From a virus: DNA of 44,641 nucleotides. The notes beneath the pieces were generated by a model. The model saw nothing but the letters and a program-made list of their open reading frames with translations. It was not told the DNA's origin and ran no database searches. Position 1 is the first letter of the stretch. Each line of letters opens with the position of its first letter. The position numbers and the translations under genes are program-made. The stretch lies in IMG/VR virus record IMGVR_UViG_3300010367_000276, positions 1 through 44,641 of that record; one strand, given 5' to 3'. Shown here piece after piece: positions 1-44,641 of this stretch.

Positions 1-1265
<1,265 letters not shown>

Positions 1266-1288
1266 CCGCAGTTCGGCGAACTATTAGA

Positions 1289-1317
1289 GGAGGAGGGTGC
1301 TTTGGACACCCTCCTCC
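1289..1317 (+). terminator. 11-bp perfect hairpin after the tailspike gene
   Basis: GGAGGAGGGTG (1289-1299) pairs perfectly with CACCCTCCTCC (1307-1317) around the loop CTTTGGA. It lies 24 bases after the tailspike stop. There is no T-run, so it is a weak intrinsic terminator candidate or an mRNA end-stabilising hairpin. It also buries the upstream GTG at 1297, which argues for the start of the next gene at 1348. Confidence 0.55.
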
Positions 1318-1347
1318 CTGGTCCCTACCTATGCAGGAGGCAGAGAC

Positions 1348-2325
1348 GTGTCAACCTTATCGCAGCCCGCCGCTGCGCGTCAGTCGGGGGTCTATCAGAT
1401 CCGCCATCGGCTCTCCGGGCGCCTGTACATCGGCAGCACCGGCAACGATCGACAGCGGTGGCAGATTCATCGGTCGCGGCTCAGGATGGGCAATCATCAC
1501 AACGCGCGCTTACAGGAGGATTGGAAGAGGGATGGAGCGGAGGCCTTCGTGTTCGAGTTTCTGGAAGCCTTCACCGATCGAGATGAGATGAAGCGGTGCG
1601 AGCGGGAGCTCAGGGCTCGATTGGACCCCTACTACAACGCGTCGCCCGTGCTGCGGAAGACCACGGCGCCGGAGCCGAGAGCCGACATCCGGGCTGGCGA
1701 TCGCTTTGGCTACTGGACGGTTGAGTCAGAGGCGCCACGAAAGAGGGCGGGAAAGCAGCACTGGCACTGCCGTTGTGACTGTGGTCGAACGCGACAGGTA
1801 GACGGCTATACTCTCCAGACAGGTGTTTCCACGTCGTGTGGCTGCTCGAAGCGAGTGAACTCAATCGCTTCCATCCTGGGCCGGCTCATCGTTCAGGAGA
1901 ACGGGTGCTGTATCTGGCCGGGCAGCCAGCATGACTTTGGCTACGGAATGGTCAACTTTGAGAGGAAGCACTGGTACGTACACCGGCTGCTGTATGAGTA
2001 CTTTGTCGGCCCGATACCGGAAGGACTGGTACTCGATCACGTCTTCTGCAGCAACCCGCCTTGTGCCAACTGGGCCCATCTGGAACCAAAGACAGTCTCG
2101 CAAAATTCGGCCCGCAGTAAGAGGGCCTTACAGACTCACTGCAAGAACGGGCACCCGCTCTCAGGCGAGAACCTTCGCATGGAGAGGCTCAGGGGCGGCA
2201 CCTGGGCGCGGGGTTGTCTGGCGTGCCGGGTGGCCTACGATCGCTCCCGGTGCGCTCTAAAAACGCAGCGGGCCCGCGAAAAGCGCCAACGCCTGAGAGC
2301 CGCCCGCGAGAACCCCGATGACTGA
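1348..2325 (+). CDS. GIY-YIG / HNH fusion homing endonuclease
   Basis: The 325-residue protein carries two nuclease modules. The N-terminus has a GIY-YIG core: GVY at residues 14-16 and YIG at 27-29, followed by conserved Arg and His. A zinc-binding stretch (CRCDCG ... SCGC) lies in the middle. The C-terminal half is an HNH_3-type module (CCIWPG ... VHRLLYEYFVG ... LDHVFCSNPPCANWAHLEP). The GTG at 1348 was chosen because AGGAGG lies just upstream, while the in-frame GTG at 1297 sits inside a strong hairpin. Both nuclease families occur in self-spreading homing genes; joining them in one chain is uncommon. It stands alone between the tailspike and the terminase cluster, a usual site for a free-standing homing gene. 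Confidence 0.88.
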   Translation: MSTLSQPAAARQSGVYQIRHRLSGRLYIGSTGNDRQRWQIHRSRLRMGNHHNARLQEDWKRDGAEAFVFEFLEAFTDRDEMKRCERELRARLDPYYNASPVLRKTTAPEPRADIRAGDRFGYWTVESEAPRKRAGKQHWHCRCDCGRTRQVDGYTLQTGVSTSCGCSKRVNSIASILGRLIVQENGCCIWPGSQHDFGYGMVNFERKHWYVHRLLYEYFVGPIPEGLVLDHVFCSNPPCANWAHLEPKTVSQNSARSKRALQTHCKNGHPLSGENLRMERLRGGTWARGCLACRVAYDRSRCALKTQRAREKRQRLRAARENPDD

Positions 2326-2620
2326 ATCACTGATCACCGAGACCCGCCCCGCCCAGCGCATTCCGGCCGAGGAATACGATTTGATCGTGGACGCCTTCAG
2401 CCGGGGCGTGCCGGTCAAAGGCCTGGCCGAAGACTACGGCGTGAGTCCCAGCCGGATCTACCAGATCCTCCGTGCCCAGGGCATCCACGCCAGCGACTAT
2501 CAGACCACGGAGGAGCCCGACGGCCTGGCTGCGGTCATCCAACGCCACCAGGCTCCGTATGCGGCGCCCGAGGCCCGCGCCTGGATCGAGCGAGTCGTGC
2601 GGGCCTGGGCAGGAGAGTGA
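2318..2620 (+). CDS. Small helix-turn-helix protein
   Basis: The 100-residue protein overlaps the end of the nuclease gene by 8 bases. Residues about 15-55 form a homeodomain-like or recombinase-like HTH: PAEEYDLIVDAFSRGVPVKG, then LAEDYGVSPSRIYQILRAQG. Proteins of this size with such a motif often lie before terminase genes, so it may bind DNA at packaging or act as a regulator. The function is not established. An acidic, Trp-containing C-terminal tail follows. Confidence 0.65.
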   Translation: MTESLITETRPAQRIPAEEYDLIVDAFSRGVPVKGLAEDYGVSPSRIYQILRAQGIHASDYQTTEEPDGLAAVIQRHQAPYAAPEARAWIERVVRAWAGE

Positions 2621-2622
2621 GA

Positions 2623-2805
2623 GTGACGGATGAAGAGGTCGAACGGCTGGCGGTCCTGATGGTGCGGATGAAGCGGCACGGTTCTCTCCCCGGCGACGAG
2701 TACTGGGAGATGGTCGAGCTGACGGAGAAGTGGGAAGCGCTAAAGCAGTGCGACACCGAAAAACCAGCCGAACCCAAACCAGCGCCCCTCCTGCCACCCG
2801 AGTAG
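2623..2805 (+). CDS. Small acidic hypothetical protein
   Basis: Sixty residues, starting MTDEEVERLAVLMVRMKRHG and ending in a proline-rich tail. The GTG at 2623 was preferred over the GTG at 2617 because AGGAGA lies six bases before it. It is nearly contiguous with the upstream HTH gene, so it is probably co-translated. No family is recognised. Confidence 0.55.
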   Translation: MTDEEVERLAVLMVRMKRHGSLPGDEYWEMVELTEKWEALKQCDTEKPAEPKPAPLLPPE

Positions 2806-2852
2806 GATTGTGGCAGCAGGCCAATTTGTTCAGCCGGGCCGAAGTGAAGGCC

Positions 2853-3011
2853 ATGACCCTGACTCGCCGGCAGCAGATCGACCGGCGACTGCAGAATGCC
2901 CAGGAAGGGCACCAGGGCGGGCGTACAGCCCTTCAGCGGGCCAGGGACGAGTTCTGGGCCACCTGGCGGGAATTAGCGCAGAATGGCCCAAAAAACAAGG
3001 AGGAACCCTGA
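2853..3011 (+). CDS. Small basic hypothetical protein
   Basis: About 52 residues, starting MTLTRRQQIDRRLQNAQEGH, helical and rich in Arg and Gln. The frame is open further upstream, with GTG at 2844 and TTG at 2808 as alternative starts, and no ribosome site decides clearly. It ends in PKNKEEP. No function is assignable. The following 117 bases to the terminase small subunit hold no convincing gene. Confidence 0.4.
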   Translation: MTLTRRQQIDRRLQNAQEGHQGGRTALQRARDEFWATWRELAQNGPKNKEEP

Positions 3012-3128
3012 AGGAAGCAGTACAACAGATACGAAACAGGGCGGATTCTATTCTCTTACGAGAACCCTCGTGCGCGGGTACTGTGAGCGAGAGGTTTTGG
3101 GCCTGACTGATGAGACGGGCTCGGTGGA

Positions 3129-3572
3129 ATGGCGAAGACGAAGGCAAAGGCAGTCATCGGCCGACCGACGGAGTGGACGCGGGAGGTCGAGTCGCAGGTT
3201 TGCGACCTGATCCGCGAGACGGCGTGCAGCTTCTATACCGCCGGCTTGTCGCTTGGCATCGAGTGGCGGAACCTTTATCGGTGGGAGGAGTGGGGCCGGG
3301 AAGGGAGAGAACCGTATGCTTCCTTCTGTCAAAATGTCATGCGCGCCCGTGCGGAGGCGGAGATCGCCTTCGTGCGGCAGATTGTGGCGGGCGTTGCCTC
3401 CGGCGCCAATGTGCAGCCGCTGCAGTGGTTATTGGACCGGCGCTACCCGGTGGATTATGGCACGAGGATCAAGCTTGAGCAGCAACTATCCGGGCTTAGT
3501 GACGACGAGATTCAGGCCGAGCGCGAGGCTCTCCGATCCCGAGCGCTTGATTCTCCTCGATCAGGAGAGTGA
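3129..3572 (+). CDS. terS: Terminase small subunit
   Basis: The 147-residue protein precedes and overlaps the large terminase. The N-terminal part holds a DNA-binding HTH (IGRPTEWTREVESQVCDLIR ... SLGIEWRNLYRWEEWG). The segment FCQNVMRARAEAEI and the ending WLLDRRYPVDYGTR are typical of phage small terminases, where they mediate ring assembly and pac/cos recognition. In the family it selects viral DNA and delivers it to the large subunit. The ATG at 3129 is preceded by a weak GGTGG. Confidence 0.85.
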   Translation: MAKTKAKAVIGRPTEWTREVESQVCDLIRETACSFYTAGLSLGIEWRNLYRWEEWGREGREPYASFCQNVMRARAEAEIAFVRQIVAGVASGANVQPLQWLLDRRYPVDYGTRIKLEQQLSGLSDDEIQAEREALRSRALDSPRSGE

Positions 3573-4956
3573 GCGTCGGCAGCGCCTCCGTCTCTGGCGC
3601 GCGGCAGAGGGCGGTGCGACAGATCTCGGTGCCTATCGGAATGATCCGGTGGGCTTCTGCCGCGAGGTGCTCGGCGTCGAGCCGTGGCAGCGGCAGCGTG
3701 AGATCGCCGGGGCGGTCGCCGGGGAGAGGCGGGTCACGGTGCGCTCCTGCCACTCGAGCGGGAAAACGTTTTGCGCTGCCGCACTGGCCCAATGGTTCCT
3801 CCGGTGCTTCGATCCGGCGCTCGTGATCACGACGGCGCCGACGATGCGCCAGGTCAAGGAATTGCTCTGGTACGAGATCGCCCAGCACCAGCGGCGGGCC
3901 GGCCTGCCGGGGACGCTGAACGCCATGGATCTGATCGTGAGCGCTTCGCAGCGGGCCATCGGCCTGACGACGAACGAGCCCGAGCGGTTCGCCGGGTGGC
4001 ACTGTGAGAATATCTTCGTCATTGTCGATGAAGCCTCGGGCGTGGCCGAGCCGATCTATGAAGCGATCGAGGGAATCCTGACCGGGCCAAACGCGCACTT
4101 GCTCTTGATCGGGAACCCGAACAACCCGTCGGGCACGTTCCACCAGGCGTTCACGTCGCCGTTGTACACGAAGTTCAAGATTGCGGCCGAGGATGTGCCC
4201 GAGACGTTGCTACCGCCGGGCTGGCGGCTCGAGCGGCTGCAGGAATGGGGCGAGGAGAGCCCCGCTTATCAGGTGCGCGTGCTTGGCGAGTTCCCGCCGC
4301 AGGGCAGCGACTCGCTGGTCTCGCTGGCTTGGGTCGAAGAAGCACAGAAGCGGGATCCCGCGCCGAGCGGCCCGGTGGAGATCGGCGTGGATATCGCTTA
4401 CTACGGCGAGGACGAATCGGTGGCTTACGTGCGGCAGGGGCCGGCGATCCTCGGCGCCGCTTACTGGCGCGGGAACGATACGCAGCAGTCGGCGGGCCGC
4501 GTCAGTGCGCTGGCGGCCGAGTACGGTGCCACGATCATCAAGGTGGACTCGATCGGCTACGGCGCAGGAACCTATGACCGTTTGGTAGAAGAGCACGGCG
4601 AGAACCGGCTGATGAGTATTCAGGGCGTCAACGTGGGTGAAGCAGCGCTGGACAAGGAGCAGTTCTTCAACCGGCGCAGCGAGCTCTACTGGGGCCTCGC
4701 GGAACGGTTCAAGCAGGGCGACATCAGCATTCCGGCTGATGACCAATTGCTGCTCGACCAGTTGACGCAGCTCAAGTTCGGCTACACCCCGCGCGGGCAG
4801 ATCAAGCTCGAGAGCAAGGACGACCTCCGCAAGCGCCGCCCTTCCTCGAGCCGCTGGCAAAGTCCAGATCGCGCCGACGCCTGTATGCTCGCCTATGCCA
4901 CGGCCGGAAACCGCTGGCTGCCATGGAGCGGGCTCGGCGAAACGAGAGACTTCTGA
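3499..4956 (+). CDS. terL: Terminase large subunit (packaging ATPase-nuclease)
   Basis: About 485 residues if it starts at GTG 3499; a TTG at 3547 would give 469, and neither has a clear ribosome site. The ATPase domain shows a Walker A variant SCHSSGKT (about residues 83-90), Walker B FVIVDE (about 172-177) and a coupling motif LLLIGNPNNPSG. The C-terminal RNase-H-like nuclease has GVDIAYYGED and an acidic DRADACMLAY near the end. It drives DNA translocation into the prohead at the portal and cuts concatemers. It overlaps terS by about 70 bases and the next small gene by 1 base (TGATG). Confidence 0.96.
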   Translation: MTTRFRPSARLSDPERLILLDQESERRQRLRLWRAAEGGATDLGAYRNDPVGFCREVLGVEPWQRQREIAGAVAGERRVTVRSCHSSGKTFCAAALAQWFLRCFDPALVITTAPTMRQVKELLWYEIAQHQRRAGLPGTLNAMDLIVSASQRAIGLTTNEPERFAGWHCENIFVIVDEASGVAEPIYEAIEGILTGPNAHLLLIGNPNNPSGTFHQAFTSPLYTKFKIAAEDVPETLLPPGWRLERLQEWGEESPAYQVRVLGEFPPQGSDSLVSLAWVEEAQKRDPAPSGPVEIGVDIAYYGEDESVAYVRQGPAILGAAYWRGNDTQQSAGRVSALAAEYGATIIKVDSIGYGAGTYDRLVEEHGENRLMSIQGVNVGEAALDKEQFFNRRSELYWGLAERFKQGDISIPADDQLLLDQLTQLKFGYTPRGQIKLESKDDLRKRRPSSSRWQSPDRADACMLAYATAGNRWLPWSGLGETRDF

Positions 4957-5198
4957 TGCGCGTCCAGTGGCTGCTCGCGCTCGAGGGAATCTGGCGGGTC
5001 GGCGTGCTCGTGGCGCTGATCGTGTTGAATCAGAGCGTCGGCGTCCTGCGCGAGTGGCTGACTCATCAGGGCGCGCGGCTGCGGAAACTGGAGGAGAGGG
5101 GCGACGATGGAAGATCGATCAATGAGCGTGCGCGATGCGGGTCGGCTGGGCGGGCGGAAGCGCCGCGAGACGGCCGATTACCAGGCGATGGGCGCTAA
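4956..5198 (+). CDS. Small single-span membrane protein
   Basis: Eighty residues, with the ATG at 4956 overlapping the terL stop. Residues about 14-31 are hydrophobic (GVLVALIVLNQSVGVL), giving one membrane span, followed by a basic, polar C-terminus that overlaps the next gene by 92 bases. Lysis accessory and entry-exclusion proteins can look like this, but the sequence gives no family. Confidence 0.5.
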   Translation: MRVQWLLALEGIWRVGVLVALIVLNQSVGVLREWLTHQGARLRKLEERGDDGRSINERARCGSAGRAEAPRDGRLPGDGR

Positions 5199-5370
5199 GG
5201 GCGGTGCGGTGACCAAAGAGCGGCATGGAATGGCCCACTACGCTGATCTCGGGCACGCCGGCGGCACGGCGACAGCACGGAAGTACGGCCGCGAGCATTA
5301 CGTGAAGATGGGCAGCGCCGGCGGGCAGCGGACGCGGGAGCTGGTGCGGAAAGGGCAGGCAGCCGAATGA
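5107..5370 (+). CDS. KGG / LEA-5-like glycine-repeat hydrophilic protein
   Basis: The 87-residue protein is built of about 20-residue repeats of the form GxxGG...H/Y: AGRLGGRKR, AMGAKGGAVTKERHG, DLGHAGGTATARKYG, KMGSAGGQRTREL. This matches the KGG stress-protein repeat and resembles plant LEA group 5 (Em) proteins, which are disordered and linked to desiccation tolerance. GAGGAGAGG lies just before the ATG at 5107. Its role in a phage is unknown; protecting or coating DNA is a guess. Confidence 0.75.
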   Translation: MEDRSMSVRDAGRLGGRKRRETADYQAMGAKGGAVTKERHGMAHYADLGHAGGTATARKYGREHYVKMGSAGGQRTRELVRKGQAAE

Positions 5371-5582
5371 GCCTTCTGCGAGAAGCTGTGGAGGCCGAGC
5401 GGGCTTATTACGGGCAGCAGCGTCGTGAAGTGCAGCGGCTCATCCAGGCGCTGCGCGTGATCGATGATCGCCTGGCCCGTTGGCTGCTGCTGCCGACCGG
5501 AACGCGGCTTGCGGACCTGCGGCAATACGTCGCTGACGTTCTGGAGGAGTGCGATGAGCGAACCGTTGACCCTATCCGCTGA
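5367..5582 (+). CDS. Small helical hypothetical protein
   Basis: Seventy-one residues, mostly one long amphipathic or coiled-coil helix (MSLLREAVEAERAYYGQQRR onward). It starts by ATGA overlap with the preceding gene, indicating translational coupling. It belongs to a run of tiny co-transcribed genes between terminase and portal. No family recognised. Confidence 0.6.
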   Translation: MSLLREAVEAERAYYGQQRREVQRLIQALRVIDDRLARWLLLPTGTRLADLRQYVADVLEECDERTVDPIR

Positions 5583-5757
5583 TGAGCACCCCGCCGCGCA
5601 GGCCTGGCAGGCGCTGATTACGGCGAATGAAGCGCTGGAGGCGGCGCAGGCGGCCAGAAGCGATTCCCTGTATCGGCAGGCGGCGCACGTCACGGCGCGG
5701 CGGGCGCGGCAATACGAACGAGCGATGGAAGCGCTCCTCGAGGAGTTGGGAGAGTGA
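5554..5757 (+). CDS. Small helical hypothetical protein
   Basis: Sixty-seven residues, starting MSEPLTLSADEHPAAQAWQA. It is Ala/Glu/Arg-rich and predicted almost wholly helical. GGAGGAG lies at correct spacing before the ATG at 5554, inside the previous gene's end. No known domain is visible. Confidence 0.6.
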   Translation: MSEPLTLSADEHPAAQAWQALITANEALEAAQAARSDSLYRQAAHVTARRARQYERAMEALLEELGE

Positions 5758-6074
5758 GACGAGAACGAGAACAGGAGATCGAACAAGACAACCGCGCTTT
5801 TCTGGCGACGGTCACCTCCCCCGCCCGCCTGCTCGATGCCCTGTTCTACATGGCCCGGATGGTGCGCGGGGATGAGGCGAAGCCGTGGATCTTTGACGAA
5901 GAGAAGCCGTGGGACGGGACCACCTCGGGATTCGTGCGCTGGTGTGTAGAAAACGCGCCGCCCGACGGCGTGACCCCGCCGGATACGGAAAGCCTCGCCT
6001 ATCGTTTGGGGCAAGCGATGGCTGAACAACTCAACCGCGAGATCCTCGCCGCTTGCAAGGAGTTGGGAGAGTAG
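5754..6074 (+). CDS. Hypothetical protein
   Basis: One hundred and six residues, GTG start in a GTGA overlap with the previous stop, with GGGAGA just before. The middle has aromatic and acidic residues (KPWIFDEEKPWDGTTSGFVR), and helical ends flank it. It is likely a folded cytoplasmic protein; the function is unknown. Confidence 0.6.
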   Translation: MRREREQEIEQDNRAFLATVTSPARLLDALFYMARMVRGDEAKPWIFDEEKPWDGTTSGFVRWCVENAPPDGVTPPDTESLAYRLGQAMAEQLNREILAACKELGE

Positions 6075-6075
6075 A

Positions 6076-6228
6076 ATGAGCACAATCCTGCTGATCGTCC
6101 TGGTGCTGCTGGTTATCGGCGCATTGCCGACCTGGCCGTATTCCGCCGGGTTCGGCTGGTATCCCAGCGGCGGCCTGGGGCTGATCCTCGTTATCGTGCT
6201 GATCCTGGCGTTGTTGGGTAGAATCTAG
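6076..6228 (+). CDS. DUF3309-like two-span membrane protein
   Basis: Fifty residues, short enough to be missed by length cut-offs. The sequence MSTILLIVLVLLVIGALPTW, then YSAGFGWYPSGGLGLILVI and a terminal LLGRI, matches what I recall of the DUF3309 family: two hydrophobic helices around a Trp/Gly-rich turn (ALPTWPYS...GWYPSGGLG). It starts 2 bases after the upstream stop. The family has no assigned function. In a phage it could be a membrane-altering moron, and a holin role cannot be excluded. Confidence 0.8.
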   Translation: MSTILLIVLVLLVIGALPTWPYSAGFGWYPSGGLGLILVIVLILALLGRI

Positions 6229-6245
6229 CTTGAGGAGGAACGATA

Positions 6246-6458
6246 ATGCCCGAACCGAAACCGACCCCTGAAGCGCTGCAGGAAGAGAGCGCCACGCTGA
6301 TGACCCGCCTGCGCCTCCTGCTCGATGGCATCGATATGGCGATCCGCCGGGAAGCGAAGCCCAGTGACCTCGAGGCGTCCTGGCGCGAGGTCAAGGTGAT
6401 CAACCGGCGGTTCAATGCGGTCCAGAAACAGATTCGCCGGGGCGTTGCGACGCGGTGA
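6246..6458 (+). CDS. Small helical hypothetical protein
   Basis: Seventy residues with a strong ribosome site (GAGGAGGAA) before the ATG at 6246. After a Pro/Glu-rich N-terminus it is an Arg/Leu/Glu helix rich in heptad-like spacing, suggesting a coiled coil. It is coupled to the next gene by a GTGA overlap. No family recognised. Confidence 0.6.
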   Translation: MPEPKPTPEALQEESATLMTRLRLLLDGIDMAIRREAKPSDLEASWREVKVINRRFNAVQKQIRRGVATR

Positions 6459-6766
6459 CCGAGGCGGAGATGGTCAGAGAGCGGGAGCTGATGGACTGCG
6501 GCGCAGCGCTCGTGCCGTCACTCCGGCTGCTGCGCCCCCATGAAGCCCTGCGCGTGCTATCCTCGGCGCTTGTACAGACAACGGGTTGGCCGGAAGAAGA
6601 ATGGCTGGCCCGGCACGACCGCACGGCGCCCGCGGTTGAAGGATTGCTGAACCGCTGCGAGGCGGCAGGCTTCTCGGATGCCGATCTGATCGTTGCTGCC
6701 TGTTACTTCCTCGATGCCATCAGCCTCTCGATGGAGCAATTTGAGGCAGCAGAGCGTGACCCCTGA
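6455..6766 (+). CDS. Hypothetical protein
   Basis: One hundred and three residues, GTG start overlapping the previous stop. It is helical with several Cys and a hydrophobic segment LIVAACYFLDAISLSM near the C-terminus that reads as a buried helix rather than a clear membrane span. No known domain. Confidence 0.55.
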   Translation: MTEAEMVRERELMDCGAALVPSLRLLRPHEALRVLSSALVQTTGWPEEEWLARHDRTAPAVEGLLNRCEAAGFSDADLIVAACYFLDAISLSMEQFEAAERDP

Positions 6767-6959
6767 AGGCCATCCGACAACCCAGGAAGAGATTCTCGCG
6801 GCGACGCAGAGCGAGGGCTTCCAGTGGCACAGCCGGCAATACCAGGAAGCCCACTGGCGGCGGGATGTGGCGCGGCAGGGTGAGATTCTCGCCGAGGTGC
6901 GGCAGCGCTACGGCGAGCGAATGGCGGCAGGGCTTGCCGAGTGGTACGCGGAAGAGTAG
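6756..6959 (+). CDS. Small hypothetical protein
   Basis: Sixty-seven residues, starting MTPEGHPTTQEEILAATQSE, with a GTG at 6756 overlapping the previous gene by 11 bases. It is polar and helical with His and Trp residues in the middle (FQWHSRQYQEAHWRRD). No family recognised; part of the same co-translated run. Confidence 0.5.
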   Translation: MTPEGHPTTQEEILAATQSEGFQWHSRQYQEAHWRRDVARQGEILAEVRQRYGERMAAGLAEWYAEE

Positions 6960-6968
6960 GATGATCGC

Positions 6969-7250
6969 ATGAGCAAGGGTAAGAACTCGGAGAAGCGTTT
7001 CGCTGCTGCCGCGAAGCGGGCTATTGACACCGAAGTCGAAGAACGGCTGCCCAAAGAGCGCTCCCGCTGGCCGAAGTTGGGCGACCGGATCATCCTCCTG
7101 GCGCCGCACCGGCGGGCGGGTGAAACGGCGACGGTCGTCGGCTTCGATAAACCGAGCGATCTGCCCGGTGAAGAAACCCTCCCCCGCGTGCGCTTTGCGG
7201 ATGGCCGGGAGATGCTGGTGCATGAACCCCAGTCCTGGACCCGCGCGTGA
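6969..7250 (+). CDS. Small SH3-like beta-barrel candidate
   Basis: Ninety-three residues. A basic N-terminal tail (MSKGKNSEKRFAAAAKRA) leads into a beta-rich segment LGDRIILLAPHRRAGETATV ... VRFADGREMLVHEPQSW. That pattern (GD-hydrophobic, G-T-A-x-V, R/V-F-x-D-G) resembles small SH3/KOW-like barrels. A nucleic-acid or protein-binding role is inference only. Confidence 0.55.
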   Translation: MSKGKNSEKRFAAAAKRAIDTEVEERLPKERSRWPKLGDRIILLAPHRRAGETATVVGFDKPSDLPGEETLPRVRFADGREMLVHEPQSWTRA

Positions 7251-7501
7251 CCAAAGCGAAGCTGGAACGACTGATGGTTCTGCAGATCAAGCTGGGACAC
7301 GACGGCCCCGGTTACTTCGAGCACTCCGAGGAATATGAATTACTCATGGCCGAGTTCCAGGCGTGGGAGCCGGAGGGTCGGATGATCGAACAGATCAACG
7401 AAGTCCTGGACCGGTTCACCTACTGGACTGATGACAGCAACAACGCCGATCTCCTGGGCGATATCGTCCAGATCCTGGGCCGAACAGATATCCCCGGCTG
7501 A
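7247..7501 (+). CDS. Small acidic hypothetical protein
   Basis: Eighty-four residues, GTGA overlap with the previous gene. It is acidic and helical, with Tyr/Trp patches (GPGYFEHSEEYELLMAEFQ). It is the last gene of the small-gene run before the portal. No family recognised. Confidence 0.55.
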   Translation: MTKAKLERLMVLQIKLGHDGPGYFEHSEEYELLMAEFQAWEPEGRMIEQINEVLDRFTYWTDDSNNADLLGDIVQILGRTDIPG

Positions 7502-7513
7502 AAGTAATCTTTG

Positions 7514-9001
7514 ATGGCGAGAGCAGCAGCGAGCTACCCCTCCGGCTATCCTTCCCGCACTGACGGGTGGCTGGGCTCCGGCCGCATTCGCCCGCTGCCC
7601 ACGGCGCCGGCCACCGTGCCCACGGCGCCGCAGTATGAGCCGCTCCAGTTCGGCGCTACTCGCCCCTCTTACGATCTGGCGGGGATTGCGGCGAGCCTGG
7701 GTAGCTTCTGGCATGTCCCGCCGCGCATCGACCTCAATCTCGTGGTCAAGCTGCGCGAGTCAATCCCGCTCCTCTCGGGCGCGATCCTGCGGATGAAGCA
7801 GCTCGTCGGCTGGCCGGAGGTGGAAGCCGCTCCGCGTGTGAAGCGCGATATCGACAACTTCCTCAAGATGCTGCCCAACTGTCGCAGCCAGCAAGGCGCC
7901 AAGCCGTGGGGGCAAACGCACCTCGATAACTGTTTCACCTTTGGCCGCGCCCATACCGAGATTCTCCTGACGGCGACCCGCAGCGACATGCACAGCCTGG
8001 TGGAAGTGGACCCGCGCACCACCGCCTTCCGGCCGCTCCCCGACGGCTACAACCTGGCCGTGGCGCAGTGGCAGTATGGCGGCGGCACGCCGGTGCTGCT
8101 GTCGCCCGAGCTGACGATTACGACCGTCAACGATCTGCGCGGCGATGACCCGCAGGGCACGTCGATGATCGCCGATATCCCGTTCGTCGCCGACATCTAC
8201 ACGAAGATGCTGCGCGCGATGGGCTCGACCTGGGACCGCTTCGGCACGCCGACCTACTTCGTGAAGTGGAACCCTCCGAAGGACTGGAACGATCCGGCCG
8301 GCAGCCAGGTGAAGACGATCATGGCCGCGCCGCAGGCGCAGATGCAGCAGTGGGCCTTGAACAAGGCGAACGGAAAGAACTCGGACATTTTCCTGGCCGG
8401 CGACTTCACGATCGAGATTATGGGCGCGCAGGGCGAGACGCTCGAATTCTCCGAGAGTGCCCGGACCATCGCCGAGCAGATGTGCGCCCGGTGGGGCATC
8501 CCGCCGTTCATGTTCGGCTTCTCGTGGGCCAGCACGGAGCGGATGAGCACGGCGCAGGCGAAGGCGGTCACCGAGATTATTGACAACCTGCGCGATATGT
8601 TCGAGCCGAGCATTCGGCAATTGATCGAATTGCGGCAGGCGGTCACCGGCGGCGGCGGGAAGTTCACGCTGAAGTGGCCGGCGGTGAATCTGACCGACCT
8701 TCTGGACGTGGCGAGAGCCGATCTCATGGAGCAGCAGGCCGAACAGTTGAAGTTGGAGAATTTGCAATCGGCGGGCCGGCTGGGCATCTGGTCGATGGAA
8801 GAGATCGCGCAGCAGATCCGGCCGGACCTCGAGGGCCTCTCGCCGGAAGAGATCCGCGCCCGGCTGCCGGACCTGGCCGAGGCTGTGCCGGAGCCGGTCC
8901 CTGTGCAGGTGGCAGGGCTCAAGCAGCCGCCGGCCGACGCGGGGAATCCCGCGGATGAGGCTGTGTCGCGGCTGCTGGCCTACAACGGGAACGGGCACTG
9001 A
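7514..9001 (+). CDS. Portal protein
   Basis: About 495 residues. The N-terminus is Pro/Tyr-rich. Hallmarks of the HK97/SPP1-type portal follow: IPLLSGAILRMKQLVG, a central beta domain, FVADIYTKMLRAMGSTWDRF, LAGDFTIEIMGAQGETLEF, the conserved C-terminal wing CARWGIPPFMFGFSWASTE with MSTAQAKAVTEII, and a crown tail. The portal dodecamer forms the DNA entry vertex and docks terminase and connector. ATG 7514 is preferred to TTG 7511. About 2.5 kb of small genes separate it from terL, and 5.6 kb separate it from the protease, which is unusual. Confidence 0.93.
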   Translation: MARAAASYPSGYPSRTDGWLGSGRIRPLPTAPATVPTAPQYEPLQFGATRPSYDLAGIAASLGSFWHVPPRIDLNLVVKLRESIPLLSGAILRMKQLVGWPEVEAAPRVKRDIDNFLKMLPNCRSQQGAKPWGQTHLDNCFTFGRAHTEILLTATRSDMHSLVEVDPRTTAFRPLPDGYNLAVAQWQYGGGTPVLLSPELTITTVNDLRGDDPQGTSMIADIPFVADIYTKMLRAMGSTWDRFGTPTYFVKWNPPKDWNDPAGSQVKTIMAAPQAQMQQWALNKANGKNSDIFLAGDFTIEIMGAQGETLEFSESARTIAEQMCARWGIPPFMFGFSWASTERMSTAQAKAVTEIIDNLRDMFEPSIRQLIELRQAVTGGGGKFTLKWPAVNLTDLLDVARADLMEQQAEQLKLENLQSAGRLGIWSMEEIAQQIRPDLEGLSPEEIRARLPDLAEAVPEPVPVQVAGLKQPPADAGNPADEAVSRLLAYNGNGH

Positions 9002-9276
9002 TGCCGCGCGGCGCTCCTGATCGCGGGATTACGGCCGCTCGAGCCGCCGCCGCCGAGATCATCGGCCCGTGGTATGCGAAGTACGCTTCTGATTCGATGG
9101 TGTTGAGCGTCTACGGGCATACGGAAGCAGAGCGCGAAGCGGCGACCGGCTATCTGCGCGGGCAGGAGCAGTTGGCGGACGAATGGAGCGATGACGGACC
9201 ACTGTGGCACGGACATGCGCTCTGGGACGCCTTCATGGCTGGCCTGGATTACGGCCGGCGAGAGGAGACACGATGA
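9001..9276 (+). CDS. Hypothetical protein
   Basis: Ninety-one residues, starting by one-base overlap with the portal stop (TGATG). Mixed helical sequence with Trp and His near the C-terminus (GPLWHGHALWDAFMAGLDYG). No family recognised. Its position suggests a late accessory gene. Confidence 0.55.
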   Translation: MPRGAPDRGITAARAAAAEIIGPWYAKYASDSMVLSVYGHTEAEREAATGYLRGQEQLADEWSDDGPLWHGHALWDAFMAGLDYGRREETR

Positions 9277-9455
9277 ACCGTAGCAAAATGATGAGCACTT
9301 CGAATTCACCGCCCCAGGTGCCCAGCCGGCCGGCAGTGGACCGGACGGCCTCCCCGCGCAAAGGCGAAAGCCAGGCAGCGGCCGGGAAGCGAGCGCGGGA
9401 CGTGGCCCGCGACGCAGCAAGGCGGGCGGGCGCAAAGCCCTATGATGCAGGCTGA
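9273..9455 (+). CDS. Small basic disordered protein
   Basis: Sixty residues, ATGA overlap with the previous gene and AGAGGAGA just before the start. It is rich in Ser, Pro, Arg, Lys and Ala (PSRPAVDRTASPRKGESQAA) and reads as disordered and possibly DNA-binding. No family recognised. Confidence 0.5.
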   Translation: MNRSKMMSTSNSPPQVPSRPAVDRTASPRKGESQAAAGKRARDVARDAARRAGAKPYDAG

Positions 9456-9459
9456 TCCG

Positions 9460-9603
9460 ATGAGCGTCTTAGTTATCCTCGTCATCATTGCGCTGCTGTT
9501 GGCGATCGTCTCGCTTTTCCCGACCGCCTCTAATTGGCCGCTGATCGCCGTCTCGATGATTCTTGTCTGTGTAGCCCTCCTCGTGGGGAAGATGCCCGGC
9601 TGA
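9460..9603 (+). CDS. Two-span small membrane protein
   Basis: Forty-seven residues. Two hydrophobic helices (MSVLVILVIIALLLAIVSLF and LIAVSMILVCVALLVGK) are joined by a short turn TASNWP. An in-frame ATG at 9445 would add five residues. Size and topology resemble small phage holins and membrane morons. The neighbours are not lytic enzymes, so a holin call would be a guess. Confidence 0.6.
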   Translation: MSVLVILVIIALLLAIVSLFPTASNWPLIAVSMILVCVALLVGKMPG

Positions 9604-9619
9604 TCGGAGACTTTTCCTA

Positions 9620-10690
9620 ATGGCACTTACAACCACTGGCGGCAGCCTCGGCGCGGCGAATGCAGCGGTTTCGGTCGACGTCGAGCAGAACAGCACCTTC
9701 TCGGGCGTGGTGACGGGCACCTTCGTCGGCACGGTCACGTTCCAGGCGCTCTACGATCCGACGGAGGGCTGGGTCTCCGCGCAGACATTCACCCGGCCGG
9801 GCGTGAGTGCCGCTGCCGCGCTGACGGCGCCCGGCAACCGGATCATCAACACCGGCGGCGCGATCGCGGTGCGGGCGGCGATGACCGCCTACACCAGCGG
9901 CACGGCCGTGGTGACCCTCGCCGGCACGCCCGCCGCCAGCGGTGCCTCGAGCGGCGGCGGGGGCGGCGGGGCAGCGACGATTGCCGATGGCGCGGATGTG
10001 GCGCAGGGCACGACGACCGACACCGGGATCATCACCGACACGAGCGGCACGGTGATCGGTTTCCTGCGCGGCGCTATCCTCCGGTGGAATACGTACCTGA
10101 CCCGCATTCCGGCCGCGCTCGTGAGTGGGCGTTTCGATGTGAACCTCGGCGCGGCGCCGGCCACGGTAACGGCGCAGGGCGACGTGGCGAGCGGCTCGGC
10201 TGACAGCGGCAACCCGATCAAAGAGGGGCGCGCGGCGGTCGCGCATGGCGCTGACCCGACTTCGGTCGCCGCCGGGCAGCGCACGAACCTCTATTCTAAC
10301 CGTCACGGAATCCCGTTTGCTATCGGCGGGCACCCGAACGTGAAGACGTTCGCGCAGAACTACACGAGCGCCCAGACCGATACCGCGCTTGTCACCATTG
10401 CGACGGGTAACAAGATCGTCGTGACCTCAGTGATGGTCAAGTGCCATACGGCGAACACCGTCAATGTCAGTGCCCGCGTCGGTTTCGGCACCGCTAACGT
10501 GCCCGCTTACGGGAATGCCGGCCTGCTGCTGACCGATCCGGGGATCGCTCCGGGGTCCGGGAGCGGCCGGGGCAACGGCGCCGGCATCGTCGGCGTGGGC
10601 GCGGACGACGAAGATTTGCGCGTTACCGTGTCCGTTCCGACTGGGGGGTCGGTCGATTGTATGGCAACCTATTACGTGGTTCCCAGTTGA
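9620..10690 (+). CDS. Probable virion (beta-rich) structural protein
   Basis: Three hundred and fifty-six residues, rich in Gly, Ala, Thr and Val with few charged residues, as in virion proteins. Residues about 1-105 form one beta domain. A Gly-rich linker (SSGGGGGGAAT) follows, then a larger beta domain containing GDVASGSADSGNPIKEG and ending SVDCMATYYVVPS. Similar sequences occur among capsid-decoration and fibre proteins. The exact role is not known. It lies between portal and protease. Confidence 0.65.
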   Translation: MALTTTGGSLGAANAAVSVDVEQNSTFSGVVTGTFVGTVTFQALYDPTEGWVSAQTFTRPGVSAAAALTAPGNRIINTGGAIAVRAAMTAYTSGTAVVTLAGTPAASGASSGGGGGGAATIADGADVAQGTTTDTGIITDTSGTVIGFLRGAILRWNTYLTRIPAALVSGRFDVNLGAAPATVTAQGDVASGSADSGNPIKEGRAAVAHGADPTSVAAGQRTNLYSNRHGIPFAIGGHPNVKTFAQNYTSAQTDTALVTIATGNKIVVTSVMVKCHTANTVNVSARVGFGTANVPAYGNAGLLLTDPGIAPGSGSGRGNGAGIVGVGADDEDLRVTVSVPTGGSVDCMATYYVVPS

Positions 10691-10744
10691 TTGACTTGTA
10701 CCGCTCGAGTCTTGACGGCAATCGAAAAAGAAAGGTCGTTTTGA

Positions 10745-11026
10745 ATGGCTCTCTCGATCACCTGCAGTAAGATCAGCCAGAGCGCGGACAGCCATATTCA
10801 CGTCGCCTTCGCCGATGGCGTTGAGCTGGAGTTCCTTTCCCGGACGGACGCCATCAACTGGGCGCAAGGGGCCGACGTGAGCGGCGCCGAGGCGCAGATG
10901 ATGCTGCGGCGGCTCTTGATGAGCTGGTGGCTGAAGTCGGACCCCACGGCGGCCACCCCGGCGACCGTCATCGGCAAAACGATCACCGCCAACCTGACGC
11001 TCTCGAACGTCGTGACGGTGGGTTGA
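10745..11026 (+). CDS. Hypothetical protein, probably virion-associated
   Basis: Ninety-three residues, with AAAGG shortly before the ATG at 10745. It starts MALSITCSKISQSADSHIHV and ends in a Thr/Ala-rich beta segment TVIGKTITANLTLSNVVTVG. It stands between two larger beta-rich proteins and is likely part of the same virion or accessory set. No family recognised. Confidence 0.55.
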   Translation: MALSITCSKISQSADSHIHVAFADGVELEFLSRTDAINWAQGADVSGAEAQMMLRRLLMSWWLKSDPTAATPATVIGKTITANLTLSNVVTVG

Positions 11027-11027
11027 C

Positions 11028-12098
11028 GTGAGCAACCTCCGGCAGATCCGTCTGGGGGCGCCGATTGCGCTGGGCTATACCGCGCTCGGCTTCTCCAATT
11101 ATACGTTTGTCAACACGACGGATCAGGTGGAGTTCATCTTCCAGGTGCCCGATCCCGCCGACGGCACGCGCAGCGTCACTATCACCCAGTTGGGTTACCG
11201 CCTTTCCTCCGTCACCGGTACGAGCCCGGTCATGAAGATCAGCCTCCAGGGGGTGGATGCCTCCGGCAACCCCGACGGCACCATCAAAGGCGGCGGCTCG
11301 CCGGCCTCGCAGACCTTCACACCCGCCGGAACATCAACGTGGAATTGGGTCACGCTCGCCAACCCCTTCGCTGCCAGCGCCGGGGACTTCCTGGCGATTG
11401 TCATCGCCTATAGCTCCGGGACCCTGAACGGCGCCAACACGCCGATGTTTACGCTGATCTGCGCCTCCTCGAACAATAACGTCCTGCCGTACGCCATCCA
11501 GAACGTCGCCGGGACGCGGACGCGGCAGGCGCAGCAGGCGATTTACGGCTTCCAGACCGCGAGCAAGGCGTTCGGCTTCCCGCTGATGACCCAGACGGCC
11601 ACGGCCTTCTCGACCACGAACGAGCGGGCGCTCCGGTTCTTCTTTGAGCAGGCGCTCGTCCAATCGTATAAGGTGGTGGGGGTGCGGCTGGCGCTCACGA
11701 CCCCCGCCGCCGGTAAATCCGTCAAAGTGATCCTGTATCAGGGAACCACGGCGCTGCAGACGGTGACCTGGGATAGTGATGCGGTCGCCGTGAACGGCTC
11801 AACCCGGATGGTGGACCTCTGGTTCCAGGACGCATCCCTGACGACCTTGTTTGGCGGGCAGGAGTACCGGATCGGGGTCCAACCGCAGGATGCCAGTAAC
11901 AACGTGGCGCTGCATCAACTCGACGTAACGACGGCGAGCGACCTGGAAGCCTATCCCGGCGGGCAGAACTGGTATCTCTCAACGCGGGCCTCCGGGGGTG
12001 CTACCGCCTGGACCGACGTCCTCACCTCCCGGCCGTATGCGGAGTTGATCGTCAGCGATTGGACGGTGCCTCCCCCTGGGATCATCGTGGCGGCTTGA
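11028..12098 (+). CDS. Beta-sandwich virion or adhesion protein
   Basis: Three hundred and fifty-six residues, GTG start one base after the upstream stop. Two jelly-roll-like halves recur: VTITQLGYRLSSVTGTSPVM ... WVTLANPFAASAGDFLAIVI in the first, and VVGVRLALTTPAAGKSVKVI ... YRIGVQPQDASNNVALHQLD in the second. The wording and spacing recall carbohydrate-binding or sialidase-associated sandwich modules. No catalytic motif is visible. A surface or adhesion role fits but is inferred. Confidence 0.6.
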   Translation: MSNLRQIRLGAPIALGYTALGFSNYTFVNTTDQVEFIFQVPDPADGTRSVTITQLGYRLSSVTGTSPVMKISLQGVDASGNPDGTIKGGGSPASQTFTPAGTSTWNWVTLANPFAASAGDFLAIVIAYSSGTLNGANTPMFTLICASSNNNVLPYAIQNVAGTRTRQAQQAIYGFQTASKAFGFPLMTQTATAFSTTNERALRFFFEQALVQSYKVVGVRLALTTPAAGKSVKVILYQGTTALQTVTWDSDAVAVNGSTRMVDLWFQDASLTTLFGGQEYRIGVQPQDASNNVALHQLDVTTASDLEAYPGGQNWYLSTRASGGATAWTDVLTSRPYAELIVSDWTVPPPGIIVAA

Positions 12099-12143
12099 AA
12101 GAGACCCCTTCGAGCTGTTCACCCGCGTCACGGAACAAGAAGA

Positions 12144-12953
12144 ATGCTGAAACCCGAAGCCCTCGCCGCCATACTCGCTCTGTGCGCGCCCGCGGTGACC
12201 GTACAGGCCGCCCGCCCCGCTCCGGCGCATCCGAAGCCCCGGAGCCCCAAAGCGGCTCCTAAAGCGCCCATTCCGCTGAACTTTGGCGATCAGGTGCTGA
12301 TCAATGGGGTTCTCTACACGATCGGCGCTGGTCTCGTACCCGCAACCGTGACGCCCCCGCCCCCGCCTCCACCACCGCCGCCCGCGCCCACCCTGACCGG
12401 CTACAGTCCGAACCCGGTGGCTGGCGGGCAGCCGTTCAGCCTCCTGGGCACGAGCTTCACCGATGCGAGCGCCACGGCGACGTGGAACGGGCTTTCCCTC
12501 GGGCTAATCCTCACCAGCCCAACCACGCTCTCCAGCACGGCGCCGGGCGTGACTTCAGCGATTACCGCGCCGGTGATCCTGACCACGAGCGGCACGCGGC
12601 TGATCGGGCCGAGCCTCACGGTGACGCCCTCGAGCGGACCGGCGCCGGACTTAACGGTGTACTCATTCAGGAACAGCAACCGGGACTTCAGCAATGTGTT
12701 CGCTCCGGGGCAGACGATCTACATCGAGGGCAAGGGCTTCGGAGCGCTCGCCGGGACCGTCTCGATCAACCACAAGCGGGTGCCGGTGGACGCCTGGAGC
12801 GATACGGAGATCCGCACAACGGTCCCGGCGCTCGACACCGGCCAGGCGCCGGGACCGGCAACGCTCGATATTATCCGCGTTGACCACGGCAGTTTTAACA
12901 GCAGTATGGCCTTCGTGATTCTGCCGCCGCCGGGACGGTTTGGGAACCGATGA
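12144..12953 (+). CDS. Secreted polyproline-linked IPT/TIG protein
   Basis: Two hundred and sixty-nine residues. Residues 1-22 form a signal peptide (MLKPEALAAILALCAPAVTV, then QA) with a V-x-A cleavage site. Then come a Pro/Lys-rich stretch, a short beta segment ending YTIGAGLVPATV, ten consecutive prolines, and two IPT/TIG (Ig-like) domains. The first opens LTGYSPNPVAGGQPFSLLGT; the second has FAPGQTIYIEGKGFGALAG. IPT/TIG domains mediate adhesion and occur in exported proteins. The YTIG-polyPro-TGYSPNP block is shared with the C1 peptidase at 29633. A cell-surface or virion adhesin is likely. Confidence 0.8.
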   Translation: MLKPEALAAILALCAPAVTVQAARPAPAHPKPRSPKAAPKAPIPLNFGDQVLINGVLYTIGAGLVPATVTPPPPPPPPPPAPTLTGYSPNPVAGGQPFSLLGTSFTDASATATWNGLSLGLILTSPTTLSSTAPGVTSAITAPVILTTSGTRLIGPSLTVTPSSGPAPDLTVYSFRNSNRDFSNVFAPGQTIYIEGKGFGALAGTVSINHKRVPVDAWSDTEIRTTVPALDTGQAPGPATLDIIRVDHGSFNSSMAFVILPPPGRFGNR

Positions 12954-13144
12954 AGCGGGAGAACCGGCTCGTGAGGCCCGTCTGCTGCCTCTGCGGCTAT
13001 CAGGCCGACGAGCATGTCCTCTACGCGGCGCCGCTCTCCCAGCCGCCGCAGCAGCGCATCATCTGCGTGGAGTGCGCCGAAGAGATCTGCGACCTCCTGC
13101 ACGATCGGCCGGACACGGAGCCCGAAACTGATGAAGCGCCATGA
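12950..13144 (+). CDS. Small zinc-ribbon protein
   Basis: Sixty-four residues with two CxxC knuckles (CCLCGY and CVECAEEICD), consistent with one zinc site, then an acidic tail. ATGA overlaps with the genes on both sides show co-translation with the IPT/TIG gene and the multi-zinc gene. The function is unknown. Confidence 0.65.
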   Translation: MKRENRLVRPVCCLCGYQADEHVLYAAPLSQPPQQRIICVECAEEICDLLHDRPDTEPETDEAP

Positions 13145-13863
13145 GTGAGCGGCTCTGTCAGGATGGCTGCGGAGAGATTCTGCCGGCGGATCGCAAGCTG
13201 CGGCGCTGCCGGGACTGCCACCGGGAATATAGCCGCTGGTGGCGCGAGCACAACCGGGAACACTATCGGGAGTATCACCGGCAGTGGCAGCGGGGCGTTT
13301 ACGTGCCCGCGCTGCCGGCTTCCCTTCGCTGTGCACGCTGTGCGAAGCGGCTGCCTTCGGGCCGGCGCTCGCCGTACTGTTACGATTGCGAGCGTCGCTA
13401 TCGCCGGGAAGTCGCCTGGAACCCGAACCGGCGCTGCTCGGGCTGCCGGGGGCAACTGGCGCCGGGCCGGCTCAACCACTACTGTCCTGACTGTGCAAGA
13501 GCCGTGCGCGAGGCCCGGTACCAACGCAGCGACCGGCCTTGTTCCGGCGGCTGTGGGAGCCTGATGCCGAAAGGGGCAAAGACGAACCGCTGCCGGGCCT
13601 GTCAGAAAGCGTATCGGGAGCAGAACCGCCACAAGATCAAGCTCTGCTGCGAGTGCCGGGAACTGGTGCCGGCGGGCTGGGTAAGCTACCGCTGCCGGGA
13701 TTGTGAGAGCATCCGGGGCGTCGAGAAGCGGAACCGCCAGCGAGCCGAGCGAGACGCGGCAAGGGCGGCCGGAGATCGCTCTCCCGCCGCCCTCCGCCGC
13801 ACTGGTGGATCTTCGTCCGATACCCGGTCGGTCTTCCCCCGGCCCTATGCCGGGGGCCTATAG
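13141..13863 (+). CDS. Five-zinc-knuckle repeat protein
   Basis: Two hundred and forty residues with five tandem units of CxxC (or CxxxC), 12-14 residues, then CxxC: CQDGCGEIL...CRDC, CARCAKRL...CYDC, CSGCRGQL...CPDC, CSGGCGSLM...CRAC, CCECRELV...CRDC. Arg/Tyr-rich spacers of roughly 20-30 residues separate them. Each unit could hold one zinc. The pattern suggests nucleic-acid binding by a repeated ribbon, but I know no named family with exactly this array. The last 40 residues cross a hairpin-forming segment and may be less conserved. Confidence 0.7.
   Translation: MSERLCQDGCGEILPADRKLRRCRDCHREYSRWWREHNREHYREYHRQWQRGVYVPALPASLRCARCAKRLPSGRRSPYCYDCERRYRREVAWNPNRRCSGCRGQLAPGRLNHYCPDCARAVREARYQRSDRPCSGGCGSLMPKGAKTNRCRACQKAYREQNRHKIKLCCECRELVPAGWVSYRCRDCESIRGVEKRNRQRAERDAARAAGDRSPAALRRTGGSSSDTRSVFPRPYAGGL
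13836..13856 (+). terminator. 8-bp GC hairpin at the end of the zinc-knuckle gene
   Basis: CCCCCGGC (13836-13843) pairs with GCCGGGGG (13849-13856) around CCTAT. It lies inside the last codons of the upstream gene and 8 bases before the end of that ORF. No T-run follows, so termination is only possible, not shown. Confidence 0.4.
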
Positions 13864-13914
13864 GTGAGGACTCTGAGTTTATCACGGTGCGGCAAAAAAG
13901 AAGGAAACCGACCG

Positions 13915-14097
13915 ATGCGCCTGAACACGCGCCGGGGCGCGGCTCATCCGAGCGCCCGGTTTGATGAGCCGGAAGTGGAGGCGATCCGTAAGGAGTTGGG
14001 TCAGGGCAAGCCGCGCGAGGTGATCGCGAAAGAGAGGGGCTGCGCGCCCTCGACGATCCGGCGGATCGAACGCGGGGAAAGCTACCGGGACGAATGA
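13915..14097 (+). CDS. Small HTH protein
   Basis: Sixty residues, starting MRLNTRRGAAHPSARFDEPE. The C-terminal half is a typical short HTH of phage regulators: AIRKELGQGKPREVIAKERG, then CAPSTIRRIERGESYRD. The ATG at 13915 has AAGGAA upstream; an upstream GTG at 13864 would add 17 residues that cross the hairpin. It is the last gene before a 540-base gene-free stretch and may act on it. Confidence 0.6.
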   Translation: MRLNTRRGAAHPSARFDEPEVEAIRKELGQGKPREVIAKERGCAPSTIRRIERGESYRDE

Positions 14098-14136
14098 TAC
14101 AATAGCGGTGAGAGCAGTAGTACTCTCCTGCGATAG

Positions 14137-14182
14137 CAGCGAAGCCCGCTGGGGCTGTGGAGGCACCCGGCGGGCTTCGCTG
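14137..14182 (+). other. 13-bp perfect stem, 20-base loop (structured RNA or terminator candidate)
   Basis: CAGCGAAGCCCGC (14137-14149) pairs perfectly with GCGGGCTTCGCTG (14170-14182). The loop is GC-rich and partly self-complementary. It follows the HTH gene by 40 bases, where a terminator is expected, but only TGTCTG follows and not a T-run. Confidence 0.5.
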
Positions 14183-14421
14183 TGTCTGACGGACGGTTGA
14201 GCCCCGACGCTCACGTTCAACGCCCCTCAGCCTCGCACGGGGCTCGGGAGCCTCATACTGACGGCTCCCAGCGTCGCAATGACGCACTCAATGGCCCCCA
14301 TTGAATCCTGCCCCAAATCAGGGAGCGGGTCATCGCGCGATTAACCCAGACGAAGACGCTCGCCGCTTCCCTCTACGGCTTTATTCTATCCCCCTGGCTC
14401 TTCCCCGGTCAAGATCTAGCG

Positions 14422-14454
14422 CAAAAAAGAAGCCGCCCCATTATCGAAGCGGCT
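14422..14454 (-). terminator. Intrinsic terminator facing the minus strand
   Basis: Read on the minus strand, AGCCGC (14449-14454) pairs with GCGGCT (14430-14435) and is followed by TTCTTTTTTG, a proper intrinsic terminator. No plus-strand T-run is present. It would stop transcripts entering from the right on the minus strand. A second minus-strand CCCCTTGGGG hairpin followed by a T-run lies at 14537-14556. Confidence 0.6.
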
Positions 14455-14635
14455 GCATCCACAAAAGAAGCGAAAAGGAATAGGGAATACTAGCAGTGAC
14501 GCTCCTCCCTTCGCTCTTCTACCCAGAACCTCCTCCAAAAAAACCACCCCAAGGGGCCTTGACGGAACGTAATCCCTTCGATTAGAACCGATTCCAGCAT
14601 AACCCTACATCCCCTCCTTCCGGGGAGCCTGATAA

Positions 14636-15889
14636 GTGCCGGGGGCGGCCGTGCCCCGTCCCCGGTCCTTTCACTGCGGAGATACGCTGATTCCGGTACA
14701 CGAATGTACGCTCGACGGAAAACCTGGGTGGCAGTGGGGCGATCAAGGAACCTGCTACACTTTTGACCCCGGCAGCGAAGCGAGCCGCAACGAAGCGAAG
14801 CGGAAAGCGCACGTCCAGCAGTACGCTGCCGAACAGAACGGCGCGAAGAGCATCGTCGCCGAGAAGTCGTTTACGGTCAAGCACCTCGAACCCCTCGCCG
14901 CTGATGACGCCCTCACCGCTATCAACCGCTTCACCCGCCGCTCGGTGACCGCCGAAGAGGTGTTCATCGGCAGGGCGAGCCTCGCCAACGATTTGCACGA
15001 CAAGAGCGGCGAGCGGTTCCCGCCCGCTTACCTCGAGCGGTTCGCCGAGACGATCATCGGCGCGCCCGTGTTGGAAGCGCACGACAAGAAGCGCTCCGGC
15101 GTGGGCAAGTGGTTCGGCGCGGCGGTCGAGAAGGACGCCGCCGGGTACTCGCACCTGATCACCGATTTCTACTTGGACGCCAGAAGCGACCTGGCCCGCC
15201 GCGTCGATCTGGGCATTGCTAGTGACGTCTCGATCGGCGTGATGGTCCCCAAGGGAGCGCGGGCGTGTGACCTCTGCGGCAAAGCCTATGACGGCGGCTG
15301 CACGCATAACGTCCTCGAGGAATACGCCGGAAAGGTCTGCACCCTGACTTACGGCGGCGATCTGAAGCGCGTGCGGGCGATCGAGGGCAGCTTTGTGGGC
15401 ATCGGCTGCCAGCACGGCGCGCAGGTGATGCGCGCCAAGGTCTGGGCGCCGGGCGGTTTGTGGGTTGATGACGAGCGAGAATCTGCGGCTGTCGATCTAT
15501 CGTGGGCCGCGCCAGGAGATGAGATGGAAAAAGCCGAGCTGGAAGAGCGCGTCAAGGTGCTTGAAACGGAGAACGAGCTGCTGAAGAAGGACGCCTCCCT
15601 CATTGAAGACGGCCGGGCGTTCCATGCCTATCTGCTCGAGGACATCACCAAAGCTTACGGGATCCTCAAGCAAGACCCGGCACCGATGGTCAAGTTGCTG
15701 ACGAACGCCGACGTCGAGACGCTGCGGGAGCACCGCACCGGCCTGATGGCGCAGATCGACGAGAAATTCCCGCCGTCCCCGGTCAGCAAGCAGATGGGCG
15801 AGGGCGGGACTGAAGCGCCGCCGGATGGGGGCCGATCAGCGAAGGCGAAGCCGCTTAACCCGTTCTTCGCCGGGCAGGGAGTGAAATAG
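14636..15889 (+). CDS. Prohead protease with C-terminal scaffold region
   Basis: Four hundred and seventeen residues. The N-terminus has a phage-typical Trp/Cys module (GKPGWQWGDQGTCYTF, then EASRNEAKRKA). The middle is a prohead protease: VEAxH-like VLEAHDKKRSG and a serine-centred ASDVSIGVMV are the likely His and Ser. An inserted zinc-like CDLCGKAYDGGCTH follows. From about residue 297 the protein becomes a coiled coil (MEKAELEERVKVLETENELL), typical of scaffold. The protease processes scaffold and capsid during head assembly. The start is GTG 14636 with GGGGAG upstream. Confidence 0.9.
   Translation: MPGAAVPRPRSFHCGDTLIPVHECTLDGKPGWQWGDQGTCYTFDPGSEASRNEAKRKAHVQQYAAEQNGAKSIVAEKSFTVKHLEPLAADDALTAINRFTRRSVTAEEVFIGRASLANDLHDKSGERFPPAYLERFAETIIGAPVLEAHDKKRSGVGKWFGAAVEKDAAGYSHLITDFYLDARSDLARRVDLGIASDVSIGVMVPKGARACDLCGKAYDGGCTHNVLEEYAGKVCTLTYGGDLKRVRAIEGSFVGIGCQHGAQVMRAKVWAPGGLWVDDERESAAVDLSWAAPGDEMEKAELEERVKVLETENELLKKDASLIEDGRAFHAYLLEDITKAYGILKQDPAPMVKLLTNADVETLREHRTGLMAQIDEKFPPSPVSKQMGEGGTEAPPDGGRSAKAKPLNPFFAGQGVK
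15524..15889 (+). CDS. Nested capsid scaffold protein (in-frame internal start)
   Basis: Inside the protease gene, ATG 15524 is in frame and is preceded by AGGAG (15514-15518) at ideal spacing. Starting here would give a 121-residue protein that is exactly the acidic coiled-coil scaffold part (MEKAELEERVKV to the C-terminus). Phage lambda uses the same layout, with Nu3 nested in C. The internal initiation is inferred from the ribosome site and the domain edge; it is not proven. Confidence 0.6.
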   Translation: MEKAELEERVKVLETENELLKKDASLIEDGRAFHAYLLEDITKAYGILKQDPAPMVKLLTNADVETLREHRTGLMAQIDEKFPPSPVSKQMGEGGTEAPPDGGRSAKAKPLNPFFAGQGVK

Positions 15890-15891
15890 AA

Positions 15892-16332
15892 ATGGCTTTT
15901 GCAGAACCCGTTTCCGGCGATCGCTTTGCACCGCGCGCCGGCTCCATTGTGCCGAAGAAGCCGGGCGCCGCTTATACGACGCCGCTGGTCGGCCATCTCG
16001 TCAAGCAGGATACCGGCGCCAACGACTCGGTCGTCCAGTGCGCCGCGTCCGACGTGCCGCAGTATCTCGTGCAGTCGATCAACTCCTCGAACGGCACGCT
16101 CTCCTGCATCATCCTGAAGAAGTCGATCCAGCTCGTCTTCGAGTACGCCGGCAGCCCGACGCGCGGCCAGGGGATCCAGATGAACGACCCGGCGGTCGTC
16201 GGGACGATCAAGATCGGCGGCAACGTGCGAGACAAAGTGAAGGGAGTCTCCGCTGCTTCCGGCGTCGGGCTCATCCAGGCGCTCGACTCGCCCTCCACGG
16301 GGCTGTTGACCGTAGAATTCGGAGCGAACTGA
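15892..16332 (+). CDS. Head decoration or stabilisation protein
   Basis: One hundred and forty-six residues, directly before the capsid gene and 2 bases after the protease stop. Beta-rich, Gly/Ser-rich sequence (GHLVKQDTGANDSVVQCAAS; TRGQGIQMNDPAVVGTIKIG) resembles DUF2190-type or lambda-D-like decoration proteins that sit on capsid vertices or three-fold sites. The position supports the call more strongly than any motif. Confidence 0.7.
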   Translation: MAFAEPVSGDRFAPRAGSIVPKKPGAAYTTPLVGHLVKQDTGANDSVVQCAASDVPQYLVQSINSSNGTLSCIILKKSIQLVFEYAGSPTRGQGIQMNDPAVVGTIKIGGNVRDKVKGVSAASGVGLIQALDSPSTGLLTVEFGAN

Positions 16333-16333
16333 G

Positions 16334-17518
16334 ATGAGTTGTCAAGTTTTCTGTAAGAGCCTCGACGGCGACATGTACAAGGCGGGCCGGGACTGGGAAG
16401 AGGACGGCGTGAAGTGCAGCCCGCTCCAGTTCATGGGGATGGAAGCGCAGAAGAACGGCGTCTGGCCGGAGGACGCCGAACTCGACCGCCTGACCGATGC
16501 CCTCGTCGCCAAGTATCAGATCAAGGCGCTCGAGCCGCGCCGCCGCCGCCTCGCCCGCGAGCACGCCGCGCACAAGTGGATCGTCGATACCTACTTCAAG
16601 GAGTACGGCGTCGAGCCGGAAGGCGAACTCTCTCCGACCGTGGAGAAAGCGTTCAGCGTGGTTCCCGCCAACCTGACGCTCTTCCCCTTCTTCTGGGACA
16701 ACATCATCGTCGAGGGCATCCTCCAGGTGCCGATGCTCGACGCGCTGATCGCCGAGACGGTCTCGATCAACTCCGGCACCGCCGTTCACCTCGCCTTGAA
16801 CGAGACGCAGGCCGACCGGACTATGGGGGAGACGGGGGAGTTTGCGACCTTCCAGGAAGTGAACGTGTCTTCGACCGAGAGCACCGTCCGGCTGAAGAAG
16901 TTCGGTGCGCAGATCACGGTCAGTGACGAAGCGCGGCGGCGGCAGCGGCTGCCGGTGTTCGAGCGGTTCTACGCGCGTTTCGGTCGCCAGATCGCCCTCG
17001 ACATCACCGACCTGACCCTCGAGACCCTGATCAACGGCGACACGCAGTGGGGCGGCGCGTCGGGCGCGGCCAGCACCACCCCGACGGTAGCGAGCGGCAG
17101 CCCGACCTACGGCGATTACATCGCCCTCTGGATGTCGTTTACGGCCGGCTACCAGCCGACTGACCTGATTCTCGGCAAGAACGGCATCACGAAGCTGATC
17201 AACATTGCCACCTTCCAGGACCCGCTCTCCGGCTTCAAGTTCCAGGCCGAGGGCAGCTTGCCGATGCCGTTCGGGCTCAACCTGCACCGCTGGGATCAGA
17301 CCCGCTCGACGGCGTGGTCGGCCGGCACCCCCGGCGATTCGACCAAAGCGGTGATGCTGCAGCGGGACCGGGCCGCCGTCCTCTATCAGGAGGGCGGGCT
17401 GGCGACGGAGACGGACCGCGACCCGCGCACGCAGAGCACGGCCGTGGTGACCAGTTGGTATGTGATCCCGGCCATCCTCGACCGGAATGCCGTGCAGGTG
17501 ATGACGGGAGTCGCATAA
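16334..17518 (+). CDS. Major capsid protein (HK97 fold)
   Basis: Three hundred and ninety-four residues. A charged N-terminal arm of about 100 residues is followed by VVPANLTLFPFFWDNIIVEG, RLKKFGAQITVSDEARR, FGRQIALDITDLTLETLING and a conserved C-terminus SWYVIPAILDRNAVQVM, all typical of HK97-type capsid proteins. The arm may be the delta domain cut by the protease. It forms the icosahedral shell. The ATG at 16334 follows the decoration stop by one base. Confidence 0.95.
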   Translation: MSCQVFCKSLDGDMYKAGRDWEEDGVKCSPLQFMGMEAQKNGVWPEDAELDRLTDALVAKYQIKALEPRRRRLAREHAAHKWIVDTYFKEYGVEPEGELSPTVEKAFSVVPANLTLFPFFWDNIIVEGILQVPMLDALIAETVSINSGTAVHLALNETQADRTMGETGEFATFQEVNVSSTESTVRLKKFGAQITVSDEARRRQRLPVFERFYARFGRQIALDITDLTLETLINGDTQWGGASGAASTTPTVASGSPTYGDYIALWMSFTAGYQPTDLILGKNGITKLINIATFQDPLSGFKFQAEGSLPMPFGLNLHRWDQTRSTAWSAGTPGDSTKAVMLQRDRAAVLYQEGGLATETDRDPRTQSTAVVTSWYVIPAILDRNAVQVMTGVA

Positions 17519-17519
17519 A

Positions 17520-18407
17520 ATGCCTATCCCTGCTTATTGGAGTGGGCGGCTCGTCGCCGGCGACCTGAGCCCGGATTTCGCCCTGCCGGCGGGGAGCATC
17601 GCGCAAGGGGGGCTGATCCCGGATAAGATCGGCCTGCCGTTCACGAACAAGACCGGGGGCACGCTGACCGCGGGGACGCTCGTCTACGTTTCCGGCTGGG
17701 ACGCCGGCACGGATCGGCCCTCGGTCACGAAGGCTTCGGCCAGCGCGTTGGGGACTTCTGCGCGCTGGATCGTGCTCGCCGATACGCTGAACAATGCGTC
17801 CGGCACGATCGGCCAGCACCTCTCCCTGACGGCGCAGAACACGAATGCCGCGAACGTCGGCGATCCCGTCTATTTGAACACGACGGCGGGCGCGTTCACC
17901 CTGACCAACCCGCCCGCCGCGCCGGTGATGTACCAGCAGGTGGGCACCGTCCGCACGAAGTCGGCGACGGTGGGCATCGTCGAATTGCGCATCCTCGGCC
18001 AGCCGCTCGAGCAGCCGTTGGAGAAGCCGCAGGGCTTCTTTCCGACGATCGCCACCACCGGCACGACGGAAAGCTCGCCGATTCGCATCGCCCGAGGCGG
18101 CGGTATCCTCGGTATCAACCTGGCTTTCCTGACGGCACTTCCCGTCAACGGCACGAATTATGTCACCTTTGCGGCCAACAACCGTTCGCAAACCAAGCTA
18201 TTAACCCAGGCTGTGGTTGCTAACTCGACGAACACCGGCGGCACGGCCATCACGCAGTACGGAGGGTATCCGCTCACGTTGACGGCGACGGCCGGGGACC
18301 TGCTGGCGGTTGCCAATGATGTCGTGACCGTGTCGGCTACGGTCACAGGTACGCTCGGGGGTGCGCTCGGCCCGGGCAGCGTCTCGCTGGTTTACGCGCC
18401 GAACTAA
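17520..18407 (+). CDS. Capsid-associated beta-rich protein
   Basis: Two hundred and ninety-five residues, one base after the capsid gene. The N-terminal half has a repeated-strand pattern seen in phage decoration proteins (GLPFTNKTGGTLTAGTLVYV, NAANVGDPVYLNTTAGAFTL). The second half adds a separate Thr/Val-rich domain ending VTGTLGGALGPGSVSLVYAP. It is probably a capsid decoration or head fibre. The last stretch is followed at once by the antisense nuclease gene. Confidence 0.6.
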   Translation: MPIPAYWSGRLVAGDLSPDFALPAGSIAQGGLIPDKIGLPFTNKTGGTLTAGTLVYVSGWDAGTDRPSVTKASASALGTSARWIVLADTLNNASGTIGQHLSLTAQNTNAANVGDPVYLNTTAGAFTLTNPPAAPVMYQQVGTVRTKSATVGIVELRILGQPLEQPLEKPQGFFPTIATTGTTESSPIRIARGGGILGINLAFLTALPVNGTNYVTFAANNRSQTKLLTQAVVANSTNTGGTAITQYGGYPLTLTATAGDLLAVANDVVTVSATVTGTLGGALGPGSVSLVYAPN

Positions 18408-18410
18408 GGG

Positions 18411-19271
18411 CTATGGTGCTGGTTCCGAGGGCAAGCGCCCTCTTCGATTCAGTCGATGGAGGCGGGCGATTTGCTCCCGCCGCCATTGCAACTCGGCGGG
18501 CTCGACGCGGCGGGGAGCGAGGCGCTTCTCCTCCTCGATATGTTCGCGAAAAGCGAGAGCGAGCCGCGCTTGCGCACCTTTGATAACCAGATGAGGAAGA
18601 ACGAGCGTCAGAATCTGGCAGGCCGCCGCATTGTGCGAGGCCCAGATATGGGACGGCTTCCAGCGTTCCGGGCAGGCCTGGCGGTCCCTGTTGTCCGTCC
18701 ACGTCACGCCGCCAAAACGCTCGTGTATCCAGTCGATCAAGCGCCGGTCGGTATTCGTAATCGTTATGCGGATCGCATGACCGTCGCTCCGGCGATCGCC
18801 GCGCTTTCGACGGTAGATGCCGATGCAGCCCTCCCCGTCGATGATGGCGGCCATGTAGCCGATCTCGGCAGGCGAAAGGTCTGGAAGCGATGGAAGCGGT
18901 CGAAACAGCTTCGAGGCGCGCTGCGCTTCCACTTCTTGACGGGACAGGTAGACCCCTGTCGGCGTTGCGCCAGCAAGCTTATAGGTTCGCAGCGCGGTGA
19001 ACTTTCCCGCTTTAAGCCTTCTGTTCACCCCGCTCCGCTGAATGCCGATGATCTCTGCCGCTTCGCCAATCGTGATCCAGTCGCCCGACTCCAGTTGGCG
19101 AGCGCTGTCACAAAGATCGGTGACCTGCTGCGCCAGCACGAACATGGCGCGGCGCTCGGGGTCAATGATCGAGATCGCGGTGAGGTGGTTCTTTCTGATT
19201 CGCGTATAGACGCATTGCACGCTCGTGCCCAGGAGGTCCGCCGCTTCACGCACCCTTATCCATTCATCCAT
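18411..19271 (-). CDS. LAGLIDADG homing endonuclease with two N-terminal HTH domains
   Basis: Two hundred and eighty-six residues on the minus strand inside the plus-strand late operon. Residues about 5-50 and 66-115 are two MerR/excisionase-like HTH units (WIRVREAADLLGTSVQCVYT and DWITIGEAAEIIGIQRSGVN). Residues 138-151 (IGYMAAIIDGEGCI) match the LAGLIDADG motif. A single motif implies a homodimer. Antisense placement with almost no spacer on the 3' side is typical of a mobile insertion. Its transcription source is not obvious. Confidence 0.85.
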   Translation of the reverse strand: MDEWIRVREAADLLGTSVQCVYTRIRKNHLTAISIIDPERRAMFVLAQQVTDLCDSARQLESGDWITIGEAAEIIGIQRSGVNRRLKAGKFTALRTYKLAGATPTGVYLSRQEVEAQRASKLFRPLPSLPDLSPAEIGYMAAIIDGEGCIGIYRRKRGDRRSDGHAIRITITNTDRRLIDWIHERFGGVTWTDNRDRQACPERWKPSHIWASHNAAACQILTLVLPHLVIKGAQARLALAFREHIEEEKRLAPRRVEPAELQWRREQIARLHRLNRRGRLPSEPAP

Positions 19272-19325
19272 CTTTCGTCTCCTAGTACAGCATAGCAGAC
19301 AGGCATCAAGGATTACTCAAGTCAA

Positions 19326-19865
19326 ATGCCGCTAACTAATGCAGCGACGGTAGAGCGTGATGGCGGTCTTATCTGGCAACTCTTCCAGCCAGTGGGGATC
19401 ACCGATCAGGCCGGATTAGACACGCTGGTCACCGAGAAGATCGTCGTCGCTGATTACTGGCTGCAGCGCCGCCTCGGCTCGAACTATAATCTTCCCTTCG
19501 CTAGCGCCCAGGCGGTCCAGGCACAAGCGGAATCATACATCACCCTTCATTATCTGGTACCGATCCTCCAGGCGTGCAAGGTCTATGGAACGAACTATCC
19601 GATCTGGAGTGAGGAGAGCGAGAACTATAGCCTGATCGTGCAGCGGGATTGGCGCGAGGAGGCCCTGGCGCTGGTAGACGAATGGATAACTCTAGAGAAT
19701 ATGGCCGGCGGCGGCTTCGCCCTCCCTTATTTTGGCATAACTCAGCCGGTGCCGATCCTCGAGGACGGAACCAACGGGCTCGATCCGCTGATCGTGCTCT
19801 ATGAAGAGGCGCTGGCTCGGGCTCGGGGCTTCTCGAACCTCGACACGGGAACGGTGATCCGCTGA
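19326..19865 (+). CDS. Head-tail connector protein
   Basis: One hundred and seventy-nine residues, first gene after the nuclease insertion. The all-helical pattern and aromatic residues (YWLQRRLGSNYNLPFASAQA; ITLHYLVPILQACKVYG) match phage gp6-like head-tail adaptor proteins that bind under the portal. The assignment rests on fold impression and gene order. It overlaps the next gene by one base. Confidence 0.7.
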   Translation: MPLTNAATVERDGGLIWQLFQPVGITDQAGLDTLVTEKIVVADYWLQRRLGSNYNLPFASAQAVQAQAESYITLHYLVPILQACKVYGTNYPIWSEESENYSLIVQRDWREEALALVDEWITLENMAGGGFALPYFGITQPVPILEDGTNGLDPLIVLYEEALARARGFSNLDTGTVIR

Positions 19866-20275
19866 TGGATGCCCTCGAAGCTGCTGCCCTCTGGGCGCGC
19901 CGGCGGGGCGCCGTCAACGGTCAGGTGCGGCAAACGGTGCGGCACCTGGGCGAGCGAATGCACGCGGTCTCCTTGAAGCACATGGACCGGGATATCTATG
20001 CGAAGCCGGTCGATCGCAGCAGCACCGGGCGCCCGCTGTGGCATCGCACGCGGGATCTGCGTGCGGCCGAGCGACCGGAGTATGCGCCGGATGGCGCCGG
20101 GGTGAAGCTGGTCAACGCCATGACCTATGCCGAGCCGCGCCACGAAGCCGGCAAACCAGGCCGGCGGCTGACGAAAAGGCCAGCGCACTGGCGGGACGAG
20201 ATGCGGGAAGAACTCCGTCAGGAGATTCCCGACGCGCTGCACGCGATGAACCTCCGCATCTTGCGCGGCGGTTAA
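19865..20275 (+). CDS. HK97 gp10-like tail or connector component
   Basis: One hundred and thirty-six residues, TGATG overlap with the previous gene. The pattern of basic helices, then GRPLWHRTRDLRAAERPEYA, AMTYAEPRHEAG and a C-terminal DEMREELRQEIPDALHA, is typical of HK97 gp10-family proteins (tail completion or neck). Gene order between connector and tail tube agrees. Confidence 0.7.
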   Translation: MDALEAAALWARRRGAVNGQVRQTVRHLGERMHAVSLKHMDRDIYAKPVDRSSTGRPLWHRTRDLRAAERPEYAPDGAGVKLVNAMTYAEPRHEAGKPGRRLTKRPAHWRDEMREELRQEIPDALHAMNLRILRGG

Positions 20276-20281
20276 AAGCCG

Positions 20282-20336
20282 GCGGGGAGCTTCGATGCCC
20301 CGCATGGATCGGGCCGGCAGGGAGCCTATGCCCTGC
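20282..20336 (+). repeat. Tandem hairpin repeat with a compensatory base change
   Basis: Two consecutive copies of a GCCGGC-led unit. GCGGGG (20282-20287) pairs with CCCCGC (20298-20303). GCAGGG (20317-20322) pairs with CCCTGC (20331-20336). The third stem base changes G to A and its partner C to T, keeping the pairing. The pair sits in the 79-base gap before a tail gene and may adjust its mRNA stability or translation. Confidence 0.6.
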
Positions 20337-20354
20337 GTGTGAGGGAGGGACGCC

Positions 20355-20828
20355 ATGCCGCGTTTCACCGGCAAGAACGCCGCTTTATACCTGTCTACGG
20401 ACGGTGGGTCTACCTGGGCCTGGATTCCCGACGTCTACGAGATCGTCCTCGAGACGCCGCTCGTCATCTTTACGGCGCGCATCAAAGGGGACGTGATCGC
20501 CCGCCGCGTCCCCTCGCATCTCGGCGAAGCCACGCTGGCCGTCCGCCGGTTCGTGACGGGACTCAGCCAGCTCGCCGCCCGCGCCATCCTCGCTAACAAC
20601 AGCTTCAACGGCTCGCTCGTCTTCGCTGAAGGGCAGCGGCTCTCCTGGGCGATCGTGGGCGCGGATCCCGCGTTCCCCACGGCCGGCGATCCGGCCGGCT
20701 TCACCGGCAACGCCAACATCAAGGCGCAGGGGACTGGCTACGTCGAGCGCGGCCGGTATGGCTTCCCCCGTGACAGAATCGAAGACGACTTCACCATTGC
20801 GGTCGACACGATTCAGAGTATGGTCTAA
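20355..20828 (+). CDS. Tail protein (tail tube family candidate)
   Basis: One hundred and fifty-seven residues with GGAGGGA at proper spacing before the ATG. Beta-rich sequence with Gly-rich turns (STDGGSTWAWIPDVYEIVLE; IEDDFTIAVDTIQSMV). Together with the next gene it fills the major tail protein place between connector and chaperone genes, but which of the two forms the tube is unclear. Confidence 0.6.
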   Translation: MPRFTGKNAALYLSTDGGSTWAWIPDVYEIVLETPLVIFTARIKGDVIARRVPSHLGEATLAVRRFVTGLSQLAARAILANNSFNGSLVFAEGQRLSWAIVGADPAFPTAGDPAGFTGNANIKAQGTGYVERGRYGFPRDRIEDDFTIAVDTIQSMV

Positions 20829-21316
20829 TGAGACGATCCAGCAACCCTGACATGCCCTTCCCCGGCGCAGCCCCGCCGACCGATGCAACCGCCAAGCGCG
20901 GCCTGGTGGTTGGCGCCTTCGCCGAGTGCTACCTGTTCGGCGCGGTCGTCGCCAACCTCTTTGACTGGGAGTTGAAGCCGGTCTGGGACTATGCGAACCT
21001 GACCGCGCACGGCGATTACTGGCAGGTGAACGCCTTCCTCGACGGGGGCTGGACCGCCCGCGCCCGCGGCTATCTGACGCTCCTGGGCGCGACCTACCTC
21101 ACCGCGTCTCTGCAGACGGTTTCCAGCGTAAAAATCCCGCAGAGCCTGACCTTTACTGGCTACACGACGCTCGGCGGCGCGACGACGGGCGCCAACCCGT
21201 TTAAGATCTGGGAAGGCCCCTGCTTCATCAAGGATTTCGCGGCGATGGCGCCGATGGCGCTGTTCGAGCAGGAGATCAACGTGATTGGCAGCGGCAACCC
21301 GACGACTATCGCATGA
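20828..21316 (+). CDS. Probable tail tube protein
   Basis: One hundred and sixty-two residues, overlapping the upstream stop by one base. Beta-strand pattern with FDWELKPVWDYANLTAHGDY and GYLTLLGATYLTASLQTVSS fits a tail-tube beta-sandwich. It lies directly upstream of the frameshifted chaperone, as the major tail protein does in many siphoviruses. No motif is decisive. Confidence 0.6.
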   Translation: MRRSSNPDMPFPGAAPPTDATAKRGLVVGAFAECYLFGAVVANLFDWELKPVWDYANLTAHGDYWQVNAFLDGGWTARARGYLTLLGATYLTASLQTVSSVKIPQSLTFTGYTTLGGATTGANPFKIWEGPCFIKDFAAMAPMALFEQEINVIGSGNPTTIA

Positions 21317-21723
21317 AAACCAAGCGACGTAACCTGGACCGCGAGCGCCTGCGCCAGAAGCCGCGCCTTCGCAAAGAATGGGTCGAGATCGAAGCCGGCG
21401 ACGTCTGTGTGTGGGGCATGAACGCCGCGCAGATGCTCACGCTCGGCGAGCGGATCCAGCGGCCCGCCGGCGACCCCCGCGGCGGCGTCGACACGACCGG
21501 CGCCGGCCTCTGGCTCGTCCTGCTCTGCACGCACCTGGGCGACGAAGAAGACAGCCCGCTGGTCTGGAACGATCAGCAGATCGGCGAGATTGCCGCCCTT
21601 TCCGCCGAAGACTTCCGGGTCCTCTCGGAAGCAGCGCAGAACGTCAATGGACGAGGGACGCGGATCGTCGAGGAGGTGCGGGATTTTACGCCAGCGACCG
21701 GGGCGCCGAAACCCTCGGGCTGA
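21313..21723 (+). CDS. Tail assembly chaperone, short form (G)
   Basis: One hundred and thirty-six residues, ATGA overlap with the tail tube gene. A basic N-terminus leads to WGMNAAQMLTLGERIQRPAG and a helical region with LVLLCTHLGDEEDSPL, typical of the small chaperone that coats the tape measure during tail assembly. The zero-frame protein ends at 21723. A second ORF in the -1 frame continues it; see the long form. Confidence 0.75.
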   Translation: MKTKRRNLDRERLRQKPRLRKEWVEIEAGDVCVWGMNAAQMLTLGERIQRPAGDPRGGVDTTGAGLWLVLLCTHLGDEEDSPLVWNDQQIGEIAALSAEDFRVLSEAAQNVNGRGTRIVEEVRDFTPATGAPKPSG

Positions 21724-21869
21724 CGGTCTTCTGCATCGAGCAACTGCACCGGCTGCCGTCCGAGCTCGAGGAAGTGGCCTACGCCGATCTCATGAACGCG
21801 GCTATCGCGATGAGCATCGTCAGTGAGCGGCGCGACCGGGAAATGCGGCGGCGGTCAGGGGGACTCTGA
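21313..21869 (+). CDS. Tail assembly chaperone, -1 frameshift long form (GT)
   Basis: The frame -1 of the short form stays open to 21869 and encodes a plausible helical extension (TLGLTVFCIEQLHRLPSELE, then EVAYADLMNAAIAMSIVSER). It has no ATG or GTG of its own at the join. Slippage at the TTTT run (21684-21687) would give ...RDFYASDRGAETLG... This copies the lambda G/GT scheme and sits directly before the tape measure, where it is expected. The join is inferred. Confidence 0.7.
21671..21690 (+). promoter_or_regulatory. Programmed -1 frameshift signal
   Basis: The zero-frame codons GAT TTT ACG contain TTTT (21684-21687), so tRNA-Phe can re-pair one base back. AGGAGG at 21671-21676, 8 bases before the TTT codon, is a Shine-Dalgarno-like stimulator of the kind known in dnaX frameshifting. 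No classical X-XXY-YYZ heptamer is present, so efficiency may be low. Confidence 0.5.
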
Positions 21870-22927
21870 TGGCAGTCATCCGGGATATCATTGAGACGGT
21901 GCTCCAGATCACCGGCGGCGCGCAATACGTCGGCCAGATGGCCGCCGCCGCCCGCAGCGCCGGCCTGCTAGCTCAGGCGACCGCCGCCCTCAACGCCACG
22001 CAGGACGTCCTCCTGGGCCTGCTCGGCACCGCCGATCCGCTGCTTGCCGGCCTGATTGTCACCTTCACGGCGCTGGCGGCCGTCATCGGCGTGGTGACCG
22101 CCAGCCTCGTCGCCTTCAGCCGCGAGGCGGAAAAGCTGTTCACGACCGGCGTCATTCTCAAAAACACGGCCTCATCCCTGACCTTGCCCCAGGTGCAGCA
22201 GTTCGCCCAGCAGACCTCCGAATCGACCGGCCTCTCGCGGCCTGGCATCGAGGGGACGGCCGGGCTCCTGGCGCGCACCGGGGTGAATGGAGAACAACTC
22301 CGCTCTCTGCTGGGGACGATCGCCGATACGGCGCGCGGGACGGGGCATAGCTTTGAGGAAGTGGGCCGAGCCATCGAGCACGGCATTCTCGGCCATATGC
22401 GGGGCCTAGCCGAATTCGGGATCGCCCTCCAAGACACAGGCAGCAAAGCCGCGAATCTAGCTTTGATCCAACGGCAGCTTCAGATCCGGTTTGAAGGAGC
22501 GGCGGCAGCGTTCCGCCAGACGCTTCCGGGCGCCCTCGATGCTTTCCAGGCCAGCCTACAACGCTTCCTGTCGGGGCTCGGCGAGCAGTTTGCTCCGGCG
22601 GCCGTTCGCGTCCTCAACATGATCGTCACGGTCATCGATTTTCTCACCAGTCATATCGAGCAACTGGCGGATGCCATCGCCTTCATTCTCGGCGGGCCGC
22701 TCGGGCTCGCATTCCTGCAGGTTGCTCAGGCAGCGGATGCAGGCAGTAATCCGATGGCGCAGGTTGGGCATGGCGGCGACCCGGCGACGGAAGCCACCGC
22801 GCAGCAGATCGCTGATAACACGGCGCGGATGGCCGACGCGGTTGAGCAGCAGGTTCTCGGGGGCAGCGGCGAGGTCGTCAGGCAGAGCTTTGGCTATCTC
22901 CACGCCCGGCTCGCTCTGAACATCTGA
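21869..22927 (+). CDS. Tail tape measure protein (short)
   Basis: Three hundred and fifty-two residues, starting one base into the chaperone stop. Ala/Gln/Leu-rich helices and two hydrophobic segments (LLAGLIVTFTALAAVIGVVT; IVTVIDFLTSHIEQLADAIA) are characteristic of tape measures, which set tail length and exit with DNA. At roughly 0.15 nm per residue, 352 residues predict a tail near 50 nm, which is short for a siphovirus. No lytic domain is seen. Confidence 0.85.
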   Translation: MAVIRDIIETVLQITGGAQYVGQMAAAARSAGLLAQATAALNATQDVLLGLLGTADPLLAGLIVTFTALAAVIGVVTASLVAFSREAEKLFTTGVILKNTASSLTLPQVQQFAQQTSESTGLSRPGIEGTAGLLARTGVNGEQLRSLLGTIADTARGTGHSFEEVGRAIEHGILGHMRGLAEFGIALQDTGSKAANLALIQRQLQIRFEGAAAAFRQTLPGALDAFQASLQRFLSGLGEQFAPAAVRVLNMIVTVIDFLTSHIEQLADAIAFILGGPLGLAFLQVAQAADAGSNPMAQVGHGGDPATEATAQQIADNTARMADAVEQQVLGGSGEVVRQSFGYLHARLALNI

Positions 22928-22933
22928 TCTGTC

Positions 22934-23236
22934 TCAATGATTGAACTCCCGATCGAAACGAGCCGGGTGCATGGCGAGCAGGCAGAAGAAATCATAGATG
23001 ACGATAACGCCTAGGCCCGCATGAGCCAGCCAGGTCATTATCAACACGAAGGCGCCGAGCGCGGGAGAGAGCGCCGCTAAGAGCGTGATCAGCACGAGGC
23101 CAACCGGCCAGGCCGCCAGCGCGACAATCGCGTACATCCGGCCCCACGGGGCACGGCCCAGATAGAACCAGTGGGCTCCGAGCAGCCCAAGAAAGAAGCA
23201 AAGCACCATGGCCGTGTCCTTGCGCCGAAAGTTCAT
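22934..23236 (-). CDS. TM2-domain membrane protein (moron)
   Basis: One hundred residues on the minus strand between the tape measure and the tail hub. The N-terminus KDTAMVLCFFLGLLGAHWFY followed by LGR matches the TM2 domain (charged start, hydrophobic helix, GAHWFYLGR). Three hydrophobic segments follow. AAAGGAG precedes the start. TM2 proteins are of unknown function in bacteria. Opposite orientation and isolation mark it as a moron, possibly expressed in the lysogen. Confidence 0.8.
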   Translation of the reverse strand: MNFRRKDTAMVLCFFLGLLGAHWFYLGRAPWGRMYAIVALAAWPVGLVLITLLAALSPALGAFVLIMTWLAHAGLGVIVIYDFFCLLAMHPARFDREFNH

Positions 23237-23294
23237 CGCAGCAACTCCTTTGCTTTCAGCGTAGCGCTTCTTACAAGCGTGCGTCTACTTTCCT

Positions 23295-25826
23295 ATGCCA
23301 GCACCCGCCAATATCCAGGTTGTCTTTGACCATGGCCTGAAGCAGATCGACGAGCCGGGTTTCGGGAAGATGATCCGCTCGAAGGAGCTGGCTTCGTTCG
23401 GCAACGCCCACAACGACGTGAACGGCACGCAGACGCTCTGGGCGGACCCGCAGGGCCAGGTCGTGATGCTCAAGCCGCGGCAGATGGATTCAACCTGGCT
23501 TGATTCAACGCAGGCGGTCCCCTGGATCATCCGCCTCGCACAGATGGATGTGAACGTCACGGACCTGGCGACGTTTGCGATTCAGGAGAAGCCGGTTTTC
23601 GGGAACACGGCGAACCCCTGGATCTACCACATCGCCACCGCCGTCGGTTATTACCCCGCCGCCCGGCCGCCCGAAGAACATCCCTTTCCGACCACCGATC
23701 CCTCCCTCACCGGCATCAGCCCCGGCTACGATCCGGTGGCGCTCGACGCCCTGACGGTGCGACCCAATGCCGGCTATGCGCTGCCGGCCACCGTGCCGCC
23801 GCCGCCGCCGACCGCGCCGCCGACCCCCTCGAAGACGATCTCGACGACGACGGGCAAGTTTCTTGTCCAAACCGGCTCGCTGGCCGCCAACCAGGGCTTA
23901 TTCCTCCGCTGGTATCAACAGCAGTCCGGCCTCGGCTTCCCGCCCGTCTATCGGTTCTACATCGGCCAGTTCGCGCTCGACATCAAGGATGTGGTCGTTC
24001 AGGTCTACCAGGACATCAGCCAGTCCGGCGACCGGAGCAGCTTCAAGCACGTCGCGACCCTGCCGCTGTTCACCGTCAACGATTTCTCGCTGGCGCGCAC
24101 GTCCATTGCCTATCGCTGGCAGGCGATCACCGGCAACTATGACGCTGCCGCCGCCCATGACCGCTGGCTGATGTGGCTGCCCTTCCGGCGCAATCAAGTC
24201 CTTCTCTACTCTTCGATCGGGCAGAGTGCGCTGATCGAAGTGCGGCCGACGCCGCAGCGTCTGGCGGACAACTCGGACTGGGACATCGTGCGGGCCGACA
24301 AGCTCGCGGTCTGGGTCCTCGCCCCGCATTGGAGCCGCTTTCAGATCCAGAAGCTTGCCTATTCGGCGGTGCTGGCGACGGCCGATTTCCCGTACGTGCT
24401 GCTCGACTTCACCCCGGCGGCCAACCCTAACCTCGAAGTCTACGCCGATACCGACCATGGAACGTCGATCACCGTCACGCAGAGCAGCCCCCCTTCCTAC
24501 ACGCTGCCGGTGAACAACGCGGACGACTGCCCGCCGATCCCCTCCGGGATCGCTTCGATCCAGGCGCGCCGCTATGGGTTTCAGGCCGTCTTCGCCTCCT
24601 CGCCGGCCGTATTCAACAATGACGCTGCCTTCACGCCGTTCTTCTACAACTTGAAGGTCACTCGCGATCCGACGCTCATCGCCTCCCTCGCCACGCCGCA
24701 CCCGATCAACGATGCGACGGCGAGCCCGCCCTCCGGCGCCAGTATCCTGTCGGCCGAGTTCACAGTCGGACTCAAGCCGGGCGAGGGGAAAGCGACGATC
24801 GCCGTCGCTGACTTCAAAACCTATGATCTCAACAACTACTACTACCGCTCCGGCAACCCGATCCAGATCAAGCGGGGCGGGACGGCGGCGTTCACCGGCT
24901 ACACGCTGCCGCCCGGCGTCGAGCCGCTGAAGTTTCAGGATACCCACCCGCGCCGGCTCATCTTCACGGCCGCTGACCGCTGGTGGCAGCTCACGAAGAC
25001 GTTCTTAAGAGACAACAGGGACTGGACCGGCACCGGGCATCAGGACGCCGTGAAGACCGTCATGCAGGAGGGCGGGATCGATACGACCGGCATCGACACA
25101 CCGGCGGGCGCCGGCTTCAACACGACTATGGGCCTCGTCTCACCACAGCAGGATCTCGCCACGGTCGCCGAAGGCCGCACGAGTGGTCCCTGGCAGCCCC
25201 GGATCGGCGAAACCGCCGCGTCCTTCATTCAACGAATAGCCGAGCATTTTTCAGGATGGGTGGTTGGCTTCCAGGCGGACGGGACTCCGTTCTACTTCCC
25301 TCGATACTTCTACACGGCCCCGGAACTCACTTTCTATGAAAACAAAGCGGCTGCCGATGCTGCCATGGTGGCGACTCCGCTTTACTATCGAAGGATCGTG
25401 TTCTCGACCATTGAACCGGAAGCCAATGCGGTCATGGTCGTCGCCAACAGCAAGCAGAACGGCCAGCGCCTCTACTCCAGCGTTTTCATTGACTTCGCTT
25501 CAATCAGAAATAAAAACGTGGTGAACTACTTAGGCCGGTACAAGCCAGAAATCGTCGAGATCTTCGGCGCCTATTCCTGCGCCGGGATCAACTGGGCAGC
25601 GCGAACGATCTGGGATCAGACCCGCCGCCGGCACGTTCTGGCGAAGGTTGAGGTCGATTATGATCCGGGGCTGAAGGTAGGCCATGTGATCGAACTGCAC
25701 GGTTATGGGCTCTATCGCATCCAGTCGATGCACATCAAGTTCGATAAGCAGACCTGGCACCATTGCGTTCTCGAGGCCGAATTCGTCGAAGCAGGGTTCG
25801 GGTTACCCTCCGGGAGTCCCACCTGA
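23295..25826 (+). CDS. Tail hub / baseplate protein
   Basis: Eight hundred and forty-three residues, first large gene after the tape measure. Residues about 170-190 are a Pro-rich linker (PATVPPPPPTAPPTPSK). The C-terminal half has features of tail hub proteins (gp27/late-control D group): SAEFTVGLKPGEGKATIAVA, YYYRSGNPIQIKRGG and VDYDPGLKVGHVIELHGYGL. It would form the ring at the tail tip that meets the host surface. The N-terminal part may contribute a beta-rich adhesion module. The family call is by pattern and position. Confidence 0.75.
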   Translation: MPAPANIQVVFDHGLKQIDEPGFGKMIRSKELASFGNAHNDVNGTQTLWADPQGQVVMLKPRQMDSTWLDSTQAVPWIIRLAQMDVNVTDLATFAIQEKPVFGNTANPWIYHIATAVGYYPAARPPEEHPFPTTDPSLTGISPGYDPVALDALTVRPNAGYALPATVPPPPPTAPPTPSKTISTTTGKFLVQTGSLAANQGLFLRWYQQQSGLGFPPVYRFYIGQFALDIKDVVVQVYQDISQSGDRSSFKHVATLPLFTVNDFSLARTSIAYRWQAITGNYDAAAAHDRWLMWLPFRRNQVLLYSSIGQSALIEVRPTPQRLADNSDWDIVRADKLAVWVLAPHWSRFQIQKLAYSAVLATADFPYVLLDFTPAANPNLEVYADTDHGTSITVTQSSPPSYTLPVNNADDCPPIPSGIASIQARRYGFQAVFASSPAVFNNDAAFTPFFYNLKVTRDPTLIASLATPHPINDATASPPSGASILSAEFTVGLKPGEGKATIAVADFKTYDLNNYYYRSGNPIQIKRGGTAAFTGYTLPPGVEPLKFQDTHPRRLIFTAADRWWQLTKTFLRDNRDWTGTGHQDAVKTVMQEGGIDTTGIDTPAGAGFNTTMGLVSPQQDLATVAEGRTSGPWQPRIGETAASFIQRIAEHFSGWVVGFQADGTPFYFPRYFYTAPELTFYENKAAADAAMVATPLYYRRIVFSTIEPEANAVMVVANSKQNGQRLYSSVFIDFASIRNKNVVNYLGRYKPEIVEIFGAYSCAGINWAARTIWDQTRRRHVLAKVEVDYDPGLKVGHVIELHGYGLYRIQSMHIKFDKQTWHHCVLEAEFVEAGFGLPSGSPT

Positions 25827-26074
25827 TGGCCGACCTTGCCTCCGAGCTGCGGCACGCGATCGAGGCGACTATCCAGCAGCGCCTCAACGCGCAGGCGGTC
25901 CAACGCGGCTGGGATGAAGGGGCGAGCGCCCGCGCCGCGCTGGACTCGCCGACTGGTGCGCCGCCCGATCCCGGCTTCGTCATCGCCTTTGCCACGGGCT
26001 ACGATGGCACGCTGACGACGGCCGCCTTTACCTTTGGCATCTCGGTGCTGGGCGGACCGGACATTTTAGTGTGA
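25826..26074 (+). CDS. Small tail-associated protein
   Basis: Eighty-two residues, TGATG overlap with the tail hub gene. A short helix (LASELRHAIEATIQQRLNAQ) is followed by a Gly-rich beta stretch ending ISVLGGPDILV. It overlaps the next gene by 4 bases. It is likely a minor tail protein by position; no family recognised. Confidence 0.5.
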   Translation: MADLASELRHAIEATIQQRLNAQAVQRGWDEGASARAALDSPTGAPPDPGFVIAFATGYDGTLTTAAFTFGISVLGGPDILV

Positions 26075-27465
26075 GCCACATTTATCGGTCGCAGATTACT
26101 TTCGGGAACGTGCTCGTTAGCCCGACGCCCGACCCAACGATTGTCACGGTCGTCCCGATCGGGCGGAACTGCAATGTCTTCCAGGCTTTCATGGTGCTGA
26201 TGGTCACGGACGGCCGGGGCAATCAGTGGGCGGCGACGGGCGGCGTGACGGCCGATACGGTGGCGGGGATCACGGAGTTTCACGCGCGGTATGAGCTGTT
26301 CTACCGGCCCCGGCTCTCCCCGTTCGATCCGGGGGCGGACCCGTTCACCTGGGCCGAGTACGGAACGCCGGCAGTCGTTGACGAGACGCCGGGCGGCGGC
26401 GGCGCCGGTTACACGAGTGGGGGGACGCTCGCCATCGAGAAAGACTTCGGGAGCAACCAGATAACGCTCATCACGCCGGTCGGCAGCGTGACGCGCCTGC
26501 TCAACGAGAATGACAGTATCTTGAACAACAGCGCCTTGAACGATACCTACATCTATCCGTTCGGCCATGGGGCGACCTTCATTCTGCCGGCCGATGGCAT
26601 CCATTCGCCGGAGGATGTAGACCATCAGGTGCAGTTTCACGACATGCAGGCGCGGCGCGATACCACCGTCTTCTTCTCGATCCCGATGACCGCAGCGGAC
26701 CCCGGCACCTGGTTCGGGTTCACCAACGATGGCTTTGACGTGGATGGCAGCGGCAAAACGCTGCCCCCCGCCTACCACGCCGAGACACAGTTGACGAGCC
26801 GGTTTCTCATGGAGCAAATGGTAGCGATTGCGAACTATCCTGCCCCCGGTCCTCCGGGGCCGCTCGCGCCTTTCCAGAAGGGGAACATCTGGCGCACCTA
26901 TGCGACGGCGCCACCGATCTCGAACGACACGGACATGGATATCGCCCGCTCGCATGGGGTCGTCTGGCGCGGCGGGCCGGACGTCCGTGATGGAAGCGTC
27001 ATGCTCGTCCAGCGCACCTTCGACAACGCGGGCTCCTGGGAGACGTGGACGGCGTTTTCCGATCCGCTAACCTCGAACAACTCACCCACGGTGACGTGGT
27101 ATAATGAGCGCGTCAACCTGACCTGGTTCGATGGAACGGACATCCGAGAATGTCATTCCGTCGATGGGGGGATCAACTGGAGCGTGCCCACCACTATCCC
27201 TTTTGTCGGCACCAACCCGCGCCGGGTCGTCGATCGCACCGGCGGCGGCGCCTTCTATTTCTACTTTGACGGGAACGACCTCAAAGTCGTGATCAGCTAC
27301 GATTCGGGAACGAGCTTCGATGGCCCCTATCTGGTGGCCTCGGCCGTCGGCGTCCAGCAGATCGATGCGGAGTTCGTGCCCGACGGCAGCCTTGTGGCCT
27401 CCCTCTTTGTGGCCGGCGTCTGGAGCCAGTATCGCTCCCGCGACCTGGGTCATTCCTGGAGCTAA
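26071..27465 (+). CDS. Tail protein with sialidase-like Asp-box repeats
   Basis: Four hundred and sixty-four residues, GTG start in a GTGA overlap. The N-terminal half is a tail-type beta domain. The C-terminal part shows Asp boxes (S-x-D-x-G-x-x-W/F): SVDGGINW, SYDSGTSF and a final SRDLGHSW. These are the signature of BNR/sialidase beta-propellers that bind or cleave surface glycans. Only three boxes are visible and the protein ends at the last one, so the propeller is short or is completed by partners. Catalytic residues are not identified. Confidence 0.7.
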   Translation: MSHIYRSQITFGNVLVSPTPDPTIVTVVPIGRNCNVFQAFMVLMVTDGRGNQWAATGGVTADTVAGITEFHARYELFYRPRLSPFDPGADPFTWAEYGTPAVVDETPGGGGAGYTSGGTLAIEKDFGSNQITLITPVGSVTRLLNENDSILNNSALNDTYIYPFGHGATFILPADGIHSPEDVDHQVQFHDMQARRDTTVFFSIPMTAADPGTWFGFTNDGFDVDGSGKTLPPAYHAETQLTSRFLMEQMVAIANYPAPGPPGPLAPFQKGNIWRTYATAPPISNDTDMDIARSHGVVWRGGPDVRDGSVMLVQRTFDNAGSWETWTAFSDPLTSNNSPTVTWYNERVNLTWFDGTDIRECHSVDGGINWSVPTTIPFVGTNPRRVVDRTGGGAFYFYFDGNDLKVVISYDSGTSFDGPYLVASAVGVQQIDAEFVPDGSLVASLFVAGVWSQYRSRDLGHSWS

Positions 27466-27468
27466 GGT

Positions 27469-29166
27469 ATGCCTCCGAATGTCTTCGTGGGCCATGTTGA
27501 CGGGGACATTCTCCCGGCGGCAGACTGGAATTCCAACTGGACCCTTACCGAGACCTCGCTGCTGGACCATGGCAGCTACATCGTCTCGGGCCTCGCCGTA
27601 ACGATCGGCACCGGCCTGTCGGTGAACGTCGCTCTGGGCCATGCAGTCATCGGCGCTGACATCAACTTCGCGGCTCCCTTCGTGATTGGTTCGCTGGCGG
27701 ACAATACGACCAATCACGTCTACGTTCTGCAGAATGGTACGGGGACGTCGAACACGACCGGCACCGCTCCGGCCAACTCCGCGAAGCTCGGCACAGCAAC
27801 GACGGCCGGCGGTGTGGTGACCTCCGTCGCCATGGGCCGGACTTCCGGCCGGCAGCAGTTCCAGCAGCCCCAGAGCCTCGTTCCCGGCGGCCTGGCCTCC
27901 GGCATCACCTCTGCCGGCCATCCTGCTTCGATTGATCTGGCGCAATGGAACGCCACGGCGGCCGAGGGCAAGACCGTGTTCGGCGTGCTCCCATCCGGTG
28001 CCGTCCCCGCCACCAGCCCGCCGGTCACCTATACGCTCAACGACGCCAACCAGAACACCGTCCAGCCGGTCCTTACCCTCGAGCACACGTACAACGCGGG
28101 GGGCGGCGCCACCGGCATCGGCACCGAGCTGGACTTCAGCGTTGAGACCTCGACCAACGGCACGAACAAGATTGCCGCGAACCTCCAGGCGACCCTGACC
28201 GATCTGACGCCGGCGACCGCCACCGGCAAGCTCGCCCTGCGCGTCATCGCCAACAACGCCCAGGTGACGCCCCTCACGGTCGCTACGGGCGATATCCGGA
28301 TCCCGCAGGCTACCGTCGCCAGCAGCCAGCACGGCCTCCTGAATATCGGCAGCGGCGGCTTCGACGGCAGCGGCGGCCACTTCACCGGCGATAGCCCCGG
28401 CACGCTCCTGGCGATGAACGCGCCCTCGGGCTATTCCGGGACCTACATCGATGTGCAAAAGAATGCGGTCAGGCTCCTGTACCTCGATCAGTTCGGCACG
28501 CTGTTCCGGTTGTCGGCGCCGGTGGGCACCGCCAATGACGGGCAGTTGAGCCTGGGGCCGGACTTCGCCCACTTCGATGGATCCTCCGGTGGGCACTTCG
28601 TGGGGAATGCCAATGGGCAATATCTGGCGATCAACACGGAGACCGGGTTTGCGGGCGATCTGGTTCGCTTCCAGCACCACGGCAGCGACCGCTACCGGCA
28701 GACGGACAGCGGCGACGTGACGGTGACCTACTCGGATGCCGGCACGACCAACGAGCCGAATACGCTCACCTTGCAGCACCGCTCGAGCGGCACGCCAGCC
28801 GCCAGCTTCGGGAATACGCTGCTCATCAGGGCGCACAACGGGAGCAACACGGACACGGACCAGTTCGTCCTCCAGTCGGGCTGGAGCACCGCCACGGCCG
28901 CCAGCGAAGCCAGCCTCGCGATCTTCAGCATCATGCGGGCCGGCGCGCGAACCGAGGTCCTGCGGCTCAACTCGACCGGGAATGGGCGGGTGCAGTTGGC
29001 GCAGGACTTCGCACACGTCAATGCCAGCGGCGCGATGGGCTGGTTCAATACGACTCCGGCCACGAAGCAAAGTGTGACGGGCTCGAGAGCCGGAAATGCG
29101 GCCCTGGCATCGCTCCTCACCGCCCTGGCGACTTACGGTATCGTCACGGATTCCAGCACCGCCTAA
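27469..29166 (+). CDS. Tail fibre protein
   Basis: Five hundred and sixty-five residues, low in charge and rich in Thr, Gly, Ala and Asn, with repeated strand-turn units (TGDSPGTLLAMNAPSGYSGT; GGHFVGNANGQYLAINTETG). The C-terminus (MGWFNTTPATKQSVTGSRAG, then ALASLLTALATYGIVTDSST) is a familiar end piece of phage fibre and receptor-binding proteins, where it folds as a trimer tip. It is probably the main host-range protein. Confidence 0.8.
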   Translation: MPPNVFVGHVDGDILPAADWNSNWTLTETSLLDHGSYIVSGLAVTIGTGLSVNVALGHAVIGADINFAAPFVIGSLADNTTNHVYVLQNGTGTSNTTGTAPANSAKLGTATTAGGVVTSVAMGRTSGRQQFQQPQSLVPGGLASGITSAGHPASIDLAQWNATAAEGKTVFGVLPSGAVPATSPPVTYTLNDANQNTVQPVLTLEHTYNAGGGATGIGTELDFSVETSTNGTNKIAANLQATLTDLTPATATGKLALRVIANNAQVTPLTVATGDIRIPQATVASSQHGLLNIGSGGFDGSGGHFTGDSPGTLLAMNAPSGYSGTYIDVQKNAVRLLYLDQFGTLFRLSAPVGTANDGQLSLGPDFAHFDGSSGGHFVGNANGQYLAINTETGFAGDLVRFQHHGSDRYRQTDSGDVTVTYSDAGTTNEPNTLTLQHRSSGTPAASFGNTLLIRAHNGSNTDTDQFVLQSGWSTATAASEASLAIFSIMRAGARTEVLRLNSTGNGRVQLAQDFAHVNASGAMGWFNTTPATKQSVTGSRAGNAALASLLTALATYGIVTDSSTA

Positions 29167-29205
29167 TGTCTTGAAGCGAGCGGCTGATTCTGGTAGGCTG
29201 TGTTT

Positions 29206-29454
29206 ATGCGCTCTCCCGATCCTAATTCCCGTTATGTGCCTCGTTACGAGGCCACCGAGTTCCCGGCTCCGATCAACACCCCTGTGGGTAGTTCCAGGAC
29301 GGAGCCGGGAACACTTCCTCACCCCGCCGAAGCGGTCGAAGCGGCGGCGCTGCTGGCCCTGCTGGGGCGCGTCGAGCGGCTCGAGCGGATCATCCGCCAG
29401 ATGGGCCTCGACCCCGAGTTTCATTTCGACGGCACGCCGAGGACGAAACCGTGA
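29206..29454 (+). CDS. Small hypothetical protein
   Basis: Eighty-two residues. A polar, Pro-rich N-terminus (SPDPNSRYVPRYEATEFPAP) leads into one helix (EAAALLALLGRVERLERIIR) and a short tail. A TTGAAG-17-TAGGCT element at 29171-29199 may be a weak promoter that would make the transcript nearly leaderless. It overlaps the next gene by 4 bases. Confidence 0.5.
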   Translation: MRSPDPNSRYVPRYEATEFPAPINTPVGSSRTEPGTLPHPAEAVEAAALLALLGRVERLERIIRQMGLDPEFHFDGTPRTKP

Positions 29455-29636
29455 CAAAGCGAGTCCTGAAATATATGGTCCAGGCGATTCTGGGCGTCTA
29501 TGATGAGGACGGCAACCTGATCGATGAAGAGGTCCAGCCCGTGGAGCCGATTTACCATCGGTTCGGGATCGCTATCGAGAACCTGACGGCGCGGATCGAG
29601 AAGCTGCAGCAGGCCGCGCCGGAGCAGCGGCGATGA
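29451..29636 (+). CDS. Small hypothetical protein
   Basis: Sixty-one residues, GTGA overlap on both sides, co-translated with the C1 peptidase that follows. A beta segment (VLKYMVQAILGVYDEDGNLI) is followed by a helix (IEKLQQAAPEQ). No family recognised. Confidence 0.5.
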   Translation: MTKRVLKYMVQAILGVYDEDGNLIDEEVQPVEPIYHRFGIAIENLTARIEKLQQAAPEQRR

Positions 29637-31198
29637 GCGCTCCTCCGGCAGTCCACTCCTGGCGAGAGAGCCTTCCCGCCCATCCCGACGAGCACCGCAC
29701 CGGAGCGGTGTGGCTGGAGTATGACCCCCGCGACTACCGGGCACTCTGGCTGCCGGAGATCGCCACCCTGACGCGCCTGGCGACGGGAGGCGATATCTCG
29801 CTCGCGGGGCTGGTGAAGGAGCCGCGGCTGAATCAAGGCAGTGAGGGGAGCTGCGTCCCGGCGAGCAGCGAGGGAACCTGCCAGCTCGCCCACAGCGCGC
29901 TCGATGGCTCGTGGCCGCCCTATTCGATCCACGAGCTTTACGCGGAGGCAGGGGGTCATGGTTCGGATGGAGTGGACGTCCGTACCGTGATGCAGATTTG
30001 TATCGAGAAGGGAACGCCGCTTGCCTCTGGCGCCAGAGATAACGTCATCAAGAGTTATCTCTTCGTGGACCGGGCGCCGAGCGTGTTCGAGGCGCAGGTG
30101 ACCGCGGCATTGACGGCCGGACATCCGGTCCTCGTCGCCTCGCTCCTGCCGATCCCGTTCGGGTGGAATACCGGGATGGCGTTGAGTTCCGGGTACCACC
30201 AATACATAGGTATCGGAATCATGACCGATCCGGCCGGGAAGCGCTGGCTGATCATTCAAAATAGCTGGGGGGATTCCTGGCCCGGCGATGCGCCTTCGGG
30301 AACGCCGCCGGGCGTGGGCCGGATCTCCTTTGAAGCGCTCGAACAGCAGAACATGCAGAACGGCTACACCTACGGCGTCATCCCGACGATGAGCCTGGTG
30401 ACGCCGCCGCCGCCCCCGCCCCCGCCCCCGCCACCGCCGATCCGCACCGCCACCGTCACAGGACAGGCGACCGGAACGGGCATCACGCAGCTTGCCAGAG
30501 ATCAGGTGTATACGATCGGCACCGGGATCAGCCTGCAACTCACCGATGTGAAGCTCGATCCGAACCCGCCGCCGCCGCCGCCGCCCGGCCTCTCGGTGAC
30601 CGGCTACAGCCCGAACCCGGTCCAGGGAGGAGCCTCCTTCTATATCCAGGGGCAAGGCTTCCAGGGCGGCAACCTGAGCGTTTTGTGGCAGGAGCGACTC
30701 TTGAGCGCCAACCGGCTCTCCGACGCCCAGATTCAAGCGACAGCGCCGTCAGTGACCACTACGGCGAGTGGACCCGTGACAGTGCGCGTTGAAGCGGCTA
30801 CCGCCAATGGGCCAGCGCTGACCGTGAGCGCGGGCGACCAGCCGACGCCCGGTGACCTGAAGGTAACCGTCACGGCGCGGCGGTATACGCGGGGCATCGT
30901 CGGCATCTGGGCCTATGTCCAGGCACCGGGGAGCGCGGACCTGAACCTGCAGTTTCCGCCAGGCGTCGAAGATCTGGTCGTCGCGCCGGTCGTCGGCAAC
31001 CGCGCCGCGACCGGCTATGTGGCCGCGACCGTAACGGGCACCGTCAATGGGGCTGATATCGGCCCGCCGCGGCAGCAGCCGACGTCGAGCGGCGTGCCCG
31101 GTACGTGGCAGATAACCGGCGTGCCGCCCTCGGCAAGCATCATCATCACGGCGACCGATGATCAGGGAAGGCGCGGCCTGGGGACCGCCGCCGTTTAA
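29633..31198 (+). CDS. Papain-like C1 cysteine peptidase with polyproline and IPT/TIG domains
   Basis: Five hundred and twenty-one residues. Residues about 60-250 are a C1A (papain) peptidase: NQGSEGSC with the active Cys74 and oxyanion Gln68, GYHQYIGIGI with His189, and IIQNSWGDSW with Asn210, so the whole triad is present. A 12-proline linker follows, then a beta segment with YTIGTGISLQ, another 7-proline run, an IPT/TIG domain opening SVTGYSPNPVQGGASFYIQG, and a C-terminal beta domain. No signal peptide is visible. A virion or lysis protease that cuts host surface protein is the leading inference; C1 peptidases are uncommon in phages. Confidence 0.85.
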   Translation: MSAPPAVHSWRESLPAHPDEHRTGAVWLEYDPRDYRALWLPEIATLTRLATGGDISLAGLVKEPRLNQGSEGSCVPASSEGTCQLAHSALDGSWPPYSIHELYAEAGGHGSDGVDVRTVMQICIEKGTPLASGARDNVIKSYLFVDRAPSVFEAQVTAALTAGHPVLVASLLPIPFGWNTGMALSSGYHQYIGIGIMTDPAGKRWLIIQNSWGDSWPGDAPSGTPPGVGRISFEALEQQNMQNGYTYGVIPTMSLVTPPPPPPPPPPPPIRTATVTGQATGTGITQLARDQVYTIGTGISLQLTDVKLDPNPPPPPPPGLSVTGYSPNPVQGGASFYIQGQGFQGGNLSVLWQERLLSANRLSDAQIQATAPSVTTTASGPVTVRVEAATANGPALTVSAGDQPTPGDLKVTVTARRYTRGIVGIWAYVQAPGSADLNLQFPPGVEDLVVAPVVGNRAATGYVAATVTGTVNGADIGPPRQQPTSSGVPGTWQITGVPPSASIIITATDDQGRRGLGTAAV

Positions 31199-31224
31199 GG
31201 ACCGCCAAGGCGAGGAAGAAGTGT

Positions 31225-31671
31225 GTGTGGCCTTTTACCGCTCTCCAAACAGTACTGGGCATCCTTGGCCTCGTCGTCGGGTCGGTCGTCGTTTTGGGCC
31301 AATGGCAGATGGCGAAACAAAAGAGCTGGCGAGAGGCAGCCGAAGGCGGGAACGCGCTGGCGAACAGCCTGAAGGCGCAGCTCGAGGATGCCGTGGTCAA
31401 AAGCAACCGGGAGCGTGAATTGCTGACGGTACAGATTCAAGCGCTTCAAGGGCAATTGTCGCTGGTACAGCATGATCACGAAGAGGACCGGAACCGCACC
31501 GAGGCGCAGATGGCCCGCCTGATGCGCCTGAACCACCGGCTGCAGAACCAGTTGGACCAGAACGAGGCCAACAGCATCAAGCAGACGGTCCAATTGCAGG
31601 AGCATATGCCCGACCTGCCCGACCGGGAGCCGCACCACGAATTGCCGCCCGACCCGGAGGACGCTCCGTGA
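31225..31671 (+). CDS. Membrane-anchored coiled-coil protein (spanin or holin candidate)
   Basis: One hundred and forty-eight residues, GTG start with GAGGAAG before it. One N-terminal membrane helix (LQTVLGILGLVVGSVVVLG) is followed by a long charged coiled coil (about residues 40-115) and an acidic Pro-rich tail. The layout (N-in anchor, then coiled coil) and length recall Rz-type inner-membrane spanins. It lies between the peptidase and the L,D-transpeptidase-like gene, so a lysis role is likely but unproven. Confidence 0.6.
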   Translation: MWPFTALQTVLGILGLVVGSVVVLGQWQMAKQKSWREAAEGGNALANSLKAQLEDAVVKSNRERELLTVQIQALQGQLSLVQHDHEEDRNRTEAQMARLMRLNHRLQNQLDQNEANSIKQTVQLQEHMPDLPDREPHHELPPDPEDAP

Positions 31672-31964
31672 CCCGGCCGCGCCAGTCGGATCGTGCGGGC
31701 GGCCTGCGCGAATTTCGCTACTCAGCCTGGGTGCATTCACGGGGTAACCGCGAGGACCCGACCCTGGAGCCGGGCGAGCGGCGGGAAGCGGACCGGATCC
31801 TCCAGCTTGACGGCGTGCGGCTGGAAGTAGCGTTCCGCGCCGGCCGAGCGGTCTTCGTGGACGTAGAGACCGGCGTTCCGGTGCCGATCATGGAGCTGAT
31901 CGAGGAAGCCCGCCGGGATGGCTGGCGGATCTCCGGCGTGCTGATCGCGTCGAAGGAGGATTAA
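31668..31964 (+). CDS. Hypothetical protein
   Basis: Ninety-eight residues, GTGA overlap with the membrane protein gene. An Arg-rich N-terminus leads to a compact alpha/beta region with LDGVRLEVAFRAGRAVFVDV. No domain identified. Confidence 0.55.
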   Translation: MTRPRQSDRAGGLREFRYSAWVHSRGNREDPTLEPGERREADRILQLDGVRLEVAFRAGRAVFVDVETGVPVPIMELIEEARRDGWRISGVLIASKED

Positions 31965-31966
31965 CG

Positions 31967-32299
31967 ATGGCGAAGGAAACCCTCACTTTTGATTACTGGC
32001 CGGAGCGAGTCGACGGCCCGAACGAAGAGCGTCACATTCTCGCTGGAGACTACCGGGACCGGGACTATTTGACCCGCTTCGACGGCTTGACTCTTTACGC
32101 GAACGACCTCTCATATCAGGAAAACCACAGCAAAAGTGCGCCTGATTGGAGTATGGGAGTACAGGCCCGTGACAGCAACAACCGGGTCATCCTGGAGTGG
32201 AAGGGCGAGCCCTCGGAAGATATCAAGCGGGCTCTCCTCGAGAACAGAATTTTGTACGGCGCGATCCTCGCAAGAGATGAAGAGCGCCACGGCATCTGA
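31967..32299 (+). CDS. Hypothetical protein
   Basis: One hundred and ten residues, 2 bases after the upstream stop, with GAAGGAGG well placed upstream. Acidic and aromatic N-terminus (MAKETLTFDYWPERVDGPNE), beta-rich middle. No domain identified. Confidence 0.55.
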   Translation: MAKETLTFDYWPERVDGPNEERHILAGDYRDRDYLTRFDGLTLYANDLSYQENHSKSAPDWSMGVQARDSNNRVILEWKGEPSEDIKRALLENRILYGAILARDEERHGI

Positions 32300-32313
32300 C
32301 AAAGGAGGCTGAA

Positions 32314-32502
32314 ATGAGCAACCAGAACCCGTCCGCAAATCCGCAAGTCCAGAATCCCGAACTGGCGTTCGGCGACCTGGCGAAGTTCATCCAGGCACTG
32401 ACGGAGGCGGTCCTGGCCGGCGAAACCGAGGTGCCCGTCGTTCACTTCAAGATCGCCGGCAGGCACATCGACTTCGGCCCCGCACCGCTGAAAATCAGTT
32501 GA
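32314..32502 (+). CDS. Small hypothetical protein
   Basis: Sixty-two residues, with AAAGGAGG before the ATG. A polar N-terminus is followed by one helix and VPVVHFKIAGRHIDFGPAPL. Its stop overlaps the TTG start of the next gene by 3 bases. No family recognised. Confidence 0.5.
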   Translation: MSNQNPSANPQVQNPELAFGDLAKFIQALTEAVLAGETEVPVVHFKIAGRHIDFGPAPLKIS

Positions 32503-33023
32503 GGCTCGCCGCGCACGACCTGCATTTCACGTTCGCTCGGGGCGACAACAAGCTCAAGGGCTTCGATGCCAGCGGCACCCTGCTGCTGAACGTCGAGTGC
32601 CGGAACCGAGCCGTCCGGGATGGCACCTACTCCCATTGGGGGAACTGCCCCCCCGGCACCTTCCTGCTCGGCGATCCGGCAACCCGTCATACGCCTGCTT
32701 TTGGCCGCTGGTTTATTGCGCTGCTCGACTGGCAGGAATGCCGGGCGATGGCGGCCTATCGCCGGAGCGGCATAGGAATCCACGGTGGTGGCTCGGGCCT
32801 ATCAGACCCCTTTGCGCCGCACCAGTCGCCGCCTTTCGTGATCACGAGAGGCTGCTTACGCCTGGTTAATGCCGATCTGGACGAAGTCGTCCACTACATC
32901 CACCGCAGTCAAGGGGTCGGCGGGGCGTGCTACATCACCGTGCAGGCGCCGGTGCCGGGGGCGGCTGATGCGGACGACGATTACCTCGAGGTGCCGGAAG
33001 ACCAGTTGGCGCCGGGCGAATGA
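32499..33023 (+). CDS. L,D-transpeptidase-like (YkuD) protein, possible lysis enzyme
   Basis: One hundred and seventy-four residues, TTG start overlapping the previous stop. The YkuD signature is clear: GIGIHGGG (His95) and TRGCLRLVNADLDEV with catalytic Cys119, Arg121 and Asn124. L,D-transpeptidases cross-link peptidoglycan stem peptides, and the same fold can act as an L,D-carboxypeptidase or endopeptidase. No signal peptide is seen, so it would need a holin or other export. No conventional endolysin is visible elsewhere, which makes this the best endolysin candidate. Confidence 0.8.
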   Translation: MRLAAHDLHFTFARGDNKLKGFDASGTLLLNVECRNRAVRDGTYSHWGNCPPGTFLLGDPATRHTPAFGRWFIALLDWQECRAMAAYRRSGIGIHGGGSGLSDPFAPHQSPPFVITRGCLRLVNADLDEVVHYIHRSQGVGGACYITVQAPVPGAADADDDYLEVPEDQLAPGE

Positions 33024-33026
33024 AAA

Positions 33027-33050
33027 GGGCCGGGCAGCGCTGCCCGGCCC
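33027..33050. terminator. Bidirectional terminator between convergent operons
   Basis: A perfect 24-base palindrome (GGGCCGGGCAGC / GCTGCCCGGCCC) lies 3 bases after the last late gene and 15 bases before the end of the minus-strand operon. Read on the minus strand it is followed by TTTTCATTC, a usable intrinsic terminator; on the plus strand no T-run follows. Confidence 0.75.
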
Positions 33051-33065
33051 CTGGCGCGCGAGCCG

Positions 33066-33254
33066 CTAAGTGTCCCACTCTTCCTCTGGGATCTCCCGCA
33101 GCTTCATGAATTGATCCGTCTTGTGGGCCTCGGTCTGCTCAATCTTGCGCCCCGCCTCGAACATCGCCTCGGCGGGACCGACGGCGCTGACCCAGATGGT
33201 CCGCTCTTGAATGGTCGTGACGACCAGCTCATACCGCTTCATTAGCTGGCCCAT
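33066..33254 (-). CDS. Small hypothetical protein
   Basis: Sixty-two residues (MGQLMKRYELVVTTIQERTI...). The ATG overlaps the TGA of the upstream gene; a second ATG at 33242 is possible. Beta-alpha-beta pattern of the kind in small phage regulators or anti-defence proteins. It is the last gene of the minus-strand SWIM operon. The function is unknown. Confidence 0.5.
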   Translation of the reverse strand: MGQLMKRYELVVTTIQERTIWVSAVGPAEAMFEAGRKIEQTEAHKTDQFMKLREIPEEEWDT

Positions 33255-33436
33255 CAGCACTTGCACCCTTTCCAGGCCGCCCCGCAAGCCTCGCATCGCT
33301 GCTCTTCGTACGCCAGATCCGCACACCGCTCGGCAGGGCTCATCCGTTCCCTTGCTTCAGCGATCGTTTCCTCCTCGACGTAATCGCCGGGGAACGGCTC
33401 GCTCAGTTCCCAGTCCTCGAACTGCTCGCGGGTCAT
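33254..33436 (-). CDS. Small Cys-rich hypothetical protein
   Basis: Sixty residues, starting MTREQFEDWELSEPFPGDYV with its ATG overlapping the stop of the nuclease gene. The C-terminus has CxxC and CxC (QRCEACGAAWKGCKC), a likely zinc site. No family recognised. Confidence 0.5.
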   Translation of the reverse strand: MTREQFEDWELSEPFPGDYVEEETIAEARERMSPAERCADLAYEEQRCEACGAAWKGCKC

Positions 33437-34227
33437 GATCGTCCTCGCTTCTCTCGGGGGGCCGGTAGGTATTCGGGAACCTTCATGCCCCATTCAATCT
33501 TGATCTGATCCTGCCGACGCTTCGACAGCAAGCAAAAGAGAGTAAGCTGGATGCCGTGCGCTCTGGAGCCGCTGACGCGCCAACGGTATTGATCGCTCCA
33601 TGTTGGCTTGAAGTCTTTACGGCGCTTTGAGAGGGCGACGGTGCCCCCAAACAAGCATCGCAACTTATGCAGCGGCTCCGGGTTGGTTTGTGCGACGACG
33701 ATCCGATGCTCACGCTTTCGGCCCGTGTTCCCACCGCTGAAGCAGGCTTCTCCCTCCAAAAAACCGGCGGCCCAATGAAGGTCCGGTGTCGTCGGAGAGA
33801 TGAGCGCCGGGGCTGTAGTCCTCCATTGCCGCGAGGGCGACCGCAGTCCTTGAGATTTCAGCACCTCAGAATGCTGCTTGTCCCGCCAGCGGCAGCGCCC
33901 ACAGTACCGATAATCGTTTCGCTTCTTGTCCATTCCTGTGACATTGATCTGGATGCCGCAGAGGCGACACGGACGCAGCTCTGCCGCAGGCAGCGAACCT
34001 TCGCCCAATTGCTTCAGGTGCGTTTCCAGGGTTCGGAGATGGAGGCAGTTGGCTTGGCCGACGACGACGCCGGCCAGGTATTCCCCGCAGCCACATTTGC
34101 GCTGTGCGAGGTCGACAACCCACCATCGCTTTGCCCCTCGCACCCGATAACATCCCCCGTCAAGCTGAACGCAGGTTCCTCGGCGCGCATACGGCTCATA
34201 ATCCGGTCCGCTACACTTGCCAGGCAT
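33433..34227 (-). CDS. SWIM zinc-finger and LAGLIDADG homing-endonuclease protein
   Basis: Two hundred and sixty-four residues. Residues 45-63 (CGC ... CLH) are a SWIM-type CxC-x13-CxH finger. Residues 87-112 form a second zinc site (CRLC ... CGRC). Residues 152-163 (WAAGFLEGEACF) are a LAGLIDADG motif. The SWIM part resembles the neighbour at 34227, so this may be a nuclease that invaded or fused with a SWIM gene. It is coupled to that neighbour by a TGATG overlap. Confidence 0.8.
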   Translation of the reverse strand: MPGKCSGPDYEPYARRGTCVQLDGGCYRVRGAKRWWVVDLAQRKCGCGEYLAGVVVGQANCLHLRTLETHLKQLGEGSLPAAELRPCRLCGIQINVTGMDKKRNDYRYCGRCRWRDKQHSEVLKSQGLRSPSRQWRTTAPALISPTTPDLHWAAGFLEGEACFSGGNTGRKREHRIVVAQTNPEPLHKLRCLFGGTVALSKRRKDFKPTWSDQYRWRVSGSRAHGIQLTLFCLLSKRRQDQIKIEWGMKVPEYLPAPREKRGRS

Positions 34228-34574
34228 CAGGCGAACACCGCGCGGAGTGCGCTCTGCCGCTGTTCAGCCAGTTTGCGCCGTGCCAACTCGATGCGAATAG
34301 CGCCGGCAACTGGCCCATCCGGGTAGAGATCCAGAGATGATGTCAGCTTCTCGGTGCTCAACTTCCGCGCCTTCTCCATCGCCTTCTCGTAGGCGGTCGG
34401 CTGCGGCATGGCAGCCGCAAACTCCTGCACAGCGGCGACATGTTTACACGCTCGGTTGCGGAAGGTCGCGTCTGGGCATGAGCAGCTTTGTGCTTGCACG
34501 TTTACTGTGTAGCTGCGGTCAGTGCTTTCGCTCTCCACGGCGTAGAGGGTCTCATTGATCCGGTGGATGGTCAT
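34227..34574 (-). CDS. SWIM zinc-finger protein
   Basis: One hundred and fifteen residues. A CxC-x9-CxH motif at 31-45 (CSCPDATFRNRACKH) is the SWIM finger, found in proteins that bind DNA or act in recombination. A helical, basic C-terminal half follows. A 28-base leader identical to that of the gene at 34626 precedes the ATG. It is probably a lysogeny-period accessory gene; the exact role is unknown. Confidence 0.75.
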   Translation of the reverse strand: MTIHRINETLYAVESESTDRSYTVNVQAQSCSCPDATFRNRACKHVAAVQEFAAAMPQPTAYEKAMEKARKLSTEKLTSSLDLYPDGPVAGAIRIELARRKLAEQRQSALRAVFA

Positions 34575-34578
34575 CTCG

Positions 34579-34606
34579 CTCTCCGGTCGTTACTGCGTTG
34601 TTCCTA
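34579..34606 (-). repeat. 28-base leader repeat, copy 2
   Basis: Identical to 34926-34953. On the minus strand it carries the Shine-Dalgarno CGGAGAG 5 bases before the ATG at 34574. It duplicates the first transcribed bases of the operon, which suggests the downstream gene arrived with its own leader. Confidence 0.85.
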
Positions 34607-34625
34607 ACGTCGCCAGCGTAGAGCC

Positions 34626-34916
34626 CTACTCGGGCTCTACGCAGCGGAACTCACGGCACTTCTCGCAGGTGATGGTCTTGGTATTGACCGGGGCAGTCCA
34701 GTTCAGGGAGTGAGCGTGCTTGTCGCCGCGAGTGATGCCCGCACACATCGGCCGGGCCGAGATAACTTTCCGCTTCGCCCAGGGCTTGTCTGCGTCTTCG
34801 ACCCGAAAGGTGACTTCAACCAGGTGGGAATGACTACCGGAGAAGCCATATCTGCCGATGACATATCCCTGCTCAACTTCGCCGATCCCGTTCTGAACTG
34901 TCTTGTGACCAACCAT
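34626..34916 (-). CDS. Small hypothetical protein
   Basis: Ninety-six residues, first gene of the minus-strand operon behind a strong promoter. Beta-rich, His/Lys-containing middle (SGSHSHLVEVTFRVEDADKP) and a C-terminal pair TCEKCREFRC that may bind zinc. It could be an early lysogeny or anti-defence protein. No family recognised. Confidence 0.6.
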   Translation of the reverse strand: MVGHKTVQNGIGEVEQGYVIGRYGFSGSHSHLVEVTFRVEDADKPWAKRKVISARPMCAGITRGDKHAHSLNWTAPVNTKTITCEKCREFRCVEPE

Positions 34917-34925
34917 CTGCGTGTC

Positions 34926-34953
34926 CTCTCCGGTCGTTACTGCGTTGTTCCTA
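34926..34953 (-). repeat. 28-base leader repeat, copy 1
   Basis: Begins at the predicted transcription start of the operon and contains the Shine-Dalgarno CGGAGAG upstream of the ATG at 34916. A perfect copy stands before the second gene of the operon. Confidence 0.85.
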
Positions 34954-34960
34954 TAAGACT

Positions 34961-34989
34961 ATTATAGCACGACACTACAGTGTTGTCCA
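34961..34989 (-). promoter_or_regulatory. Repressor-controlled sigma70-type promoter
   Basis: On the minus strand TGGACA (34984-34989), 17 bases, then a perfect TATAAT (34961-34966). The spacer holds the palindrome ACACTACAGTGT (34972-34983), and a GACAACACT operator half-site overlaps the -35. The same motif occurs at the early promoter at 37262, so one repressor probably controls both. Confidence 0.8.
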
Positions 34990-35044
34990 CTTCTCACAAC
35001 AATTAGTGGAGTGAATGGGTTGTACCTCGACAATCAGTGAGCGT

Positions 35045-36601
35045 TCAGTCAACAAGGACATCTCGCAGCCAGGCCGGGTATTCGGGCTCGCCGACAGCGC
35101 GGTACACGGGCCGGCGGGAGCGCTCCGGGTCCACGACCACCGGCACCGACGCCAGGCAGATGCGCACGACGCGGCGGCGGCGAGCGTCCGGCATCAGCGC
35201 GTCATCCGCCCAGAGGGCGTCCCACTCCTGACACAAGAGGGGCAGATCGTCCCACACTTCGGCCAGGTCTACCTCCAGCGGTGGCGCCGCAGCGGCGCGA
35301 TCGAGGTCGGCATTGATCCGCTCGATGAGCTTCTCGGTATCGGCCTGAGCAGTGCGTGCGGCGGTCAGAGCCTCCGGCGAAGCCTCCGGGTCGTACAGGG
35401 CTTTAGCGAGGCCGACGAGGCGCCCGCGCTCCCGTTCGAGTGACCGCCGGAGTTGGGCGCTATCCAGGGCAGCCGTCGCCTGCCGCTCGGCGCTCTGGCG
35501 CTCGTACTGATCGAGCGCCGCCCTGAGCCAGGCCGGTTGGGTGAAGACAGTGCGGAGGGCGGCGGTGGCCCGTTCGTGGACGAGTTCACGGCGGATGTAG
35601 AGGCGGGGACCGCTGGCCGGCTGAAGGTCATAGGAGAAGTACTGCTCGCCCTTCGGTGGCCGGACGGCGCCGAGGTGGACGCGCCCGGCGTGGCCGACGA
35701 AGGTCACGACGTCGCGGCAGTAACCGGCGTCTGAGCCAGGCCGCTCCCGCTGGTACTGGCGGCGCTCGATGGCGGCCTGGATCGCCTCCCATTCGGCACG
35801 GCTGCAGGCCGGCGGATAGTCGCCCGGCTTGTCGGGCCAGAGCCATTGATCCCGAGGGAGCCGCCAGCCAGGCCGCCGCCAGCCCTTCTCCGGGATATAG
35901 GAGCGGTACCGCTGCGCCGGCCAGCCGCAGATGAGTGGGTTCGAGAGGGTCCACAGGAGCGTTGACTGGGCGATATCGTGCCGTCGGGCGAGTTCGTTGA
36001 CGCTGGTCGTGAGCGCCTCGCGGCAAAGCTGCTGCAGAAGGGGAAAGCGCTCGTTGGGGGCCGGCTGGCCGGTCTTCGGGTCGCGCCCATAGCCGAGGTT
36101 GGGGACGCGGCCGGTGCGGATCTTGCCGGCGCGCAGTTGGCCGGCACGCCAGGCGGCCATGCGGATCTTGTTCATCCGCAGCTCGAAGCGGCTGTAGAGG
36201 ATCTCCCACTCGAGCCAGTTCGAATCGTCGGGGTCGTTCAGGTCGAAGGTGCGGCGGCGGGTGCGGATGCGGAGGCAGGCGCGGCGCAGGGCTTCCTCGA
36301 TCCGGCCCCATTCTGTCTGACTGCCGCGCGAGAGGCGGGCGACCTCCGGGGTATAGATGATGCCGCCGCAGCCGAGCGGGAGCTGTTCCCATTCTTTCAG
36401 CAGCGCGGCGAAGCGGGGCCGCTCGGCGATGTACTCGCCGGAGCCGATCTCGAAGACGATCTTCTCTGCGGGGAGAGGCTGCTCGTCCTCTTCCGCTTTG
36501 CGAGCCATCTCCTTGAGGTGGTACTCGAGGAGCTTCGGGTCGTCAGGATCGCCAAGCGCCCGACTCTTGCGGCTGTAGAACCAGGCACGATCGAAGGGCA
36601 T
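35045..36601 (-). CDS. int: Large serine integrase
   Basis: Five hundred and eighteen residues. The N-terminal resolvase domain has FYSRKS with catalytic Ser10 and arginines in the usual places, plus GSGEYIAERPRF and TPEVARLSRGSQ. A recombinase domain and a coiled-coil/zinc-ribbon-like C-terminus follow; cysteines are few in the last part, so the ribbon is degenerate. It inserts the phage DNA between attP and attB. A TTGAGT-16-TATGGT promoter (36647-36674) lies 46 bases upstream, next to a 30-base imperfect palindrome. Confidence 0.92.
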   Translation of the reverse strand: MPFDRAWFYSRKSRALGDPDDPKLLEYHLKEMARKAEEDEQPLPAEKIVFEIGSGEYIAERPRFAALLKEWEQLPLGCGGIIYTPEVARLSRGSQTEWGRIEEALRRACLRIRTRRRTFDLNDPDDSNWLEWEILYSRFELRMNKIRMAAWRAGQLRAGKIRTGRVPNLGYGRDPKTGQPAPNERFPLLQQLCREALTTSVNELARRHDIAQSTLLWTLSNPLICGWPAQRYRSYIPEKGWRRPGWRLPRDQWLWPDKPGDYPPACSRAEWEAIQAAIERRQYQRERPGSDAGYCRDVVTFVGHAGRVHLGAVRPPKGEQYFSYDLQPASGPRLYIRRELVHERATAALRTVFTQPAWLRAALDQYERQSAERQATAALDSAQLRRSLERERGRLVGLAKALYDPEASPEALTAARTAQADTEKLIERINADLDRAAAAPPLEVDLAEVWDDLPLLCQEWDALWADDALMPDARRRRVVRICLASVPVVVDPERSRRPVYRAVGEPEYPAWLRDVLVD

Positions 36602-36631
36602 AGCCGGTTGGTCAGGAATCTGGGCCTTTTG

Positions 36632-36661
36632 CCAGCCGATTGATGAACCATAATCAGCCGG
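36632..36661. other. Imperfect palindrome, attP core candidate
   Basis: CCAGCCGATT (36632-36641) and AATCAGCCGG (36652-36661) form inverted arms (8 of 10 pairs) around GATGAACCAT, 31 bases upstream of the integrase start. Serine-integrase attP sites are about 50-base imperfect dyads next to int, so this is the best candidate. It also overlaps the proposed int promoter and may instead be an operator. Confidence 0.5.
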
Positions 36662-36750
36662 ACAGGCAACTCAAAATAGATTGAGCAGCGGAGGAACGAT
36701 GATCCGAAACACGCCGCTGGTCCGGTTGTTGATAGAGATGGTCCGGGAGG

Positions 36751-37215
36751 CTATCCGGCTAACAGCTCGGTCTCCATCTCCTGGAGAACCTGACGCCGAA
36801 CGGCCTCCGGCGCCTGGTCCCAGTCCTGCCCCGCCAGATCCGTAAGCGTCCCCTTGAACTGCCGGGCCGCATCTGCCAGCGCGGCCCGGCGCTGCTCCGT
36901 GACGAGTGACGGGCTCCCCGTGACGGCGATGAACGCCGCGACCGGATCTTCCCCAGCGGCCACCCGCGCGAGCACGGCGTAGACCCGTTCGGCGATCACC
37001 TTCCGCTCCTGGCCGTTGCCAGCCTCCTTGAGTATGTCTTCCACGGTAACCTCCATCAGTGCCGCGTAAGCCTGCAGGTTGTCATCGTTGGGCGCGTACT
37101 CGTCTTTCCACCAGGCGTAAACGGTGGTCGCGTAGACGCCCAGCTTGCGGGCGATCTGATACGCTCCTAACTTCTTCCGCTTCGCCAACCGCCGTAGTAC
37201 CGCTCCGAGTGTCAT
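36751..37215 (-). CDS. XRE-family phage repressor (CI-like)
   Basis: One hundred and fifty-four residues with a strong GGAGGGAAGG site before the ATG. Residues about 5-58 are an XRE HTH: RRLAKRKKLGAYQIARKLGV, then YATTVYAWWKDEYAPNDDNL. The C-terminal half is helical (oligomerisation or control) and has no LexA-like peptidase motif, so induction would not follow the usual RecA cleavage route. It most likely keeps lysogeny by binding the GACAACACT sites in the divergent region. Confidence 0.85.
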   Translation of the reverse strand: MTLGAVLRRLAKRKKLGAYQIARKLGVYATTVYAWWKDEYAPNDDNLQAYAALMEVTVEDILKEAGNGQERKVIAERVYAVLARVAAGEDPVAAFIAVTGSPSLVTEQRRAALADAARQFKGTLTDLAGQDWDQAPEAVRRQVLQEMETELLAG

Positions 37216-37324
37216 CCTTCCCTCCTGTGGTGTTGTTATTCTAGCACAGCAGAAGTGTGTCTTGACAACACTGTGTTTTTAGACTATAGTGAAGCAGGGA
37301 CAACACTACAGGGAGGATAACGAT
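37216..37324. promoter_or_regulatory. Divergent lysogeny-lysis switch region
   Basis: Rightward promoter: TTGACA (37262-37267), 17 bases, TATAGT (37285-37290), driving the gene at 37325. Leftward promoter for the repressor: extended -10 TGC-TAGAAT (37238-37246). Operator motif GACAACACT occurs at 37264-37272 and 37299-37307, with a variant AACAACACC (minus strand) at 37229-37237. The sites overlap both start regions, a compact lambda-like switch. Confidence 0.8.
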
Positions 37325-37558
37325 ATGAAGCCAAGCCATGCGGCGAAGCCAAGCCACGCGCAGCGATGGATTGAACGGCAATATGGAACGGTGCGAGACG
37401 GGCTGTTGACGGAGCTCCAGGCGATGAGTCCTCGCGATCTGGCGCTGAAGTGGGGCGTGCATTACAACACGATCCGGGCCTGGATCGAAGCGGAGAAGCT
37501 GGAGCGATACGTGGGTTACCGGGTTCGTGACGAAGAGCCGGCAGGAGTAGAAGCCTGA
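37325..37558 (+). CDS. Small HTH early regulator (Cro-like candidate)
   Basis: Seventy-seven residues. The longer in-frame GTG at 37289 lies inside the -10, so ATG 37325 with GGGAGGA upstream is the start. Residues about 30-60 are HTH-like (LTELQAMSPRDLALKWGVHY, then NTIRAWIEAEKLERYVG). The place opposite the repressor suggests Cro or an activator of the early operon. Confidence 0.75.
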   Translation: MKPSHAAKPSHAQRWIERQYGTVRDGLLTELQAMSPRDLALKWGVHYNTIRAWIEAEKLERYVGYRVRDEEPAGVEA

Positions 37559-37710
37559 TGCTCAGGGACGGTGTTGAACCCGAAGACGGCCCGGTGCCCA
37601 AAGACGCGCAAGAAGTCCTTGACGTCGTGGCCGACCTGGCGCGACGGATCAAGGAGCGGAAGCGGCGCGAGCAAGAAGAGCAGGACAAGGGCGAGAACCC
37701 CCACCAGTGA
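37558..37710 (+). CDS. Small acidic-basic helical protein
   Basis: Fifty residues, ATG in a TGATG overlap, GGAGTAG before it. The sequence is a charged helix (DVVADLARRIKERKRREQEE) that looks like a coiled coil. It is short and easily missed. The function is unknown; its stop lies inside a hairpin. Confidence 0.6.
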   Translation: MLRDGVEPEDGPVPKDAQEVLDVVADLARRIKERKRREQEEQDKGENPHQ

Positions 37711-37733
37711 GCCGGCCCGGCAACGCCGGCTCA
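37708..37733 (+). terminator. 9-bp hairpin that contains a stop codon
   Basis: TGAGCCGGC (37708-37716) pairs with GCCGGCTCA (37725-37733). It includes the stop of the upstream gene. Lacking a T-run, it may act as an attenuator or an mRNA end between the regulator genes and the methyltransferase. Confidence 0.45.
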
Positions 37734-37814
37734 CCGATCAAGCACACGTTATACCACCAAGCTAATCATAACGAATATGCTAGGTGTAATAGCAACCAGG
37801 AGGCGCGATGGAGC

Positions 37815-39065
37815 GTGAACATCCTTTCTCTCTGCAGTGGAATAGCCGGCCTGGATCTGGGGGTGAAGATCGCTCTGCCAGAATCAAGGGTCGTTGGCTA
37901 TGTCGAAGGTGACGGATACTGCCAGCGGGTACTGGCTGCCCGAATTTCTGACGGCTCCCTCGACTGCGCCCCCATCCACGGCGACCTTACCCGCTTCGAC
38001 GGGCGACCCTGGCGTGGATGCGTGGATCTCGTCATTGGCGGCTGGCCCTGCCAGGACATCTCCAACGCTGGTCGCCGTGAAGGCATCCGGGAAGGCAACC
38101 GCTCGGGCCTCTGGTTTGAGTTCGTCCGCGTCCTTTGCGAGGTTCGACCCCGATGGTTCTTCGGCGAGAACGTGTCAGCTCTCCTTGGACGGGGAATGGA
38201 CACCGTTCTCCGAGACCTTTCCGCCCTCGGGTATGATGCGGAATGGCTCTGCGTATCAGCGGCCGACGTGGGCGCGCCCCACCTCCGCAAGCGGGTCTTC
38301 ATCCTCGGTGTGGCCGACGCCGAAGGCCGAAGCGAAGGATGGTCGTCGGGGCAGCGATCCGCGCCACGGGCGAGTGCTGGACGAGGAAGCGGCGCTCTGG
38401 CCGACGCCCAACGTGCCGAACGGGGGCCGGACGCTCTCTCCCGAGGCTGTAGCGGCGAAGGGAGCGACGGCGAAGGGGAAGCGGCAGGTGGGGCTGGAGA
38501 ATGTGGCTTCCCTGTGGCCGACCCCGGCGAGTGCGGACGGGGAGCGGGCCAGCCTGACCTACCCGGGGAACCACAACCCGACGCTTCTGGGCGCCGCTGT
38601 GGGCTTGTGGCCCACAGCGGGAGCGAACGACTGGAAGGGGACGGCGAAGCCGGGCCGGCGCCGGGGTCAGTTGGACGAGGCAGCGGAACAGTTGTGGGCC
38701 ACGCCGAGCGCCAGTGTAGCGAACGACGGCGAGGGACCGAAGACCTGGCACGCGCGAGCGGCGAAGCTGAAGGAGAAGCACGGCAACGGGAATGGAGCCG
38801 GAATACCTCTGACGATCCAGACGCAGGACTTCCGCTCTTCCCTCCCGGACCTGCCGACCGAGCCGGATGGGCAGCCATCCTTGCCGAACGGCCCGACCTC
38901 GCGCCTGCAGTTGAACGCGGCGTTCGTGGAGTGGATGTTCGGACTGCCCGCCGGGTGGACCGGCTTAAAGCCCTTGGCAATTCCGTTCTGCATCTGCAAG
39001 CTGCGGCAGCATTTGCAGTGCTTGCTTCGAGGCTAGGCGATTGGGAAGAGTCGACGATTCCCTGA
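37815..39065 (+). CDS. C5-cytosine DNA methyltransferase
   Basis: Four hundred and sixteen residues from GTG 37815. Motif I is SLCSGIAGLDLG, motif IV GGWPCQDIS with catalytic Cys, motif VI ENVSALLGRG, motif VIII SAADVGAPHLRKRVFILG, and motif X RLKALGNSV near the end. Five low-complexity V(A/G)D/H repeats fill the target-recognition area. It would protect phage DNA from restriction. AGGAGG at 37798 sits 11 bases before the start; the ATG at 37808 is better spaced but in another frame (33 codons). A second long ORF shares most of this DNA. Confidence 0.9.
   Translation: MNILSLCSGIAGLDLGVKIALPESRVVGYVEGDGYCQRVLAARISDGSLDCAPIHGDLTRFDGRPWRGCVDLVIGGWPCQDISNAGRREGIREGNRSGLWFEFVRVLCEVRPRWFFGENVSALLGRGMDTVLRDLSALGYDAEWLCVSAADVGAPHLRKRVFILGVADAEGRSEGWSSGQRSAPRASAGRGSGALADAQRAERGPDALSRGCSGEGSDGEGEAAGGAGECGFPVADPGECGRGAGQPDLPGEPQPDASGRRCGLVAHSGSERLEGDGEAGPAPGSVGRGSGTVVGHAERQCSERRRGTEDLARASGEAEGEARQREWSRNTSDDPDAGLPLFPPGPADRAGWAAILAERPDLAPAVERGVRGVDVRTARRVDRLKALGNSVLHLQAAAAFAVLASRLGDWEESTIP
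37900..39036 (+). CDS. Overprinted WPTP-repeat protein in the methyltransferase gene
   Basis: Three hundred and seventy-eight residues in the +1 frame, lying wholly inside the methyltransferase. Its sequence is not random: FSETFPPSGMMRNGSAYQRP, five WPTP-like repeats (VWPTPKAE, LWPTPNVP, LWPTPASA, LWPTAGAN, LWATPSAS) and LNAAFVEWMFGLPAGWT. I recall very similar proteins annotated next to or within phage methyltransferases. The repeats come from the same DNA as the V(A/G)D repeats of the other frame. It may be a true overlapping gene or a shadow of a conserved frame. Confidence 0.5.
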   Translation: MSKVTDTASGYWLPEFLTAPSTAPPSTATLPASTGDPGVDAWISSLAAGPARTSPTLVAVKASGKATARASGLSSSASFARFDPDGSSARTCQLSLDGEWTPFSETFPPSGMMRNGSAYQRPTWARPTSASGSSSSVWPTPKAEAKDGRRGSDPRHGRVLDEEAALWPTPNVPNGGRTLSPEAVAAKGATAKGKRQVGLENVASLWPTPASADGERASLTYPGNHNPTLLGAAVGLWPTAGANDWKGTAKPGRRRGQLDEAAEQLWATPSASVANDGEGPKTWHARAAKLKEKHGNGNGAGIPLTIQTQDFRSSLPDLPTEPDGQPSLPNGPTSRLQLNAAFVEWMFGLPAGWTGLKPLAIPFCICKLRQHLQCLLRG

Positions 39066-39286
39066 TCGTGCTACTCTGCGGCGGCACGCGGGTAGGCGTG
39101 AGCGAAATGGCGGAAGCGCTCGGCATCGACCCGGACCGGGCGTTCCGATACATTCAGCGGGTCCGGGAGAGCACGGATGAGAACCGATCCCGAGCAGTTG
39201 ACCCAGTTTGCGATGACAGCCGAGGCGGCGATGGATCTACTCTCGGCGCTGGAGGCAGTGCAGCTCCTGGCCGTCGAGCGGAATGA
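39041..39286 (+). CDS. Small HTH protein (start and end uncertain)
   Basis: Eighty-one residues from TTG 39041 (GTG 39068 also possible). An HTH-like stretch VGVSEMAEALGIDPDRAFRY occupies residues about 19-45. The last third overlaps the next gene by 110 bases and reads as low-complexity Gly/Ala, so the real stop may be earlier in a related strain or a frameshift may exist. Confidence 0.4.
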   Translation: MGRVDDSLIVLLCGGTRVGVSEMAEALGIDPDRAFRYIQRVRESTDENRSRAVDPVCDDSRGGDGSTLGAGGSAAPGRRAE

Positions 39287-39422
39287 GTGGTTTCGCCTGC
39301 GGCTGAAGAGCCACGAATTGGCGGTGCTGCGGGACACGTACCACCGGCTCGCCGAGTTGCGGACCTGGCTGCAGGATCGAGCTACGGAGGAGTTGCAGTG
39401 CCAGAACTTGCCGGCCCTCTAG
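39177..39422 (+). CDS. Small helical hypothetical protein
   Basis: Eighty-one residues, starting MRTDPEQLTQFAMTAEAAMD, almost all helix with a coiled-coil-like middle (LKSHELAVLRDTYHRLAELR). No domain identified. It is part of the early operon. Confidence 0.55.
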   Translation: MRTDPEQLTQFAMTAEAAMDLLSALEAVQLLAVERNEWFRLRLKSHELAVLRDTYHRLAELRTWLQDRATEELQCQNLPAL

Positions 39423-39703
39423 CGGAGACCCAGGGCTGTCCGAGATGCGAGGGCGAAGGCGAGAGCCGGGTGCGGCTGTTCGGCGTCGACGATCAGGGCC
39501 GGAGCATCTGCCGCTGGGACACCCTGCTTTGCCCGGACTGCGGCGGGCTGGGGATGATCCCGGCCGAGCAGTTCGCGGCCTGGGAGCGGGGCCGGCGGCT
39601 GCGAGCGGACCGCTTGAGCCGGAATATGAGTTTGCGTCAGGAAGCCCAGCGACTGGGAATTAGCCCGCGCACGTTGAGTAATCGAGAATGGGGGAGAGGG
39701 TGA
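39398..39703 (+). CDS. DnaJ-type zinc finger plus HTH protein
   Basis: One hundred and one residues from GTG 39398, chosen because GGAGGAG lies 7 bases upstream. Two CxxCxGxG-like pairs (CPRCEGEG and CPDCGGLG) make a DnaJ-like zinc finger. The C-terminus SLRQEAQRLGISPRTLSNRE is an XRE-like HTH. It is probably a regulator that senses or binds DNA; the combination occurs in phage early genes. Confidence 0.7.
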   Translation: MPELAGPLAETQGCPRCEGEGESRVRLFGVDDQGRSICRWDTLLCPDCGGLGMIPAEQFAAWERGRRLRADRLSRNMSLRQEAQRLGISPRTLSNREWGRG

Positions 39704-40290
39704 TGGCAACGATCCGCGAGGAGCATTGGGTTGTGTTGCAGGGGAAGCGTTTCCCCACTTATCCAGGGGTGCTGCTGGCCGCCCACGAAGCGGGCCTGCT
39801 GGGCATTGAGGTGACGGTGCTCCAGTATCCGGCGGCGGACAACGGCAACACGGCCGTCTGTCAGGCGATCGTGACGATGAAGGGTGAGGACGGCCGCGAG
39901 TTGCTTTTTCAAGAAATTGCGGACGCCAACCCGAGCAACGTGAACCGGATGATCGTGCCGCACCTGTTGAGGATGGCGGCGACTCGAGCGAAGGGCCGGG
40001 CGCTCCGGGATGCGCTCGCTCTCGGGCAAGCGCTGTTCGAAGAACTCGGCCCGGACGCCGAACACCAGAATGGTCACCAGACGCAGCAGGAAGCCCGTAC
40101 AGCCCCGGCACAGCGAGCAAAGCATGATCCCGCCGATCAGGCCACGAAAACCGTCTGCGCTGTCTGTGGCGAGAATGTGCCGGCAGCGGTCGCTAACGCA
40201 GCGCTGAAAGAGTTCTCGGAGCCGCTTTGTATCCCCCATGCGCGGGAGCGAAGAGCCCGGCGTGCGGAGACCGAGACGGCTACCGTCTGA
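39703..40290 (+). CDS. Rad52-type single-strand annealing protein, tentative
   Basis: One hundred and ninety-five residues from ATG 39703 (GGGAGAGG before it). The segment NPSNVNRMIVPHLLRMAATR followed by AKGRALRDALALG resembles the conserved part of phage Rad52/22-like annealing proteins. The C-terminus has CAVCGE ... CIPH, a possible zinc site. It would assist phage recombination and end repair. The family is named from memory of the pattern, so it is tentative. Confidence 0.6.
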   Translation: MATIREEHWVVLQGKRFPTYPGVLLAAHEAGLLGIEVTVLQYPAADNGNTAVCQAIVTMKGEDGRELLFQEIADANPSNVNRMIVPHLLRMAATRAKGRALRDALALGQALFEELGPDAEHQNGHQTQQEARTAPAQRAKHDPADQATKTVCAVCGENVPAAVANAALKEFSEPLCIPHARERRARRAETETATV

Positions 40291-40296
40291 TTCTCT

Positions 40297-40327
40297 CGCC
40301 CCGCTGCTCTAGCGGGGCGCTTGTTTA
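40297..40327 (+). terminator. Intrinsic terminator
   Basis: CGCCCCGCT (40297-40305) pairs with AGCGGGGCG (40311-40319) around GCTCT and is followed by CTTGTTT. It ends the transcript after the Rad52-like gene and precedes the primase-helicase by 33 bases. Confidence 0.75.
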
Positions 40328-40360
40328 CCCGGCAGTCAGACGACTGTCAGAGGTTGTGCA

Positions 40361-42109
40361 ATGACGTTTGAGGAAGTCGTCGCCCATTTTCCGGGCGGAC
40401 GACTCCGCAACGACCGGGAGTATGACGTCAAGTGCCCCGCTCACGACGACCGGCGGGCCTCACTGGGGATCGGGCGGGGCGATAACGGCGGCGTGGTCGT
40501 GAAGTGTCAGGCCGGGTGTGACACCGAGGACGTACTCGCGCAGCACGGGCTGCGACTGGCGGACCTGGCGCCGCCGCGGCCGAACGGGCACGCGCCGCAC
40601 GGCGAGGAAGTCTATGTTTACTACGATGAGCGAGGGGAGCCGGTCCGCGAAGTCGTGCGAGGCGCCGGTAAGCGGTTCTGGCAGCGGAAGCCCGGCGCGA
40701 AAACGGGCGGCATCGGGGACGCTCGAAACGTGCTCTATCAACTGCCGCAGCTTCTGAAGACGGAGTCTGACGCGACGATCTTCATTGTCGAGGGCGAGAA
40801 GGACTGCTGGCGGCTGTGGAAGCTCGGCTTGCCCGCAACCACGAATCCGGGGGGCGCCGGCAAGTGGCTGCAGGAGCATACGCAATGGTTGAAGGAGCAT
40901 CTGCCCGATCGGCGCTTTGTGATCCTGCCGGACAACGACCCGCCGGGAATCAAGCACGCTGACGAGATCGAGCCAGCGCTCAAGCGCGCGGGGCTGGACG
41001 TGCGGACAGTGCTGCTGCCGGGGCTACCAGCCAAGGGAGACGTATCCGACTGGCTGGGCGCCGGCCGCACGAAGGAAGAACTGCTCGAAGCGATCCGGCC
41101 GGCGCCGCATCCGCTGCTCGGGCTGCTCTTGTCGCGCGACGCGCTGCGCGATCAGCGACCGCCGGTCTGGCAGATCGAAGGGCTCTTTCAAGAGGGATCG
41201 ATCATTGAGATCTACGGGGAGAGCAATCACGGGAAGAGCCTCGTCGGCGTGGATGTCGCACTCTCAATCGTCCGCGCCGGCTATTGGTGCGGCCGGGACA
41301 TCAAAAAGCCGGGTGCCGTGGTCTACGTGAACGCCGACGGCGGTGCCGGATTTTCGGATCGGCTCCGCTGGTGGGAGCGAGCCAACGGGGAAGAGGCGAT
41401 CTTTGATTTCTGGACCTATCCGACCGAGTTGCTGCTTCACGATCCGGGGGAGATCCGCTGGTTCATCGACGGCCTGCGGGAATTGCCCGATCCGCCGGCG
41501 ATGATCTTCTTTGACACGCTCTCCCAGTGCATCCCCGGCGCGAACGAGAATCAGCAGGAGCAAATGAGCGTGGTCGTGTCGGGGTTGAACGCCATCAAGC
41601 GGGAGTTCGGCGCGACCTGCTGTTTACTGCATCACGTCGGCAAGGACGGGATGAACCGGGGCTCGACGGTGATCCCGGGCGCCGCCGACACGATTATCCG
41701 CTGCAGTCAGATCAGCACGGACTGTATCGAGCTGCGCTGTGAGAAGCAGCGGAACGGCCGGAAGTTCGATCCGCTGTACTTCGAGCTTCACTACCATGGG
41801 ATAGATGACGGCGTTTACCTCGTGCAAGGCGAGGGGCCGGGGCAGGAAGCCGTGCGGGAAGCCAAGGAGCGAGCCATCCTGGAGCTGCTGCGGGACGCCG
41901 GCCGGTGGATGAGCCGGGAAGAGATTCGGCACCAGATGCCTTCGCTCAGTCCGGCTTCGATCTTGCGGTACGTCAAGGCGCTGCTGGAGCGCGAACAAGT
42001 GTTGGAAGACGAGCGGGGCGAGGGCGAGGGGCGCCGGACCAAGGTGTATCTCTGGCGGCCGCCGACCGCCCCGACTCTCGCCGATCTGCGAGTTGATTTC
42101 AGGGGTTGA
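40361..42109 (+). CDS. Bifunctional primase-helicase
   Basis: Five hundred and eighty-two residues. A zinc-binding primase start has C25, H28, C49 and C53. A TOPRIM part shows VEGEKD (143-148) and LPDND (189-193). A RecA-like helicase domain carries Walker A GESNHGKS (286-293) and Walker B MIFFDTLS. A C-terminal winged-helix (about 490-560) ends the chain. It unwinds and primes phage DNA at the fork, combining the tasks of T7 gp4. The iteron cluster begins within its last codons. Confidence 0.93.
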   Translation: MTFEEVVAHFPGGRLRNDREYDVKCPAHDDRRASLGIGRGDNGGVVVKCQAGCDTEDVLAQHGLRLADLAPPRPNGHAPHGEEVYVYYDERGEPVREVVRGAGKRFWQRKPGAKTGGIGDARNVLYQLPQLLKTESDATIFIVEGEKDCWRLWKLGLPATTNPGGAGKWLQEHTQWLKEHLPDRRFVILPDNDPPGIKHADEIEPALKRAGLDVRTVLLPGLPAKGDVSDWLGAGRTKEELLEAIRPAPHPLLGLLLSRDALRDQRPPVWQIEGLFQEGSIIEIYGESNHGKSLVGVDVALSIVRAGYWCGRDIKKPGAVVYVNADGGAGFSDRLRWWERANGEEAIFDFWTYPTELLLHDPGEIRWFIDGLRELPDPPAMIFFDTLSQCIPGANENQQEQMSVVVSGLNAIKREFGATCCLLHHVGKDGMNRGSTVIPGAADTIIRCSQISTDCIELRCEKQRNGRKFDPLYFELHYHGIDDGVYLVQGEGPGQEAVREAKERAILELLRDAGRWMSREEIRHQMPSLSPASILRYVKALLEREQVLEDERGEGEGRRTKVYLWRPPTAPTLADLRVDFRG

Positions 42110-42230
42110 TTTCGTGAAATCAACTAGCGAAACTAGTTGATTTCACCCCCCTATTTCATAGGAGGGAGTGAAATCAACTCGGAGGGAATGAGTTGATTTC
42201 AGCACTCAAGCCCCCTGCGGGGGACGTGCT
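42091..42230. repeat. Iteron-rich putative replication origin
   Basis: Six copies of the 9-mer GTTGATTTC, in both orientations: 42092-42100, 42105-42113, 42116-42124 (inverted), 42136-42144, 42170-42178 (inverted), 42192-42200. They make two perfect hairpins: a 14-bp stem (42114-42127 with 42133-42146) and a 12-bp stem (42169-42180 with 42190-42201). Another stem, CCCCC/GGGGG, lies at 42211-42223. Location directly after the primase-helicase suggests an origin. A transcription control element is the alternative. Confidence 0.75.
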
Positions 42231-42282
42231 GAAGATCAACTCCCTCCCTCCTAGGCTTGGCTCTATAGGGGGGTGCAGGGGA

Positions 42283-42804
42283 ATGGACGAGATAACGAGA
42301 CGGCGAGTAGAACGGCTCGAACGGCATTTGCTGCAGATGGGCGAGCGGATACGGGGTCTCCGGCAAACTTTCCGGCTGGCGCACTGCAGCGATGAGCGCC
42401 GCGCTTGGGACGATCTGGAGGCAATGATGGATGCCTGTCTCGCCGAGAACTGGTGGCTAGGGCAGCGACTGGAGCGGGCCGAGGCAGAACTGCGGCACGA
42501 GATCGACGCGCGGATCGACGCCGAGTGCCGGCGGCGGGAAGAGGCCGGCGAACTGCTGACCCTGGAGCGGCAGAAGATCCGCCTGGACCCGGTGCGGAAC
42601 TTTACCTCGCTCCAGAAGAGAGAACTGTATCTGCGCTCGAATGGCGAGTGCGAGATCTGCGCCGAGGATCTGGAATCGGACTGGCAGGCCGATCATAAGG
42701 TCGCCCATTCGCGGGGCGGGCTTACCACGGTCGAAAATGGCCTCGCCTTATGCCGGTCGTGCAACAGCCGCAAGAGTGACCGGCGGCTGACGGTGGGGGA
42801 GTGA
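42283..42804 (+). CDS. HNH endonuclease
   Basis: One hundred and seventy-three residues from ATG 42283 with GCAGGGG before it. A long charged coiled coil (about residues 1-115) precedes a canonical HNH unit: YLRSNGECEICAEDLESD, WQADHKVAHSRGG, ENGLALCRSCNSRKSD. The CxxC pairs hold a structural zinc and the DH centre is catalytic. It may be a free-standing homing nuclease or a packaging or replication nuclease. The location at the origin is notable. Confidence 0.88.
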   Translation: MDEITRRRVERLERHLLQMGERIRGLRQTFRLAHCSDERRAWDDLEAMMDACLAENWWLGQRLERAEAELRHEIDARIDAECRRREEAGELLTLERQKIRLDPVRNFTSLQKRELYLRSNGECEICAEDLESDWQADHKVAHSRGGLTTVENGLALCRSCNSRKSDRRLTVGE

Positions 42805-42814
42805 GGAGGGGGCG

Positions 42815-43015
42815 ATGAGTCAGCCGCGCGATGTACGAACGGCTTGTCTGCGGGATGCCATCCGGGATCTCCAACAGTGCACGTACCACGGCGATGCTTT
42901 CGACGGTCGCTTTCGCGCGGTGTTGCAAAACCTATACGAGATTCGGGCTGATCTGGCGATGCTTGAATCTGTGGACCAGCGGCGGAGCGCGAAGACGACT
43001 GAGGAGGGCGGGTGA
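42815..43015 (+). CDS. Small hypothetical protein
   Basis: Sixty-six residues, with GAGGAGGGGG before the ATG. It is helical and charged (MSQPRDVRTACLRDAIRDLQ). It overlaps the ParB-like gene by one base (TGATG), so the two are co-translated. No family recognised. Confidence 0.55.
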   Translation: MSQPRDVRTACLRDAIRDLQQCTYHGDAFDGRFRAVLQNLYEIRADLAMLESVDQRRSAKTTEEGG

Positions 43016-43980
43016 TGGTTGAAGCGGTGGAACTGCAGACAGGTCCGCAGGTATTCAGTGAGACGGTCTTGCTGGCGCGTATCGGCGTCGAAGAGCGTGT
43101 TCGGGAAGAGCTCGGTGATGTTGTCGAACTGGCTCGATCCATTGAGGCGGTTGGTCTCATCCATGCCATTGTCGTCGACGAGGAGTATCGGCTGATCTGC
43201 GGCGGGCGCCGGTTGGCGGCGCTGAAACAGAGCGGCGCGAAGATGGTGGACGTGCGGCGGTTCCTCGGCCTGGACGAGAAGCAGAAGCGTCTGATGGAAC
43301 TGGAGGAGAACCGGCGGCGCAAGGATCTCACGCCCTATGAATGGGCGAAGACGATAACCGAGAAGGCGGAGATTGTTCGAGAAATCGCCCAACAGGCTGA
43401 CTTATCGGACACGCGTTCGATAAGTCCGGCGCATCGCCCCGTCGATCCAACGAGCGCGGAGCAAGTCGGCCGCGCTATCGGCTTATCGCGACCGACGATG
43501 CGCCGCGCCGAAGAACATGTCAAGGCGGCCGAACAATACCCCTTCATGCAGGACAAAGAGTGGTCACAGTCTGCCGTGCTGAAGGCAAAGCAGCTCGTTG
43601 ACAGCCTGGGGAATGGAGCCAAGGAAGCCGTCGTCGCGCTCATCACCGAGGCGAAGAAGCCGGAGTTGTCTGTGCAAATCGCGGCGAAAGTGGCGGAGGC
43701 GCCGCCGGCCGAGCGAGAGGAGTTCGTGCGGCTATCGCAGAGCAAGGACCAGCGCGAGCGAGATCGGGCAGCCACCTGGGCTGCGGACCGGGAGCCGGAA
43801 CCGGACCCGCGTCTCGCCATTTATCGGCAGTGCGTCCGAGAGTTGAAGCAAAGCGTTCGGCGGTTTCCGAACGATCCGGAGGTGCCGGAGGTGAACCGTT
43901 GTATTGGGATTCTTGAGTCGGTGGTCGTGCGGATTGCCGAGAAGGGAAAGGAAGCTAAAGATGGCGCAGTTGACGCTTGA
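43015..43980 (+). CDS. ParB/Spo0J-like nuclease-domain protein
   Basis: Three hundred and twenty-one residues. The N-terminal ParB domain shows LARSIEAVGLIHAIVVDEEY and RLICGGRRLAALKQSG, then the ENRRRKDLTPYEWA helix. A central HTH (EQVGRAIGLSRPTMRRAEEH) and a helical tail follow. Such proteins bind DNA near the origin, sometimes cutting or methylating it; no ParA partner is present. It may support plasmid-like maintenance or replication control. Confidence 0.8.
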   Translation: MVEAVELQTGPQVFSETVLLARIGVEERVREELGDVVELARSIEAVGLIHAIVVDEEYRLICGGRRLAALKQSGAKMVDVRRFLGLDEKQKRLMELEENRRRKDLTPYEWAKTITEKAEIVREIAQQADLSDTRSISPAHRPVDPTSAEQVGRAIGLSRPTMRRAEEHVKAAEQYPFMQDKEWSQSAVLKAKQLVDSLGNGAKEAVVALITEAKKPELSVQIAAKVAEAPPAEREEFVRLSQSKDQRERDRAATWAADREPEPDPRLAIYRQCVRELKQSVRRFPNDPEVPEVNRCIGILESVVVRIAEKGKEAKDGAVDA

Positions 43981-44374
43981 GGGCGGCGTTTCATCGGTCG
44001 ATCAGATCGAGTCCCTCGCGGAGGAGTATGGGCGGATCACGGACATCAGGGACTTCGCCAAGTACTGCCGCCGGAAGGGAGCCTTTGCGGCCTTCTCGCT
44101 GGATGAGCATCTCGCGACGGCGGACATCGAGTATATCCGCAACAAGGTCTTCAAGGCGAAGAAGAACGGGCTCCGGCGGATGATCCACACCGGCGACACC
44201 TGGGTGTCAAGGCGCATCTGCACCGCAGAAGAGCATCGCGCCCACTGCCAGCAGCTTCGGACCGGAATCAGGCGAGATGAGGATTCTCTCCAACTGGAGC
44301 TTGAGTACCATCAGGACCGGTGGCAAGAGGCCCTTGTGTTGATTGATGAGGCTTTCGGCGAGGAAGAAGAATGA
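43961..44374 (+). CDS. Hypothetical protein
   Basis: One hundred and thirty-seven residues from ATG 43961 (GGAAAGGAAG before it), overlapping the ParB-like gene by 20 bases. The pattern ITDIRDFAKYCRRKGAFAAF and KAKKNGLRRMIHTGDTWVSR suggests a small regulator or adaptor domain. No family is recalled. It overlaps the next gene by ATGA. Confidence 0.55.
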   Translation: MAQLTLEGGVSSVDQIESLAEEYGRITDIRDFAKYCRRKGAFAAFSLDEHLATADIEYIRNKVFKAKKNGLRRMIHTGDTWVSRRICTAEEHRAHCQQLRTGIRRDEDSLQLELEYHQDRWQEALVLIDEAFGEEEE

Positions 44375-44641
44375 AACACCACCTGAAGCTCACCGGGATC
44401 GGCGCCCTGCTGATCCTCCTGCTACTGCCCTTCGGCCAGGCTTTGGAGGCGAGGCGAGCGCCTGGCCTTGGGGCATTTTCTGCCCCGGTCACGATCACAG
44501 GCACGCTCTCCGGCCAGCCGTTTACGTGGAAAGGGACAGCTACGTTCAGCCCCGCCGGCAGTGAAGCGGTGCGGAGTCTGAGCGGGACGGGAGCGTTCAC
44601 GCTGGGTGGGGGACCACCGCCACCCCCACCACCGCCACCGC
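44371..44641 (+). CDS. Polyproline-linked beta-helix protein, 5' part
   Basis: First 90 residues of the protein that continues at position 3. Residues 1-27 (MKHHLKLTGIGALLILLLLP, then FGQALEA) form a signal peptide, next a beta segment with TITGTLSGQPFTWKGTATFS, then the start of a 27-proline run that crosses the window junction. The signal peptide implies export by the host Sec pathway, unlike ordinary tailspikes. Confidence 0.85.
   Translation, partial: MKHHLKLTGIGALLILLLLPFGQALEARRAPGLGAFSAPVTITGTLSGQPFTWKGTATFSPAGSEAVRSLSGTGAFTLGGGPPPPPPPPP

Follow-up and report, generated by a model that had tools for sequence, protein, structure and literature searches.

Within the 44,641 nucleotides of IMG/VR virus record IMGVR_UViG_3300010367_000276 (the whole stretch analysed here, called the window), a C5-methyltransferase gene is open in two frames of the same strand for more than 1.1 kb, the second frame (beta) being offset by +1 relative to the first (alpha). 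The locus raises the question of whether beta is a protein-coding frame or a systematic shadow of alpha and, if both frames are coding, which part of the enzyme each supplies. The surroundings form a temperate-phage early region with a recombinase-like gene, a Cro/C1-type HTH gene, and an AAA/Toprim replication gene. The features of the locus are as follows.

37798..37803, + strand: Shine-Dalgarno-like AGGAGG, read directly, with a spacing of 11 to the alpha GTG at 37815
37815..39065, + strand: alpha coding sequence, frame 1, GTG start, 416 aa (motifs I–VIII, V(A/G)D filler, motif X)
37815..38312, + strand: functional part of alpha with motifs I–VIII, from Pfam and PDB matches
37900..39036, + strand: beta coding sequence, frame 2, ATG at 37900 and TAG at 39034–39036, with AAGG 10 bases upstream
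37900..38310, + strand: beta leader, lying over alpha motifs and for the most part shadowing them; stop-free in relatives
38310..38910, + strand: alpha filler with V(A/G)D repeats, kept open in relatives, whose substitutions fall on alpha codon position 1
38311..38397, + strand: WPTP cassette 1 of beta
38398..38514, + strand: WPTP cassette 2 (NVPNGGRT...KGKRQVGLENVASL), 84% identical in locus L028 (alpha reading 41%)
38515..38607, + strand: WPTP cassette 3, with a related cassette in L032
38608..38694, + strand: WPTP-type cassette 4 (WPTAGANDWKGTAKPGRRRGQL), with related cassettes in L033, L046, and L070
38695..38832, + strand: WPTP-type cassette 5 (...KLKEKHGNGNGAGIPL), 76% identical in L152 and also present in the single-chain locus L008
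38911..38961, + strand: motif IX in beta (LNAAFVEWMFGLPAGWT), beta-type selection in 84 of 86 pairs
38952..39029, + strand: motif X in alpha (RVDRLKALGNSV...), with selection of the alpha type in 77 of 82 pairs

The two overlapping open frames described in the original prediction are confirmed, with alpha reaching 39065 and beta running without a stop from 37867 to its TAG, a length of 380 codons when counted from the alternative start TTG 37894; the third frame contains numerous stops. The alpha ORF extends 5' to 37707, and the GTG at 37815 is its likely start. The start codon of beta is not fixed by conservation, since the candidates among relatives differ in position and in Shine-Dalgarno strength, and the Shine-Dalgarno sequence before the candidate in the window is modest. 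The five V(A/G)D-type repeats of alpha (38310, 38397, 38514, 38607, and 38694) and the five WPTP-type repeats of beta (38311, 38398, 38515, 38608, and 38695) are, as predicted, identical bases read one position apart.

Our analysis revealed that alpha is catalytic only in part. It matches the Pfam family DNA_methylase (PF00145, 4.6e-33) over residues 1–168, including PC (motif IV) and ENV (motif VI), HaeIII/HhaI in the PDB over residues 1–166, and PHROG 363. The claim that alpha carries all C5 motifs including X was right for motif X (GNxV), which is present as RLKALGNSV, but not for motif IX: the Pfam and PDB matches stop at residue 168, and neither motif IX nor a target-recognition domain (TRD) was found in the alpha chain by Pfam, PDB, frame selection, or motif comparison. 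We also considered whether alpha might be complete by itself, its V(A/G)D repeats acting as the TRD, and rejected this candidate because of the low alpha-frame identity in shared cassettes and the missing motif IX.

Motif IX was found in beta, as FVEWMFGLPAGWT, in the segment that aligns with the canonical LTPLECERLQGFPDGWT of L018. Beta readings scored z 4.4–8.3 against the canonical motif and the alpha reading of the window scored z −0.4, the alpha reading of L015 also giving a moderate score (z 4.0). The WPTP array lies where the TRD is expected, between motifs VIII and IX. The N-terminal part of beta (FSETFPPSGMMRNG) mostly shadows alpha motifs VI–VIII, and the leader shows little constraint of its own except for the absence of stops. 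Beta matches PHROG 1008 at 2e-38; the phage-database sequence to which the original prediction referred for this frame is thus real, and the family is built from the beta frame. Searches of beta against Pfam and NCBIfam gave no match, including no HNH domain, and a search of PDB sequences with the beta profile found nothing.

Related loci were collected from IMG/VR, GTDB genomes, and GenBank phages with beta, alpha, and a single-chain relative as queries, and were classified by profiles for motifs I–VIII, IX, and X and by the relative frames of these profiles. The pooled non-redundant set contains 241 loci split like the window (IX in the +1 frame and X back in the alpha frame), together with 24 AquI-like loci (IX and X in +1), 31 loci in which one frame holds I–VIII, IX, and X, and 7 others. 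In a sample selected by alpha and blind to beta, 69 of the 80 loci had the layout of the window; this sample holds the closest matches, ranking by E-value tilts toward close relatives, and the fraction is therefore no measure of prevalence among all C5 enzymes. Among single-chain relatives, L269–L279 from actinophages and L008 have motifs I–VIII, a PTP array of WPTP/LPTP blocks, IX, and X all within one frame; in some of them the frame switches inside the array. Pfam matches on the fused chains did not extend into IX–X, and the betas of AquI-like loci were unmatched. In fused actinobacterial loci such as L112, L128, and L131, motifs IX and X have returned to the alpha frame but some of the array is still in +1, and loci of this type show a mixed substitution pattern in the array. 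In some split loci (e.g., L111, L180, and L349), the beta ATG lies 4 bases after the alpha ATG, so that the starts overlap or adjoin as ATGAATG; with this arrangement, one Shine-Dalgarno sequence may serve both alpha and beta.

The openness expected by chance was estimated by fixing one protein, resampling its codons, and checking the other frame. For the window alone, the probability of beta being open across the array given alpha was 0.22, and that of alpha being open given beta was 0.004; double openness is thus only moderately improbable in the window, but across relatives it is far beyond chance. The alpha frame across the array was open in 138 of 140 split loci (6.7 expected with beta fixed), and the beta frame over the last 80 codons of motifs I–VIII was open in the same number, 138 of 140 (25 expected with alpha fixed), while the third frame across the array was open in only 2 of 140. 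These 80 codons, which end with motif VIII, contain in the relatives only 3 stops among approximately 11,200 codons of frame +1, compared with approximately 360 stops in the third frame. Farther upstream than approximately 80 codons, beta-frame stops become gradually more frequent; beta thus starts upstream of the end of motif VIII, at a position that depends on the locus. In the beta-blind sample, beta was open across motifs VI–VIII in 79 of 80 loci (10 expected) and alpha across the array in 68 of 69 (5.3 expected). Double openness was observed in every GC class, for example in all 46 loci with 45–55% GC (1.3 expected). Alpha does not have to extend to motif X in AquI-like loci; there it ends shortly past motif VIII, and across the array its frame was open in none of 15. 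The V(A/G)D repeats of split loci shadow the WPTP array, and stay free of stops to let alpha extend through them to motif X.

Frame-specific selection was examined in 105 independent pairs of split loci, in which alpha codon position 1 equals beta codon position 3. Substitutions at alpha positions 1/2/3 numbered 1079/671/2778 in motifs I–V, 1519/843/2542 in VI–VIII, 1287/508/420 in the array, 427/149/158 in motif IX, and 169/89/466 in motif X. The corresponding sign tests, given as alpha-type to beta-type pairs, were 98:0, 96:4, 6:55, 2:84, and 77:5. Motif X of AquI-like loci, analyzed as a control, takes the beta pattern (52/16/6), and in fused loci both IX (11/16/68) and X (44/34/95) take the alpha pattern. 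The tolerant position thus tracks the domain in split, AquI-like, and fused loci, indicating that protein constraint follows the functional domain in whichever frame it lies. Within the window, where this analysis rests on cassettes and no close relative of the entire gene was found, cassettes shared with relatives have identities of 0.63–0.84 in beta and 0.22–0.46 in alpha, with 48/30/96 substitutions by beta codon position. The GC content of the window array by codon position fits beta (0.67/0.58/0.84) and is similar to that of the phage primase (0.69/0.44/0.81).

These results indicate that neither frame is simply a shadow of the other; both contain one functional part and one part that serves as filler without stops. 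The original prediction had left the choice between a conserved dual-coding gene and a shadow ORF, and had asked for constraint to be compared in both frames. Conserved dual coding was the right description, since both frames are kept open across relatives and selection switches between them, the substitutions in the 105 pairs changing to the beta pattern over the array and motif IX. The shadow description applies locally, to the V(A/G)D repeats of alpha and most of the beta leader, but not to beta as a whole. The outcome named as refuting, a beta frame that gathers stops while alpha is conserved, is excluded by the openness of beta in the alpha-selected loci.

We are fairly confident, from motif content and frame-specific constraint, that the locus encodes a two-subunit C5-methyltransferase of the overlapping M.EcoHK31I type, in which the recognition region has moved to beta as a cassette array. 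Alpha would supply the AdoMet-binding and catalytic core (motifs I–VIII) and motif X, joined by the non-functional V(A/G)D filler. Beta would begin inside the coding region of alpha motifs I–V and continue through the leader and a WPTP recognition array, with cassettes of approximately 30–45 residues, to motif IX. The two polypeptides would be translated separately from one transcript and assemble into one enzyme, and the cassette array may set the methylated sites, possibly several, as in the multispecific enzymes of Bacillus phages. The most likely role in the phage would be protection of its DNA from host restriction; since no restriction gene adjoining the methyltransferase was recognised in the window, a self-protecting orphan methyltransferase is the likely form of this role.

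Known enzymes offer partial parallels. The smaller polypeptide of M.EcoHK31I is encoded in an alternate frame within the gene for the larger one. M.EcoHK31I, like M.EaeI, is a two-polypeptide C5-methyltransferase recognizing YGGCCR, with motifs I–VIII and X in the larger polypeptide and motif IX in the smaller, and its TRD has been predicted in the larger subunit (PMC3404938). The window resembles it in that alpha has I–VIII and X and beta has IX, and in that beta lies in the +1 frame (37900–39036) inside alpha (37815–39065). In contrast, the TRD region of the window, and the selection on it, are in beta, as an array of exchangeable WPTP cassettes. The likeness drawn here is one of domain division. 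M.AquI (CYCGRG) is a split C5-methyltransferase of two polypeptides divided within the variable region (PMC3404938). The 24 AquI-like relatives, such as mycobacteriophage Blue7 gp92/gp91, share this division, with motifs IX and X both in the second frame; unlike M.AquI, the window has motif X back in alpha and ORFs that overlap by more than 1.1 kb.

By pairwise comparison of modules, the WPTP blocks behave as exchangeable cassettes. Relatives have 0–7 units per beta, with a typical spacing of approximately 28–45 aa and the start consensus [WL]PTPxA. Among 2230 similar module pairs, 286 exceeded the identity of their alpha N-termini by 25 points or more; in one example, near-identical units (95%) accompany alpha N-termini of 45% identity. 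Exchange was judged by pairwise identity only, as single-linkage clustering merged 438 modules into one cluster. The multispecific C5-methyltransferases of Bacillus phages SPR, phi3T, and rho11 carry tandem independent TRDs of approximately 40 aa in their variable region. The five WPTP-type units of the window are of similar length, which makes these enzymes an analogy; they differ in being single chains with TL motifs, whereas the array lies in the other frame and the strict TL motif is absent. The strict form, P[STCA]PT[ILV][TASV] with an upstream aromatic and a basic residue, was found in 0 of 738 modules, and a relaxed TL core in 65 of 738. Each cassette may recognise a target of its own. 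A literature search found no published description of a WPTP array.

We lean toward the view that these genes represent a large and mostly unrecognised class of phage and bacterial C5-methyltransferases, in which an exchangeable WPTP array, read in +1 relative to the catalytic frame, holds the specificity. Any swap of cassettes would need to leave both frames free of stops; the shadow frame would in this way constrain the evolution of specificity, and each cassette could have its own target. The most serious alternative accepts the two-frame enzyme but takes the WPTP array as a single composite recognition or scaffold domain, not a set of independent target cassettes. The strong common start of the units and the missing strict TL motif point in this direction, and structure prediction did not provide a fold. 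In the AlphaFold model of the single-chain L008, residues 1–383 align with residues 12–325 of M.HhaI (Z 24.7), with a confident catalytic domain and pLDDT of approximately 94–98 for IX–X, while the array has low confidence; the model of the window beta is poor (pTM 0.29) and supports no claim made here. Against a composite domain, the modules vary in number from none to seven and move between loci as units, as exchangeable cassettes would; we regard it as possible but doubtful.

Programmed frameshifting would produce one complete chain if the ribosome moved from alpha to beta after motif VIII and returned before motif X. The functional parts would then be joined in order, and single-chain relatives do exist. 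However, the split type demands two opposite shifts, and frameshifting leaves unexplained why alpha is open across the array and why beta stays open over 80 or more codons ahead of the junction; the alpha frame of AquI-like loci ends shortly past motif VIII. We therefore consider frameshifting improbable, and favor two separately translated subunits.

A still less likely explanation is that beta is a separate gene with another task, for example one for a selfish protein such as a homing endonuclease, lying over the methyltransferase. Out-of-frame HNH genes nested in phage methylases have been published (PMC11855218), and one such element lies in the methyltransferase gene of Gordonia phage Inspectinfecti. 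This ShiLan-type HNH is likewise a second protein in the other frame of a phage methylase gene, but it is an inserted selfish endonuclease and not a part of the methylase (PMC11855218), whereas the window beta is without an HNH domain or any other Pfam match. Motif IX, missing from alpha, is in beta, and the same array belongs to the methyltransferase in fused relatives, which makes a separate function very unlikely. Hardly credible is a systematic shadow ORF, with alpha as the whole enzyme and beta open through GC-rich codon usage and conserved motifs: the leader is indeed largely dictated by alpha VI–VIII and the openness of beta in the window alone is unexceptional, but in the array and motif IX it is the third codon positions of beta that take up the substitutions, beta is open far beyond expectation in the beta-blind sample and at 45–55% GC, and the PTP array is in the main frame of single-chain relatives.

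This study also bears on the annotation of methyltransferases. PHROG 363 and PHROG 1008 are listed as unconnected DNA methyltransferase families but represent, in this group, the two frames of the same loci; gene callers have thus picked different frames in different phages. The sampled records usually list one frame of the two: for Acidovorax phage Alfacinha1 and Pseudomonas phage phPA-G this is beta, and for Acinetobacter phage ABMM1 it is alpha. In several, the catalytic frame is the missing one. The record of mycobacteriophage Blue7 lists both AquI-like halves as the overlapping genes gp92 and gp91. Hundreds of phage and bacterial genes share the layout. If our reading is correct, this kind of long same-strand overlap, which in phages is mostly set aside as a curiosity or artefact, would become a widespread and testable architecture with a switch of the selected frame where one domain meets the next. 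Databases would then hold many “VADA-repeat” methyltransferases annotated as whole enzymes though their recognition region is in the other frame, and their specificity would be unpredictable from the listed protein. If the cassettes are independent recognition units, they would amount to a natural library, of use in programming cytosine methylation and in predicting phage anti-restriction.

Individual phages show further variants of the gene. In Mycobacterium phage Llama and its relatives (L025:1501-2260), alpha is broken within motifs VI–VIII into two fragments, gp74 and gp75, both annotated as methyltransferase, whereas the alpha frame is intact in phage Spikelee (L026). In Inspectinfecti, the HNH (PHROG 5046; L353:1886-2341) lies in +1 inside the C5-methyltransferase gene, upstream of a beta-type LPTP segment and in the same frame, so that a ShiLan-type element and the overlap occur in one gene.
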